Shown here: one piece after another, positions 1-42,227 of the stretch
How the letters are laid out: each line of letters opens with the position of its first letter
How positions within the stretch are numbered: position 1 is the stretch's first letter
Assembly (NCBI GenBank): GCA_016212295.1
Contig: JACRGO010000195.1
Coordinates: 1-42,227 of the forward strand
Direction: 5' to 3'
Length of the DNA stretch: 42,227 nucleotides
Origin: Nitrospinota bacterium
GTDB lineage: Bacteria; Nitrospinota; Nitrospinia; JACRGO01
Notes under the pieces: model-generated
The model's input: only the letters and a program-made list of their open reading frames with translations
What the model was told of the DNA's origin: nothing
Database searches by the model: none
Made by a program: the position numbers and the translations under genes

Positions 1-1
1 A

Positions 2-115
2 TCCAAAGGTGTCTCCAATGTCGCGCAAAAGATGAGGCAACTACACCGTAGCGCCAGGTTGGTCTTCGATTACCTGCGCATGACAAAAAACTCCTGCACC
101 CTTAATGGCGTGTGA
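2..115 (+). CDS. C-terminal tail of a probable transposase (partial)
   Basis: An open frame enters from the contig edge and ends with TGA at 113-115. Its last residues include KMRQLHRSARLVFDYLRMTK and then NSCTLNGV. The basic, helical character and the position just inside a repeated boundary suggest a DDE transposase tail; the family is not recognised with confidence. The same tail occurs inverted at 42116-42227, which supports it being part of a mobile element rather than a host gene. Only about 37 residues are visible. Confidence 0.45.
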   Translation, partial: SKGVSNVAQKMRQLHRSARLVFDYLRMTKNSCTLNGV

Positions 116-140
116 GATATGGTAGAACAAATTTACCGTG
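4..140. mobile_element. Left copy of 137-bp terminal inverted repeat (probable IS end)
   Basis: These 137 bases are the exact reverse complement of 42091-42227, and the match stops abruptly at 140/141. The segment carries the end of an open frame (stop at 113-115) followed by 25 bp of non-coding sequence, which is how the right end of a simple insertion sequence looks. The outer boundary read inward begins CACGGTAAATTTGTTCTACC. I infer two copies of one IS in opposite orientation, with the assembly breaking inside each. The IS family is not assigned. Confidence 0.75.
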
Positions 141-202
141 TATCTACAAGTGTTGCAATAGCCGGTAGCGCGCGGGTAGCATGGAGTGGGCTGTTCATCA
201 AA

Positions 203-252
203 CAAAAAAAGCGTTCCAGAGAAAATCCTTATCTCCGAAACGCTTTTTTAAA
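203..252 (-). terminator. Rho-independent terminator of the secreted protein gene
   Basis: The arms AAAAAAGCGTT and AACGCTTTTTT pair around a 23-nt loop that contains a smaller GAGA/TCTC pairing. On the minus strand the stem is followed by a run of T. It lies about 50 bp beyond the stop of the gene at 300-1022 and has the right orientation to end that transcript. Confidence 0.7.
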
Positions 253-299
253 AAACAAAATTACGTATTGTAAAATTAAATACTCAGCGAGATGCCGCC

Positions 300-1022
300 T
301 CAGTCCTTCCCTCCGCCACTGTCCTTGCCGCCTTTATCTTTTTTTTTCTTGTCTTTATTGTTATCTCCTCCGCTGCCCATGTCACTTCCACCTCCGGTGC
401 CACTGCCAGTATCCATGCCGCTGGTACCGCCTCCAGTGTCCATGCCTCCGGTTCCACTGTCTGTCCCGCCGGTATCTGTGGCAGCGCCGCCAGTGTCAGT
501 AGTGGTGCCGCCAGTATCAGTGGTGGTCCCCCCGGTATCTGTAGTAGAACTTCCTGTGTCGGCGCTGTTCGTTGTGCTTGAACCGGAACCCTTTTCCTTG
601 CTATCAAAACAGACGATAAGCTTTTCACCCTTTACCCTTACCAGGGCGGGCTCACAGCCAAGGGCATCGCATTCAACCCTGATCTTTTGGTCCAGGCCCA
701 CCGAGATTCCGCTTACTTTATAAAGTCCATCCGAGTCAGTGGTCCCTGTACCCAATGCCGCTGAATTGCTGTCGGGCCCGTCAAGCACGATTACAGTGGC
801 TCCGGCAATCGGCCCTCTGTTGATTTTGCTGGAGACCAGCCCGTAAACCGTTATGATTACCTGGGTAGTGGTTCCGGAGCTGCTCGTGCCGTCCCCATGC
901 CCATGTTCCTTTTTAGGCTTTTTGCCCTTTCCTTTTTTTTCGGCAAAGGCGTCTCCAAATCCAAAGGCCATTAATCCCGCTGGAATGGTTGCCAGATTAG
1001 TGATAAAAAGCCGTCTGTCCAT
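300..1022 (-). CDS. Exported protein with an Ig-like/carboxypeptidase-regulatory-like domain and a Thr-Asp-Gly repeat tail
   Basis: This 240-residue protein starts MDRRLFITNLATIPAGLMAF, a twin-arginine-like (RRLF) export signal with probable cleavage after DAFA. A Lys/His/Gly linker follows. Residues about 55-130 resemble a carboxypeptidase regulatory-like or prealbumin-like beta-sandwich (GPIAGATVIVLDG, then TTDSDGLYKVSGI), with two Cys nearby that could form a disulfide. From about 148 on the protein is low complexity: repeated TDTGG units, then Gly/Ser/Met/Asp stretches and a Lys-Asp-Gly tail. The start is supported by AAAGGAGGG at about 1030-1038. The gene stands alone, with a terminator downstream. 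The function is unknown; a cell-surface or extracellular role, perhaps cation binding through the Asp-rich repeats, is inference. Confidence 0.8.
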   Translation of the reverse strand: MDRRLFITNLATIPAGLMAFGFGDAFAEKKGKGKKPKKEHGHGDGTSSSGTTTQVIITVYGLVSSKINRGPIAGATVIVLDGPDSNSAALGTGTTDSDGLYKVSGISVGLDQKIRVECDALGCEPALVRVKGEKLIVCFDSKEKGSGSSTTNSADTGSSTTDTGGTTTDTGGTTTDTGGAATDTGGTDSGTGGMDTGGGTSGMDTGSGTGGGSDMGSGGDNNKDKKKKDKGGKDSGGGKD

Positions 1023-1409
1023 GATGAACCCTCCTTTAAAATGGTTGTTATTTTTTTTACGGGCCTATTGAAGCAAAGTGTAATGATTTTTTAATATAAC
1101 ATCAAGCAAAAAGTTAAAAAAATTTACTGATCCTGCCCCCTCCTTAATAAAAATGATTAATGTTCTTTAACGGACAATATTAAGCTCAGCAAGGATTGGG
1201 CCGCGAAAAACTTAGGGTAAAAAATGAATACCGCCTCTAACGGACACATAAGGGATAAAATTGCCGTGGTTCAAAAAAATATCTTTTAAAACAATAGAGT
1301 ATGTTGAAAAAATATAGCGGGGGAAAACATGGAACAGAAAAATATTTTGATTTGTAAATTGCCGCGCCGTGGATAGAAGGGTATTTTTTTTTAGACAGTG
1401 TAAAAAAAA
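1023..1409. other. Intergenic region, AT-rich, nothing assigned
   Basis: About 390 bp between two minus-strand genes. It must contain the promoter of the secreted protein gene, and AT-rich tracts (GTTATATTAAAAAA on the minus strand) are candidates, but I see no convincing -35/-10 pair. There are no clear coding remnants. A direct repeat TCTAACGGACA / TTTAACGGACA occurs near 1234 and 1165. Confidence 0.4.
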
Positions 1410-2366
1410 TCATTCAAAACCGATAAGCTTTCTAACTTGGAGCGCGACATCGAGAGAGGCCAGTTCCTTGTCCACCGACACTTTACGGGATGCGCCGTTG
1501 GTGGCGCAGTCGATAAAGTGCTTGATCTCTGACTTAAGGGGATTTTCCTTGTGCACGAATATGCGCTCAACGAAGGACTCTTGCTTATACTTCAACTCAT
1601 CCTTGGTGAGAAGGTGCTCCGAGGAGGCGCATCTATGGACGTGGATGTCCTGGTCGGTATAATCCAAAAATATATATGAGTCCTTTTGAGTTATAGCCAA
1701 GCTCCGGATCTTGTTCTGGGTCATCCTGCTTGCTAGGATGTTCGCTATGCACCCGTTTTCAAAATAAATCTGGACATTGGCGAGGTCTTCCTTGTCGGAC
1801 CTTATGGAGCTTCCCATTGCATTGATTTCCATCACCTTGGAGTCCACAAGATTCAACACCATGTCTATGTCGTGTATCATCAAATCGAGCACAACCCCGT
1901 CATCCTGAACGCGCGCGGCAAAAGGACCCAGCCTCCGGCATTCAATAAAATAAGGGGTGTCAACGATTTTTTTCAGTTCCTGCACGGCGCCGTTGAATCT
2001 CTCCACATGGCCGATGTGCAAGGTCAGTCCCTTCTTGTCCGCCAGCGCGAAGAGAGTTTCCGCTTCCTCCATGGAGCGGGCCACGGGTTTTTCCAGCAGG
2101 ACATGTATCCCGTTCTCAAGGAATTCCTTTGCCACCGCAAAGTGCATGGTTGTGGGGACCGCGATGCTGGCTATGTCTATTTTGCCGAAAAGCTCCCGGT
2201 AATCCGTGTAAAAGGGGACCCCGTACCTTTTGGCGAGGGGACTCACTCTTTCCGCGTCGACGTCAGCCAATAAAATATTATTTGTGTCGATGAGTTCGGA
2301 GTAGACCACCGCATGGTATTGCCCCATGTGGCCCACGCCGACCACGCCCGCCCGGATGTTTTTCAT
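1410..2366 (-). CDS. Gfo/Idh/MocA family NAD(P)-dependent oxidoreductase, candidate GnnA-like
   Basis: A 318-residue Rossmann-fold dehydrogenase. The nucleotide-binding loop GVVGVGHMGQYH lies at residues 8-19, the EKPVA motif with its catalytic lysine at about 92-96, and the C-terminal family signature MIHDIDMVLNL further on. The product lies 3' of lpxA in the same direction. In several bacteria an oxidoreductase of this family near lpxA is GnnA, which with the aminotransferase GnnB makes the 3-amino UDP-GlcNAc used for amide-linked lipid A. No GnnB-like gene is visible here, so that role is inference from position only. The start ATG follows AAAGAGCG. The gene is separated from lpxA by an inserted 220-bp inverted-repeat module. 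Confidence 0.88.
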   Translation of the reverse strand: MKNIRAGVVGVGHMGQYHAVVYSELIDTNNILLADVDAERVSPLAKRYGVPFYTDYRELFGKIDIASIAVPTTMHFAVAKEFLENGIHVLLEKPVARSMEEAETLFALADKKGLTLHIGHVERFNGAVQELKKIVDTPYFIECRRLGPFAARVQDDGVVLDLMIHDIDMVLNLVDSKVMEINAMGSSIRSDKEDLANVQIYFENGCIANILASRMTQNKIRSLAITQKDSYIFLDYTDQDIHVHRCASSEHLLTKDELKYKQESFVERIFVHKENPLKSEIKHFIDCATNGASRKVSVDKELASLDVALQVRKLIGFE

Positions 2367-2388
2367 TTTGCGCTCTTTAAATGTTTAA

Positions 2389-2608
2389 TAATAGTTCACG
2401 GGGATCAGGGATCAGGGGCCAGTTTACTTCTTCATGAACCTTCTCAAACCACCAACTATTCCGCCAATTTCAGTGGTTTGACCACCAAATGGACAAATAG
2501 CGGTGAAACTCCTTGCTGCTTTGCATGGCATGCCCTTCAGCAACATTGTCGGGAATAAATATCGCTTGGTTTTGCTGGCTCCTGATCCCTGACCCCCGTG
2601 AACTATTA
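2389..2608 (-). mobile_element. 220-bp MITE-like element containing an internally deleted four-helix-bundle (S23-type) gene
   Basis: The 34-bp arms 2389-2422 and 2575-2608 are inverted and match at 32 of 34 positions; each carries TCAGGGATCAGG. Between them, on the minus strand, 2547-2485 encodes NVAEGHAMQSSKEFHRYLSI, close to the conserved centre of four-helix-bundle/S23 proteins (the SNIAEG...KEF..FL.IA pattern). Further on, in a different frame, TEIGGIVGGLRRFMKK ends at a stop at 2424-2426 and resembles the family's C-terminus. The part between the two is missing. A second copy of one end (arm plus about 30 bp) is at 36812-36875. Confidence 0.7.
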
Positions 2609-2614
2609 CAATAT

Positions 2615-3385
2615 TTATTTCAAGACTCCTCTGTCGGAGGATTCCACGAAACTGACGATTTCCTCTATTTCCTCCCTGACTTCCATCTCTTCCCTGATTT
2701 TTTCCAATGCCTGGGACGTGTTGAGGTCCGACCATAGAAGCAGCTTGAACGCGCGCTTTATATTGTTTCTTCGTTCCTGGGGAATGCCGGATCGTTTAAT
2801 GCCGACTACGTTTAATCCGCGCACCTCCGCTGGATTTCCCTCCACCAGGGAATATGGGAGGATGTCCTTAGGTATTCTTGATAGGCCGCTTACCATTGAA
2901 AGGCGGCCAATGCGGACAAACTGATGGATGCCCACATAACCGGAAATGGTGGCCTGGTCCCCAACCTGAACGTGTCCGGTCAATCCGGTATAATTAACGA
3001 TCACCACCTTATTGCCGAGTTTGCAGTCGTGCGCGACATGGCTGTAGGCCATCAAAAAACACTCGGCGCCGATATCCGTTGATTCCCCTTCCGTCCCGGA
3101 GCGATGCACGGTCACGAATTCGCCGATTACCGTTTTATCGCCGATATTCACAAAGGATTTCTTTTCCTGGTATCCGATAATTTGAGGGGCGCCGCCAATG
3201 GCCGCGCCATGGCGGATTCTGCAATCAGCGCCGATATTCACCCATTTTTCAATTGAGACATTGGCCCCTATCTTCGCCCCAGGGCCTATTCTTGTATCGG
3301 GTCCGATGATTGTAAACGGCCCGATCTCGGCGTCTTCCGCTATTTGAGCGCTTGGGTCGATTTGCGAGGTGGGATGAATGGGCAT
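2615..3385 (-). CDS. lpxA: Acyl-ACP--UDP-N-acetylglucosamine O-acyltransferase LpxA
   Basis: This is the first acyl transfer of lipid A synthesis, cytoplasmic. The 256-residue protein (usual family length about 260) has an N-terminal left-handed beta-helix of hexapeptide repeats (IGPFTI, IGANVS, IGADCR and so on) and a C-terminal helical domain from about 190. The signature HVAHDC places the catalytic histidine at H119. IHQFVRIG and the IPKDILPY segment follow. The ATG at 3385 sits directly against a dispersed inverted repeat that separates it from fabZ. If the oxidoreductase downstream is GnnA-like, this LpxA might use the 3-amino sugar nucleotide, but no residue visible here proves that. 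Confidence 0.96.
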   Translation of the reverse strand: MPIHPTSQIDPSAQIAEDAEIGPFTIIGPDTRIGPGAKIGANVSIEKWVNIGADCRIRHGAAIGGAPQIIGYQEKKSFVNIGDKTVIGEFVTVHRSGTEGESTDIGAECFLMAYSHVAHDCKLGNKVVIVNYTGLTGHVQVGDQATISGYVGIHQFVRIGRLSMVSGLSRIPKDILPYSLVEGNPAEVRGLNVVGIKRSGIPQERRNNIKRAFKLLLWSDLNTSQALEKIREEMEVREEIEEIVSFVESSDRGVLK

Positions 3386-3551
3386 TATATTATTGCGTTC
3401 AGAAACTTACGTTTTCCGCGCAAGTTTTTCAACTGAAGCATTCAACCTTGGTTTTATTTTAAGCGGAAAACGTAAATTTCTGAACGTAATAATATCATCT
3501 AAACGCTTGAATACGTCGAAATTTATTTTGGCTGCGGCCACGCTGCGCTAT
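3386..3551. repeat. Composite intergenic repeat between lpxA and fabZ
   Basis: Arms 3389-3420 and 3463-3494 are inverted and match at 30 of 32 positions (each contains ACGTTTTCCGC or its complement). Directly after the right arm comes 3501-3551, a 51-bp unit that recurs at 34183-34233 with three differences. Its last bases GCGCTAT overlap the TAG stop of fabZ (3548-3550). Related copies lie at 13583-13634, 34332-34383 and 36876-36937. The unit contains a GCGGC...GCCGC hairpin typical of REP-like elements. Confidence 0.75.
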
Positions 3552-3982
3552 TTTTCATTGCCTAACATGGCCTTCAATTCAGCCTCGGCGACCAGATTTT
3601 CACCCACGTATGCATTTCCCTGGAAACAAAAAATCTTCCCGCGTTGTTTCAGGACCTCCAATTCCATTCGCAACTGGTCGCCTGGAACAACAGGTTTCCG
3701 GAACTTGGCCTTATCGATGCCCATGAAATAAACCACGGAATTGGCGCCGCCCCCGAGGATGATCATTGACAACACGCAGGCGACCTGGGCCATGGCCTCC
3801 AATATCAGAACTCCCGGCATAATGGGGAAATCCGGGAAATGGCCGTTGAAGAACTCTTCATTGCCGGTAACATTTTTCAGCCCCACTATTTTTTTCTGCC
3901 GGTCGGTCTCGATAATACGGTCAACCAGCAGAAAGGGATAACGATGGGGAATATATTTTTTAATTTCGTTTATATCAAGCAT
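3548..3982 (-). CDS. fabZ: 3-hydroxyacyl-ACP dehydratase FabZ
   Basis: FabZ dehydrates beta-hydroxyacyl-ACP in type II fatty acid synthesis and balances substrate supply with lipid A synthesis. The 144-residue hot-dog protein has the signature GHFPDFPIMPGVLILEAMAQ at residues 47-66, with the catalytic pair H48 and E62. IPHRYPFLLVDRI near the start is typical. The start codon overlaps the end of lpxD by 8 bp, so translation is probably coupled. The stop codon TAG lies inside the repeat at 3501-3551: the repeat has inserted at, or replaced, the original end, and the product finishes MLGNEK. The length is normal, so function is probably intact. Confidence 0.96.
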   Translation of the reverse strand: MLDINEIKKYIPHRYPFLLVDRIIETDRQKKIVGLKNVTGNEEFFNGHFPDFPIMPGVLILEAMAQVACVLSMIILGGGANSVVYFMGIDKAKFRKPVVPGDQLRMELEVLKQRGKIFCFQGNAYVGENLVAEAELKAMLGNEK

Positions 3983-5000
3983 TGTTCCCGGGCTTTTCTA
4001 TCAGCTTTTCCAAGGCCCGCACTTTTTTAATAAGGTCGGGCAATTTGGGAAGCGCCATTTGGGCCCTCCTCCATGAGCCATGTCCGATAGTGGGAGAACC
4101 GGCGTAAATTTGTTTTCCCTCTAAATCCGAAGGGACCCCTGACTGGGCCGCGACCATGACGTCATCTCCTATTTCCACATGATCGGCCACCCCGACCTGG
4201 CCGCCCATCATGACCCTCTTGCCAACATGGCAACTGCCTGAAATCCCAACCTGGGCGGCCATCACGGAATCCTCGCCGATTGTGCAATTATGGGCTATCT
4301 GTATCAGGTTATCCAGCTTGACCCCCTTGCGGATACGGGTCTCTCCAATGGTGGCGCGGTCAATGCAAGTGTTGGCGCCTATCTCCACGTCGTCTTCAAT
4401 AACCACCCTTCCGACTTGAGGCACTTTTTTCCGCTTTCCCTGCTCATCCACTACGTATCCGAACCCGTCGCTTCCAATGACCGTGCCGCTGTGAATGGCC
4501 ACCCTGTTTCCAATAACCGTTCCAGGGTATATGCTTACATTGGCGTAAATAACGCTCTGGTCTCCAATTTTCACGTTATCGCCTACATAAACGCCCGGAT
4601 ATAATACAGAGCGGTCTCCTATGGTTGCGCCGTCCCCCACATAAACCATCGGATAAATCCGTACTCCATTTCCCAGCGTTGCGGATTCGGAAACAGCCGA
4701 TCGAGGGGAGACATGTGGAACCTCTTCCTTCGGTGGATAAAATGCCTCCAATAACCTTGCAAAGGCCAAATAGGGGTTTTTGACATAAATAACGGCCCTA
4801 TTAATTCCGGCGTTTGTTTCCAAAGGCGCAATAACGGCGGAGCATTTGGACTTCCCAAGCTTCCCCAAGTATTTTTTGTGGGAAAGGAGGGTTATCTCGC
4901 CTTCCATGGCCTCTTCGATGCCGTTAACGCCATGGATTTCCAATTCAGGATCGCCTTGCAGTCGTCCATTGAGTAAAAGGCTTATTTCTTTTAATTTCAC
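3975..5000 (-). CDS. lpxD: UDP-3-O-(3-hydroxyacyl)glucosamine N-acyltransferase LpxD
   Basis: LpxD carries out the third step of lipid A synthesis, the N-acylation of UDP-3-O-acyl-glucosamine. The 341-residue protein has an N-terminal uridine-binding domain (about 1-100), hexapeptide repeats (about 100-300), and a C-terminal helix ending KVRALEKLIEK. IGSDGFGYV at 175-183 and IQIAHNCTIG with catalytic H237 are diagnostic. The start is GTG at 5000, eight bases downstream of the skp stop codon. It overlaps fabZ by 8 bp. The order bamA-skp-lpxD-fabZ-lpxA is the standard one in Gram-negative bacteria, but lpxB is not in this window. Confidence 0.97.
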   Translation of the reverse strand: MKLKEISLLLNGRLQGDPELEIHGVNGIEEAMEGEITLLSHKKYLGKLGKSKCSAVIAPLETNAGINRAVIYVKNPYLAFARLLEAFYPPKEEVPHVSPRSAVSESATLGNGVRIYPMVYVGDGATIGDRSVLYPGVYVGDNVKIGDQSVIYANVSIYPGTVIGNRVAIHSGTVIGSDGFGYVVDEQGKRKKVPQVGRVVIEDDVEIGANTCIDRATIGETRIRKGVKLDNLIQIAHNCTIGEDSVMAAQVGISGSCHVGKRVMMGGQVGVADHVEIGDDVMVAAQSGVPSDLEGKQIYAGSPTIGHGSWRRAQMALPKLPDLIKKVRALEKLIEKPGNNA

Positions 5001-5008
5001 ATTTATCT

Positions 5009-5566
5009 TTATTTAGCTCTATCCAGTTTTTTTATAACCAAATCGGTAATATCAAGCTCCTTGGAAAAATAGACGCTTGTTTCCTTTGGGAAAATGGCGT
5101 CAAAGCCCTCATCTATCCCTATTTGATTCACTACTTCCCTAAGCTTGTTCATGATTTCCTGGGTGGATTCATATTCCTTTTTTTTCAAATCCCGCTCCAC
5201 ATCCTCACGCAAACGCTGCAAGTCCCTTCTGGACTCGAAATAAGATTCTTCTTTTTGCTTCTTCAAATTATCATCCAGGACGGAGCTTTTTTTGTCCAAT
5301 TCCAATCGCAGGCCCTCAAGTTTGTCTTTTTTGTCTTCCAGGGACTTGGACCTTTTTTCAAGTTCGCTTTGCAGGTCGTCCAACATTTTTTTCCCGGTCT
5401 TGGATTCCTTGGCGGCTTTTTGAAAATCACAAAACGCGATTTTGCCCTTTGGGGACGCCGCCTGGGAAGCGGTCGACACATTTTCAAAGGGCAGGAGGAG
5501 GGCCATTACTCCCGTGGTTGCAGCCAAAATCTTGATGCCTTTCCTGAATTTGTTGCTCTTGCTCAT
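5009..5566 (-). CDS. skp: Periplasmic chaperone Skp/OmpH
   Basis: Holds unfolded outer-membrane proteins in the periplasm for delivery to BamA, which is encoded just upstream. I choose the start at 5566 (185 residues) because AAAGGAGA at 5571-5578 precedes it with good spacing; a longer frame to 5614 adds 16 residues without a ribosome site. The N-terminus is a signal peptide (basic MSKSNKFRKG, hydrophobic ILAATTGVMALLL, probable cleavage after ASQA). KIAFCDFQKA begins the OmpH domain. Residues about 60-150 are highly charged Lys/Glu coiled coil, the tentacles of the trimer. Normal family length. Confidence 0.93.
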   Translation of the reverse strand: MSKSNKFRKGIKILAATTGVMALLLPFENVSTASQAASPKGKIAFCDFQKAAKESKTGKKMLDDLQSELEKRSKSLEDKKDKLEGLRLELDKKSSVLDDNLKKQKEESYFESRRDLQRLREDVERDLKKKEYESTQEIMNKLREVVNQIGIDEGFDAIFPKETSVYFSKELDITDLVIKKLDRAK

Positions 5567-5948
5567 GCATTCTCCTTTCATGTTAAAAATTTTATTATAA
5601 AGTTTTTTATGCAAAAAAAGAAATGTTTAACGGCAAAATTTTTTGCTTCAGATTTTGTTGCGGGAGGTTACTCGCGGCTATACGCTCGGGATCTGACCGT
5701 TAAAATTCCAAAGATACGCACCACAGAAAATAGTTTCGCAAATTAATTAATGAAAATAGCTGATTTCCCGAAAAGTTGAGTGACTAAAGCGTAAAGTGAA
5801 CTAAAGTGCCAACAAAAGATATTTTAAATTTCAAATTGTGGATTTTAGATTGGAAGAATATAAAAAGAAAAAACCTACCACAAATCTAAAATCAGTCTAA
5901 TTAACTTTAGTCACTTGAAATTTTAGCTCACTTTAACCACTCGCGCTA
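5567..5948. repeat. Intergenic region between bamA and skp with inverted CTAAAGTGA repeats
   Basis: About 380 bp. Segments at about 5774-5810 and 5900-5939 are inverted versions of a repeat built from GTGACTAAAG and AGTGAACTAAAG. The same family is at 35608-35690 and in part at 20197-20240. Inside lies a block (about 5818-5900) sharing AGATATTTTAAATTTCA and TTAGATTGGAA-type sequence with 23183-23230. No gene was found. The insertion splits what would otherwise be a tight bamA-skp operon. Confidence 0.6.
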
Positions 5949-8273
5949 CTAGAATGCGCCTCCCATGGTAAAGTGGAAATCACCCGCTCGCTCGCATTCC
6001 TTGGTACCCATGCCGGCCGGCGGACATTTTTTATCAAGCTTCCAACCGTAGGCCAACCCTATGGGGCCGACAGGACTGAAGAACCTGACGCCCACGCCCA
6101 CGGAATGTCTCATATCCGTAAGGCTGTAATTCTCGGAGGTTTTGTAAAGACTATCAGGATTGCTTGTCCCGCTTCCGTAGACATTGCCTCTGTCGTAAAA
6201 TACCAGGGCGCGAAAATTCTTGAATAGTTGATATTGCACTTCCGCGTTGAATAACAGCGATTTATTTCCTCCCATGGAGTAATTGCTATTATCCATAGGG
6301 CCAACTTCATCAAAGGAAAATCCCCTCAGATCATTGGAGCCTCCCATGTAAAATCTTTCATAGTTAGGCAAAGAATCGCCGCCGTATCCATTAGAGTATC
6401 CGGCCTTTCCATGGACCATGCCGATAAGCCCCAGGAAGAGGGGATGGTAATAGGTCCCCTCAAGTGTCAGTTTATAGAAATTGAGTCCGCCAAGGGGACC
6501 GCCCGCAAGCTCGCCCCTTGTGACGGCGCGGGACCCTTTAGTGGGATTAAAATAGTCATCGCGGGAATCCCACATGAAATAAGGCGTTACCCGGGAGGTG
6601 ATATCATCCCGGTTGTAGAACCAGTTTGTCTCGTTCTCCGGCTTGATTTTAGAAATTTTCATTTCCTCGAATTGGTACCCCATCCCGGTTTTGATATATT
6701 CCCCGTATGCCTTTCCAAGGTTCAACCCTCCCCCCAAGGCGTCGGAGCTGTAATTGTAATAATCAAGCTTTCTCTTATAAAGGTCAACGCCTCCCTGAAT
6801 TTCCCTGTCAAAAAGGTATGGCTCCGTGAAATTCAGCAAGAAATTTTGCCGGATGGACGAAAATTCCGATTCAAAGGAAAGACGCTGCCCGTACCCAAGA
6901 AAATTATTTTGCGCAATGGATGCGTTAAAAAGGGTTTTTTCATAGGAACTGTACCCGACGCCCGCGGAAATGCTTCCAGTGGGCCTTTCCTTCACATCCA
7001 CGTCTATGTCCACCAATTTGTCGTCATCCCCTTTTTTCGTGGTGATCTTGACGTCCTCGAAAAATCCGGTGTTCATGATTCGCTGCTTGGTCCTTTGCAG
7101 TTTTTCACTGTCAAAAAGTTCCCCCTCGGCCAGCCTGAATTCGCGCCGTATTACCTTGTCCCTGCTGCTGGCGTTTCCCTTTATAGTGATCTTCCCTATA
7201 TAGGTTTTTTCCCCCTTGTCGATTTGGATGACCATGGAAACGGTTTTTTCCTGGTCGTTCAGCTCTCGTTGCGGAATAATGTCAGCGTAGGCGAACCCCT
7301 TTGTGGAATACATTTGACTCAAAACACCTATGTCCTCTCGTAGCTTGGATAGACTGAAGATTTCTCCTTCCTTGGCGGACAACTTCTTCCTTAATTCCGC
7401 TTCAGTGAAAGTATCGTCCCCGGCAAAGGAAATTTTCGAGATCTTGTACTGAGGCCCTTCTTCAATTGGGATGGTAATGTAAATCTTTTCCTCTTTTTCC
7501 CTTATATCCACGACCGGCTCTCCAATCGCGGCCTTGAGATAGCCGTGATCCCGGTAAAACATCTCGATCCTCATGAGGTCGGTTTTGAGGCCTTCTTTCT
7601 TGTAAATGCCGGACCGGGTCAGCCAGGATAACCAGCCCTTTTCCTTGGTTTCGATGTTTTTCAGGATTTCGCTGTCCTTGAACGCCTTATTACCGGTAAA
7701 GCGGATTTTTTCTATTCCGAATTTTTTACCTTCCTTGATCTGAAATGTCACGTCCACCTGGTTATCCGCCTGGATTATTTTGGTTTTAGGCTCCACAGTG
7801 GTCAGGCAATAGCCCTTGTCCTGGTAAATTTCCTTGATTTTTTCCACTGCGGTCGTGATTAAGGTCTTATTGTAGGTCGCGCCCTTGGTGATGGTTATTT
7901 TTTCCAGGAATTCGCTTTCCTTGACTTCCTTGTTGCCAAGGAAACTAAAATTCCTGATCGCGGGGATTTCATCCAGTATGTAGGATATTCTTGCCCCGTC
8001 CTTATAAGCTTCGGCGTCGACTTTTACATTCTCAAAGTGTCCAAGATCGTAAATCCGCTGAATGTCTTCACGGACGGTTTTATAGGAGAAAAATTCCCCG
8101 ACCTTGGAGTGGATGTAATAAATGATGGTGGATTCATTGATCCTTTTATTTCCAACGATCTTTACCTCCGTGACCTTTTTGCCCTCAAAGTTTTCAACGG
8201 CCGAGGCGGGAAGGCGCGGAATAAAAGTAAAAAATAAAACGAGAGCCAAGGCCCTCAATAATTTTATATTCAT
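5949..8273 (-). CDS. bamA: Outer membrane protein assembly factor BamA
   Basis: Central subunit of the BAM complex, which inserts beta-barrel proteins in the outer membrane. The 774-residue protein has a signal peptide (MNIKLLRALALVLFFTFIPR, cleavage near ASA), five POTRA domains over about residues 30-425 (VTEVKIVGNKRI, RNFSFLGNKEV, IEKIRFTGNKAF, ISKISFAGDDTF, IGKITIKGNASS) and a C-terminal 16-strand barrel. The loop-6 motif GGSNDLRGF and the terminal phenylalanine of FTMGGAF (beta-signal) are present. It lies 45 bp downstream of clpC on the same strand and upstream of skp and the lpx genes. Confidence 0.97.
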   Translation of the reverse strand: MNIKLLRALALVLFFTFIPRLPASAVENFEGKKVTEVKIVGNKRINESTIIYYIHSKVGEFFSYKTVREDIQRIYDLGHFENVKVDAEAYKDGARISYILDEIPAIRNFSFLGNKEVKESEFLEKITITKGATYNKTLITTAVEKIKEIYQDKGYCLTTVEPKTKIIQADNQVDVTFQIKEGKKFGIEKIRFTGNKAFKDSEILKNIETKEKGWLSWLTRSGIYKKEGLKTDLMRIEMFYRDHGYLKAAIGEPVVDIREKEEKIYITIPIEEGPQYKISKISFAGDDTFTEAELRKKLSAKEGEIFSLSKLREDIGVLSQMYSTKGFAYADIIPQRELNDQEKTVSMVIQIDKGEKTYIGKITIKGNASSRDKVIRREFRLAEGELFDSEKLQRTKQRIMNTGFFEDVKITTKKGDDDKLVDIDVDVKERPTGSISAGVGYSSYEKTLFNASIAQNNFLGYGQRLSFESEFSSIRQNFLLNFTEPYLFDREIQGGVDLYKRKLDYYNYSSDALGGGLNLGKAYGEYIKTGMGYQFEEMKISKIKPENETNWFYNRDDITSRVTPYFMWDSRDDYFNPTKGSRAVTRGELAGGPLGGLNFYKLTLEGTYYHPLFLGLIGMVHGKAGYSNGYGGDSLPNYERFYMGGSNDLRGFSFDEVGPMDNSNYSMGGNKSLLFNAEVQYQLFKNFRALVFYDRGNVYGSGTSNPDSLYKTSENYSLTDMRHSVGVGVRFFSPVGPIGLAYGWKLDKKCPPAGMGTKECERAGDFHFTMGGAF

Positions 8274-8318
8274 CTATCTCTCAAATTTTTATATCAAAAA
8301 AACAATGAAAAGAAAAAA

Positions 8319-10772
8319 TCAGTGGCTAAGGGACTCCACCATGTCTTTTTTAGGGGTAAATGTGAGCTTTCCATCCTTTACTCCGATATCTATCACTCCG
8401 CCCTCCTTGTATTCACCGCCAAGCAGTTCGTCGGACAAGGGGTCTTCGATATATTTTTGCATATTTCTTTTCAGTGGACGCGCGCCATAAGTGGCATGAA
8501 AGCCCTCCTTGGCCAGCCACTTTTTTGCTTCTTCGTCAATATGAAGGGAAAGCCCCTTTTCAATTAATTTTTTGTTTATTTCCGTTAATTGCAACGCGAC
8601 GATCTTTTCTATGTGCTCCATTTTCAGAGGTCGGAAGACAATGATCTCGTTGAGCCTGTTCAAAAATTCAGGATTGAAGGTCTTTTTAAGCTCTCCCATC
8701 AAAATCCCCTTCATTTTTTCATGGGATTGATTCGGATCGATGGAGCCGGGGACGTCGTCTTGCTGAAAGCCCAGAGTGGTCCCCTTTTCGATCTGCCTGG
8801 TGTTAAGGTTTGAGGTCATGACCAGTAGCGCGTTTTTAAAGCTTACCCGGCGTCCGTAGTTGTCCGTCAGCCTGCCGTCTTCCATTATCTGGAGGAGTAT
8901 GTTGTAAATATCCGGGTGGGCCTTTTCGATTTCGTCGAATAGGATAACGGAATAGGGCTTTCTTCTCACCTTCTCGCAAAGCTGGCCGCCTTCGTCGAAC
9001 CCCACGTATCCTGGAGGAGCGCCGGTGATCCTGGTGGCGTTGATTTTTTCCGTGTATTCCGACATATCCAGCCTGATGAGGGCATTTTTGTCCCCGAATA
9101 AAAATTCCGCTATGAGATTGGCCAATTCGGTCTTTCCAACGCCCGTGGGGCCAATGAATAAAAAGGAACCTATTGGGCATTCGCTGTCCTTAAGGCCCGC
9201 CCTGGATCTGCGAATCGCCTTTGAGACAATTTCAATGGCCTCTTCCTGGCCGACGATCCGTTTCTTCAACTCCTGCTCCATTTCCTTGAGCTTTGACGCC
9301 TCGCCTTTTTCAATTCTGGGCAGCGGGATTCCGGTCATGTTCGATATCACGTAGGCTATATCGTCCACGGTTACCACTGGTTCTTCTTCCTCTTGTTGAT
9401 TTTTCCAGTCTTGTTTCAATGATTGCATAAGGGCCAGCAGGTCTTCTTCCCTGTCGCGAAGCTCCACGGCCTTTTCAAAATCCTGCCTCTCTATGGCGCT
9501 CTTTTTTTCCCGGTTGACCTCATCTATTTTGCGCACGGTCTCCCTTATATCCGAAGGATAGGTTGCTTTTTTCAGCCTGACCCTGGACCCGGCCTCGTCG
9601 ATAACGTCAATGGCCTTGTCAGGGAGAAACCTGTCGCTGATATACCTGTCGGCAAGCTTTACGGCATATAAAATGGCCTCATCTGAAATCTTGGCGGCGT
9701 GGTGGATTTCGTATTCCACCTTCAAGCCGCGAATAATATCAATCGTCTCCTCCACGGACGGAGGGTTCACCATCACAGGCTGGAACCGCCTTTCCAAGGC
9801 CCCGTTTTTTTCTATGTATTTCCTGAACTCCTCCAGGGTAGTGGCCCCGATGCATTGGATTTCCCCGCGTGACAAGGCCGGTTTCAGCATATTGGAGGCG
9901 TCAAGGGACCCTTCCGCCGAGCCCGCGCCGATAATGGTATGGAGTTCATCGATGAAGAGAATAACTTGTTTATTGTCCCTGATTTCCTTCATTATGCTTT
10001 TCATCCTGGCCTCGAATTGGCCCCGGTATTTCGTGCCGGCTACAAGCATGCCTATGTCCAGGCAGAGGACATTTTTGCCGTACAGGGTTTCCGGGACTTC
10101 CTTATCAACGATCCTCCTGGCCAACCCTTCCACTATGGCGGTCTTTCCAACCCCTGGCTCTCCGATCAGTATGGGATTATTCTTGGTCCTTCGGCTGAGA
10201 ATATGGATGACGCGCTCGATCTCCTTGGTCCTTCCTATGACGGGATCAAGTTTTCCCATCACCGCCAGTTTGGTCAGGTCGCGCGCGAACTCGTCCAGCG
10301 CCGGGGTCTTGGTGGCGGTCTCGGCCCCCCCCGCCGGTTCCTTGAAAAAGTTTAATACCTGCTCCCGGATATCGGCGTAATTGACCCCAAAACGTTTTAA
10401 AACAGTCGAGGCCATGCCGTCTTTTTCCTTTATAAGCCCCAGGAGGATATGCTCAGTGCCGATGTAGTTATGGCCCATGCTCCTTGCTTCCTCAACGGAA
10501 TACTCCAGGACCTTTTTGGCCCTTGCTGTAAATGGTATGTCCCCAAGATTCAAGCTTTGAGAGCTTTCGGGATAGTGGCGGGTGATTTCCAGGCTCAGTT
10601 CTTCGAGGTCGACATTCATTTTTCTAAGGGCCGCCACAGCGATCCCGCTGGCGTCCTTTAATATGCCGCTCAGGATATGCTCGGTCCCAAGGTATTCGTG
10701 GCGGTACTTTTCCGCTTCTTCCCTGGCCAGGATAATGACACGTCTTGCTCTTTCCGTAAAACGTTTAAACAT
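8319..10772 (-). CDS. clpC: ATP-dependent Clp protease ATP-binding subunit ClpC
   Basis: Hexameric AAA+ unfoldase that feeds proteins to ClpP. The 817-residue protein has a double Clp N repeat (about 1-145, both with YxGTEHIL), AAA+ domain 1 with Walker A GEPGVGKT at 204-211 and FIDELHT, a UVR/middle segment ([18 protein letters not shown]) that marks ClpC rather than ClpA or ClpB, AAA+ domain 2 with [10 protein letters not shown] and [11 protein letters not shown], and a C-terminal D2-small domain. Start ATG follows GGAAGGG. clpP and the usual ctsR/mcsAB neighbours are absent here. The stop lies 45 bp before bamA, so read-through into bamA is possible. Confidence 0.96.
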
Positions 10773-11286
10773 TATGGATACCCTTCCAATTGCAATGGGA
10801 ATGACTTCCCGTCCGGATTAAAGGCAAAACCTCCCCTTCGTTTTCAAGATGCGATATTACGGGTAACGGCGATTTTACAAGGGTAGGATTCATTTTTATA
10901 GTAAGCATAAACATTACGAATGTCAAGATTAGAACAGTGAGCGAAATCCCATTCGGTGTAGAAAGAAAAAACAATTATCAAAGTGTCGGAAAATCGTCAG
11001 ACCATGGATATGCACGCTTTACTGCAACATCCGAGCCATTTCAAATCTCCTTTCGCGATCGTTTATTTTTTTCTCATCAAATAAACCGGAAATGAAAATC
11101 TGGGTTTTTCAAGGGATTTCTAACTGGTTTGACAGTCTGAAAAAGCTGTGCTATATTTTACCAAAAGATCAAATAAACCTTTCCGGACGCCTTAGAAGTT
11201 CTAATGGTTTTCCTGCGCTCACAGGTGGCTTCGCTTTGGCTTTTTTCCTGTCAGTCCAGAAAAATTGACACCATTAACCATGCTCT
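10773..11286. other. 514-bp intergenic region upstream of clpC with a plus-strand promoter-like site
   Basis: Contains a sigma-70-like site on the plus strand (separate entry), and on the minus strand an ideal ribosome site AAAGGAGA followed by a six-residue frame (MARMLQ, 11039-11019), which could be a leader peptide or the start of a lost gene. TAATGGT near 11210 and ACCATTA near 11271 can pair. A minus-strand frame from TTG at 10974 with one hydrophobic segment overlaps the clpC start by 8 bp but has no ribosome site; I do not call it a gene. Confidence 0.4.
11129..11157 (+). promoter_or_regulatory. Sigma-70-like promoter, plus strand
   Basis: TTGACA at 11129-11134 and TATATT at 11152-11157 are separated by 17 bp, a near-consensus pair. 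No plus-strand gene lies downstream; transcription would pass through about 125 bp of non-coding DNA into the antisense of the oxidoreductase gene at 11287. It could drive a small or antisense RNA, or be chance in AT-rich DNA. Confidence 0.4.
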
Positions 11287-12384
11287 CTAGGTCGTCCGTT
11301 TTTTTTTGCTTGAAGGAATAAAAATCCTTTTCCCGCCTGACCGCGCCGACCTGTAAGTTGCCTCTATGATTTTCAAGGCCATGAGCCCGTCCTCGCCGTT
11401 TGAAAGGGGAGTCCGGCCGTTTTCGATGGAATCCACCAAATCCCTGGCGCCTGCGGCAAACATATTCCTTGAAGGCTCCTTGGTATACCCAAAGGGAGGG
11501 ACCCGCTTTTCCAACTCCGTGAAGCCGCTGTATCGTGGACTTGGAGCTATGGTGTAATATTCGTTCGTGGCGTTCCCGATTATAATTCTTCCAGTTGTTC
11601 CTTGTATATCCAACTCAAAACTGAAATATTTCCTCCCGCCGCCTCCCTCCACGAAGGCCATGGCCCCGTTCCGGAAAGCCAGGACCGCCCCGGCGGTCTC
11701 CTCAATATAATTTTTTCCATGAGGCCGATCCTCGAACCCTGAGACCCATTTTATGTCCCCGCCAAAATATAGCAAAAGGTCGATCAAATGGGTCCCGTCA
11801 TGAAAGTAGCCCCCTCCCCCCCATTTCTTGACCTCCGCCTTCACTCCTCCAGAGGAAAGGGCGTTTCCGATTATGGCCTTCAAAGACCCTATGGCCCCTG
11901 AATCAACCAATTCCTTCGCCTTTTGGTACCTGTATTCGTATCTCCTCTCGTGGTTTATGGAAAGCATCACGCCCCTTTTCCCGCAAATATCCACCATCCT
12001 CTGTCCGTCCCTGGAATTAATCGCAATTGGCTTTTCGCAAAAAATTCCCTTCGCGCCCGATTCAGCCGCTGCTATTACCATTTCCTTATGAAGATTGGTC
12101 CACGCGGCCACGCAAACGATATCGGGTTTTTCCGCGGACAGCATCTCCTTGTAATCGGCGTAAAGTTTTTTTACCTTCCATTTTTCCCCGAATTTTTTCA
12201 ATTTGGCTTCATCTATGTCACAGCCAGCGGTTATTTCAGCTTTGGGATGGGCAAAAAACGCCCCGGCATGTGTGCACGGCTTGTCCCGAAGCAGGTCCTC
12301 CTCCAAAATGGACCCTATCCTTCCGCAGCCAATAACCGCGACTGAGTATTTCTTCTTATTTCTGGATTTTAAGAAACGGCTCAT
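11287..12384 (-). CDS. Gfo/Idh/MocA family oxidoreductase
   Basis: A 365-residue dehydrogenase distinct from the one at 1410-2366. The Rossmann motif VAVIGCGRIGS is at about 15-25, the CEKPIA motif with the catalytic lysine at about 116-121, and the second half carries the family C-terminal domain (YFHDGTHLIDLLLYFGG). The N-terminal MSRFLKSRNKKKYS is basic and the C-terminus ends SSKKKRTT. Family members oxidise or reduce sugars, sugar nucleotides and inositols; the substrate cannot be told here. No dedicated pathway partners are adjacent (fis upstream, clpC downstream). The next gene on the strand is 514 bp away. Confidence 0.88.
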   Translation of the reverse strand: MSRFLKSRNKKKYSVAVIGCGRIGSILEEDLLRDKPCTHAGAFFAHPKAEITAGCDIDEAKLKKFGEKWKVKKLYADYKEMLSAEKPDIVCVAAWTNLHKEMVIAAAESGAKGIFCEKPIAINSRDGQRMVDICGKRGVMLSINHERRYEYRYQKAKELVDSGAIGSLKAIIGNALSSGGVKAEVKKWGGGGYFHDGTHLIDLLLYFGGDIKWVSGFEDRPHGKNYIEETAGAVLAFRNGAMAFVEGGGGRKYFSFELDIQGTTGRIIIGNATNEYYTIAPSPRYSGFTELEKRVPPFGYTKEPSRNMFAAGARDLVDSIENGRTPLSNGEDGLMALKIIEATYRSARSGGKRIFIPSSKKKRTT

Positions 12385-12521
12385 CGGAAAAAATTTTTAA
12401 CTGTCCATTAAATAAAAGACAGATGAAAAGCAAAACGAGATAAGACGGGAAAAGTTGGAAGGTCTGGAAAAAGAGGAAATTTTAAAATGACCTAACCTGG
12501 ACCAGCAGGAAAAACGAAGGC

Positions 12522-12553
12522 CAAAAATTCTTGCCATTTTGGCAAGAATTTAG
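12522..12553 (-). terminator. Rho-independent terminator downstream of fis
   Basis: A perfect 12-bp stem (AAATTCTTGCCA / TGGCAAGAATTT) with a 3-nt loop. On the minus strand it is followed by TTGG after a short T run, and it lies 26 bp beyond the fis stop. The short T tract makes it a moderate rather than strong terminator. Confidence 0.6.
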
Positions 12554-12578
12554 TCGATAGGTTATTGCCGCCTTGAAC

Positions 12579-12887
12579 TTATTTGACGTTGATGCCCAGT
12601 GATTTAATTTTCTTGCGAAGGGTATTTCTATTAATCCCCAGCAGTTCCGCGGCCTGCGCTTGGTTTCCTTGCGTGGCCTCAAGAACAATTCCTATAAGAG
12701 GTTTTTCAACGCCTTGAATAACAAGGTCATAGAGGTTGCCCTTGCCGCGGCCATTCATTTTTTTTATGTATTTAGCCAGACTGTTTGTCAGCCAATCGTT
12801 AATATCCATCTCTTGGGAGGCCAAGGAGTGAAGCGGCCTTTTTTCCTGCCCAGGATTAAGAAGCGCTGTTTCGTTTTTGGTTTGCAT
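12579..12887 (-). CDS. fis: Fis-family nucleoid/DNA-binding protein
   Basis: Small DNA-bending regulator. I choose the start at 12887 (102 residues, MQTKNETALLN), because the 20 extra residues of the longer frame to 12947 are hydrophobic and unlike Fis. The segment LTNSLAKYIKKMNGRGKGNL and then LYDLVIQGVEKPLIG aligns by eye with E. coli Fis, and the C-terminal helix-turn-helix GNQAQAAELLGINRNTLRKK is the classic Fis/NtrC-type HTH. No strong ribosome site is visible. Unlike the gammaproteobacterial arrangement, dusB is not upstream; the gene stands alone. It could also be a short NtrC-type HTH protein, but the match over the N-terminal half favours Fis. Confidence 0.88.
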   Translation of the reverse strand: MQTKNETALLNPGQEKRPLHSLASQEMDINDWLTNSLAKYIKKMNGRGKGNLYDLVIQGVEKPLIGIVLEATQGNQAQAAELLGINRNTLRKKIKSLGINVK

Positions 12888-13344
12888 GGGAAAAAATTCA
12901 AAAGGGAGGAAAAACGTGAGAAAACAATTTATCAAAATTATAAACAATGGTCAAGCCTCTTCACCAATCCCTTATTTATATAGTCAATGTTTTTTTGTAT
13001 CTATTCAGATAACCGCAAAGACGCAAAGTTCGCAAAGGAAAGCATGGCAAGAAAAAGAAAAAATGAGATTTTTGTCATAGGCTTCAAAAAAAATTCAACC
13101 ATTTTCCTGAATTTTTTTTTCCCCAAAATCCACTTTGCGCTCTTTGCGTCTTTGCGGTGAATTTAGTTATTATTTTCAGTATGTTATTATAATTTAATGA
13201 ATTTTCAAAGGAGCAATATCGCACCATTTTTGTGATTTCAGTCACACAAGTATACTCAATATGGCCATAAACGGTGATTTTTCACCGCTCATTCCCGCGA
13301 AAGCAGGAATATAGCGGTTTTAATTCTTTTTTTAGAAAAGCAAC
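12888..13344. repeat. Intergenic region with CGCAAAGACGCAAAG inverted repeat
   Basis: Arms 13011-13037 and 13132-13158 are inverted (about 24 of 27 matching) and consist of short periodic AAAG units. Related modules with CACAAAG units are at 21772-21855 and 38598-38664. The spacer of about 95 bp codes for nothing recognisable. The rest of the region (to 13344) is AT-rich and without a visible gene; it should hold the fis promoter. Confidence 0.6.
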
Positions 13345-13501
13345 ATGAACCACGAAATACACGAAACACACGAAAAAATTTTATTTGAGGAGGAATGTTT
13401 TGCCATTCAGGGGGCAGTATTCGAAGTGTATCGTGAAATGGGTTGCGGATTTGTTGAGTATATCTTATCCCAAGGCCCGGGCTGAAAGAATCATTCTATA
13501 A
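13345..13501 (+). pseudogene. Internally deleted GxxExxY-type gene
   Basis: From ATG 13345 the frame reads MNHEIHETHEKILFEEE and then AIQGAVFEVYREMGCGFVEY, the conserved N-terminal region of GxxExxY proteins (PD-(D/E)XK-like small proteins). It ends at TGA 13483-13485 after 46 residues. In a second frame the bases up to TAA 13499-13501 read PKARAERIIL, like the usual C-terminus of the family. The central three quarters, including the nuclease-like core, is missing. CACGAAACACACGAAAAAAT lies just before the gene body and its inverted copy just after (about 13501-13525), so the deleted gene sits between inverted repeats. Confidence 0.75.
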
Positions 13502-13582
13502 TTTTTTCGTGTGTTTCGTGGTTAATAATAAATCGCCATTTGTGACCTTGTAAAGTATAAACGCGTTCTTTTCATCACCTTT

Positions 13583-13634
13583 CATAGCGAGGTATGGCCG
13601 CAGCCAAAATAAATTTCTGAACGTAATAGTATAA
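13583..13634 (-). repeat. Dispersed GCGCTATG-type repeat, copy upstream of the GT9 gene
   Basis: On the minus strand it reads ACGTTCAGAAATTTATTTTG, then a GCGGCC hairpin, then CTCGCTATGAAAG. It matches the copies at 3501-3551, 34183-34233 and 34332-34383. It lies 22 bp before the start of the glycosyltransferase gene. Confidence 0.7.
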
Positions 13635-13656
13635 AACTTCCCCAAAAGGCCAATCA

Positions 13657-14817
13657 ATGAATTTATTAATAACCCTCTTCTTCCTTCCCTGGCTGTTTAT
13701 CTGGAATTTAATAAAAAAATCTCCAGGAAAAGGCGTCCAGGAAACCCCTTCCGGTTCCATTTTGGTTATCGCGGCAGGCGGAATAGGGGATACCCTTTTG
13801 TCCCTTCCGGCAGTTGAGGCATTGAAAAGGAAATTGCCGGGACTAAAGGCCACCGTCTGGGTGAATAACATGGACTCAGGCGTCTTTTTCCAGGAGGGCA
13901 AGGGCATGGACTCCCTGATATGTTATCCTTTCCCCAATTTTTTTTCACCCTTTCGTTTTTTTGGAGAGAACCTGAAATTCCTTTGGAAGATAAACAGGCT
14001 CGGATTTTCCCATGTTCTTGTGGTGGAACCCTCGCAAAACATTATATCGGCCATTATCGCCTTTAGTTCCAAGGCAAAAATCAGGATAGGCCCCAGGTAT
14101 CGTTTAGGGATAATTGGCGACACGGATTTTTTGTTCACCCATTCCCTTCCTTTCAATTACGAAAGGCATACCCTTGAAATGAATCTCGACCTCCTGCGCT
14201 TTTTGGGCATTGAGGATATTTCTCCTGATTTTCACTTTCCCCTTGGCGAAAGAGAAAAGGGTGAGGCTGAATCCCTGATAAAAAAACACGGTCTCCGCGA
14301 AGGGCGCCTATTTATCGGGATGCACATAGGGGCAAACCCAAACCAGCGCTATAAATGCTGGGACCCAAGGAAATTCGCTGAAATCGCGGATTTTCTCGCA
14401 GTGGATTTTCAGGCAAGGGTAGCCATAACAGGGGGAAGGGGTGAGCTGCCCCAAGTGGAGGAAATGCTGAGTTTTTCCAAATCCACTCCGGTCAATCTGG
14501 TTGGATGCCTGGGAATCCCTGACACGGCCGCCCTATTGGCCCATTGCGATCTTTTTATTACAAACGACAGCGGCCCCATGCATATCGCCGCTTCCGTGAA
14601 GACCCCGGTAGTCGCCATTTTCGGCCCGACCCATCCCAAAAAAAACGCTCCCTTCGGCCCACACATTATTGTCAGGAAGGAGATGGATTGCAGTCCTTGC
14701 TACGATTGGAAATACTCAAGTATCGCGAAATGCGGCCACGGCCGCCTGAAATGCCTTGAGGATATTTCCGTGGAGGACGTGAAACGCGCCATAAGGGAAA
14801 TGTTAAACAAAAGGTAA
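13657..14817 (+). CDS. Glycosyltransferase family 9 (ADP-heptose--LPS heptosyltransferase-like)
   Basis: Transfers a sugar, probably heptose, to the LPS core or a related glycan at the inner membrane. The 386-residue protein has a hydrophobic N-terminus (LLITLFFLPWLFIWNLI), then the GT9 N-domain ILVIAAGGIGDTLLSLPAV (about 35-53), and the C-domain motif LFITNDSGPMHIAASVKTPV followed by IFGPT, the nucleotide-sugar binding region. A Cys-rich segment near the end (CSPCYDWKY, then CGHGRLKCL) is common in this family. It is a single plus-strand gene between minus-strand neighbours. Weak ribosome site AAAAGG. Which heptosyltransferase (WaaC, WaaF or WaaQ type) cannot be decided by eye. Confidence 0.88.
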   Translation: MNLLITLFFLPWLFIWNLIKKSPGKGVQETPSGSILVIAAGGIGDTLLSLPAVEALKRKLPGLKATVWVNNMDSGVFFQEGKGMDSLICYPFPNFFSPFRFFGENLKFLWKINRLGFSHVLVVEPSQNIISAIIAFSSKAKIRIGPRYRLGIIGDTDFLFTHSLPFNYERHTLEMNLDLLRFLGIEDISPDFHFPLGEREKGEAESLIKKHGLREGRLFIGMHIGANPNQRYKCWDPRKFAEIADFLAVDFQARVAITGGRGELPQVEEMLSFSKSTPVNLVGCLGIPDTAALLAHCDLFITNDSGPMHIAASVKTPVVAIFGPTHPKKNAPFGPHIIVRKEMDCSPCYDWKYSSIAKCGHGRLKCLEDISVEDVKRAIREMLNKR

Positions 14818-14823
14818 TGCTAT

Positions 14824-15026
14824 CCAAAAATATTTGAAATTTTCAAAAAAGGCGCAATGTTTTTTCATCCGCGAAGATACTTACTCGTCTATTCCGAAAA
14901 TTTATCTCTTTTTTTGCCATGAAACGTTTTGCTTTTTGCCGCCTTTTTGAAATTTCAAATATTTTTGGCTCATTGCCGGAAGTGAAATGTGCGAGATAAA
15001 TTCTAAGAATAGACGAGTAAGTATCT
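14824..15026. repeat. Two interleaved inverted repeats
   Basis: IR1 arms are 14824-14854 and 14940-14968 (CCAAAAATATTTGAAATTTT... and complement). IR2 arms are 14875-14908 and 14993-15026 (AGATACTTACTCGTCTATTC... and complement, about 30 of 34 matching). The arms alternate (1-2-1-2), so they cannot both fold without a pseudoknot. The right IR2 arm overlaps the stop codon of the DJ-1 gene. A single IR2 arm recurs at 23322-23364. Confidence 0.75.
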
Positions 15027-15576
15027 ATAACTTAGCCAAAACGCCCTGGTTGACTTCTCCCACGGCCTTTTCTCCCAACAAAACGTCCATCAATTGGAAG
15101 GCGAACTCAAGGGCCGTGCCTGGACTCCTGCTGGTGATGATCCTGCCATCCACCACTACCCGGTCCTCCAGATAACGCGACTCCGGAAACTGATCGGATA
15201 GGGAAGGGTGGGACGTTATATTCCTGTTTTTTAAAAGGCCTGCCTTCTTCAGCGCCCGCGGCGCGGCGCATATAGCGGCTATATATTTCCCCTGATTTTC
15301 CATTTCCTCCAGGAACTTAATGACCCTTGGGTCCTTTTCCAAATTAGCGGTCCCCGGCAGTCCGCCCGGCAGAACAACCATGTCGAATTCATCCGGAGAA
15401 ACATCATCTAAACTTTTGTCCGCCATAATGAGAATGCCCATGGAGCCTTTAATGGGGTTGGCGGACAGTCCCGCTGACACAACTTCAATTCCAGCCCTGC
15501 GGAGGATATCCACCACTGAAACTGACTCAATCTCCTCGAATCCCTCCGCCAAAAAAACCACTGCCTTTTTTCTCAT
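15025..15576 (-). CDS. DJ-1/PfpI family protein
   Basis: A 183-residue class I glutamine-amidotransferase-like protein of the DJ-1/YajL/ThiJ group. The conserved acidic segment EGFEEIE (residues 11-17) and the nucleophile elbow AICAAP with C103 are present, as is VVLPGGLPG (67-75). Family members act as glyoxalases, chaperones or redox sensors; which applies is not visible. The start has a good ribosome site (AAGGAGA). The stop codon TAG coincides with the end of a dispersed repeat arm. Confidence 0.93.
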   Translation of the reverse strand: MRKKAVVFLAEGFEEIESVSVVDILRRAGIEVVSAGLSANPIKGSMGILIMADKSLDDVSPDEFDMVVLPGGLPGTANLEKDPRVIKFLEEMENQGKYIAAICAAPRALKKAGLLKNRNITSHPSLSDQFPESRYLEDRVVVDGRIITSRSPGTALEFAFQLMDVLLGEKAVGEVNQGVLAKL

Positions 15577-15793
15577 GGACTGTCTCCTTCCATCTCGTAA
15601 ATTTATTAAACGCTATTTTTATTAAACGGTTTTTAAATACAGAAACACGAATAACACTAATCAACTAATGACACGAATAGGAAAATTTTTTGAATAGATT
15701 TGATTGGCGCGATTCGTCTATTCGTGTCATTCGTGTTCTAAATATTGGTTGTGGCGAAGCCAGCTGCCATAGCCAAGTTTTGAAATATTTTGT
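15577..15793. repeat. Intergenic inverted repeat with ACACGAAT units
   Basis: Segments 15640-15680 and 15710-15739 are imperfect inverted copies built from ACACGAAT and GACACGAATAG. A short GGCGAAGCCAGC hairpin follows at about 15752. No gene was found. The same ACGAA-type units flank the GxxExxY remnant at 13345. Confidence 0.5.
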
Positions 15794-16042
15794 CTATACT
15801 TTCTCCCACCCCTTTCCCTCCGACTCCTTGAAAACGCCGGGACGGGAAAATCTATTTTTTTCACAAAGGGAAAGAATGCTTGGGAGCCGTCCCTCATCGG
15901 CCTCCAGGCCGATTCCGCACTGGGAAGAAATAACCCTTGGTTTTATCCTGGGCTTTACCCTTATATTGTTTTCCTTAAGGACCTTTTCCGCCAGAAGGGT
16001 TTCATGGGTTGTTGGAAACAGGAGAATTATTTTTTCATCCAT
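15794..16042 (-). CDS. DUF3343 protein (putative Se/S carrier-like)
   Basis: A 82-residue protein with the DUF3343 signature: LLFPTTHETLLAEKVLKENN near the N-terminus and PRVISSQCGIGLEAD with a conserved cysteine at about residue 42. The family is described as putative selenium/sulfur carriers because it is often found near selenium metabolism genes; none is nearby here. The C-terminal 20 residues (SRPGVFKESEGKGWEKV) look like an extension beyond the domain. It begins 28 bp after the beta-propeller gene on the same strand, so the two may be co-transcribed. No clear ribosome site. Confidence 0.82.
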   Translation of the reverse strand: MDEKIILLFPTTHETLLAEKVLKENNIRVKPRIKPRVISSQCGIGLEADEGRLPSILSLCEKNRFSRPGVFKESEGKGWEKV

Positions 16043-16070
16043 TTACATTAAAACATTCAGAAGCTCGCGT

Positions 16071-17174
16071 TTACTTATCCCTGTTGAAATTAAGTTTCTC
16101 TGAAGGTTTGAATTGGATCTTGAGGTCAGATTCCCGGGAAACAGAGAAGGACTCCCTGTACTTCAGTCTTCCAATTTGATTGGAACCAACCTCGGTGAAC
16201 CACAAATTGGATTGGGAACCAATGGCCAAGGCCATTGGCTGGCTGCTGCGCGTGGGGATATCGAACTTTACTGCCTTTTCGGTTTTTGTGTCAAAGCGGA
16301 CCAGCATGTTGTCAGTCGGGAGCGTTAACCAAATGCCGTCGTCGCCCGGGTCGATTTTCATGCCCTTGATCCCTTTATTCGGCGGCAGATCAAATTCCTT
16401 GAAGCTTTTGGTTGCAGGATCGAAGCGGACTATTTTTCTGTCCCGCATATTGCAGTACCAGACGCGGTTTCCGGAGTCAACCACCGCGCCGAAAGGGGAA
16501 CAAAGGTCCTCGGGGAGAGGGTATTCCTCGAAGGCCTTGGTCTTTTTGTCAAACTTCGCGAGCTTGTTCCCAACCAACTCTATGAACCAGATATTGCCTT
16601 TTTTGTCCTCCGTTAATCCAGAGGCGCGGCTCATCTTGGTGGGGACCATGTATCCTTCAAATTTGGAGGTCCTGGGATCGAAAGAGGAAAGGTAGTTTGT
16701 GTTCCATTCAGTGAACCAGACCACTGATTCGCCGTCCACGAATATGGAAGTAGGAATAGCGACCGGACGCGGAATGCTGAACTCCTGGAACCGGTTTGTT
16801 GCCGGATCGAAGGCCGCCACTTGGTTTCCGTCTTGCTGCGTGAACCAGATTTTCCCGTCCGGCCCTATAGACAGATAGGAAGATTCGCTTTTGATGGTTG
16901 GAATTTCATACCCGGAAAATACATTTTTCCCTGGCTCGTATTTCGTGAGTTTGTTCGTTTTAAACTCCAGGAACCAGACAGTCCCTTGTTTATCAACGCC
17001 GATATCAGTGGGGTAGCAATCCGGGGAAGGAATGGGGATCTCTTCAAAGGGGTTTTGCTCGGCGGCAAGGACAATAGGGGCGCTGCCAAAGGTAAAAAAC
17101 CCCAGGGAAAGGATAAGAAAAAAAAGGGGCATGATTTTTTTCGGGGAGGAGGCCAGCTTTTTTTGCATGGGCAT
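16071..17174 (-). CDS. Secreted Vgb-like (streptogramin lyase-type) beta-propeller protein
   Basis: A 367-residue exported protein. The N-terminus has a signal peptide (KKIMPLFFLILSLGFFTF, probable cleavage near VLA). The rest is a six- or seven-bladed propeller with repeated units such as GTVWFLEFKTNKLTKY, GKIWFTQQDGNQVAAF, SVVWFTEWNTNYLSSF, GNIWFIELVGNKLAKF and NLWFTEVGSNQIGRL, the pattern of the virginiamycin B lyase family. Most environmental members are not antibiotic lyases and have no known substrate. C-terminal residues after the last blade are charged. No strong ribosome site. The DUF3343 gene follows closely. Confidence 0.88.
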   Translation of the reverse strand: MPMQKKLASSPKKIMPLFFLILSLGFFTFGSAPIVLAAEQNPFEEIPIPSPDCYPTDIGVDKQGTVWFLEFKTNKLTKYEPGKNVFSGYEIPTIKSESSYLSIGPDGKIWFTQQDGNQVAAFDPATNRFQEFSIPRPVAIPTSIFVDGESVVWFTEWNTNYLSSFDPRTSKFEGYMVPTKMSRASGLTEDKKGNIWFIELVGNKLAKFDKKTKAFEEYPLPEDLCSPFGAVVDSGNRVWYCNMRDRKIVRFDPATKSFKEFDLPPNKGIKGMKIDPGDDGIWLTLPTDNMLVRFDTKTEKAVKFDIPTRSSQPMALAIGSQSNLWFTEVGSNQIGRLKYRESFSVSRESDLKIQFKPSEKLNFNRDK

Positions 17175-17479
17175 GTTTAAATTAAAAAAGAAAAAAACAC
17201 AAAGGGCAATAAAAATTCACGAATAACATGGCGCGGCTTCGCCGCACCAAAAATCCCAATATCGAAACACGAAACAAATCCGAATAACCCAATTCCAATA
17301 TCTTAAACCACTGGGCCTGGGTTTTGAAATTTGGACCTTTGAATTTTGATATTGTTTCGGATTTCGAATTTATTTTTCTACGAGTTGCATGAAAAACCAT
17401 GAAAAATCATGGCACTTTTTAAAAAGCGTTGACGATAATATGATCAAACAAAAACCAGAAATTGTCAAATTCAGGCCGG
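17175..17479. repeat. Intergenic inverted repeat with CGAAACAATATC-type arms
   Basis: Arms at about 17255-17300 and 17322-17368 are inverted (AATATCGAAACACGAAACAAATCC-like against its complement around TTGATATTGTTTCGGATTTC). A GGCGCGGCTTCGCCGCACC hairpin lies at 17230-17248. No gene is seen. Confidence 0.55.
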
Positions 17480-18238
17480 TTATTCCGGGAAGAGCGGACC
17501 GTATTTCTTTTGGTATCCTCGCGGGGTGATCAACTTATTTCCGTGAATATAGGTGGAAAGATTTCCGATGATCACCGTGGTCAGCATACCCGCCTCGTGC
17601 GAGAGCATGCGCTCCAGGTCCGTGAGGACCACCTTCTCCCCTTCCCGGTAGGCGGAGGTGACTAGTCCAACCGGGGTCGTCCCCGGCCTGTGCCCAAGAA
17701 TAATCTCCCTTGCCCGCTCGAGTTGCCATGTCCTCTTGCCGCTCTTGGGATTATAAAGTACGATGATGAAATCGGACTCCGCAGCGGCCATGATCCTCTT
17801 TTCAATGGTCTTCCATTCAGTAAGGAGGTCGCTCAGGCTGATGGCCGCGAAGTCGTGTCCCAGCGGCGCCCCAAGCAGGGAAGCAGCGGCGCATAGGGCC
17901 GGGACCCCGGGCACGACTTCCACCGCTACAGTGTCCGCCTGCCTCTCCTTTAATGCCTCAAGGGCAAGTCCCGCCATTCCGTAGACCCCGGCGTCCCCGC
18001 TGGAAACAAGGCCCACCACCTTTCCCTCCAAGGCAAGCTCCACCGCCTTTCGGGCGCGTTCTATCTCTTCCGTCATCCCAAGGGAGATGACCTCCTTGCC
18101 GCTTGCCAGGCACTCGATCAACCGGACGTAGGTTTTATATCCAACGATAACGTCGCATTCCCCTATGGCCTCCCGCGCGCGAAGGGTCATTTGCTCAATA
18201 GCGCCGGGTCCTATGCCTATTATGTAGAGTTTTGACAT
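17480..18238 (-). CDS. cobJ: Precorrin-3B C17-methyltransferase
   Basis: SAM-dependent methyltransferase of corrin ring synthesis (CobJ/CbiH). The 252-residue protein shows the tetrapyrrole methylase pattern: LYIIGIGPGAIEQMTLRA at the start, VGYKTYVRLI, SSGDAGVYGMAGLALE at about 80-95, and EVVPGVPALCAAASLLGAPL, then the CobJ-type IVLYNPKSGKRTWQL. No other cobalamin gene is in the window, so this gene is isolated from its pathway or its partners lie elsewhere. The assignment as cobJ rather than another cob methylase rests on the VGYKTY and YNPKSGKR segments. Confidence 0.93.
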   Translation of the reverse strand: MSKLYIIGIGPGAIEQMTLRAREAIGECDVIVGYKTYVRLIECLASGKEVISLGMTEEIERARKAVELALEGKVVGLVSSGDAGVYGMAGLALEALKERQADTVAVEVVPGVPALCAAASLLGAPLGHDFAAISLSDLLTEWKTIEKRIMAAAESDFIIVLYNPKSGKRTWQLERAREIILGHRPGTTPVGLVTSAYREGEKVVLTDLERMLSHEAGMLTTVIIGNLSTYIHGNKLITPRGYQKKYGPLFPE

Positions 18239-18388
18239 GATGATCCAATCATTTCAATTGTCGATTGCCAATTTTATACCTGAATCTTGCGCCAATAAAG
18301 CGCATCGGGAGGGTCTCAGATAGCTTGGTCCATCCGCTCCACGATTAGAGACGGCATCCTCTCCTCTGCCAGACGATTTTCAAGCCTC

Positions 18389-20074
18389 TCAAACTTCCTT
18401 CGTCTTTATCAGCCCCAGGAGTTCGGTGTAACCGGACGCCTTCTTTATCCGGTCGCACAGTTCCGTGTTCTTCATTATTCGGCCTATTTCCGAGAGTATT
18501 TGCACCTGCGCCCCGGCGTCGTCATGCGGCGTGAGAATCATGAACAGAAGTTCAGCCGGCTGGCCGTCCGGGGCGTTGAAGTCAATGCCTTCGCTTGAGA
18601 TCCCCATGCCTATCACCGGCCCGCCAAGCCCGGCAATCCTTGCGTGCGGGATGGCGATGCCGGAGCCAAGCCCGGTGGGCGCGAGCCTTTCCCTGTCCAC
18701 CACCGCCTTTTCCACTTCATTCGCGTCAAACCGGTAAATCGAGGCCATGAGGGCGGAAAGCTCGGAAATCGCCTCGCGCGCCGTTTTTCCTTTCAGCGGA
18801 TTTATATACGCCCGGGAGTTCAGGCAGTCGCTCACCTGCCTGCTCTTCTTCCGGTTCAATATCAACTGCATCACAGGGCCGCTGGCCATGGACGTTACCA
18901 GCGCCATCACCACCAGCGAAACGAACATCCGCTCACCGATAAGCCCGTGCTGCACCGCGAGCAGCGCGAGGATTATCTCCATCGCGCCGCGCGCGTTCAT
19001 GCCGAACCCCACGGCCCACGATTCACGCCAGGGCATGCCGCTTGCCTTGGCCCCAAGGCCGCATCCGGCCACCTTGCCGATAATCGCTATGCCCAGAACA
19101 AGAAGCGTGAGAAGCAAGTCGAAATTGTTCATGAAATCCACGCGCAATCCGATGCTCACGAAAAACAGCGGCGCGAATATGAAAGACACGAACTGCGCCA
19201 GCGTTTCCCGCGTCCGCGCGCGCATGTGCTCTGAATCTCCAAGGGCCACGCCCACCATGAACGAGCCGAACACCGCATGGACGCCGATCCACTCCGTAAA
19301 CGCCGCGCCCGCCAGCGCGAGGGTAACCGCGAAGCTCAAAACGCCCCCGGGCCAACTGGTATGCGCCAGCACCAGCGGCAAGAGCCGATTCACCGCCCAC
19401 CGGCCGGCGGTAAGCGCGCCTAATGTGAAAAGAATCGTCAAAGTGACCGTAACCGGAACAGGAAATCCATTCTCCGCGCCTATTATGCCGAGGATGACCG
19501 AGAAAATCAGCCAACCCAGCAGATCGTTAAGTATTGCCGCTGTGATAATCACCATGCCGATATCGGTGTGGTAGTAATTCAGGTCCATCAAGGTCTTGGC
19601 GATCACCGGCAGGGCGGAGATGGAAAGCGCCGTGGCGAAAAAAAGCGCATAAACATTGGCGGCCACTCCGGGCTCACAGCCAAGCACTCCGGGAAACCGG
19701 CCGGCGGCCAGGTATCCAATGGTAAAAGGGACCGTTATCCCCATCATGCCTACCCAAATCGCCGCTTTCCCCTGCCTGACCGCCCGCGTGAAGTCCACTT
19801 CCATTCCAGCCACCAGCAGGAAAAGCACCACCGCCACGGTGGTAAACCCGTTCATGAAAAAATTAATCCCTGGCGTCGGCTGAAGAAACGACACCGCTTC
19901 CGGAAAAAACGTCCCGGCCACCGTTGGCCCCATAAGTATACCCGCAAGTATCTCCCCCATGACCGAAGGCTGGCTAAAGCGCTTGGCGATTTCCGCGAAC
20001 GCGCTTGCAACCGCGAGCAGCGCCCCCAGCGAAAGAAGTATAAGCGTTATCTCGTGCATCGATAGTTTAGGCAT
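18389..20074 (-). CDS. CPA2-type cation/proton antiporter fused to a PTS EIIA (type 2) domain
   Basis: The 561-residue inner-membrane protein has about 12 membrane segments over residues 5-405 typical of KefB/NapA-type antiporters: GEILAGILMGP (40-50), FLLVAGMEVDF (85-95), and ILNDLLGW (181-188) carrying the Asn-Asp pair of the ion site. Residues about 420-561 form an EIIA fructose/PtsN-like domain with GSGIAIPHARI, whose H477 is the expected phosphorylation site. The fusion suggests control of transport by phosphorelay or nitrogen PTS. The DNA is visibly richer in GC at third positions (many GCGCG runs) than its neighbours, which may mean a different history. No PTS EI or HPr is nearby. Confidence 0.92.
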   Translation of the reverse strand: MPKLSMHEITLILLSLGALLAVASAFAEIAKRFSQPSVMGEILAGILMGPTVAGTFFPEAVSFLQPTPGINFFMNGFTTVAVVLFLLVAGMEVDFTRAVRQGKAAIWVGMMGITVPFTIGYLAAGRFPGVLGCEPGVAANVYALFFATALSISALPVIAKTLMDLNYYHTDIGMVIITAAILNDLLGWLIFSVILGIIGAENGFPVPVTVTLTILFTLGALTAGRWAVNRLLPLVLAHTSWPGGVLSFAVTLALAGAAFTEWIGVHAVFGSFMVGVALGDSEHMRARTRETLAQFVSFIFAPLFFVSIGLRVDFMNNFDLLLTLLVLGIAIIGKVAGCGLGAKASGMPWRESWAVGFGMNARGAMEIILALLAVQHGLIGERMFVSLVVMALVTSMASGPVMQLILNRKKSRQVSDCLNSRAYINPLKGKTAREAISELSALMASIYRFDANEVEKAVVDRERLAPTGLGSGIAIPHARIAGLGGPVIGMGISSEGIDFNAPDGQPAELLFMILTPHDDAGAQVQILSEIGRIMKNTELCDRIKKASGYTELLGLIKTKEV

Positions 20075-20243
20075 GTCTACTTATTTTTTGCGTTTACTAT
20101 AATTTGCGCGTTTACTAAACAGCCACGGCAGGAAACATTTCCAGCAGCCGGTTTATTTTATGCTCATGCAGTCTCTTTTTATGCATGATTTTTAAAGTAT
20201 GCCTAAAGTTAAAAACAAAAATTGCTTTTCCACCAATTCAGGT
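20075..20243. repeat. Intergenic region with partial CTAAAGTTAAAAAC repeat
   Basis: 20197-20240 contains GCCTAAAGTTAAAAACAAAA followed by TTGCTTTTCCACCA, the same central hairpin as at 35620-35665 (TTAAAAACAAAAAATTGTTTTTCCACCA) but without the flanking arms. GCGTTTACTA occurs twice at about 20089 and 20108. No gene is seen. Confidence 0.5.
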
Positions 20244-21236
20244 CTAAGGAATTTTCCGGAACCAGGTTTGGGCAAGGACGATTTCCAGGAGGAAAAAAAA
20301 GATCGCGGGCGCCAGGAACCAGGGGAAGAGCTCCGTGTATTCGGTGTATTCCTTGATCCTGGCCTCGGTCTTTTCCATGTAGTCGATCTGCTTGTAGATA
20401 TCCTTCAACGATTCCGTGTCTGTGGCGCGGAAATATTTTCCGCCCGTGGTTTCGGCTATCTTGCCAAGCGTCTCCTCGTCCAGGTCCACCCGCTGGTACA
20501 TAAGCCTTTTCCCGAAGGCAGTGTCCACAAGGAAGGGCGCTTCCCCCTTTGTCCCGGCGCCGATGGTATAGATTTTTATGTTATGAGTCTTGGCGATTTC
20601 CGCGGCCATGTCCGGCGAAAGATTCCCCGCGTTGTTGCTGCCGTCCGTGAGGAGAATGGCCAGCCTGGTTTTTGATTCAATGTCCTTGAGCCGTTTAACA
20701 ACGGTCCCTATGGCGGAGCCGATGGCGGTGGAGTCCCCGGCCATGCCTGTCTCCAGTTGGTCCAGGAAATACAAGGATATTCCGTGGTCCAGCGTGAGAG
20801 GACATTGAGTAAACGCCTCTGCCCCGAAAACCACCATGCCGATTCTGTCGGTTTTCCGGTTCTTTATGAATTCCTTGACCACGTTCTTCACCACCTGAAG
20901 GCGGGTCACTCGCTGCCCGTCCATTTCAAAATCCATGGCCCGCATGGAGCCTGACACGTCAATGGCCAGGATGATGTCCACCCCTTCGCTTGGAATCTCG
21001 GCCGTGGTGCTGCCGGACTGGGGCCGCATCAAGGCCAGGACCAGCAGGAGGACCGCCAGGCAGCGAAGCACTATGAGGCCATGCCTGAAATACAGAGTCT
21101 TCGAGGACGGCAGTTTTTTCAGTCTTCCGATAACCGGAAACCGGATGTGTCCATCTCTCTCCTTCCTGAAATACTGAAACACCATGAAGGGGAGCGGCAG
21201 GGCGAAAATGGAAAACAAAGGGTCGGCGAATCTCAT
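20244..21236 (-). CDS. BatA-like von Willebrand factor A domain membrane protein
   Basis: A 330-residue protein with two N-terminal membrane segments (about 7-22 and 52-70), a VWA domain (about 86-285) with an intact MIDAS motif DVSGS (D93, S95, S97), plus GDSTAIGSAIG and LLTDGSNNAG, and a final membrane segment (FPWFLAPAIFFFLLEIVLA). This is the BatA architecture of Bat operons. The usual partners (MoxR ATPase, DUF58 protein, BatB, a TPR protein) are not here. It starts 10 bp after the lspA stop, so translation is probably coupled to lspA. Confidence 0.9.
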   Translation of the reverse strand: MRFADPLFSIFALPLPFMVFQYFRKERDGHIRFPVIGRLKKLPSSKTLYFRHGLIVLRCLAVLLLVLALMRPQSGSTTAEIPSEGVDIILAIDVSGSMRAMDFEMDGQRVTRLQVVKNVVKEFIKNRKTDRIGMVVFGAEAFTQCPLTLDHGISLYFLDQLETGMAGDSTAIGSAIGTVVKRLKDIESKTRLAILLTDGSNNAGNLSPDMAAEIAKTHNIKIYTIGAGTKGEAPFLVDTAFGKRLMYQRVDLDEETLGKIAETTGGKYFRATDTESLKDIYKQIDYMEKTEARIKEYTEYTELFPWFLAPAIFFFLLEIVLAQTWFRKIP

Positions 21237-21246
21237 TGGGAAAAAA

Positions 21247-21723
21247 TCAACGGGAAGTGATTATATCTATCAGGAACAGGCATACCCCCACCGTGATGGC
21301 GGAATCCGCTATGTTGAACGCCGGCCAGTGGTGCGCGTAAAAATGAAAATCCAGAAAATCCACCACCTCCCCAAGCATCAGCCTGTCGGCGAAGTTGCCG
21401 AAGGCCCCGCCCAAAAGGAGGGATATCCCCACAAGGAAAAATTTTTTTTTCGGCGGCGCCTGCCAATACATCCATAATAGAATCCCGGTGGCGGCAAGGG
21501 TGATGCATACAAAAAACGGAGCGACCCATGGACTGTCGGCATCCGCCATAAAACCGAAGGCCGCCCCCTTGTTATGTATATAGGTTATATGAAAAAAATC
21601 AGGGATGATTTCCCTGGATTCGTGAAGTTGAAATGAGGATGAAACATAGCGCTTCGTTGCCTGGTCGGAAGCGAAGACGGCGCCAAGGACCGCAAGAAGC
21701 AAGATTAATTTTTTAGACGCCAT
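21247..21723 (-). CDS. lspA: Lipoprotein signal peptidase LspA
   Basis: Aspartyl protease that removes signal peptides from prolipoproteins in the inner membrane. I choose the start at 21723 (158 residues, MASKKLILLLAVLG). A longer frame to 21798 adds residues such as MCLLCALCGGKK encoded by the repeat at 21772-21855 and is not credible. Conserved boxes: ASDQATKRYV (18-27), NKGAAFGF (51-58), GGAFGNFADRL with catalytic D113, and WPAFNIADSAI with catalytic D140. Four membrane segments. A VWA protein gene follows at 10 bp. Confidence 0.94.
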   Translation of the reverse strand: MASKKLILLLAVLGAVFASDQATKRYVSSSFQLHESREIIPDFFHITYIHNKGAAFGFMADADSPWVAPFFVCITLAATGILLWMYWQAPPKKKFFLVGISLLLGGAFGNFADRLMLGEVVDFLDFHFYAHHWPAFNIADSAITVGVCLFLIDIITSR

Positions 21724-21771
21724 TAGTAATTTATCGGCCAAATTCTTGTTTTTTTGACAAGCTTTTTTCCC

Positions 21772-21855
21772 GCCACAAAGCGCGCAAAGCAGGCACAAAG
21801 ATCACAAAGCTTTTTTATCTGTGCTCTTTGTGGATTCTTTGTGTCCTCTGTGGTT
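21772..21855. repeat. CACAAAG-unit inverted repeat upstream of lspA
   Basis: Left arm 21772-21809 (CCACAAAG..GCACAAAGATCACAAAG) and right arm 21821-21855 (TTTGTGGATTCTTTGTGTCC..TGTGG) are inverted. Related to 13011-13158 and 38598-38664. It lies between the REC-TPR gene and lspA. Confidence 0.65.
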
Positions 21856-21924
21856 AATTTTGGTTCCGGCTTGTCCGGGCTTGGGGTTCTTTTTAAAGGG
21901 AGAGGGGAAAAGTAATGGCAACGC

Positions 21925-23157
21925 CTAAGCGCCTTTCTCATCCAATTTTTCAAGCATTCTCTTGGCGTCCTCGAATTTGGGATCCATTGCAAGGGCCTTA
22001 TTGAATGCCTTTCTGGCGGACATGAAATTCTGGTCTTGCATGTAAGCCCTGCCGATATTGTAGTAGATGACTTCGTCGTTGGGATCCACCTTGAGGGCCT
22101 TCTTGTATTCCAGAATGGCTTCCTTGAACTTGCCTTTTCTCCTCAACGCGATGCCAAGGCGGTTATAAACGTTCACATCCTGTTTTAGTTCCAATGACCC
22201 CTGGAAGGACTCGGCGGCCTTGTCCTCAAGTCCGGCTTTCAGAAAAATTTCCCCTATGGCGGTCTGTCTGTCCGGGTTCTTGGGATCGTGCTTTACCGCT
22301 GCCTTAAAAAGCTCCTCGGCCTTCTCCACATCCCCTTTTTCCAGATATACTTTTCCAAGGAGGGTCAGGCGGTCAGGATTGTTCGGGCTTATCTCCACCG
22401 CCGCCTCAATGGCCTTGGCTGCCTTTTCCGGCTCCCCTTTCTTTTCATAGAGCTCGCCAAGCGACTGGTGGACTTTCACGAACTGGGGATTGACCGAGGC
22501 CGCTTCCTTATAGAGTTCCTCGGCCTTGTCCAAGTCCCCCATTTTCTCATAAATGGCCCCCATGGCCTGCCTTGTCCTGGCGCTCTTCGGGTTCAGTTCC
22601 TGGGCCTTTTCCAAAAAGAGGAGGGCCTCCTTGGAGTCCCCTTTTTCCTGGGCTGCCTCCGATTTCTGAAACAGCAACTGAAGTTCTGAAGGATTTTTTT
22701 TCTTATGCAGGATGGCGAGAATTTTTTCCTCCAGGGTCTTTGCCACAAAGGGCTTTATGATATAGCCGTCCACTTCCGTTTCAGCGGCCTGCACGATTTG
22801 CCCGGCGTCCACCTCCGCGGTGACCATCAAGAATGGGACGTCTTTAAGGCTGGGTTTTTCCCTGGCCATTCTAAGCATCTCAATGCCGGAGACCCTTGGC
22901 ATGACCCAATCAGCCACAACCATATCGAATTTGCTTTCGTTGAGCTTTTGAAGTCCGGTGTCCCCGTCATCCGCCTCCTCTATATTTTCAAAGCCTATAT
23001 ACCGTAGCATGTTCCTGAGGGTCTTCCGCATGTTGGAAAGGTCATCCACCACCAGTATCCTCATGTCCTTGGCGTGCGTCTGCGGAGGCGCTTTTTTCTG
23101 GAGGGGCGTTTGAGTCTGTACCGTGGTTGCTATATTCAGGAGTGGATTATCAGCCAT
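21925..23157 (-). CDS. Response regulator: CheY-like receiver fused to TPR repeats
   Basis: A 410-residue soluble protein. After a 30-residue Gln/Pro linker comes a receiver domain (about 32-150) with acidic residues D38/D39, phospho-acceptor D83 (VVADWVMP), T113 and K135 (YIIKPF), so phosphotransfer residues are all present. Residues about 155-405 are six to seven TPR units (for example GDLDKAEELYKEAASVNP, GDVEKAEELFKAAVKHDP). There is no DNA-binding domain; output is probably protein-protein binding. A paralogue of the same architecture is at 25019-26299 on the other strand, and a histidine kinase gene lies between, suggesting a shared pathway. Ribosome site AAGGACC precedes the ATG. Confidence 0.93.
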   Translation of the reverse strand: MADNPLLNIATTVQTQTPLQKKAPPQTHAKDMRILVVDDLSNMRKTLRNMLRYIGFENIEEADDGDTGLQKLNESKFDMVVADWVMPRVSGIEMLRMAREKPSLKDVPFLMVTAEVDAGQIVQAAETEVDGYIIKPFVAKTLEEKILAILHKKKNPSELQLLFQKSEAAQEKGDSKEALLFLEKAQELNPKSARTRQAMGAIYEKMGDLDKAEELYKEAASVNPQFVKVHQSLGELYEKKGEPEKAAKAIEAAVEISPNNPDRLTLLGKVYLEKGDVEKAEELFKAAVKHDPKNPDRQTAIGEIFLKAGLEDKAAESFQGSLELKQDVNVYNRLGIALRRKGKFKEAILEYKKALKVDPNDEVIYYNIGRAYMQDQNFMSARKAFNKALAMDPKFEDAKRMLEKLDEKGA

Positions 23158-23397
23158 ATTTTGGGGTCCTTAATTCCTATCAATAGATATTTTAAATTTC
23201 AGATTTCAGATTGGAAAATATAAAAACAAAAGATCCTGTGCATCCTGTATATCCCTGTTAAATTTTTTTTGCAGGGATGGACAGGATAAAGATTAAACCT
23301 GCCACAAATATAGCCCAAAATGAAATGCACGAGATAAACTCCCGGAATAGGCGAGTAAGTATCCAATATAAACATTTTTTTTGAAGAGTGCAATTTC
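23158..23397. repeat. Composite of three repeat types upstream of the REC-TPR gene
   Basis: 23183-23230 shares AGATATTTTAAATTTCA and GATTGGAA-type sequence with the bamA-skp gap. 23231-23296 is a small inverted repeat (CCTGTATATCCCTGTTAAAT / GCAGGGATGGACAGGATAAA). 23322-23364 is a single arm of the repeat at 14875-15026 (GCGAGTAAGTATC). They look stacked by successive insertion. No gene. Confidence 0.55.
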
Positions 23398-24606
23398 CTA
23401 TGGCGGGTTGACGGGGAGGGTGAAATAAAAAACACTTCCTTCCCCTGGGTTGCTTTCCACCCATATATCTCCCCCGTGGCTCTCCACGGCCATCTTGCAA
23501 AAGGTCAGGCCGAGGCCGGTGCTGTAGCGTTTCCTGGTCCCGGCCTTGAAGCTCTGGCCGAATTTCTCGAAGATTTTCCTGTGTCTCGACTTAGGAATGC
23601 CCTCGCCTCTGTCACGGACGCTCACCTGGACCATCCCCTTGTCCTTCAACAAGGAGATTCCCACGGAAATAGGCTGGCCGCTGTAGCTATAGGTTACGGC
23701 GTTGGAAAAGAGGTTGGCCAGGACGCGCAAGACCAGTTCCTCGTCAGCGCGAACCGTGGGGATTCCGGGTTCAGAGGCCAATTCAAAAACAATCTCTTTT
23801 TGCGCGGCCACGGCCTTCATTCTTTCTATTTTGTCCCGCGCCATGGCGGCCAAATCAAAATCAGAAAAAGAAAAAATGAATTTTCCTTCCTCCATTTTGT
23901 TGATATCCAAAAGCTCGGCCACCATGCGGAAAAGGGAATCGCATCCGCAAAGGGCTGTGTCAACAACCTCTTGATCCTCCGGGGTAAGGTTGGGATTGAG
24001 TTTAAGCAGGTCTATATTGGCCAGGATTTCCGTTATTGGGCCTTTAAGATCATGGGCCACCATCTGATAATAGTCGTCCTTGACATGGCCGGACCGGACC
24101 AGTTCCCTGTTTTTCGCTTTCAATGTCTCGGCGAATAAAACGCAGGCCATTGCCATGAAAAGGTCTTCTTTCGCGAGGGAAGAAAAAATCCTCATCTCCC
24201 CCTTGCCGGCGGGCTCGTTGTCCTCCAGGACAATCCCCCAGGCGGCCAGAATTTTTTTCCCCTCGCCTGTTACCGGAACCGCCACAAAGCGCTGGTCCGG
24301 AAAAAGATTAAAAAAATCCCTGGACTGTTGTCCGGGTCCCTTCCCTGAACTTATAATGGGCTTATTTTTAAAGAGCTTACCAAGGTCGCAATTTTCCACA
24401 TGTTTTTTGGAAACCTTTATCCTTCCCTTCCCGCGAAGGGAAAAGATGGTCCATTCCGTTTCCCTCAAGGGGCAAACCAGCAGCGCGTAGCGCGCCTGGA
24501 ACCTTCGCGCCGTGAATTGAAGAAAACACCCGGCCCTTTCTTCAAATGGACGGCTTGAGTCCAACAATGCGGCTATTAATTTTTCTTTTTCCAGGGTTTT
24601 TGGCAT
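23398..24606 (-). CDS. Soluble sensor histidine kinase
   Basis: A 402-residue kinase without membrane segments. Residues about 15-160 look like a GAF-type sensor (weak similarity by eye). The HisKA motif MVAHDLKGPI carries H185. The ATPase domain has the N box LFSNAVTYS, the G1 box DRGEGIP, the F box KIFEKFGQSF and the G2 box STGLGLTFCK, all intact. It is placed between two REC-TPR genes and is the likely phosphodonor for one or both; that is inference. A ribosome site AAGGTCGAAGAA precedes the ATG. It is separated from the REC-TPR gene downstream by 240 bp of repeats. Confidence 0.93.
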   Translation of the reverse strand: MPKTLEKEKLIAALLDSSRPFEERAGCFLQFTARRFQARYALLVCPLRETEWTIFSLRGKGRIKVSKKHVENCDLGKLFKNKPIISSGKGPGQQSRDFFNLFPDQRFVAVPVTGEGKKILAAWGIVLEDNEPAGKGEMRIFSSLAKEDLFMAMACVLFAETLKAKNRELVRSGHVKDDYYQMVAHDLKGPITEILANIDLLKLNPNLTPEDQEVVDTALCGCDSLFRMVAELLDINKMEEGKFIFSFSDFDLAAMARDKIERMKAVAAQKEIVFELASEPGIPTVRADEELVLRVLANLFSNAVTYSYSGQPISVGISLLKDKGMVQVSVRDRGEGIPKSRHRKIFEKFGQSFKAGTRKRYSTGLGLTFCKMAVESHGGDIWVESNPGEGSVFYFTLPVNPP

Positions 24607-25018
24607 TTCTTCGACCTTTGCGAGAAATAAGATAAAGAGATAGTATCAAGTTTTTCGTATTTGTTTTCAAGGAGGAGACAAAAATCAGGGCTTTGCTGTC
24701 TCGACAGTATAAAGTATGTTAAAATTCGTAACTATTAGCCAGCGGCCTTATAAGTTGTAATTCAAAATAAATTTATCGACCTTCGGGCGGACTTTAAAGA
24801 ATTGACATCCCCCTGGCCCCCTTTTTTAAGGGGGAATATTTCAAAAATTCCACCATGGCGCGGTGAATATCTACAAAGACGGTGAATATCTACAAAATTC
24901 CCCCCTGGCAAGGGGGGATCAAGGGGGGTGTGCTTAATATATCTATTTGATTTTAAAAGATTAAAAATGGAAATTCCTATACTATTAATAATATAGTGGC
25001 AAAAAAAGGCGAAACAAG
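24607..25018. repeat. Intergenic region with a C-rich/G-rich inverted repeat
   Basis: 24805-24836 (ACATCCCCCTGGCCCCCTTT...) and 24898-24931 (TTCCCCCCTGGCAAGGGGGG...) are inverted arms. Between them GGTGAATATCTACAAA occurs twice in tandem (24862-24877 and 24881-24896). The promoters of the divergent kinase and REC-TPR genes must lie in this gap. No gene. Confidence 0.55.
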
Positions 25019-26299
25019 ATGGCGGATTTGAAAAAGGAAGTCTCATGCAATTTGCGCGACTATTTTCTGAACGGGTATGTCTTGGTTGTGGATGACGCGC
25101 CGAACGTGTGCAAAACCACCAAGAACCTTCTTCGATCCATGGGAATCGAACAGGTGATTGACGCATCGGATGGGGATATCGCGCTCAAAATCCTGAAAAA
25201 CAAGGAGCATTCTAAACTGCGCGGGCTGAAAAGCGGCGTGGAAAAGAACTGTCTTTTCGCCCTGTTGGATTGGTATATGGGCCGCATGTCGGGAATCGAC
25301 CTCGCGCAGGAAATCAGGGCCGATAAGGAACTGGAGAACATCCCTATTTTAATGATCACGGCCGAAGGCAGGAGGGACCAGATTGTTCAGGCCTCGGCCG
25401 AGGTGGGCGTGAACGGTTTTATTCTAAAGCCGTTTTCAGCAAGGGACCTGGAAACCAAAATATCCGCCATCATAAAACAGCGTATAAATCCGCCTGAGCA
25501 TGTAAAGCTGATCAAGGCCGGAGAGCAGCTTATGGAGCAGGGCAAATTTGACGGCGCGTTGATGCTTTTTGCTAAAGCGCAGGAGATTAATCCAAACAGC
25601 GCGAGGGTCCATGTGTTGAAGGGAGACGCCTTAAAGGAAAAAGGGAAATTCGAGGAGGCGCGGAGCTCCTTTGCCCAGGCCATCATGACCAACCCTAATT
25701 ACCTGAAAATTTACGTTTCCTCCGCCGATCTCGCGATAAAAGAGGGGAACAAGGATCTGGCGCTGGGTTATTTGAAAAAAGCATCCGAGATCAGCCCTTG
25801 CAACGGCAAACGCATCGCAACCATGGGGCAGATCCATCTGGAGAGAGGAGAGGTGGAAGAGGCGCAAAAGGCATTTGAGGCCGCGATCAAGGAAGACCCC
25901 AAAACAGCAAAGGACATAGCCGAGGCATATTTGAAGGAGAACAAGGCGGACCTGGCGGAGGATTTTTTCCGCCGTTCCATGCCCAAGGAAGTGGAAAATC
26001 TTTCCCAGGATCAAATAAAGGAGTACGTTCACACCGCCAACCGCCTGGGCATAGCCCTCAGAAGGCAGGGGAAAATAGAGGAAGCCCTTGACGAATATCA
26101 AAAGGCGCGCAAGCTCGATCCGGAGGACGAGGCGGTCTATTACAACATGGGAAAGGCATATCTGGAGCTTAGCAAAAAAAAGGACTCTCCTTCCTCCATC
26201 CAAAAGGCCGTCAAGTGTTTTCGCAAGGCGGTGGAGATGGACCCGGAGTTCGAGGAGGCTTTGAGGGAATTGGAGAAATTGGGGAAATCGGCGGAATAA
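25019..26299 (+). CDS. Response regulator: receiver fused to TPR repeats (paralogue)
   Basis: A 426-residue protein with receiver domain about 18-155: acidic D25/D26, phospho-acceptor D84 (FALLDWYMG), MITAEG and FILKPF intact. An insertion (KLRGLKSGVEKNC) lies before the phospho-acceptor strand, a difference from the paralogue at 21925. TPR units fill about 165-420 (GKFEEARSSFAQAIMTNP, GEVEEAQKAFEAAIKEDP, GKIEEALDEYQKARKLDP). It is divergent from the histidine kinase gene, 412 bp apart. Like its paralogue it has no DNA-binding domain. Confidence 0.93.
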   Translation: MADLKKEVSCNLRDYFLNGYVLVVDDAPNVCKTTKNLLRSMGIEQVIDASDGDIALKILKNKEHSKLRGLKSGVEKNCLFALLDWYMGRMSGIDLAQEIRADKELENIPILMITAEGRRDQIVQASAEVGVNGFILKPFSARDLETKISAIIKQRINPPEHVKLIKAGEQLMEQGKFDGALMLFAKAQEINPNSARVHVLKGDALKEKGKFEEARSSFAQAIMTNPNYLKIYVSSADLAIKEGNKDLALGYLKKASEISPCNGKRIATMGQIHLERGEVEEAQKAFEAAIKEDPKTAKDIAEAYLKENKADLAEDFFRRSMPKEVENLSQDQIKEYVHTANRLGIALRRQGKIEEALDEYQKARKLDPEDEAVYYNMGKAYLELSKKKDSPSSIQKAVKCFRKAVEMDPEFEEALRELEKLGKSAE

Positions 26300-26303
26300 T
26301 GAA

Positions 26304-26476
26304 TAGCCACTAAGATCACGAAGTAATCTTGAAGCTAAAAATATAAAATAGAACGCGGATAACGCTGATGATACGGATCATCGCGGATTAAATTTCTTTT
26401 AATCCGTGAAAATCAGAATAATCCGTGTCATCCGTGTTCTATTAAAAAAAGTCGATTTCTTCGTGAACTTCGTGGT
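26304..26476. repeat. Nested inverted repeats between REC-TPR and pseudo-receiver genes
   Basis: Outer arms 26304-26322 and 26459-26476 (CACTAAGATCACGAAG / CTTCGTGAACTTCGTGG). Inner arms 26347-26389 and 26400-26442, each 43 bp, starting AATAGAACGCGGATAACG and ending GTGTTCTATT. The inner element looks inserted within the outer one. No gene. Confidence 0.65.
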
Positions 26477-26506
26477 AAAAAGGCGCAAAATTTTGGAGGT
26501 GCTGGC

Positions 26507-27460
26507 ATGGAAGAGAGAAAAAACGAATCGGGGCTCAAGAAAATCATAGTGGCGGATATAAGCCATACCGTCCGGCTGCTGGTTAAAAAATACCTGGAAG
26601 GCGCTTATGACGTCCTGGAGGCGAAAAGCGGACAAGACGTCTTTTCCATTTTGGCGAAAAACCATGCCTGCGACTCTCATTGCCTTGCCGGCCTGCGATC
26701 AGGGAAGGGGGCCTCAGCCTTGCCGGAAAGAAATTCCTCGTGCGAATGGAAGGACGTGGAAATGATCATCCTCTGCATGGAGTTCCCGGACGGCGCGGCC
26801 TTCGAGATCGCTGAAAAAATCCGGAAAAAATTCCATTCCAAATGCCTCCCGCTCCTACTGAACACCTCGAGCAACAAGCGGGAAATTATAAATACCGCCC
26901 TGGATTGCGGCATCAACGATTTCATAGTAAAACCCTTCCCCAAGGAATTACTTCTGTCTAAAATCAGAAAGCTGGAACGTGATATTCCATTGCAGGACCT
27001 GGAGCAGTCCGAATTGATCGCGAAAATCCCGACTTTCCGGGGAGTCCCTCCATCACAAGTGGCCTTTGCCTTGAGCGCTTGCGGAAAAACAATAAAGAAG
27101 AAAAAGGGGGAGCCAATTTGCGAGGAAGGCGAGGAAAATTTCGATCTCTTCATCCTCCTTGAAGGGAAGTGCAACGTCCTGTATCAGGGCAAGAAGGTGG
27201 CGGAGATCAACCCCATAGACACCATAGGGGAGATGGGATTCATCGGAGAACAAAAACGCTCCGCCACTGTGGTGGCCGCGGAACCGTCAAAGGTGATCGT
27301 CCTGAAAAAGGACCTCTTCGACGAATACCTGAACGAGGAAAGGGCGATCTCCGAGACCATTTGCAAAAACATTATCATGTCCCTGAACGACCGCATCAAG
27401 AAATCCAATGACATGGTCAAAAAGCTTAAGATCATGGCGGAGGAATATCTTTCTTATTAA
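26507..27460 (+). CDS. Pseudo-receiver fused to a cyclic-nucleotide-binding domain
   Basis: A 317-residue protein. The N-terminal 155 residues have the receiver fold pattern (KIIVADISHTVRLL, NDFIVKPFPKELL with K142) but the phospho-acceptor strand reads MIILCMEFPDG, with Cys90 where Asp is expected, and there is an insertion rich in Cys/Ser (about 52-80). It therefore probably cannot be phosphorylated in the usual way. Residues about 170-290 are a cNMP-binding domain (GEPICEEGEENFDLFILLEG, DTIGEMGFIGEQKRSATVVA), but there is no HTH; the tail is helical. The start is supported by GGAGGT. It follows the REC-TPR gene on the same strand. Confidence 0.9.
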   Translation: MEERKNESGLKKIIVADISHTVRLLVKKYLEGAYDVLEAKSGQDVFSILAKNHACDSHCLAGLRSGKGASALPERNSSCEWKDVEMIILCMEFPDGAAFEIAEKIRKKFHSKCLPLLLNTSSNKREIINTALDCGINDFIVKPFPKELLLSKIRKLERDIPLQDLEQSELIAKIPTFRGVPPSQVAFALSACGKTIKKKKGEPICEEGEENFDLFILLEGKCNVLYQGKKVAEINPIDTIGEMGFIGEQKRSATVVAAEPSKVIVLKKDLFDEYLNEERAISETICKNIIMSLNDRIKKSNDMVKKLKIMAEEYLSY

Positions 27461-27575
27461 AACTCCAAATAACAAGCATCAAATCACAAATAAGCTCCAA
27501 AAACAAAATGCCAAACAAAAACATTTTGTTATTGGAATTTTGAGTTTATTTGAAATTTGTGATTTGAAATAACGT
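27461..27575. repeat. Hairpin repeat between convergent genes
   Basis: An imperfect inverted repeat (arms CATCAAATCACAAATAAGCT and complement around ATTTGTGATTTG) fills the gap between the pseudo-receiver gene and the PilZ gene. It may serve as a bidirectional transcription stop, but there is no clean T run. Confidence 0.55.
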
Positions 27576-27576
27576 T

Positions 27577-28209
27577 TTATCCCTGCGGGTTTTCAAGAAT
27601 TTTATTTATGATTTCTGTTTCCCTGGCCCCCAGATCGCAAAATTGCAGGCCGTAATAGGTTGACTCATATAGGCCGGGCTTGGAACTACGCACTATACCT
27701 TTCAACTGGACCGGTTCTTCTTTCTCTCCATAGGTAAATTCCACCCAAACCGGCTCTCCCTTTTTAAGGGCCTGTTGGGTCATGACCTTGCAACCCCCAA
27801 TCCCCATATCCGCAATGTTGGCGTCTCCTATGGTTTCCGGTTGGGCGCCGCTTCCAACGCCTGGCGTTTTAATCATCTTCAACTCGGCCCAGAAGGACAC
27901 ATCCACCCGGTCCACCTTTCTCACTTTTACCCCCTGGAGTTCCCCTTCCGGATAAGAAAGGGTAAGCATGGGTATCTTTCTTTCCTTCAGGCGGGATTTA
28001 AAAACATAAGCATTGCCGTCCTCCGCTATCAGTTTGACCATTAATTCGGAGTTCGGCAGGACCTGGGTGATCTTCATGTCCACCTTGTTGATTTTCACCA
28101 CAAGGATATTCCCCCTTTCGTAAGAGGTGATTATTCCATTATATGGACTGCCTGAGATGGTGAGGGAAAGAGGCATTCCCCTGTAAAATAAATTTTTGTC
28201 CGCGTTCAT
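27577..28209 (-). CDS. PilZ domain protein, second of a tandem pair
   Basis: A 210-residue protein with a YcgR-N/PilZN-like first half (about 1-95) and a PilZ domain (about 95-205). The c-di-GMP motifs are present in variant form: RKVDRVDVSFWAEL for the arginine box, and ANIADMGIGGC for the D-x-S-x-x-G box, where the Ser is replaced by Gly. Binding of c-di-GMP is thus uncertain. YYGLQFCDL near the end is typical. It is clearly a duplicate of the gene at 28264-28890 (same lengths, about half identical by eye). Confidence 0.87.
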   Translation of the reverse strand: MNADKNLFYRGMPLSLTISGSPYNGIITSYERGNILVVKINKVDMKITQVLPNSELMVKLIAEDGNAYVFKSRLKERKIPMLTLSYPEGELQGVKVRKVDRVDVSFWAELKMIKTPGVGSGAQPETIGDANIADMGIGGCKVMTQQALKKGEPVWVEFTYGEKEEPVQLKGIVRSSKPGLYESTYYGLQFCDLGARETEIINKILENPQG

Positions 28210-28263
28210 GAAGTTCCTATTTAAAATTTAAGATTTGAGATTTGAGATTTAGAGGATAAGGTT

Positions 28264-28890
28264 CTATTCATGAGGATTTTCCATTATCTTTTTTATTTTT
28301 TCAAGGGTCGCTCCATCCAAAGCGCAAAATTGCAGGCCGTAATAGGTGGACTCGTAGGGCGCCGGCCTGGAACCGCGGACCACCCCCTTCAGCTCAATCG
28401 GTTCCTCATTCTCCCCCCAGGAAAACACCACCCAAACCGGATCGCCCTTTTTAAACTCCCCATGAGTCATTATCTTGCAGCCGCCAAGGCTAATATCCAC
28501 GATATTGGCGTCGCCTATACCTTCCAGTTGAGACTCGCTTTCCGGGCCGGAAACGGTCATTATCTTCAGTTCGGCCCAGAAGGAGACCGGCGTCCTCTTC
28601 TCCTTCCTTACATTGACTCCCTGGGGCTCGCCTTCGGGATAGGTAAGGGTGACCAGGGGGATCTTCCTATTTTTCAGGCGGCATTTGAAGCCGTAGGCCA
28701 TGCCGTCATCCGCTATGCACCTGACCACGACCTCTGAGTTCAGCATGGCATTGAGGAGGGTCATGTCCGCCTTCGTGAGCTTCACCACGAAATTGTCCCC
28801 GATTTCAAATGAGATGACCGATCCCTGGTAGGGCTTGTCGCCTATACTCAAAGAAACCGCCATGCCGCTGAAGAAAAAATTTTTCCCCAT
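28264..28890 (-). CDS. PilZ domain protein, first of a tandem pair
   Basis: A 208-residue paralogue of the adjacent gene. The first half is PilZN-like, the second half is PilZ with RKEKRTPVSFWAEL and ANIVDISLGGCKIM, the latter being an intact D-x-S-x-x-G box, so this copy is more likely to bind c-di-GMP. YYGLQFCALDG follows. The two genes are separated by 54 bp that contain a short tandem of AGATTTGAGATTTGAGATTT. Such proteins usually act in motility or exopolysaccharide control. Confidence 0.88.
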   Translation of the reverse strand: MGKNFFFSGMAVSLSIGDKPYQGSVISFEIGDNFVVKLTKADMTLLNAMLNSEVVVRCIADDGMAYGFKCRLKNRKIPLVTLTYPEGEPQGVNVRKEKRTPVSFWAELKIMTVSGPESESQLEGIGDANIVDISLGGCKIMTHGEFKKGDPVWVVFSWGENEEPIELKGVVRGSRPAPYESTYYGLQFCALDGATLEKIKKIMENPHE

Positions 28891-29016
28891 ATTCTACCTG
28901 ATTTTTATGTGATTCATAATGAAGAGCAAAGCCATTATACCTGAATAAAAAATTGAAAAAAATGATTCGCTCATAGTCTTGGCGTCTCCGCGGTATATTT
29001 TTAATTTCTAAATCAC

Positions 29017-31479
29017 TTAAACAATCCGCGCCGGGTCCACGTCAATACTCACCCTTACCCCGCGCCAGCGGCCCTTCCTTTGGTTTATCAAGTAAAAGTG
29101 CTTGGAAAGGAACCGCCGGAAGCTATTGTAGTCCGAGCCTTTCAATAAAAGACGCCAGCGGTAGACGTCCTTTACCTTATGGATAACCGCCTTTGTGGGA
29201 CCCAGCGCCTCCACCCGGACCGCCTCAAGATTTTCCGCTCTGATGGCGCCAGCGGTTTCCATAGCGGCCTGCTCGGCCTTTTCGTCGATCGCGCTTTCAA
29301 AGGACAAGACCGCAAGCCTTGAAAAGGGCGGATACAGAAGCATCTTCCTGGCTTCCTCCTCCCTTCTGCAAAATCCGTCGAAGTCGTTCCGGCAAAGAAA
29401 ACCATACACATAATGGCCTGGATTAAAGGACTGCACGATCACCCGGCCCGGCTTGTCAGCCCTTCCCGCCCTTCCCGCCACCTGGGCGATAAGCTGATAA
29501 GTGCGTTCCCCGGACCGGAAATCGGGGATGTTGAGGGACGCGTCCGCGTTCACTATCCCAACCAGGGTAACATTGGGGAAGTCGTGCCCCTTGGCGATCA
29601 TCTGGGTCCCGATCAGGATATCGATCTCCCGTTGGTGGAGCATCCTGAAAATCCTGAAAAAGCTCCCCTTGGTCCGAACCGCGTCCCGGTCCATTCGCGC
29701 TATCCGCGCCCCCGGGAAGAAATCCCCCACTTCCTCTTCCAGTTTCTGCGTGCCGTATCCGCGAAAGAATATCCTATGTCCCCCGCACGAGGGGCAAAGG
29801 TCCGGGGCGGGCGAAAAATAATTGCAGTAATGGCAGCGCATCTCCCGGACTTTCCCATGAAAGGTGAGGGTGACGGAGCAATGGGGGCAGGCCAGGCACT
29901 GGCCGCATTCCTCGCACAACAGAAAGTGGGAAGTGCCCCTGCGGTTGAGGAAGAGAAATATCTGCTCCTTTCTCTCAAGGGCCTCTTGCATGGTCACGCG
30001 AAGGACCTCCGAGAGCGCCGAGCCCTTGCTGTCCCGCTGCGAAACGCGCATGTCAACCATCTCTATCAAAGGCATGGGATGCGCGGAAATCCGGTCCTTG
30101 AGGGGGAGGTATTCATATTTCCCCAGGCGGACGTTATGGACCGACTCCAGGGAAGGGGTAGCCGAGCCGAGGATGACAACGGAATCCGTGAATTTTCCGC
30201 GCATCAAGGCCGCCTCCCTTGCGTGGTACTTGGGGCTTTCCTCCTGCTTGAAGGAGGTCTCGTGCTCCTCGTCCACTATGATTATCCCAAGCCTGGGGAA
30301 GGGGGCGAAGATGGCCGACCTTGCGCCGACGGCGATGTCCGCCTCCCCGTTTCTGATCCGCCTCCATTCATCGAACCGCTCGCCTTGGGAAAGCCCGCTG
30401 TGGAGCAAGGCAACCCTCTTGCCGAACCTGGCGCGGATGCGTGAAATCATTTGAGGCGTTAAAGAGATTTCCGGCACCAGGAGGATGGCCTGCTTCCCCT
30501 CGCGGACCGTCTCTGAAATGGATTGAAGGTATATCTCCGTCTTTCCGCTCCCGGTGACGCCGTGAAGGAGGGCAGGGCGGAATTTTCCTGACTGCAGCCA
30601 TTCCCTGATCCTGGTGAAGGCGTGAAGCTGCTCCGGCGTCAGGGTCTTTGGGTTTTCAGTTTCCGCTTCCAGGTGAAAGTGGCCATCCAGGGGATTCCGG
30701 TAGCTTGTTTTCTCGGTTGCGCCCACGATTCCCTTATCCAGCAACTGGTTCAGCGTGGGGGCGGGATTTTTAAAGGCGGAGCGGATTTCCCCGATGGACC
30801 TTTCTCCGCCGCTCAGGAAGCGGATGATCCCGGCCCGCTTAGGGGCGCGGCGGGCGCTGTCCTCTGCTTCGCCGGCGGAAATTTTCAGGAAATAAAATCT
30901 CTCGGTCCTCTCCTTCACCGATTCTTCCTGCATGACGCGACACATGGAGATCAAGCCCTCCCTGCACAGCCTTTTGATTAAGGTCCCGGCCCTCTCTCCC
31001 TTGAACTTCCTTTCCAGGGAGGCGGCCTTAACGGGTTTTTTCAGGTCCACTTCCAAAAGCAGCCGCTTGGCCGCCTGGTCCGCTATATAAGGCGCCGCCT
31101 CCTTTCCCTTGTCCGTGAGAAAAACCACTTCCGCGTCCTTGGAGTCGATACCCTTGGGGACAGCCAGGTTCATCGCCTCTCCGAGCGGGGCGAGGTAATA
31201 TTCGGAGATCCATTTGGTGAGGGATAGAAGGTCAGGGGCCAGCAGCGGCTCATGGTCCTTGATTCTTGTTATTTCCTTTGGGGAGACCCCTTCCGGCGCG
31301 GAGGCCGGGTATTCCACCACGAACCCTGTGATGATCCTGTTTCCGAAAGGGACCAGCACGCGGGCGCCCTTGCAAAGGTGGTTTTGAAAAGGCTTGGGGA
31401 CCCTATAGGAAAAGGCCTCGTGGATTGGAAGATTAACCGCCACGAAGGCGAATTCCGGCGAGGGTGAAGGATGTGTCAT
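29017..31479 (-). CDS. priA: Primosomal protein N' (replication restart helicase PriA)
   Basis: The 820-residue superfamily 2 helicase reloads the replisome at stalled forks. The N-terminal 3'-DNA-binding domain (about 1-105) is followed by a winged-helix region, helicase lobe 1 with Walker A GVTGSGKTEIY and the DEEH box, a zinc-binding insert with eight Cys (CEECGQCLACPHC, then CHYCNYF and CPSCGG), and lobe 2 with AQVAGRAGRADKPG. The length is slightly above the E. coli protein (732). The start is MTHPSPSPEFAFVAVNLP; no strong ribosome site. It is flanked by the PilZ pair and a SPOR protein gene. Confidence 0.97.
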   Translation of the reverse strand: MTHPSPSPEFAFVAVNLPIHEAFSYRVPKPFQNHLCKGARVLVPFGNRIITGFVVEYPASAPEGVSPKEITRIKDHEPLLAPDLLSLTKWISEYYLAPLGEAMNLAVPKGIDSKDAEVVFLTDKGKEAAPYIADQAAKRLLLEVDLKKPVKAASLERKFKGERAGTLIKRLCREGLISMCRVMQEESVKERTERFYFLKISAGEAEDSARRAPKRAGIIRFLSGGERSIGEIRSAFKNPAPTLNQLLDKGIVGATEKTSYRNPLDGHFHLEAETENPKTLTPEQLHAFTRIREWLQSGKFRPALLHGVTGSGKTEIYLQSISETVREGKQAILLVPEISLTPQMISRIRARFGKRVALLHSGLSQGERFDEWRRIRNGEADIAVGARSAIFAPFPRLGIIIVDEEHETSFKQEESPKYHAREAALMRGKFTDSVVILGSATPSLESVHNVRLGKYEYLPLKDRISAHPMPLIEMVDMRVSQRDSKGSALSEVLRVTMQEALERKEQIFLFLNRRGTSHFLLCEECGQCLACPHCSVTLTFHGKVREMRCHYCNYFSPAPDLCPSCGGHRIFFRGYGTQKLEEEVGDFFPGARIARMDRDAVRTKGSFFRIFRMLHQREIDILIGTQMIAKGHDFPNVTLVGIVNADASLNIPDFRSGERTYQLIAQVAGRAGRADKPGRVIVQSFNPGHYVYGFLCRNDFDGFCRREEEARKMLLYPPFSRLAVLSFESAIDEKAEQAAMETAGAIRAENLEAVRVEALGPTKAVIHKVKDVYRWRLLLKGSDYNSFRRFLSKHFYLINQRKGRWRGVRVSIDVDPARIV

Positions 31480-31513
31480 GGGATCAAAGGATTAATATTG
31501 AAAATTGAACATC

Positions 31514-31578
31514 GAAGTATGTCATGTGTCATGAGCCCATGACTCACCACCCATGACTCATGACACATGACATACTTC
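31514..31578. repeat. Perfect 22-bp palindrome between priA and the SPOR gene
   Basis: Arms 31514-31535 and 31557-31578 are perfectly inverted (GAAGTATGTCATGTGTCATG and complement); the 21-bp loop itself contains CATGACTCA twice. The right arm overlaps the first base or two of the SPOR gene's stop codon (31577-31579). There is no poly-T tract, so it is not a typical terminator. Confidence 0.75.
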
Positions 31579-33058
31579 AAGGTTCCTTGCCCCCTTCACC
31601 CAGTATAAACCCTTCCTGAAAATTCGTCAGGTAATAATCCTTTCCCACCAATCCCTTGTCTTCAAGTTCCTTGGCGAAGAGGCGCGCGGATTCCTGGTCC
31701 GGGAATTCCCCCACGCGCACACGATACCACACCTTTCCCCCTATCCTTGCCGGGAGCCAGTATACCGCCGCGTTGCACCCCTTTCTCAGTTTGGACATGA
31801 TATCCTCCGCCTTTTCCATGGAATTGTAGGCCCCTACCTGTATGGTAAAGGGAAGCGTCGATTGAAAAGGGACGTACTTCCTGGATTCCGCCGGCTTGCT
31901 TTCTATTTCCGTTTCCGTTTGCGCCGGCGCCGGAGTTTCCTGGACTTGTTCAAGCCGGGAAGGCTTTTCTTTATATGATTTATACGACTGATACCCAAGG
32001 ACCGCCACAAGCAAGACCCCGGCCGTGATATAGAGAAAAGTTGTGTCGGGAAGCCAGGCCCTCCACTCCAGTCCCTGTTTTTTCTGTAATTCTCCTGGTT
32101 CTTTTTTAAATGATTTACCTTTCTTCCTGGAGATAATTTCAGGGAAAAGATCAGCCAGGCCTTTAGCATTGCTTTTCTTGGGAGCGGCGGCCGGTTCGCT
32201 GACCCCGGCTGCCGCGCGGTAAAAGTCCACAAGTCTTCTTTCCCACCCCTCCAAATCCTTGTCCAGGAGATAGGGTTGGGCAAGGTTCATCAACACGTCC
32301 CTGCTTTTTTCCGCCAGTTTGTGTTTCCTTTCAACGGCGTTAAAATAAAGCATCAGGGCAAAGGGGTCCTTGCGCTTCGCGTTCAGAACGCCGGGGAGGA
32401 TTTGGTCCAGTATCTTCGGGACGTGTTTCGATTGTGTTTCTATGGCCTGGCGGTAGACTTCCTGCGCGTCGTAATCCATGAAATTCTTCGTGAGACAGTT
32501 TTCCGCCAAAAGATCAATAAAACCGGTGTCCCCTCCATTGGGAATCAGCTTTAGGCCCAATTCGACTTCCTCCCTTTCCAGATTATTTTTTTCCATAAAG
32601 CAGGAAACCAGTTTTGATTTCAATTGAGGGTCATCCCATCCGGACGTCAACGCCTTTTTATGCACCAGAAGGGCCTTTTCGCTGTTGACGTCCAAGGCCA
32701 GAAGAAACCGGGAATATTCCCTGAAGACCCTTTCCCTCAAACGCCAGGCGGTGTGAGGCAGGAAGTGAAAGGAGTTGGTGAGGACCAATAATTTCTCGAA
32801 AAGGATTTCCCCCTTCTTGAAGAAGCGGGTGATGTCGCATTCCTGCGCGTCCACCATCAAGGCATTGAAGCGCCATTTTCCTAGACGGCTCAGAATCACC
32901 GAGGAAGCGGCAAAACAAAACAGGAAGAGTATATAGAGAAAATATTGAGGATAGTTCCTGCCCTCGCCTGAATACATGATTCCGAAGGCAGCGCACCCGA
33001 AGAGTATATAACTCAGGGCCAGGCGTGAGGAAAAATATTTTAAGATGTCGGCTATCAT
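31577..33058 (-). CDS. SPOR-domain membrane protein
   Basis: A 493-residue protein with two N-terminal membrane segments (LALSYILFGCAAFGIMY and YFLYILFLFCFAASSVIL), a helical region of about 250 residues that looks TPR/HEAT-like without clear repeats, a third membrane segment (FLYITAGVLLVAVLGYQSY, about 345-363), a Pro/Glu linker and a C-terminal SPOR domain from about 400 (PFTIQVGAYNSMEKAEDIMS, WYRVRVGEF). SPOR domains bind denuded glycan strands at the division septum. The double-pass N-terminus plus large cytoplasmic part is unusual for SPOR proteins. Its role is not known. Confidence 0.85.
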   Translation of the reverse strand: MIADILKYFSSRLALSYILFGCAAFGIMYSGEGRNYPQYFLYILFLFCFAASSVILSRLGKWRFNALMVDAQECDITRFFKKGEILFEKLLVLTNSFHFLPHTAWRLRERVFREYSRFLLALDVNSEKALLVHKKALTSGWDDPQLKSKLVSCFMEKNNLEREEVELGLKLIPNGGDTGFIDLLAENCLTKNFMDYDAQEVYRQAIETQSKHVPKILDQILPGVLNAKRKDPFALMLYFNAVERKHKLAEKSRDVLMNLAQPYLLDKDLEGWERRLVDFYRAAAGVSEPAAAPKKSNAKGLADLFPEIISRKKGKSFKKEPGELQKKQGLEWRAWLPDTTFLYITAGVLLVAVLGYQSYKSYKEKPSRLEQVQETPAPAQTETEIESKPAESRKYVPFQSTLPFTIQVGAYNSMEKAEDIMSKLRKGCNAAVYWLPARIGGKVWYRVRVGEFPDQESARLFAKELEDKGLVGKDYYLTNFQEGFILGEGGKEP

Positions 33059-33185
33059 GTCTTGTATTTTAACATAAACCCGGACTTGACACCTCCCTCT
33101 ACTGCCTTGATAATAACTAATCAGGCATCAAGGCACATAGGCAGAGGGCATAAAATCTGAAATCCGCGATATTAAGGGTCTCATA

Positions 33186-34064
33186 ATGGCCGCGACATAT
33201 AATGCTTCTCCACAAGACGATCCCACTGAACTACGACTTCTGGTGCAGAGGATCAAGGACCTCCCCACGGTCCCGTCCGTCCTCATGAAACTGCTCTCCC
33301 TGACCGCTGACGCAAGTTCCAGCGTCGGCCAGTTGGCGGAAATCATCGGCATGGACCAGACCATTTCCGCTAAGCTGCTGCGGCTTTCCAATTCCGCCTT
33401 TTACGGGTGCCGGGGAAAGGTCGTATCCGTGCCCAGGGCCATAGTTGTCCTCGGTTTCAACGAGGTCAAGAGTCTTGCCCTTGGAATGTCGGTCTTCCAT
33501 GCCTTTTCCCAAAAAAAGGCGGCCAAGGGGGAAATAAGCATTGAGAACCTCTGGAAACACTCCATGGCCACTGCGGCCCTGGCGAGGCTCCTTGCCAAGC
33601 GAAGAGGGGATTCAGCGGATTCCACCTTTACCGGCGGCCTCCTGCACGATATAGGAAAAGTGGTCCTGCTTAACTCCTTCAAGGAGGAATATAAAAAGGC
33701 GGCGGAGATGGTCTCGGAAACAGGGTGCTCGCTTCCAGAGGCGGAGGAGAAGATTTTCCGTGTGACACATGAAACCATAGGCGAGTGGCTCTGCCGGAAA
33801 TGGAGCATGCCGGAGGAAATAGTTCAATGCGTCAAATACCATTCCAATCCAAGGAAGGCGCTGGAGGAGTTCATCCCGTTGGTTTCCACTGTGCATATCG
33901 CGGACGGGTTGACAAAAAACATTCTTATCGGCTATGGCGGCGATGAAAAGCCGCATGAATTTGAGGACGATATCCTGGCCGCGCTGGACTTGAACGCAAG
34001 GGACATTGAAGAGGCCGAGGCATTCATGGAAGCGGAAAGGGAGGGCATGGAGCAAATGGTTTGA
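33186..34064 (+). CDS. HDOD domain protein
   Basis: A 292-residue single-domain signalling protein. The HDOD domain spans about 20-230: LPTVPSVLMKLLSLTAD, IIGMDQTISAKLLRLSNSAF, and the HD-like TGGLLHDIGKVVLL, with VTHETIGEWLCRKW and VKYHSNP. HDOD proteins often work with c-di-GMP or two-component systems in motility and chemotaxis; the nearby kinase, REC-TPR and PilZ genes fit this. The C-terminal 60 residues are acidic. The start has only a weak ribosome site. It is divergent from the SPOR gene (127 bp apart). Confidence 0.92.
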   Translation: MAATYNASPQDDPTELRLLVQRIKDLPTVPSVLMKLLSLTADASSSVGQLAEIIGMDQTISAKLLRLSNSAFYGCRGKVVSVPRAIVVLGFNEVKSLALGMSVFHAFSQKKAAKGEISIENLWKHSMATAALARLLAKRRGDSADSTFTGGLLHDIGKVVLLNSFKEEYKKAAEMVSETGCSLPEAEEKIFRVTHETIGEWLCRKWSMPEEIVQCVKYHSNPRKALEEFIPLVSTVHIADGLTKNILIGYGGDEKPHEFEDDILAALDLNARDIEEAEAFMEAEREGMEQMV

Positions 34065-34488
34065 GCAGGGGGCAGAAGGCAAGGATCAGCAGTCAGGGGG
34101 CAGGGTACAGGAAAAGCTTTTAACATCAGCCAGTTCCATAATGGCGAAGCCATGTGAAGCCAATAATGGAAAACAGAACATCAAACGCTTGAATACGTCG
34201 AAATTTATTTTGGTTGCGGCCATGCCGCGCTATGCATGCACAGGATAAATATTTTATGCATACCGTGTCAACTATTTCGACCAGCGGTTTTCAGGGAAAA
34301 GTTGACGGGCGGTTTTCATTTATTTATACTTTTATATTATAACGTTCGGAAATTTATTTTGGTAGCGGCCATGCCGCGCTATGAAACGCATTGGTTCCAA
34401 ATCGTCCTGCCTGAAAAGGTCCAGTTCTTTTTGCGCTTTATTTCTTCCTTGGAATTCCAACTGCCACAATTTAACCATATACACGAAT
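34065..34488. repeat. Intergenic region with two GCGCTATG-type repeats
   Basis: 34183-34233 matches 3501-3551 at 48 of 51 positions, and 34332-34383 is a second, related copy (AACGTTCGGAAATTTATTTT, hairpin, GCGCTATGAAA). The second copy ends in an ATG at 34381 that is in frame with the M23 peptidase gene, giving a spurious longer frame. ATGGCGAAGCCATGTGAAGCC at 34141 is a further small hairpin. No other gene. Confidence 0.7.
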
Positions 34489-35607
34489 ATGAATGACGGT
34501 GAAATGATTAATAGAATTGGAGGAAAACGTTTTATTGGAGAAGATGGCAATAAAAAAACCTCCACCGGCAACTTGGTTTTTATTTCAATTTTTTGTCTTT
34601 CCGTCATCCTGAATTTTTATTTTATTTTTTTTCAGGGGAAAGGGGAAAAACCCGCTGAAGAGGACAAAACCGTTTTGCGGGAAAAGGCAAAGGAGGAGGC
34701 CCCTGCTCAGGCGTCCAGTCCGGGAAGCAAGGCGGCCACTCTCTCCACGGCCATGGAAGGCGGTTTCATTGATGTGGATTTCCCCGCGCTTGGCAAGAAA
34801 CAGGTCAAGCGTCTCGCCTTTACAATCAACAGTTCCCTTTCGCAAACCCTGTGCGCCGCCATTTCCAAGGAGGATGGCTGCGAGATCCTGACCGCCTATA
34901 TGAGCCGCCTTTTGAACTGGAAGCTTCCGGGCTATTCCGACATGAGAAACGGTGACAAGATCGGCCTGTTGATCGAAGGCCCCAAGCTGGAAGATGATAA
35001 TAACAACATCCTCGCCCTTAATTTTCAAGGGTCAAAGGCCCAGGGCTTCGAGACTTTTTATTACAAGGGACCCAAATGGAAATATGGCTCCTATTTTTCC
35101 GAGGACGGAGTGGAAATTTTCCTAAGATTTCGTGATGAGGAAGCGCCCATCAAGGACTTTTCCGAAATAACCTCCCTGGTGGGGGATTTTCGTGGAAAAA
35201 GAAAAGGGCATTCCGGGGTGGATTTCAAGGCCGAGGTCGGCAGCCCGGTTTATTCCCCCTTCGAGGGAAGGGTGCTTCGCGTGAATTGGAATTTCAAGTT
35301 CAATGGGGACTGCATTGAAATCGACCATCCGCGGGAAGGGACCATGGCGGTTTATCTGCACCTTAGCAAAGTGGATGTAAAGCCCGGGCAGGTGGTGAAG
35401 GCGGGCCAAAAGATCGCGGAATCCGGCAACACCGGGAGGTCCTTTGCTCCTCACCTGCACTATGAACTAAAGGACCGGAACGATCAAGATAAAATTCTCA
35501 ATCCATTCAAGTTCAAATTCCACAACACTTACTATAAAAAAATCCCTGCCGATGAATTGAGCTCCTTCCGGGAGCACGTGGAAAAAGTCCGGCAGTTGAT
35601 GAATTAA
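34489..35607 (+). CDS. M23 family (LytM/NlpD-like) peptidoglycan endopeptidase
   Basis: Membrane-anchored metallopeptidase acting in the periplasm. I choose ATG 34489 (372 residues); the frame is open to 34381, but that start lies in a dispersed repeat. After about 30 residues comes a membrane segment (LVFISIFCLSVILNFYFIFF), then a Glu/Lys/Pro linker, a domain resembling the inner-membrane peptidase type (FTINSSLSQTL...), and the M23 domain at about 270-350: RKGHSGVDFKAE and SFAPHLHYELKD hold the zinc ligands (His, Asp and His). Family members cut peptide cross-links. No ribosome site is strong. rfbB follows after a repeat. Confidence 0.9.
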   Translation: MNDGEMINRIGGKRFIGEDGNKKTSTGNLVFISIFCLSVILNFYFIFFQGKGEKPAEEDKTVLREKAKEEAPAQASSPGSKAATLSTAMEGGFIDVDFPALGKKQVKRLAFTINSSLSQTLCAAISKEDGCEILTAYMSRLLNWKLPGYSDMRNGDKIGLLIEGPKLEDDNNNILALNFQGSKAQGFETFYYKGPKWKYGSYFSEDGVEIFLRFRDEEAPIKDFSEITSLVGDFRGKRKGHSGVDFKAEVGSPVYSPFEGRVLRVNWNFKFNGDCIEIDHPREGTMAVYLHLSKVDVKPGQVVKAGQKIAESGNTGRSFAPHLHYELKDRNDQDKILNPFKFKFHNTYYKKIPADELSSFREHVEKVRQLMN

Positions 35608-35750
35608 AAGTGCCTAAAGTGAGCTAAAGTGACTAAAGTTAAAAACAAAAAATTGTTTTTCCACCACAACTTTAGTTCACTTGACACTTTGTCGCTTCAA
35701 ACTTGAATCCGTGTTCTATTGCCTCTTGTGGTGAACTTTAATTTGAGCCT
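35608..35750. repeat. CTAAAGTGA inverted repeat upstream of rfbB
   Basis: Arms at about 35608-35647 (GTGCCTAAAGTGAGCTAAAG...) and 35651-35690 (complement, ACTTTAGTTCACTTGACAC) with a small AAACAAAAAATTGTTTTTCC hairpin at the centre. The same family is in the bamA-skp gap (about 5774-5939) and in part at 20197. No gene. Confidence 0.65.
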
Positions 35751-36803
35751 ATGAAAAATCTCCTTGTAACCGGCGGAAGCGGCTTCATCGGGTCCAACTT
35801 CATACGATACCTGCTGGAAGCGCCAGATTTTTCCGGACGGATCATCAATATCGACAAACTTACCTACGCCGGAAACCCGGAAAACCTTAAAGGGATAGAA
35901 AGCCGGTTCCCCGGGCGGTATGTATTTGAGAAAACAGACATTTGTGACGCGAAGGGTTTGGAAGGGGTTTTTGCCGGATATCAAATCGACGCCGTATGCC
36001 ATTTCGCGGCGGAATCGCATGTGGACAGGTCCATAGCAAGGCCGGACGACTTCATCCAGACGAATATCGTCGGCACGTTTAATCTGCTGGAACTGGCAAG
36101 GGCGCGGCTTGGCGCCATAACCCTCTTCCACCACGTCAGCACGGACGAGGTCTTCGGAAGCCTGGGGGAAGACGGTTATTTCACTGAAGAGACCTCCTAT
36201 AAGCCCAACAGCCCTTATTCAGCCTCCAAGGCGTCCTCTGACCACCTGGTAAGGGCCTATTCCAAAACGTACAAGCTACCGGTTACCATCTCCAATTGCT
36301 CCAATAACTATGGCCCCTACCAGTTCCCTGAAAAATTGGTCCCCTTGATAATACTGAACGCCCTGGAAGGGAAGCCCCTGCCCGTGTACGGCGACGGATT
36401 GAATGTCAGGGACTGGCTCTTTGTGCTCGACCATTGCGAGGCCATTTGGCTCATCATGAAGCGCGGGCGTCGCGGGGAAACCTATAATATCGGCGGGAAC
36501 AATGAGATCCGGAACATAAAAATAGTGGAGGCCATTTGCGATCTGCTGGACCGGCTGGCCGGGAAACCCTCCCGGATGGAATCACGAAGGGAACTGATCA
36601 CCTTCGTGAAGGACCGGCCCGGTCACGACAGGCGGTACGCCATAGATTTTTCAAAGCTGAAAACGGAACTGGGCTGGACCCCCAGGGAATCCTTTGAAAC
36701 CGGTCTCGAGAAGACCATCCGTTGGTACCTGGACAACCGGGAGTGGGTGGACAGGGTAAGAAGCGGCGAATATCAAGCCTGGATGAAGGAGCAGTATGGC
36801 TGA
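35751..36803 (+). CDS. rfbB: dTDP-glucose 4,6-dehydratase
   Basis: Makes dTDP-4-keto-6-deoxyglucose, the branch point to rhamnose and amino-deoxysugars of LPS. The 350-residue SDR-type protein has [11 protein letters not shown] (7-17) for NAD, the catalytic TDE (T131, D132, E133) in [14 protein letters not shown], and YSASK with Y156 and K160. [13 protein letters not shown] and [15 protein letters not shown] are diagnostic of RfbB. The other rml genes are not adjacent; the cupin at 41658 is a possible partner, 5 kb away. Length is normal. Confidence 0.96.
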
Positions 36804-36811
36804 GGGTTTAG

Positions 36812-36937
36812 AAATAGTTCACAGGTGTCAGGGATCAGGAGTCAGGAAAACCAAGCGATATCGATTCCCGCCAATATATTATTACGTTCAAAAATTTGCG
36901 TTTTGCGCGCAAGTTTATTGAGCCACGTCGAGCTATG
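36812..36937. repeat. Fused copies of two dispersed repeats in front of the arginase gene
   Basis: 36812-36875 matches the end of the four-helix-bundle element at 2575-2608 plus its inner flank (AAAACCAAGCGATAT then ATTCCCG, CAAT). It passes directly into a copy of the GCGCTATG-type repeat family (ATTACGTTCAAAAATTTGCG, TTTTGCGCGCAAGTTT, ..GAGCTATG), whose final ATG (36935-36937) is the arginase start codon. Confidence 0.65.
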
Positions 36938-37846
36938 AAAACCATCAGTATCATCGGCGCTTCCATCGGCATCGCCTCCCCTATGCAAGGGGCCTCCCTG
37001 GGCCCGGAGGCCATCAGAATGGCCGGCTTGCGCGAAAAATTGCGCAGGCTGGGAAAAAAGGTGGAGGACGCCGGCAACCTTCCTTCCCTGGAGGAGCCTT
37101 TTCCTCCGAAACATTTCCGCAAGGCCGCGATTCGTTATCCGGACGAGGCCCGTGAATTTCTATCCCTCTTGAAGGAAAAGGTCCTGGCGGCCCTTGAGCA
37201 ACGGCATCTGCCTCTTGTGCTTGGTGGAGACCATTCCATAGCCATGGCTTCTTTGTCCGCTGCGGCGGGTTATTATGCGTCTATTGAAAAAAAACCGGGA
37301 CTGATCTGGTTCGACGCCCATGCGGACCTGAACACCGGGGAGACCAGCCCCACCGGCAACATACATGGGATGCCCCTGGCAGTGGCCCTGGGCAAGGGGG
37401 ATGAAAGGTTGATTTCCCTTTTTGAGGGAAGATTCTTTGATCCGAAAAGGACGGCCATTATAGGCGTGAGAAGCGTTGATCCCCTGGAAAGGGACCTCGT
37501 AAGGGAGTTGGGGGTCACGGTTTTCACCATGAAGGACATCGATGATAAGGGGATGACGCATTGCGTCCGCAAGGCCCTTGAAACCGCCTCCCCGGATGGG
37601 AATCCTTATCATTTAAGTTTTGACGTGGACGTCATCGACAGCCAGTTCGCTCCAGGCACGGCCACGCCGGTGCTTGGGGGCGTCACCTTAAGGGAGGCCC
37701 ACCTCTTCATGGAGATGATAGCTGAGAACGGCAACGCCTGGAGCATCGACGTCGCGGAAGTCAATCCCTTGCTGGACCACGAAAACCGGACCTCGGAAGT
37801 TGCTGTATTGCTGTTGGAATCAGTGTTCGGGAAAGTGATTTATTGA
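36935..37846 (+). CDS. Arginase/agmatinase-family ureohydrolase, probable arginase
   Basis: Hydrolyses arginine (or a related guanidino compound) to urea. I start at ATG 36935 (303 residues), because MKTISIIGASIGIASPMQGA matches the usual family beginning (MKxIxIIGxPxxxGxxxxG); the open frame upstream is repeat sequence. Two manganese ions would be bound by H100 (GGDH), D127, H129, D131 (WFDAHADLN) and D230, D232 (FDVDVID). DAHADLNTGETSPTGNIHGM and LGGVTLREAH are more typical of arginase (RocF) than agmatinase. The start codon lies in a dispersed repeat and there is no good ribosome site. No urea- or arginine-pathway neighbours. Confidence 0.9.
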   Translation: MKTISIIGASIGIASPMQGASLGPEAIRMAGLREKLRRLGKKVEDAGNLPSLEEPFPPKHFRKAAIRYPDEAREFLSLLKEKVLAALEQRHLPLVLGGDHSIAMASLSAAAGYYASIEKKPGLIWFDAHADLNTGETSPTGNIHGMPLAVALGKGDERLISLFEGRFFDPKRTAIIGVRSVDPLERDLVRELGVTVFTMKDIDDKGMTHCVRKALETASPDGNPYHLSFDVDVIDSQFAPGTATPVLGGVTLREAHLFMEMIAENGNAWSIDVAEVNPLLDHENRTSEVAVLLLESVFGKVIY

Positions 37847-37867
37847 GGGCTTATAGTCAACGCATTT

Positions 37868-38060
37868 TAAAGCCATTGGTATTTTGGAGATAAAATTATG
37901 CGAAAGATATATGAAATTTCTCCTCTCGTGCGCAAAAAATGCGGCGGTGAAATGCGCCTGATAGCGGTGATCACGGATTACTAAACCAGGAAAAAAATAT
38001 TGAAGCATCTCGGCCTTTGGAATATAAGATCAAATAAGATTTTAAAAAAGGAGAATCCTA
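37868..38060 (+). pseudogene. C-terminal fragment of an IS91-like transposase
   Basis: From about 37871 the frame reads HWYFGDKIMRKIYEISPLVR then KKCGGEMRLIAVITDY and a stop at 37982-37984. In a second frame ILKHLGLWNIRSNK follows at about 37996-38037. Together they match the tail of IS91/IS801-type transposases (a CxxCGG motif, MRIIAFI, then an IL.HLGLW end). The first Cys of the CxxC pair reads Arg and a frameshift separates the two parts. The N-terminal part of a similar protein lies 800 bp further on in the same orientation (38775-39178), so these are separate or permuted remnants. Confidence 0.6.
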
Positions 38061-38061
38061 T

Positions 38062-38559
38062 ATGCGAATGATAGACCCGATATTACAGGAGTTGGCCCAG
38101 GAAGGCGCCACGACCAGGAAGTTTTTGGAGCAAGTGCCGGGCGACAAACTATCCTGGAAACCCCATGAAAAATCCTTGTCCCTGGGACAGCTTTCCCGGC
38201 ACATCGCCACTATCCCTTGCTTCGTCGCTGAAATGGTGAAGCAAGAGCGGTTTGAATTCCCGGAATCCCTTGAATTCCAATCCGCGGAAACCGCGGAAGA
38301 ACTGGCGGCCACTTTGGAGGAAGGACTTAAAAAGGCCAGGGAAATTCTCGGCCAGTTCGACGACCAGGCGTTAATGGTCACCTGGAAGCTGATGAAAGGG
38401 GGCAAGGAGATCATGGCGCTTCCTAAAATAGTGGTTATCCGGTCTGTCATGCTGAATCACTGGTACCACCATCGCGGCCAGTTGGGGGTCTATCTAAGGC
38501 TTTTGGGCGCCAAGGTGCCATCCAGCTATGGCCCAAGCGCCGATGAAAATCCCATGTAG
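38062..38559 (+). CDS. DinB-family protein
   Basis: A 165-residue four-helix-bundle protein. The DinB metal site is visible as H47 (LSRHIAT), H133 and H137 (MLNHWYHHRGQLGVYLRLLG). WKPHEKSLSLGQLSRHIA is the usual N-terminal box. DinB proteins include thiol transferases (bacillithiol and mycothiol dependent) and DNA-damage-induced proteins of unknown activity; this one is not assigned. The start has a good ribosome site (AAGGAGAA), and a second ATG two codons later is possible. It stands between two transposase remnants. Confidence 0.9.
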   Translation: MRMIDPILQELAQEGATTRKFLEQVPGDKLSWKPHEKSLSLGQLSRHIATIPCFVAEMVKQERFEFPESLEFQSAETAEELAATLEEGLKKAREILGQFDDQALMVTWKLMKGGKEIMALPKIVVIRSVMLNHWYHHRGQLGVYLRLLGAKVPSSYGPSADENPM

Positions 38560-38597
38560 CAGTTTGGCCCCTGCTTCAGAGCGCAATCAGGCTTTTT

Positions 38598-38664
38598 ACC
38601 ACAAAGCGCTCAAAGGAACACAAAGACCACAAAGTCTTATCTCTGGGCGCTTTGTACTACAAAC
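38598..38664. repeat. CACAAAG-unit repeat downstream of dinB
   Basis: CCACAAAGCGCTCAAAGGAA, CACAAAGACCACAAAG and the partial complement GGGCGCTTTGTACTACAAA. A degenerate member of the family at 13011-13158 and 21772-21855. Confidence 0.55.
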
Positions 38665-38774
38665 CTATAACACTAACCAAAGTTACAAATAATAAACAAG
38701 GAAATGCAATTTTTTTGGATATTCGGTAATTGTAATTTGTTGTTTGTTATTTGGGATTTTGTTTTCCCTTTGGT

Positions 38775-39178
38775 TGCGGCGAAGCCGCGCGTGTTCCTTG
38801 TGGTCAATCAAATAAACCTCCTGACTCTTGGAATGAAGTAAACACCATGTACCGGTATTTGGAATGTGGGATTTATGAAAACGGATTCGCAAGGGTACGG
38901 CGTGGTGATTGTAAAAGCGAGTACTTGGTTCCCTTTTCCTGCAAGACCCGTGGCGGATTTTGCAATTCCTGCTCGGAAAAGCGTTCCCTGATTTTCGGAG
39001 AAAGAATATCCAATGAAATACTGGAAGACCTAAACCACAAGCATTATGTCTTCTCCATCCCCAAGATCATCCGGCCTTACTTCAAATTTAACCGGACGTT
39101 TTTAGGAAAACTCTGCCATTGCTGTTACGACACAGTAGGACTTCCTTTCGGGCGCGAAGCCTCCACTCGAGTGCGATG
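38775..39178 (+). pseudogene. N-terminal fragment of an IS91-like transposase
   Basis: The frame containing ATG 38847 reads MYRYLECGIYENGFARVRRG, DCKSEYLVPFSCKTRGGFCN, SCSEKRSLIFGERISNEILE and then HYVFSIPKIIRPYFKFNR, the transposase zinc-binding domain plus the start of the Y2 catalytic region of IS91/IS801-type proteins. It breaks after LGKLCHCCYDT and ends in unrelated sequence at 39178. The catalytic tyrosines and the middle of the protein are missing. The first Cys pair of the zinc finger has lost one Cys (RRGDC). Confidence 0.65.
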
Positions 39179-39758
39179 AGGCTCTTGCGCCGCACTCTTT
39201 TTACATCCTTTGTCTTTGCCCATGATTTTATCGAGAGGTTTCAGTTCACTGACTATGCGATTCCACCGTCTTTTTTAACAAAAGGGCTCCATTTTATACC
39301 AGGATGAAGACATTTTTTCAACGGGTGAAAACTGGGAGGCCGATTCCTGAATGCCTGCTTTATTAGACACCTGTCCTCATCAATTATAGTAAAGGTTGAT
39401 TTCGATCTCACAATGTCAATTGCAGCACATAATTTTTACCGGGTGATGGCCCAGGACCTGTCCGGTTTTGAAAGAGAAACTTCAGGCAGTTTAAACGGAA
39501 GCTCACTTAATCACTCTCATTCGTGAACCGTGAGCAAGTAAACACGCGCGATTTCAAAAAACCGGAAAAATCCACGAAGATTTGGAATTCAGAAATGGAA
39601 TATACATGTATACAACGCGACAGGAATGCAAATCGCCATGTTGACTTGAAAATTTTTTTTTCTGGGCCGCATTCGCGTGAAACCAAGGATTTGCAAAGGC
39701 ATTAGACATATTTACTAGTAATGATATAAAAAAATATTAAATTAATATAAATTATTAC
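39179..39758. other. Gene-poor region
   Basis: About 580 bp downstream of the transposase fragment. All frames are short and broken; AAAAACCGGAAAAATCC and similar AT-rich tracts occur. I see no gene, no clear repeat arm and no RNA. It looks like decaying mobile-element or spacer DNA. Confidence 0.4.
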
Positions 39759-39789
39759 TTGACTATTATATTTTTTCTGGTATGTTATA
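39759..39789 (+). promoter_or_regulatory. Promoter-like site of the Lys/Ala-rich protein gene
   Basis: TTGACT at 39759-39764 and TATGTT at 39781-39786 are separated by 16 bp in a very AT-rich upstream region (ATATTAAATTAATATAAATT at 39733, like an UP element). The site is 57 bp before the start codon. Confidence 0.5.
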
Positions 39790-39845
39790 TCACAATACAG
39801 GGTGCGGAGTGACGCTTTTTTTTGGTTTTTTAAAGGAGGTAATGA

Positions 39846-39965
39846 ATGGGAGTTAAGAAAAAAGCCAAAGCGAAGCCAAAGGCAAAGGCGAAAGCCCCAG
39901 CCAAAAAAAAAGCCCCAGCCAAAGCCAAGGCAAAGGTCAAGGCAAAGTCCAAAGCAAGGAAATAA
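39846..39965 (+). CDS. 39-residue Lys/Ala-rich histone H1-like basic protein
   Basis: The protein is MGVKKKAKAKPKAKAKAPAK followed by KKAPAKAKAKVKAKSKARK, with no acidic residue and more than 40% Lys. It resembles the C-terminal tails of bacterial histone H1-like proteins (Hc1/HctB, AlgP) without any globular part. An ideal ribosome site AAAGGAGGT is spaced 6 bp from the ATG, with an AT-rich promoter-like site before it and a strong terminator after it. This makes a real small gene likely. It probably binds DNA or RNA through charge; this is inference. A longer frame in another register is only its shadow. Confidence 0.72.
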   Translation: MGVKKKAKAKPKAKAKAPAKKKAPAKAKAKVKAKSKARK

Positions 39966-40130
39966 TCCAAAACAGAAAAAGGTGTTTCACAAAGCAAATC
40001 CGTAACCCAATCGCGCCAAGGAAAAACCGGCCTCACGCACCCTGTATTTTTTTTAAAACGCTCCCGATTTACGATTACCGCTCTTTTTTAAATCTTTTTC
40101 GGCCGCCACTCAACAATTCACCTGCCGCAT

Positions 40131-40172
40131 GCCGGCCTGAAAATAATTTATCCTTCCAGGCCGGTTTTTTTT
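40131..40172 (+). terminator. Rho-independent terminator before der
   Basis: CCGGCCTG (40132-40139) pairs with CAGGCCGG (40157-40164), followed by eight T. A strong intrinsic terminator on the plus strand, 166 bp after the Lys/Ala-rich gene and 24 bp before der. Confidence 0.85.
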
Positions 40173-40195
40173 CCGCTCCTTATCCTTAACGGAAC

Positions 40196-41530
40196 ATGCC
40201 AACTTCAATAATCGCCATCGTCGGGCGCCCTAACGTGGGCAAATCAACTTTATTCAACCGGTTTGTCGGATACCGCAAGGCAATCGTGGATGAGACGCCC
40301 GGGGTAACCAGGGACCGGAACACCCATTTGGTTTCCATAAATGGCCGCCTGGTTTATTTAATCGACACAGGTGGTTATGAGCCAGTCCTCCAGGACAACC
40401 TTAAGGCGCAAATACTGGAGCAAACAATTCTCGCCATCGAGGAGGCGGATTTGATTTTGTTGGTTTGCGACGGCCAGGAGGGAATCAATCCGGCGGACGA
40501 AGAGGTGGCCCGGATTCTGAGGACCTCCGGAAAAAAGACGCTCCTTGTCGTTAACAAGATAGATGATTTCATGCACGAAAAATTAGTGGATGATTTTTTT
40601 TCACTAGGTTTTCCGGAAATAATCGGCATATCATCAGAGCATAAAACCGGTCTGGACGAATTAAGGGCGCGGGTGAATTCCCTTCTGCCCAAAGAGGTGG
40701 AAAAGCAGGAGGGCGCGGCCCCAAGGAAGAAAGAGATAAGGGTCGCGGTGGTGGGAAAGCCGAATACGGGAAAATCCTCCCTGATCAACAAAATTTTGGG
40801 GGAAAACCGGATAATAGTGAGCGAAGTGGCCGGGACCACCAGGGACGCCATCGACACCTTAATCAAGGCAAACGGCAGGGATTATCTTTTCATAGACACC
40901 GCCGGGATCAGAAAGAAGACCCGTGTCTCCCAGAAGCTTGAGAAGTATAGCGTCATCATGGCCCTAAAGAACATGGAAAGAGCGGACATCGTTATTTTAA
41001 TGATCGACGCGATGGAAGGGATAGGGACCCAGGACGCGAAAATAGCGGCCCATGCCTATGAGATGGGAAGGGGATGCGTCATCGCCATCAACAAATGGGA
41101 TTTATTGGAAAAGGAGACCCAAACCTTCCGGCATTTCGAGCTTTCCATCAAGGCAAGACTGACGTTCCTGGAGTTCGCGCCCGTTCTTTCCCTTTCCGCC
41201 CTGACCGGGCAACGCCTGGAAAAACTTTTTCCAGCGATAGACAAGGTTTACGAGAATTATTGCCTGAGGATACCAACCGCCGAGACCACGAAAATTTTTG
41301 AAGACGCCTTTCGTAGACAGCCGCCTCCGCTGGTAAAGGGAAAAACCGTGAGGATGTTCTTCGCCACCCAGGCCGCTGTTTGCCCGCCCACCTTCGTATG
41401 TTTCGTCAATAATCCGGAAGGAATGCTGCCCTCCTATCTTCGCTACCTGGAAAACCAGGTCCGTCAAACCCATCCCTTTGAAGGTACTCCGATAAGGATA
41501 CTTTTCAAGAAGAGGGAAAGGAGGGAATGA
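40196..41530 (+). CDS. der: Ribosome biogenesis GTPase Der (EngA)
   Basis: Tandem GTPase needed for 50S subunit assembly. The 444-residue protein has G1 motifs GRPNVGKS (10-17) and GKPNTGKS (187-194), G3 boxes DTGG and DTAG, G4 boxes NKID and NKWD, and a C-terminal KH-like domain (about 355-440, VKGKTVRMFFATQA, PSYLRYLENQVRQTHPFEGT). Length is normal. The upstream terminator suggests a promoter in the 24 bp to the start or a leaderless arrangement; no strong ribosome site is visible (AACGGAAC). Confidence 0.97.
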   Translation: MPTSIIAIVGRPNVGKSTLFNRFVGYRKAIVDETPGVTRDRNTHLVSINGRLVYLIDTGGYEPVLQDNLKAQILEQTILAIEEADLILLVCDGQEGINPADEEVARILRTSGKKTLLVVNKIDDFMHEKLVDDFFSLGFPEIIGISSEHKTGLDELRARVNSLLPKEVEKQEGAAPRKKEIRVAVVGKPNTGKSSLINKILGENRIIVSEVAGTTRDAIDTLIKANGRDYLFIDTAGIRKKTRVSQKLEKYSVIMALKNMERADIVILMIDAMEGIGTQDAKIAAHAYEMGRGCVIAINKWDLLEKETQTFRHFELSIKARLTFLEFAPVLSLSALTGQRLEKLFPAIDKVYENYCLRIPTAETTKIFEDAFRRQPPPLVKGKTVRMFFATQAAVCPPTFVCFVNNPEGMLPSYLRYLENQVRQTHPFEGTPIRILFKKRERRE

Positions 41531-41657
41531 ATTTTTGATTTATAGCGGATAGTACACGCAAAAAATAAGTATACATGCTGAAGTGTCCATTATAAAAGGC
41601 GCTGTTTGCCATTTCTTAAATTGATCGAGACGAATTCTTTGAATGAACGAGAAGGAT

Positions 41658-42050
41658 CTATATAATTTGATGCCGGATGGTGTCAATTTGGACCGGATCT
41701 TTCAGGACATAAAAACAAAGAAGGTAAAGGGGTTCCTCCCCTTCGTTTCTGATGGCATGGGCGACCTTTCTGTTGATTTTCATAAGCCTGCCGTCACTTT
41801 CCCCGAAATGGCGGTCGACTCTTTCCCCGGTTGCCATGTCTTCCGTTACCAGGCGGAAGTCCCCGCCAAGGAACAGGATATATTCCTCCCCGTTTTCGTG
41901 ATAATGGTTCCCCCTTACCGCGCCTTTATTGAGGCTGCAGACGTGAAAGCTCCTGACGTCGCCTGCCGGGGCCTGGATTTCGTCGAAAGGATTTAAAACA
42001 AATCCTCTCGCGTCTTTATGAAGTTGGAGGGGGATCAAATGAAGGTCCAT
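41658..42050 (-). CDS. Cupin of the FdtA/WxcM-like sugar-nucleotide isomerase type
   Basis: A 130-residue single-cupin protein. The motif RGNHYHENGEEYILFLGGDF holds the cupin histidines and glutamate, and VAHAIRNEGEEPLYLLCFY the second cupin box. The general pattern (AGDVRSFHVCSLNKGAVRGN) resembles dTDP-4-keto-6-deoxyglucose isomerases or epimerase-like cupins of polysaccharide synthesis. rfbB, 5 kb away, would make the substrate class. Assignment below family level is not possible. No ribosome site is seen before ATG 42050; the gene ends at the edge of der's downstream gap and starts 40 bp from the IS end. Confidence 0.75.
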   Translation of the reverse strand: MDLHLIPLQLHKDARGFVLNPFDEIQAPAGDVRSFHVCSLNKGAVRGNHYHENGEEYILFLGGDFRLVTEDMATGERVDRHFGESDGRLMKINRKVAHAIRNEGEEPLYLLCFYVLKDPVQIDTIRHQII

Positions 42051-42090
42051 GAAAAATTATAAAAGAATACAAGCGTAAAGAGCAAGGAAC

Positions 42091-42227
42091 CACGGTAAAT
42101 TTGTTCTACCATATCTCACACGCCATTAAGGGTGCAGGAGTTTTTTGTCATGCGCAGGTAATCGAAGACCAACCTGGCGCTACGGTGTAGTTGCCTCATC
42201 TTTTGCGCGACATTGGAGACACCTTTG
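42091..42227. mobile_element. Right copy of 137-bp terminal inverted repeat (probable IS end)
   Basis: Exact reverse complement of 4-140. The inner boundary at 42090/42091 separates it from sequence unrelated to the left flank. See the left copy for interpretation. Confidence 0.75.
42116..42227 (-). CDS. C-terminal tail of a probable transposase (partial, right copy)
   Basis: The same open frame as at 2-115, on the minus strand, entering from the contig end and stopping at 42116-42118. Only the last 36 or so residues are visible. Confidence 0.45.
   Translation of the reverse strand, partial: KGVSNVAQKMRQLHRSARLVFDYLRMTKNSCTLNGV

Follow-up and report, generated by a model that had tools for sequence, protein, structure and literature searches.

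A 220-bp inverted-repeat element with a broken S23 gene in a Nitrospinota lipid A operon, a probable deletion derivative of a small mobile element

A structured element in a lipid A operon spacer

In the contig analyzed here (JACRGO010000195.1 of the Nitrospinota assembly GCA_016212295.1; 42,227 nucleotides, hereafter the window), a short inverted repeat holding pieces of a broken protein gene lies between two minus-strand genes, lpxA upstream (2615-3385) and a Gfo/Idh/MocA gene downstream (1410-2366). The repeat begins a few bases past the lpxA stop codon and ends just ahead of the Gfo/Idh-type gene, and the question it raises is whether a host gene was captured there and is decaying, or whether the locus is one copy of something that moves. 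Its arms are 34 nt each around 152 nt, and the match of 32 of 34 positions (94% identity) given in a preliminary description was confirmed; by chance, about 7e-10 such repeats with arms within 900 bp of each other would be expected across the window. The tandem 7-mer inside the arms (Table 1) had been missed in that description.

Between the arms, the minus strand codes for ...IPDNVAEGHAMQSSKEFHRYLSIWW... in one frame and for ...TEIGGIVGGLRRFMKK* in another. Only two profiles were matched by these protein pieces, each with a score under its curated cut-off: 23S_rRNA_IVP (PF05635), at profile positions 45-64 with an E-value of 0.02, and TIGR02436 ("four helix bundle protein"), with an E-value of 0.008. 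The S23 assignment is secured by a longer homologue in a congeneric sister species (G001:C120, from 4535), because this homologue passes the PF05635 cut-off (E 3e-10) and carries the outer arm of the window element (AATAGTTCACGGG / CCTGATCCCTGATCCC). The proposal of an internally deleted S23-type gene within an inverted repeat was borne out, as two out-of-frame PF05635 fragments lie between the arms. The accompanying suggestion that full-length genes might carry the same arms held in part: the sister-species homologue has exactly these arms and a near-complete S23 reading frame, but about 30 middle residues are missing, in frame, and no strictly full-length S23 gene with the window element's own arm was found among the 20 genomes searched.

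Table 1. Positions of the element, its parts and related features in the window
Feature	Position	Strand	Description
Whole element	2389..2608	minus	220 bp; lipid A operon spacer, in the sense of that operon
Left arm	2389..2422	+	outer end TAATAGTTCACGGG, then tandem 7-mer GGGATCA; ends set by aligning copies with unrelated flanks
Heptamer array within arm	2401..2417	+	GGGATCA x2.4 (TRF)
S23/IVP C-terminal fragment	2424..2474	minus	TEIGGIVGGLRRFMKK*; other frame after internal deletion; homologous to end of G001:C120 gene
S23/IVP gene fragment	2488..2547	minus	NVAEGHAMQSSKEFHRYLSI; conserved N-I-A-E-G region; translation and profile matches
Right arm	2575..2608	minus	reverse complement of left arm (32/34); outer end flush
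Same-architecture element with GxxExxY (PF13366) gene relic	13345..13526	+	9-bp arms CACGAAACA; PF13366 E 0.0019
Second, truncated copy of the 2389-2608 family	36806..36877	+	between dTDP-glucose 4,6-dehydratase and arginase, also sense

The class to which we assign the element was delimited by presence or absence at the same site in close relatives and by inverted arms of 7-9-bp tandem units around an S23 gene or its remnant, and both were found at 2389-2608. The empty site was seen in the sister species (G001:C339, positions 503-531), where the same two genes stand 27 bp apart without the element. About 19 related sites are present in the source genome (G000). In an alignment, six of the copies (C211, C101, C16, C156, C4 and C190) have a second deletion of 46 nt in common, which the window copy lacks, as do C121 and C125; the flanks of these six copies are unrelated to each other. 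On the simplest reading of the alignment, a deletion derivative of the window family has itself spread to at least six places. Mobility, which had been considered plausible for this family, is supported by the empty site together with this repeated occurrence of the deleted form. Aligning the copies, as had been recommended, revealed flush ends (TAATAGTTCAC...GTGAACTATTA); in the six copies that have both ends, no target duplication could be seen. Taken together, these data indicate that 2389-2608 is probably non-autonomous and derived by internal deletion from a small mobile element, the intact form of which consists of one S23/IVP gene between inverted arms; the arms are usually short tandem repeats of 7, sometimes 8-9, bp.

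Other repeats are also present in the window. A dispersed inverted repeat of another kind (ATTACGTTCAGAAA...TTTCTGAACGTAAT) occurs at 3384-3419 / 3463-3498 and near 13610-13635 and 36877-36920, and one of its copies appears to truncate the S23 relic at 36877. Further inverted pairs were seen at 13012-13158, 15644-15737, 26347-26443, 27466-27566, 31507-31585 and 38593-38663, several of them made of short tandem units (CGCAAAG-, ACACGAAT- or GTCATGT-type) with nothing or very little inside; these six pairs are probably fully deleted relics of the S23 element class. Repeats of 9 bp of the CTAAAGTGA type lie at 5775-5945 and 35607-35639, and the same unit borders S23 genes of another family (G000:C70:1638 and G004:C61).

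Inverted tandem arrays around S23 and GxxExxY genes

PF05635 was matched 18 times in the source genome and many more times in its relatives, and nearly every such gene is bordered on both sides by mirror-image tandem arrays with a period of 7, 8 or 9, the unit of which differs from gene to gene. The same plan was seen in 80 named S23 loci ranging from Elusimicrobia to Methanophagales archaea, and the S23 loci belong to very diverse taxa, in dozens of phyla including archaea. When arms were counted at a score of 12 or more (about 147 S23 genes in total), inverted arms were present at 85% of 78 named S23 genes and 86% of 69 in the relatives, compared to 2% of 240 positions taken from the same contigs as controls and 1% of shuffles. 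The possibility, raised in the preliminary description, that such arms are equally common around unrelated DNA does not hold against these controls. Lag-7 arrays on both sides were found at 55% (named) and 49% (relatives) of the genes compared to 0% of controls, and lags of 3-6 and 10-12 are practically missing from the flanking arrays. About 15% of S23 genes have no clear inverted arms, and at 15 of 149 the arrays are better alike in direct orientation.

The flanking arrays at L184, L247, L122 and L123 match better direct than inverted. One genome (G083) has 19 PF05635 matches, and those inspected (L133, L134) are tight divergent pairs without arms, unlike all others.

Intact S23 genes are under purifying selection, with a dN/dS of 0.06-0.12 in five S23 paralogue pairs and saturated dS in two more. 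Because 85-86% of S23 genes are armed and intact copies are maintained by this selection, the S23 gene is the defining component of these elements and not their cargo.

A second gene family follows the same plan: 21 of 22 GxxExxY (PF13366) genes have inverted arms, with periods mostly of 8-10. Since GxxExxY genes share the S23 arm plan, the second case at 13345 is explained. The earlier idea of a general process was right in that S23 and GxxExxY genes both reside in such elements; however, the arms at 2389 and 13345, which had been called unrelated, are not so in kind, both being inverted arms of short tandem repeats (7-mer and 9-mer, respectively).

Independent insertions were observed in cultured cyanobacteria by comparing plasmid pairs. 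In Picosynechococcus PCC 7003, an S23 gene with arrays lies between cas10 and cmr3, a site that is empty in PCC 7002, and in Nostoc edaphicum an S23 gene with arrays lies between nrd genes and is absent in Calothrix NIES-4105. The array of PCC 7003 has the last bases of cas10 duplicated (AGAATTTGAGGAGATA twice), as would be expected if arrays grow by slippage. The spacer between cas6 and cas4 holds S23 genes with different arrays in Anabaena sp. 90 (L298) and Pseudanabaena galeata, another inverted repeat in Dolichospermum (L302) and a bare heptamer array in Pseudanabaena ABRG5-3. This spacer is a hot spot for array elements, as each of the four cyanobacterial plasmids (L298, L302 and, from Pseudanabaena, L303 and L304) has a different repeat element in it. 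Two plasmid copies in Calothrix brevissima were rejected as independent insertions, because their flanking genes are in common and they are plasmid relatives. In the plasmid copies of Riemerella, Trichormus and Nostoc, the four-helix-bundle gene has close neighbours in plasmid gene clusters, and these copies are not counted among the cases of mobility.

Arm similarity, orientation and rival explanations

Arms are alike within an element (median similarity score of 19) and unlike between elements at 55-65% protein identity (8.5), and they are common only to pairs of elements above 75% protein identity; the arms therefore change fast but together. The elements are also strongly oriented. Both neighbours are on the same strand as the S23 gene in 93 cases and both on the opposite strand in 11 (p ~2e-17), neighbour strands being taken from longest-ORF calls and not from annotation; GxxExxY genes are sense to their neighbours in 18 cases and antisense in 0, and the non-coding relics of the window family are sense in 11 and antisense in 2 (p 0.02). 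DDE transposase genes, considered as an orientation control, had both neighbours in just 10 cases, too few for use. The relics make no protein yet are sense-biased, and the bias is therefore not only due to a need for S23 expression. Insertion into transcribed single-stranded DNA and purging of antisense insertions are candidate causes.

Such strong sense orientation in operons, shared by S23 genes, GxxExxY genes and even non-coding relics, would also suit an element that acts at the RNA level, with arms that are complementary since the transcript must fold, either for intron- or IVS-like excision or for RNA-templated movement driven by a reverse transcriptase (RT), as with Avd in diversity-generating retroelements. 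The Coxiella 23S rRNA intervening sequence (IVS) is indeed cut out by RNase III (PMC4990558), and S23 distantly resembles Avd (NF033474), one S23 protein scoring 42.5 bits against a cut-off of 80. However, the arm mismatches comprise 242 of the G.U type and 241 of the A.C type, so selection for RNA pairing of the arms, for which a G.U excess would speak, finds no support; moreover, G004, a genome 92% complete with 10 S23 matches, has no RT match. Given the sub-threshold score and this genome, the gene does not qualify as Avd of a diversity-generating retroelement. We regard the RNA-level explanation as rather unlikely. The lack of G.U bias argues that arm identity is most simply kept at the DNA level, where fold-back copying or conversion may be responsible.

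The many short copies, their inverted ends and the retention of arms in deleted forms are likewise what an ordinary MITE would display, that is, a non-autonomous remnant of a DNA transposon that depends on a DDE or Y1/RAYT transposase encoded at another genomic location and has S23 as a passenger; 15 of 20 relatives do have Y1_Tnp. This explanation is improbable, however, because the six two-ended copies have no visible target duplication, the arms vary between elements in a manner unlike transposase-specific ends, the S23 gene is conserved and under selection, and Y1_Tnp is absent from G019, which has 6 S23 matches but is only 78% complete. When the source genome and 19 relatives were searched with the arms, all matches were relics bearing arms, apart from a single S23 gene. 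An RT or a Y1 transposase as an obligatory partner was rejected, since each is absent from some S23-carrying genomes, an argument weakened by genome incompleteness.

A captured host gene decaying in an unrelated inverted repeat, as first proposed, would account for the broken S23 gene of the 2389-2608 copy but is hardly credible, as the preponderance of armed S23 genes does not support capture and intact, selected S23 genes lie between such arms in dozens of taxa.

Relation to known repeats and a possible mechanism

The element is not itself a 23S rRNA intervening sequence: it lies between lpxA and a Gfo/Idh gene and not inside a 23S rRNA gene, Rfam gave no match anywhere in the window, and of eleven S23 loci whose arms are weak or atypical, Rfam placed none in rRNA. 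Nevertheless, the link to intervening sequences made in the preliminary description appears apt, the Coxiella IVS having the same plan according to one paper (PMC4990558). There, the IVS is 428-444 nt long with 28-bp inverted ends and an S23 ORF, tandem GACAGAT heptamers precede the ORF in strain-variable number, one strain has a 176-bp deletion in the ORF, and the authors call its function and origin "unclear" (PMC4990558). The S23 elements and the Coxiella IVS thus have in common a single S23/IVP gene in terminal inverted repeats, tandem heptamers, internal ORF deletions and sense transcription. However, IVSs have been described only inside 23S rRNA helices, whereas the elements here are intergenic, mostly in operon spacers, and multicopy; their arms usually consist of tandem arrays, the unit of which changes from one element to the next.

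Heptamer repeats have been described in Xanthomonas and Nostoc (PMC4692102), with 70-75 pairs in inverted orientation in Xanthomonas, and as TAACTGA repeats in Beggiatoaceae and Microcystis (PMC4679880). These repeats and the cyanobacterial STRR are likewise intergenic 7-bp tandem units; however, they were described as orphans, whereas the arrays here border a gene. No general link of the Xanthomonas and Nostoc heptamers to mobile elements was found (PMC4692102), and S23 or four-helix-bundle genes are unmentioned in both papers (PMC4692102, PMC4679880). In the open-access literature, Coxiella was the only case in which S23 genes had been connected with flanking heptamers, and no such connection was found outside rRNA.

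MITEs and REP/BIME elements resemble 2389-2608 in being short, non-coding, dispersed inverted repeats, but the window family differs in that target duplication was not seen, its arms are not common across lineages, and its origin lies in S23 elements and not in a transposase gene. In the FB fold-back transposons of Drosophila, short tandem repeats likewise make up the long inverted ends; these transposons are eukaryotic and have no S23 gene, and their likeness to S23 elements is in design only.

S23 is a homopentamer of four-helix bundles (PDB 2gsc; PMC4990558), and no DNA-cutting or -joining enzyme is encoded by the S23 element. We propose that the arms would fold back into hairpins when the DNA is single-stranded and that the S23 pentamer would bind the folded arms, as a DNA hairpin or single strand, and recruit host enzymes for movement; deletion derivatives still bearing arms could then be moved in trans. 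If one arm primes its own synthesis on the other as template, with slippage, this may lengthen the arrays while keeping both arms alike, such that each lineage would drift to its own heptamer. Insertions would survive mainly in short operon spacers in the sense orientation, and an element landing in an rRNA loop could have the same hairpin excised by RNase III, which would account for the intervening sequences known from 23S rRNA.

More broadly, it is possible, and we suggest it tentatively, that S23/IVP and GxxExxY genes together constitute an undescribed, very widespread class of transposase-less prokaryotic mobile elements, with self-renewing inverted arrays of 7-10 bp that turn over as a pair and with insertion in the sense of transcription, of which the intervening sequences of 23S rRNA, along with many of the orphan heptamer repeats, would be special cases and ruins. 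The function and origin of the intervening sequences were called unclear after 25 years, and the S23 element class offers them a testable origin. The heptamer repeats of cyanobacteria and Xanthomonas, which have no accepted origin, would be tied, together with the IVS, to a single class of elements whose protein is a conserved pentamer, and hence to a testable system. Proteins whose only annotation is "four helix bundle protein" or "GxxExxY protein" would gain a function-bearing context, and, with copies found in the lipid A, CRISPR-cas and nrd clusters, the elements are a candidate source of new operon spacers.
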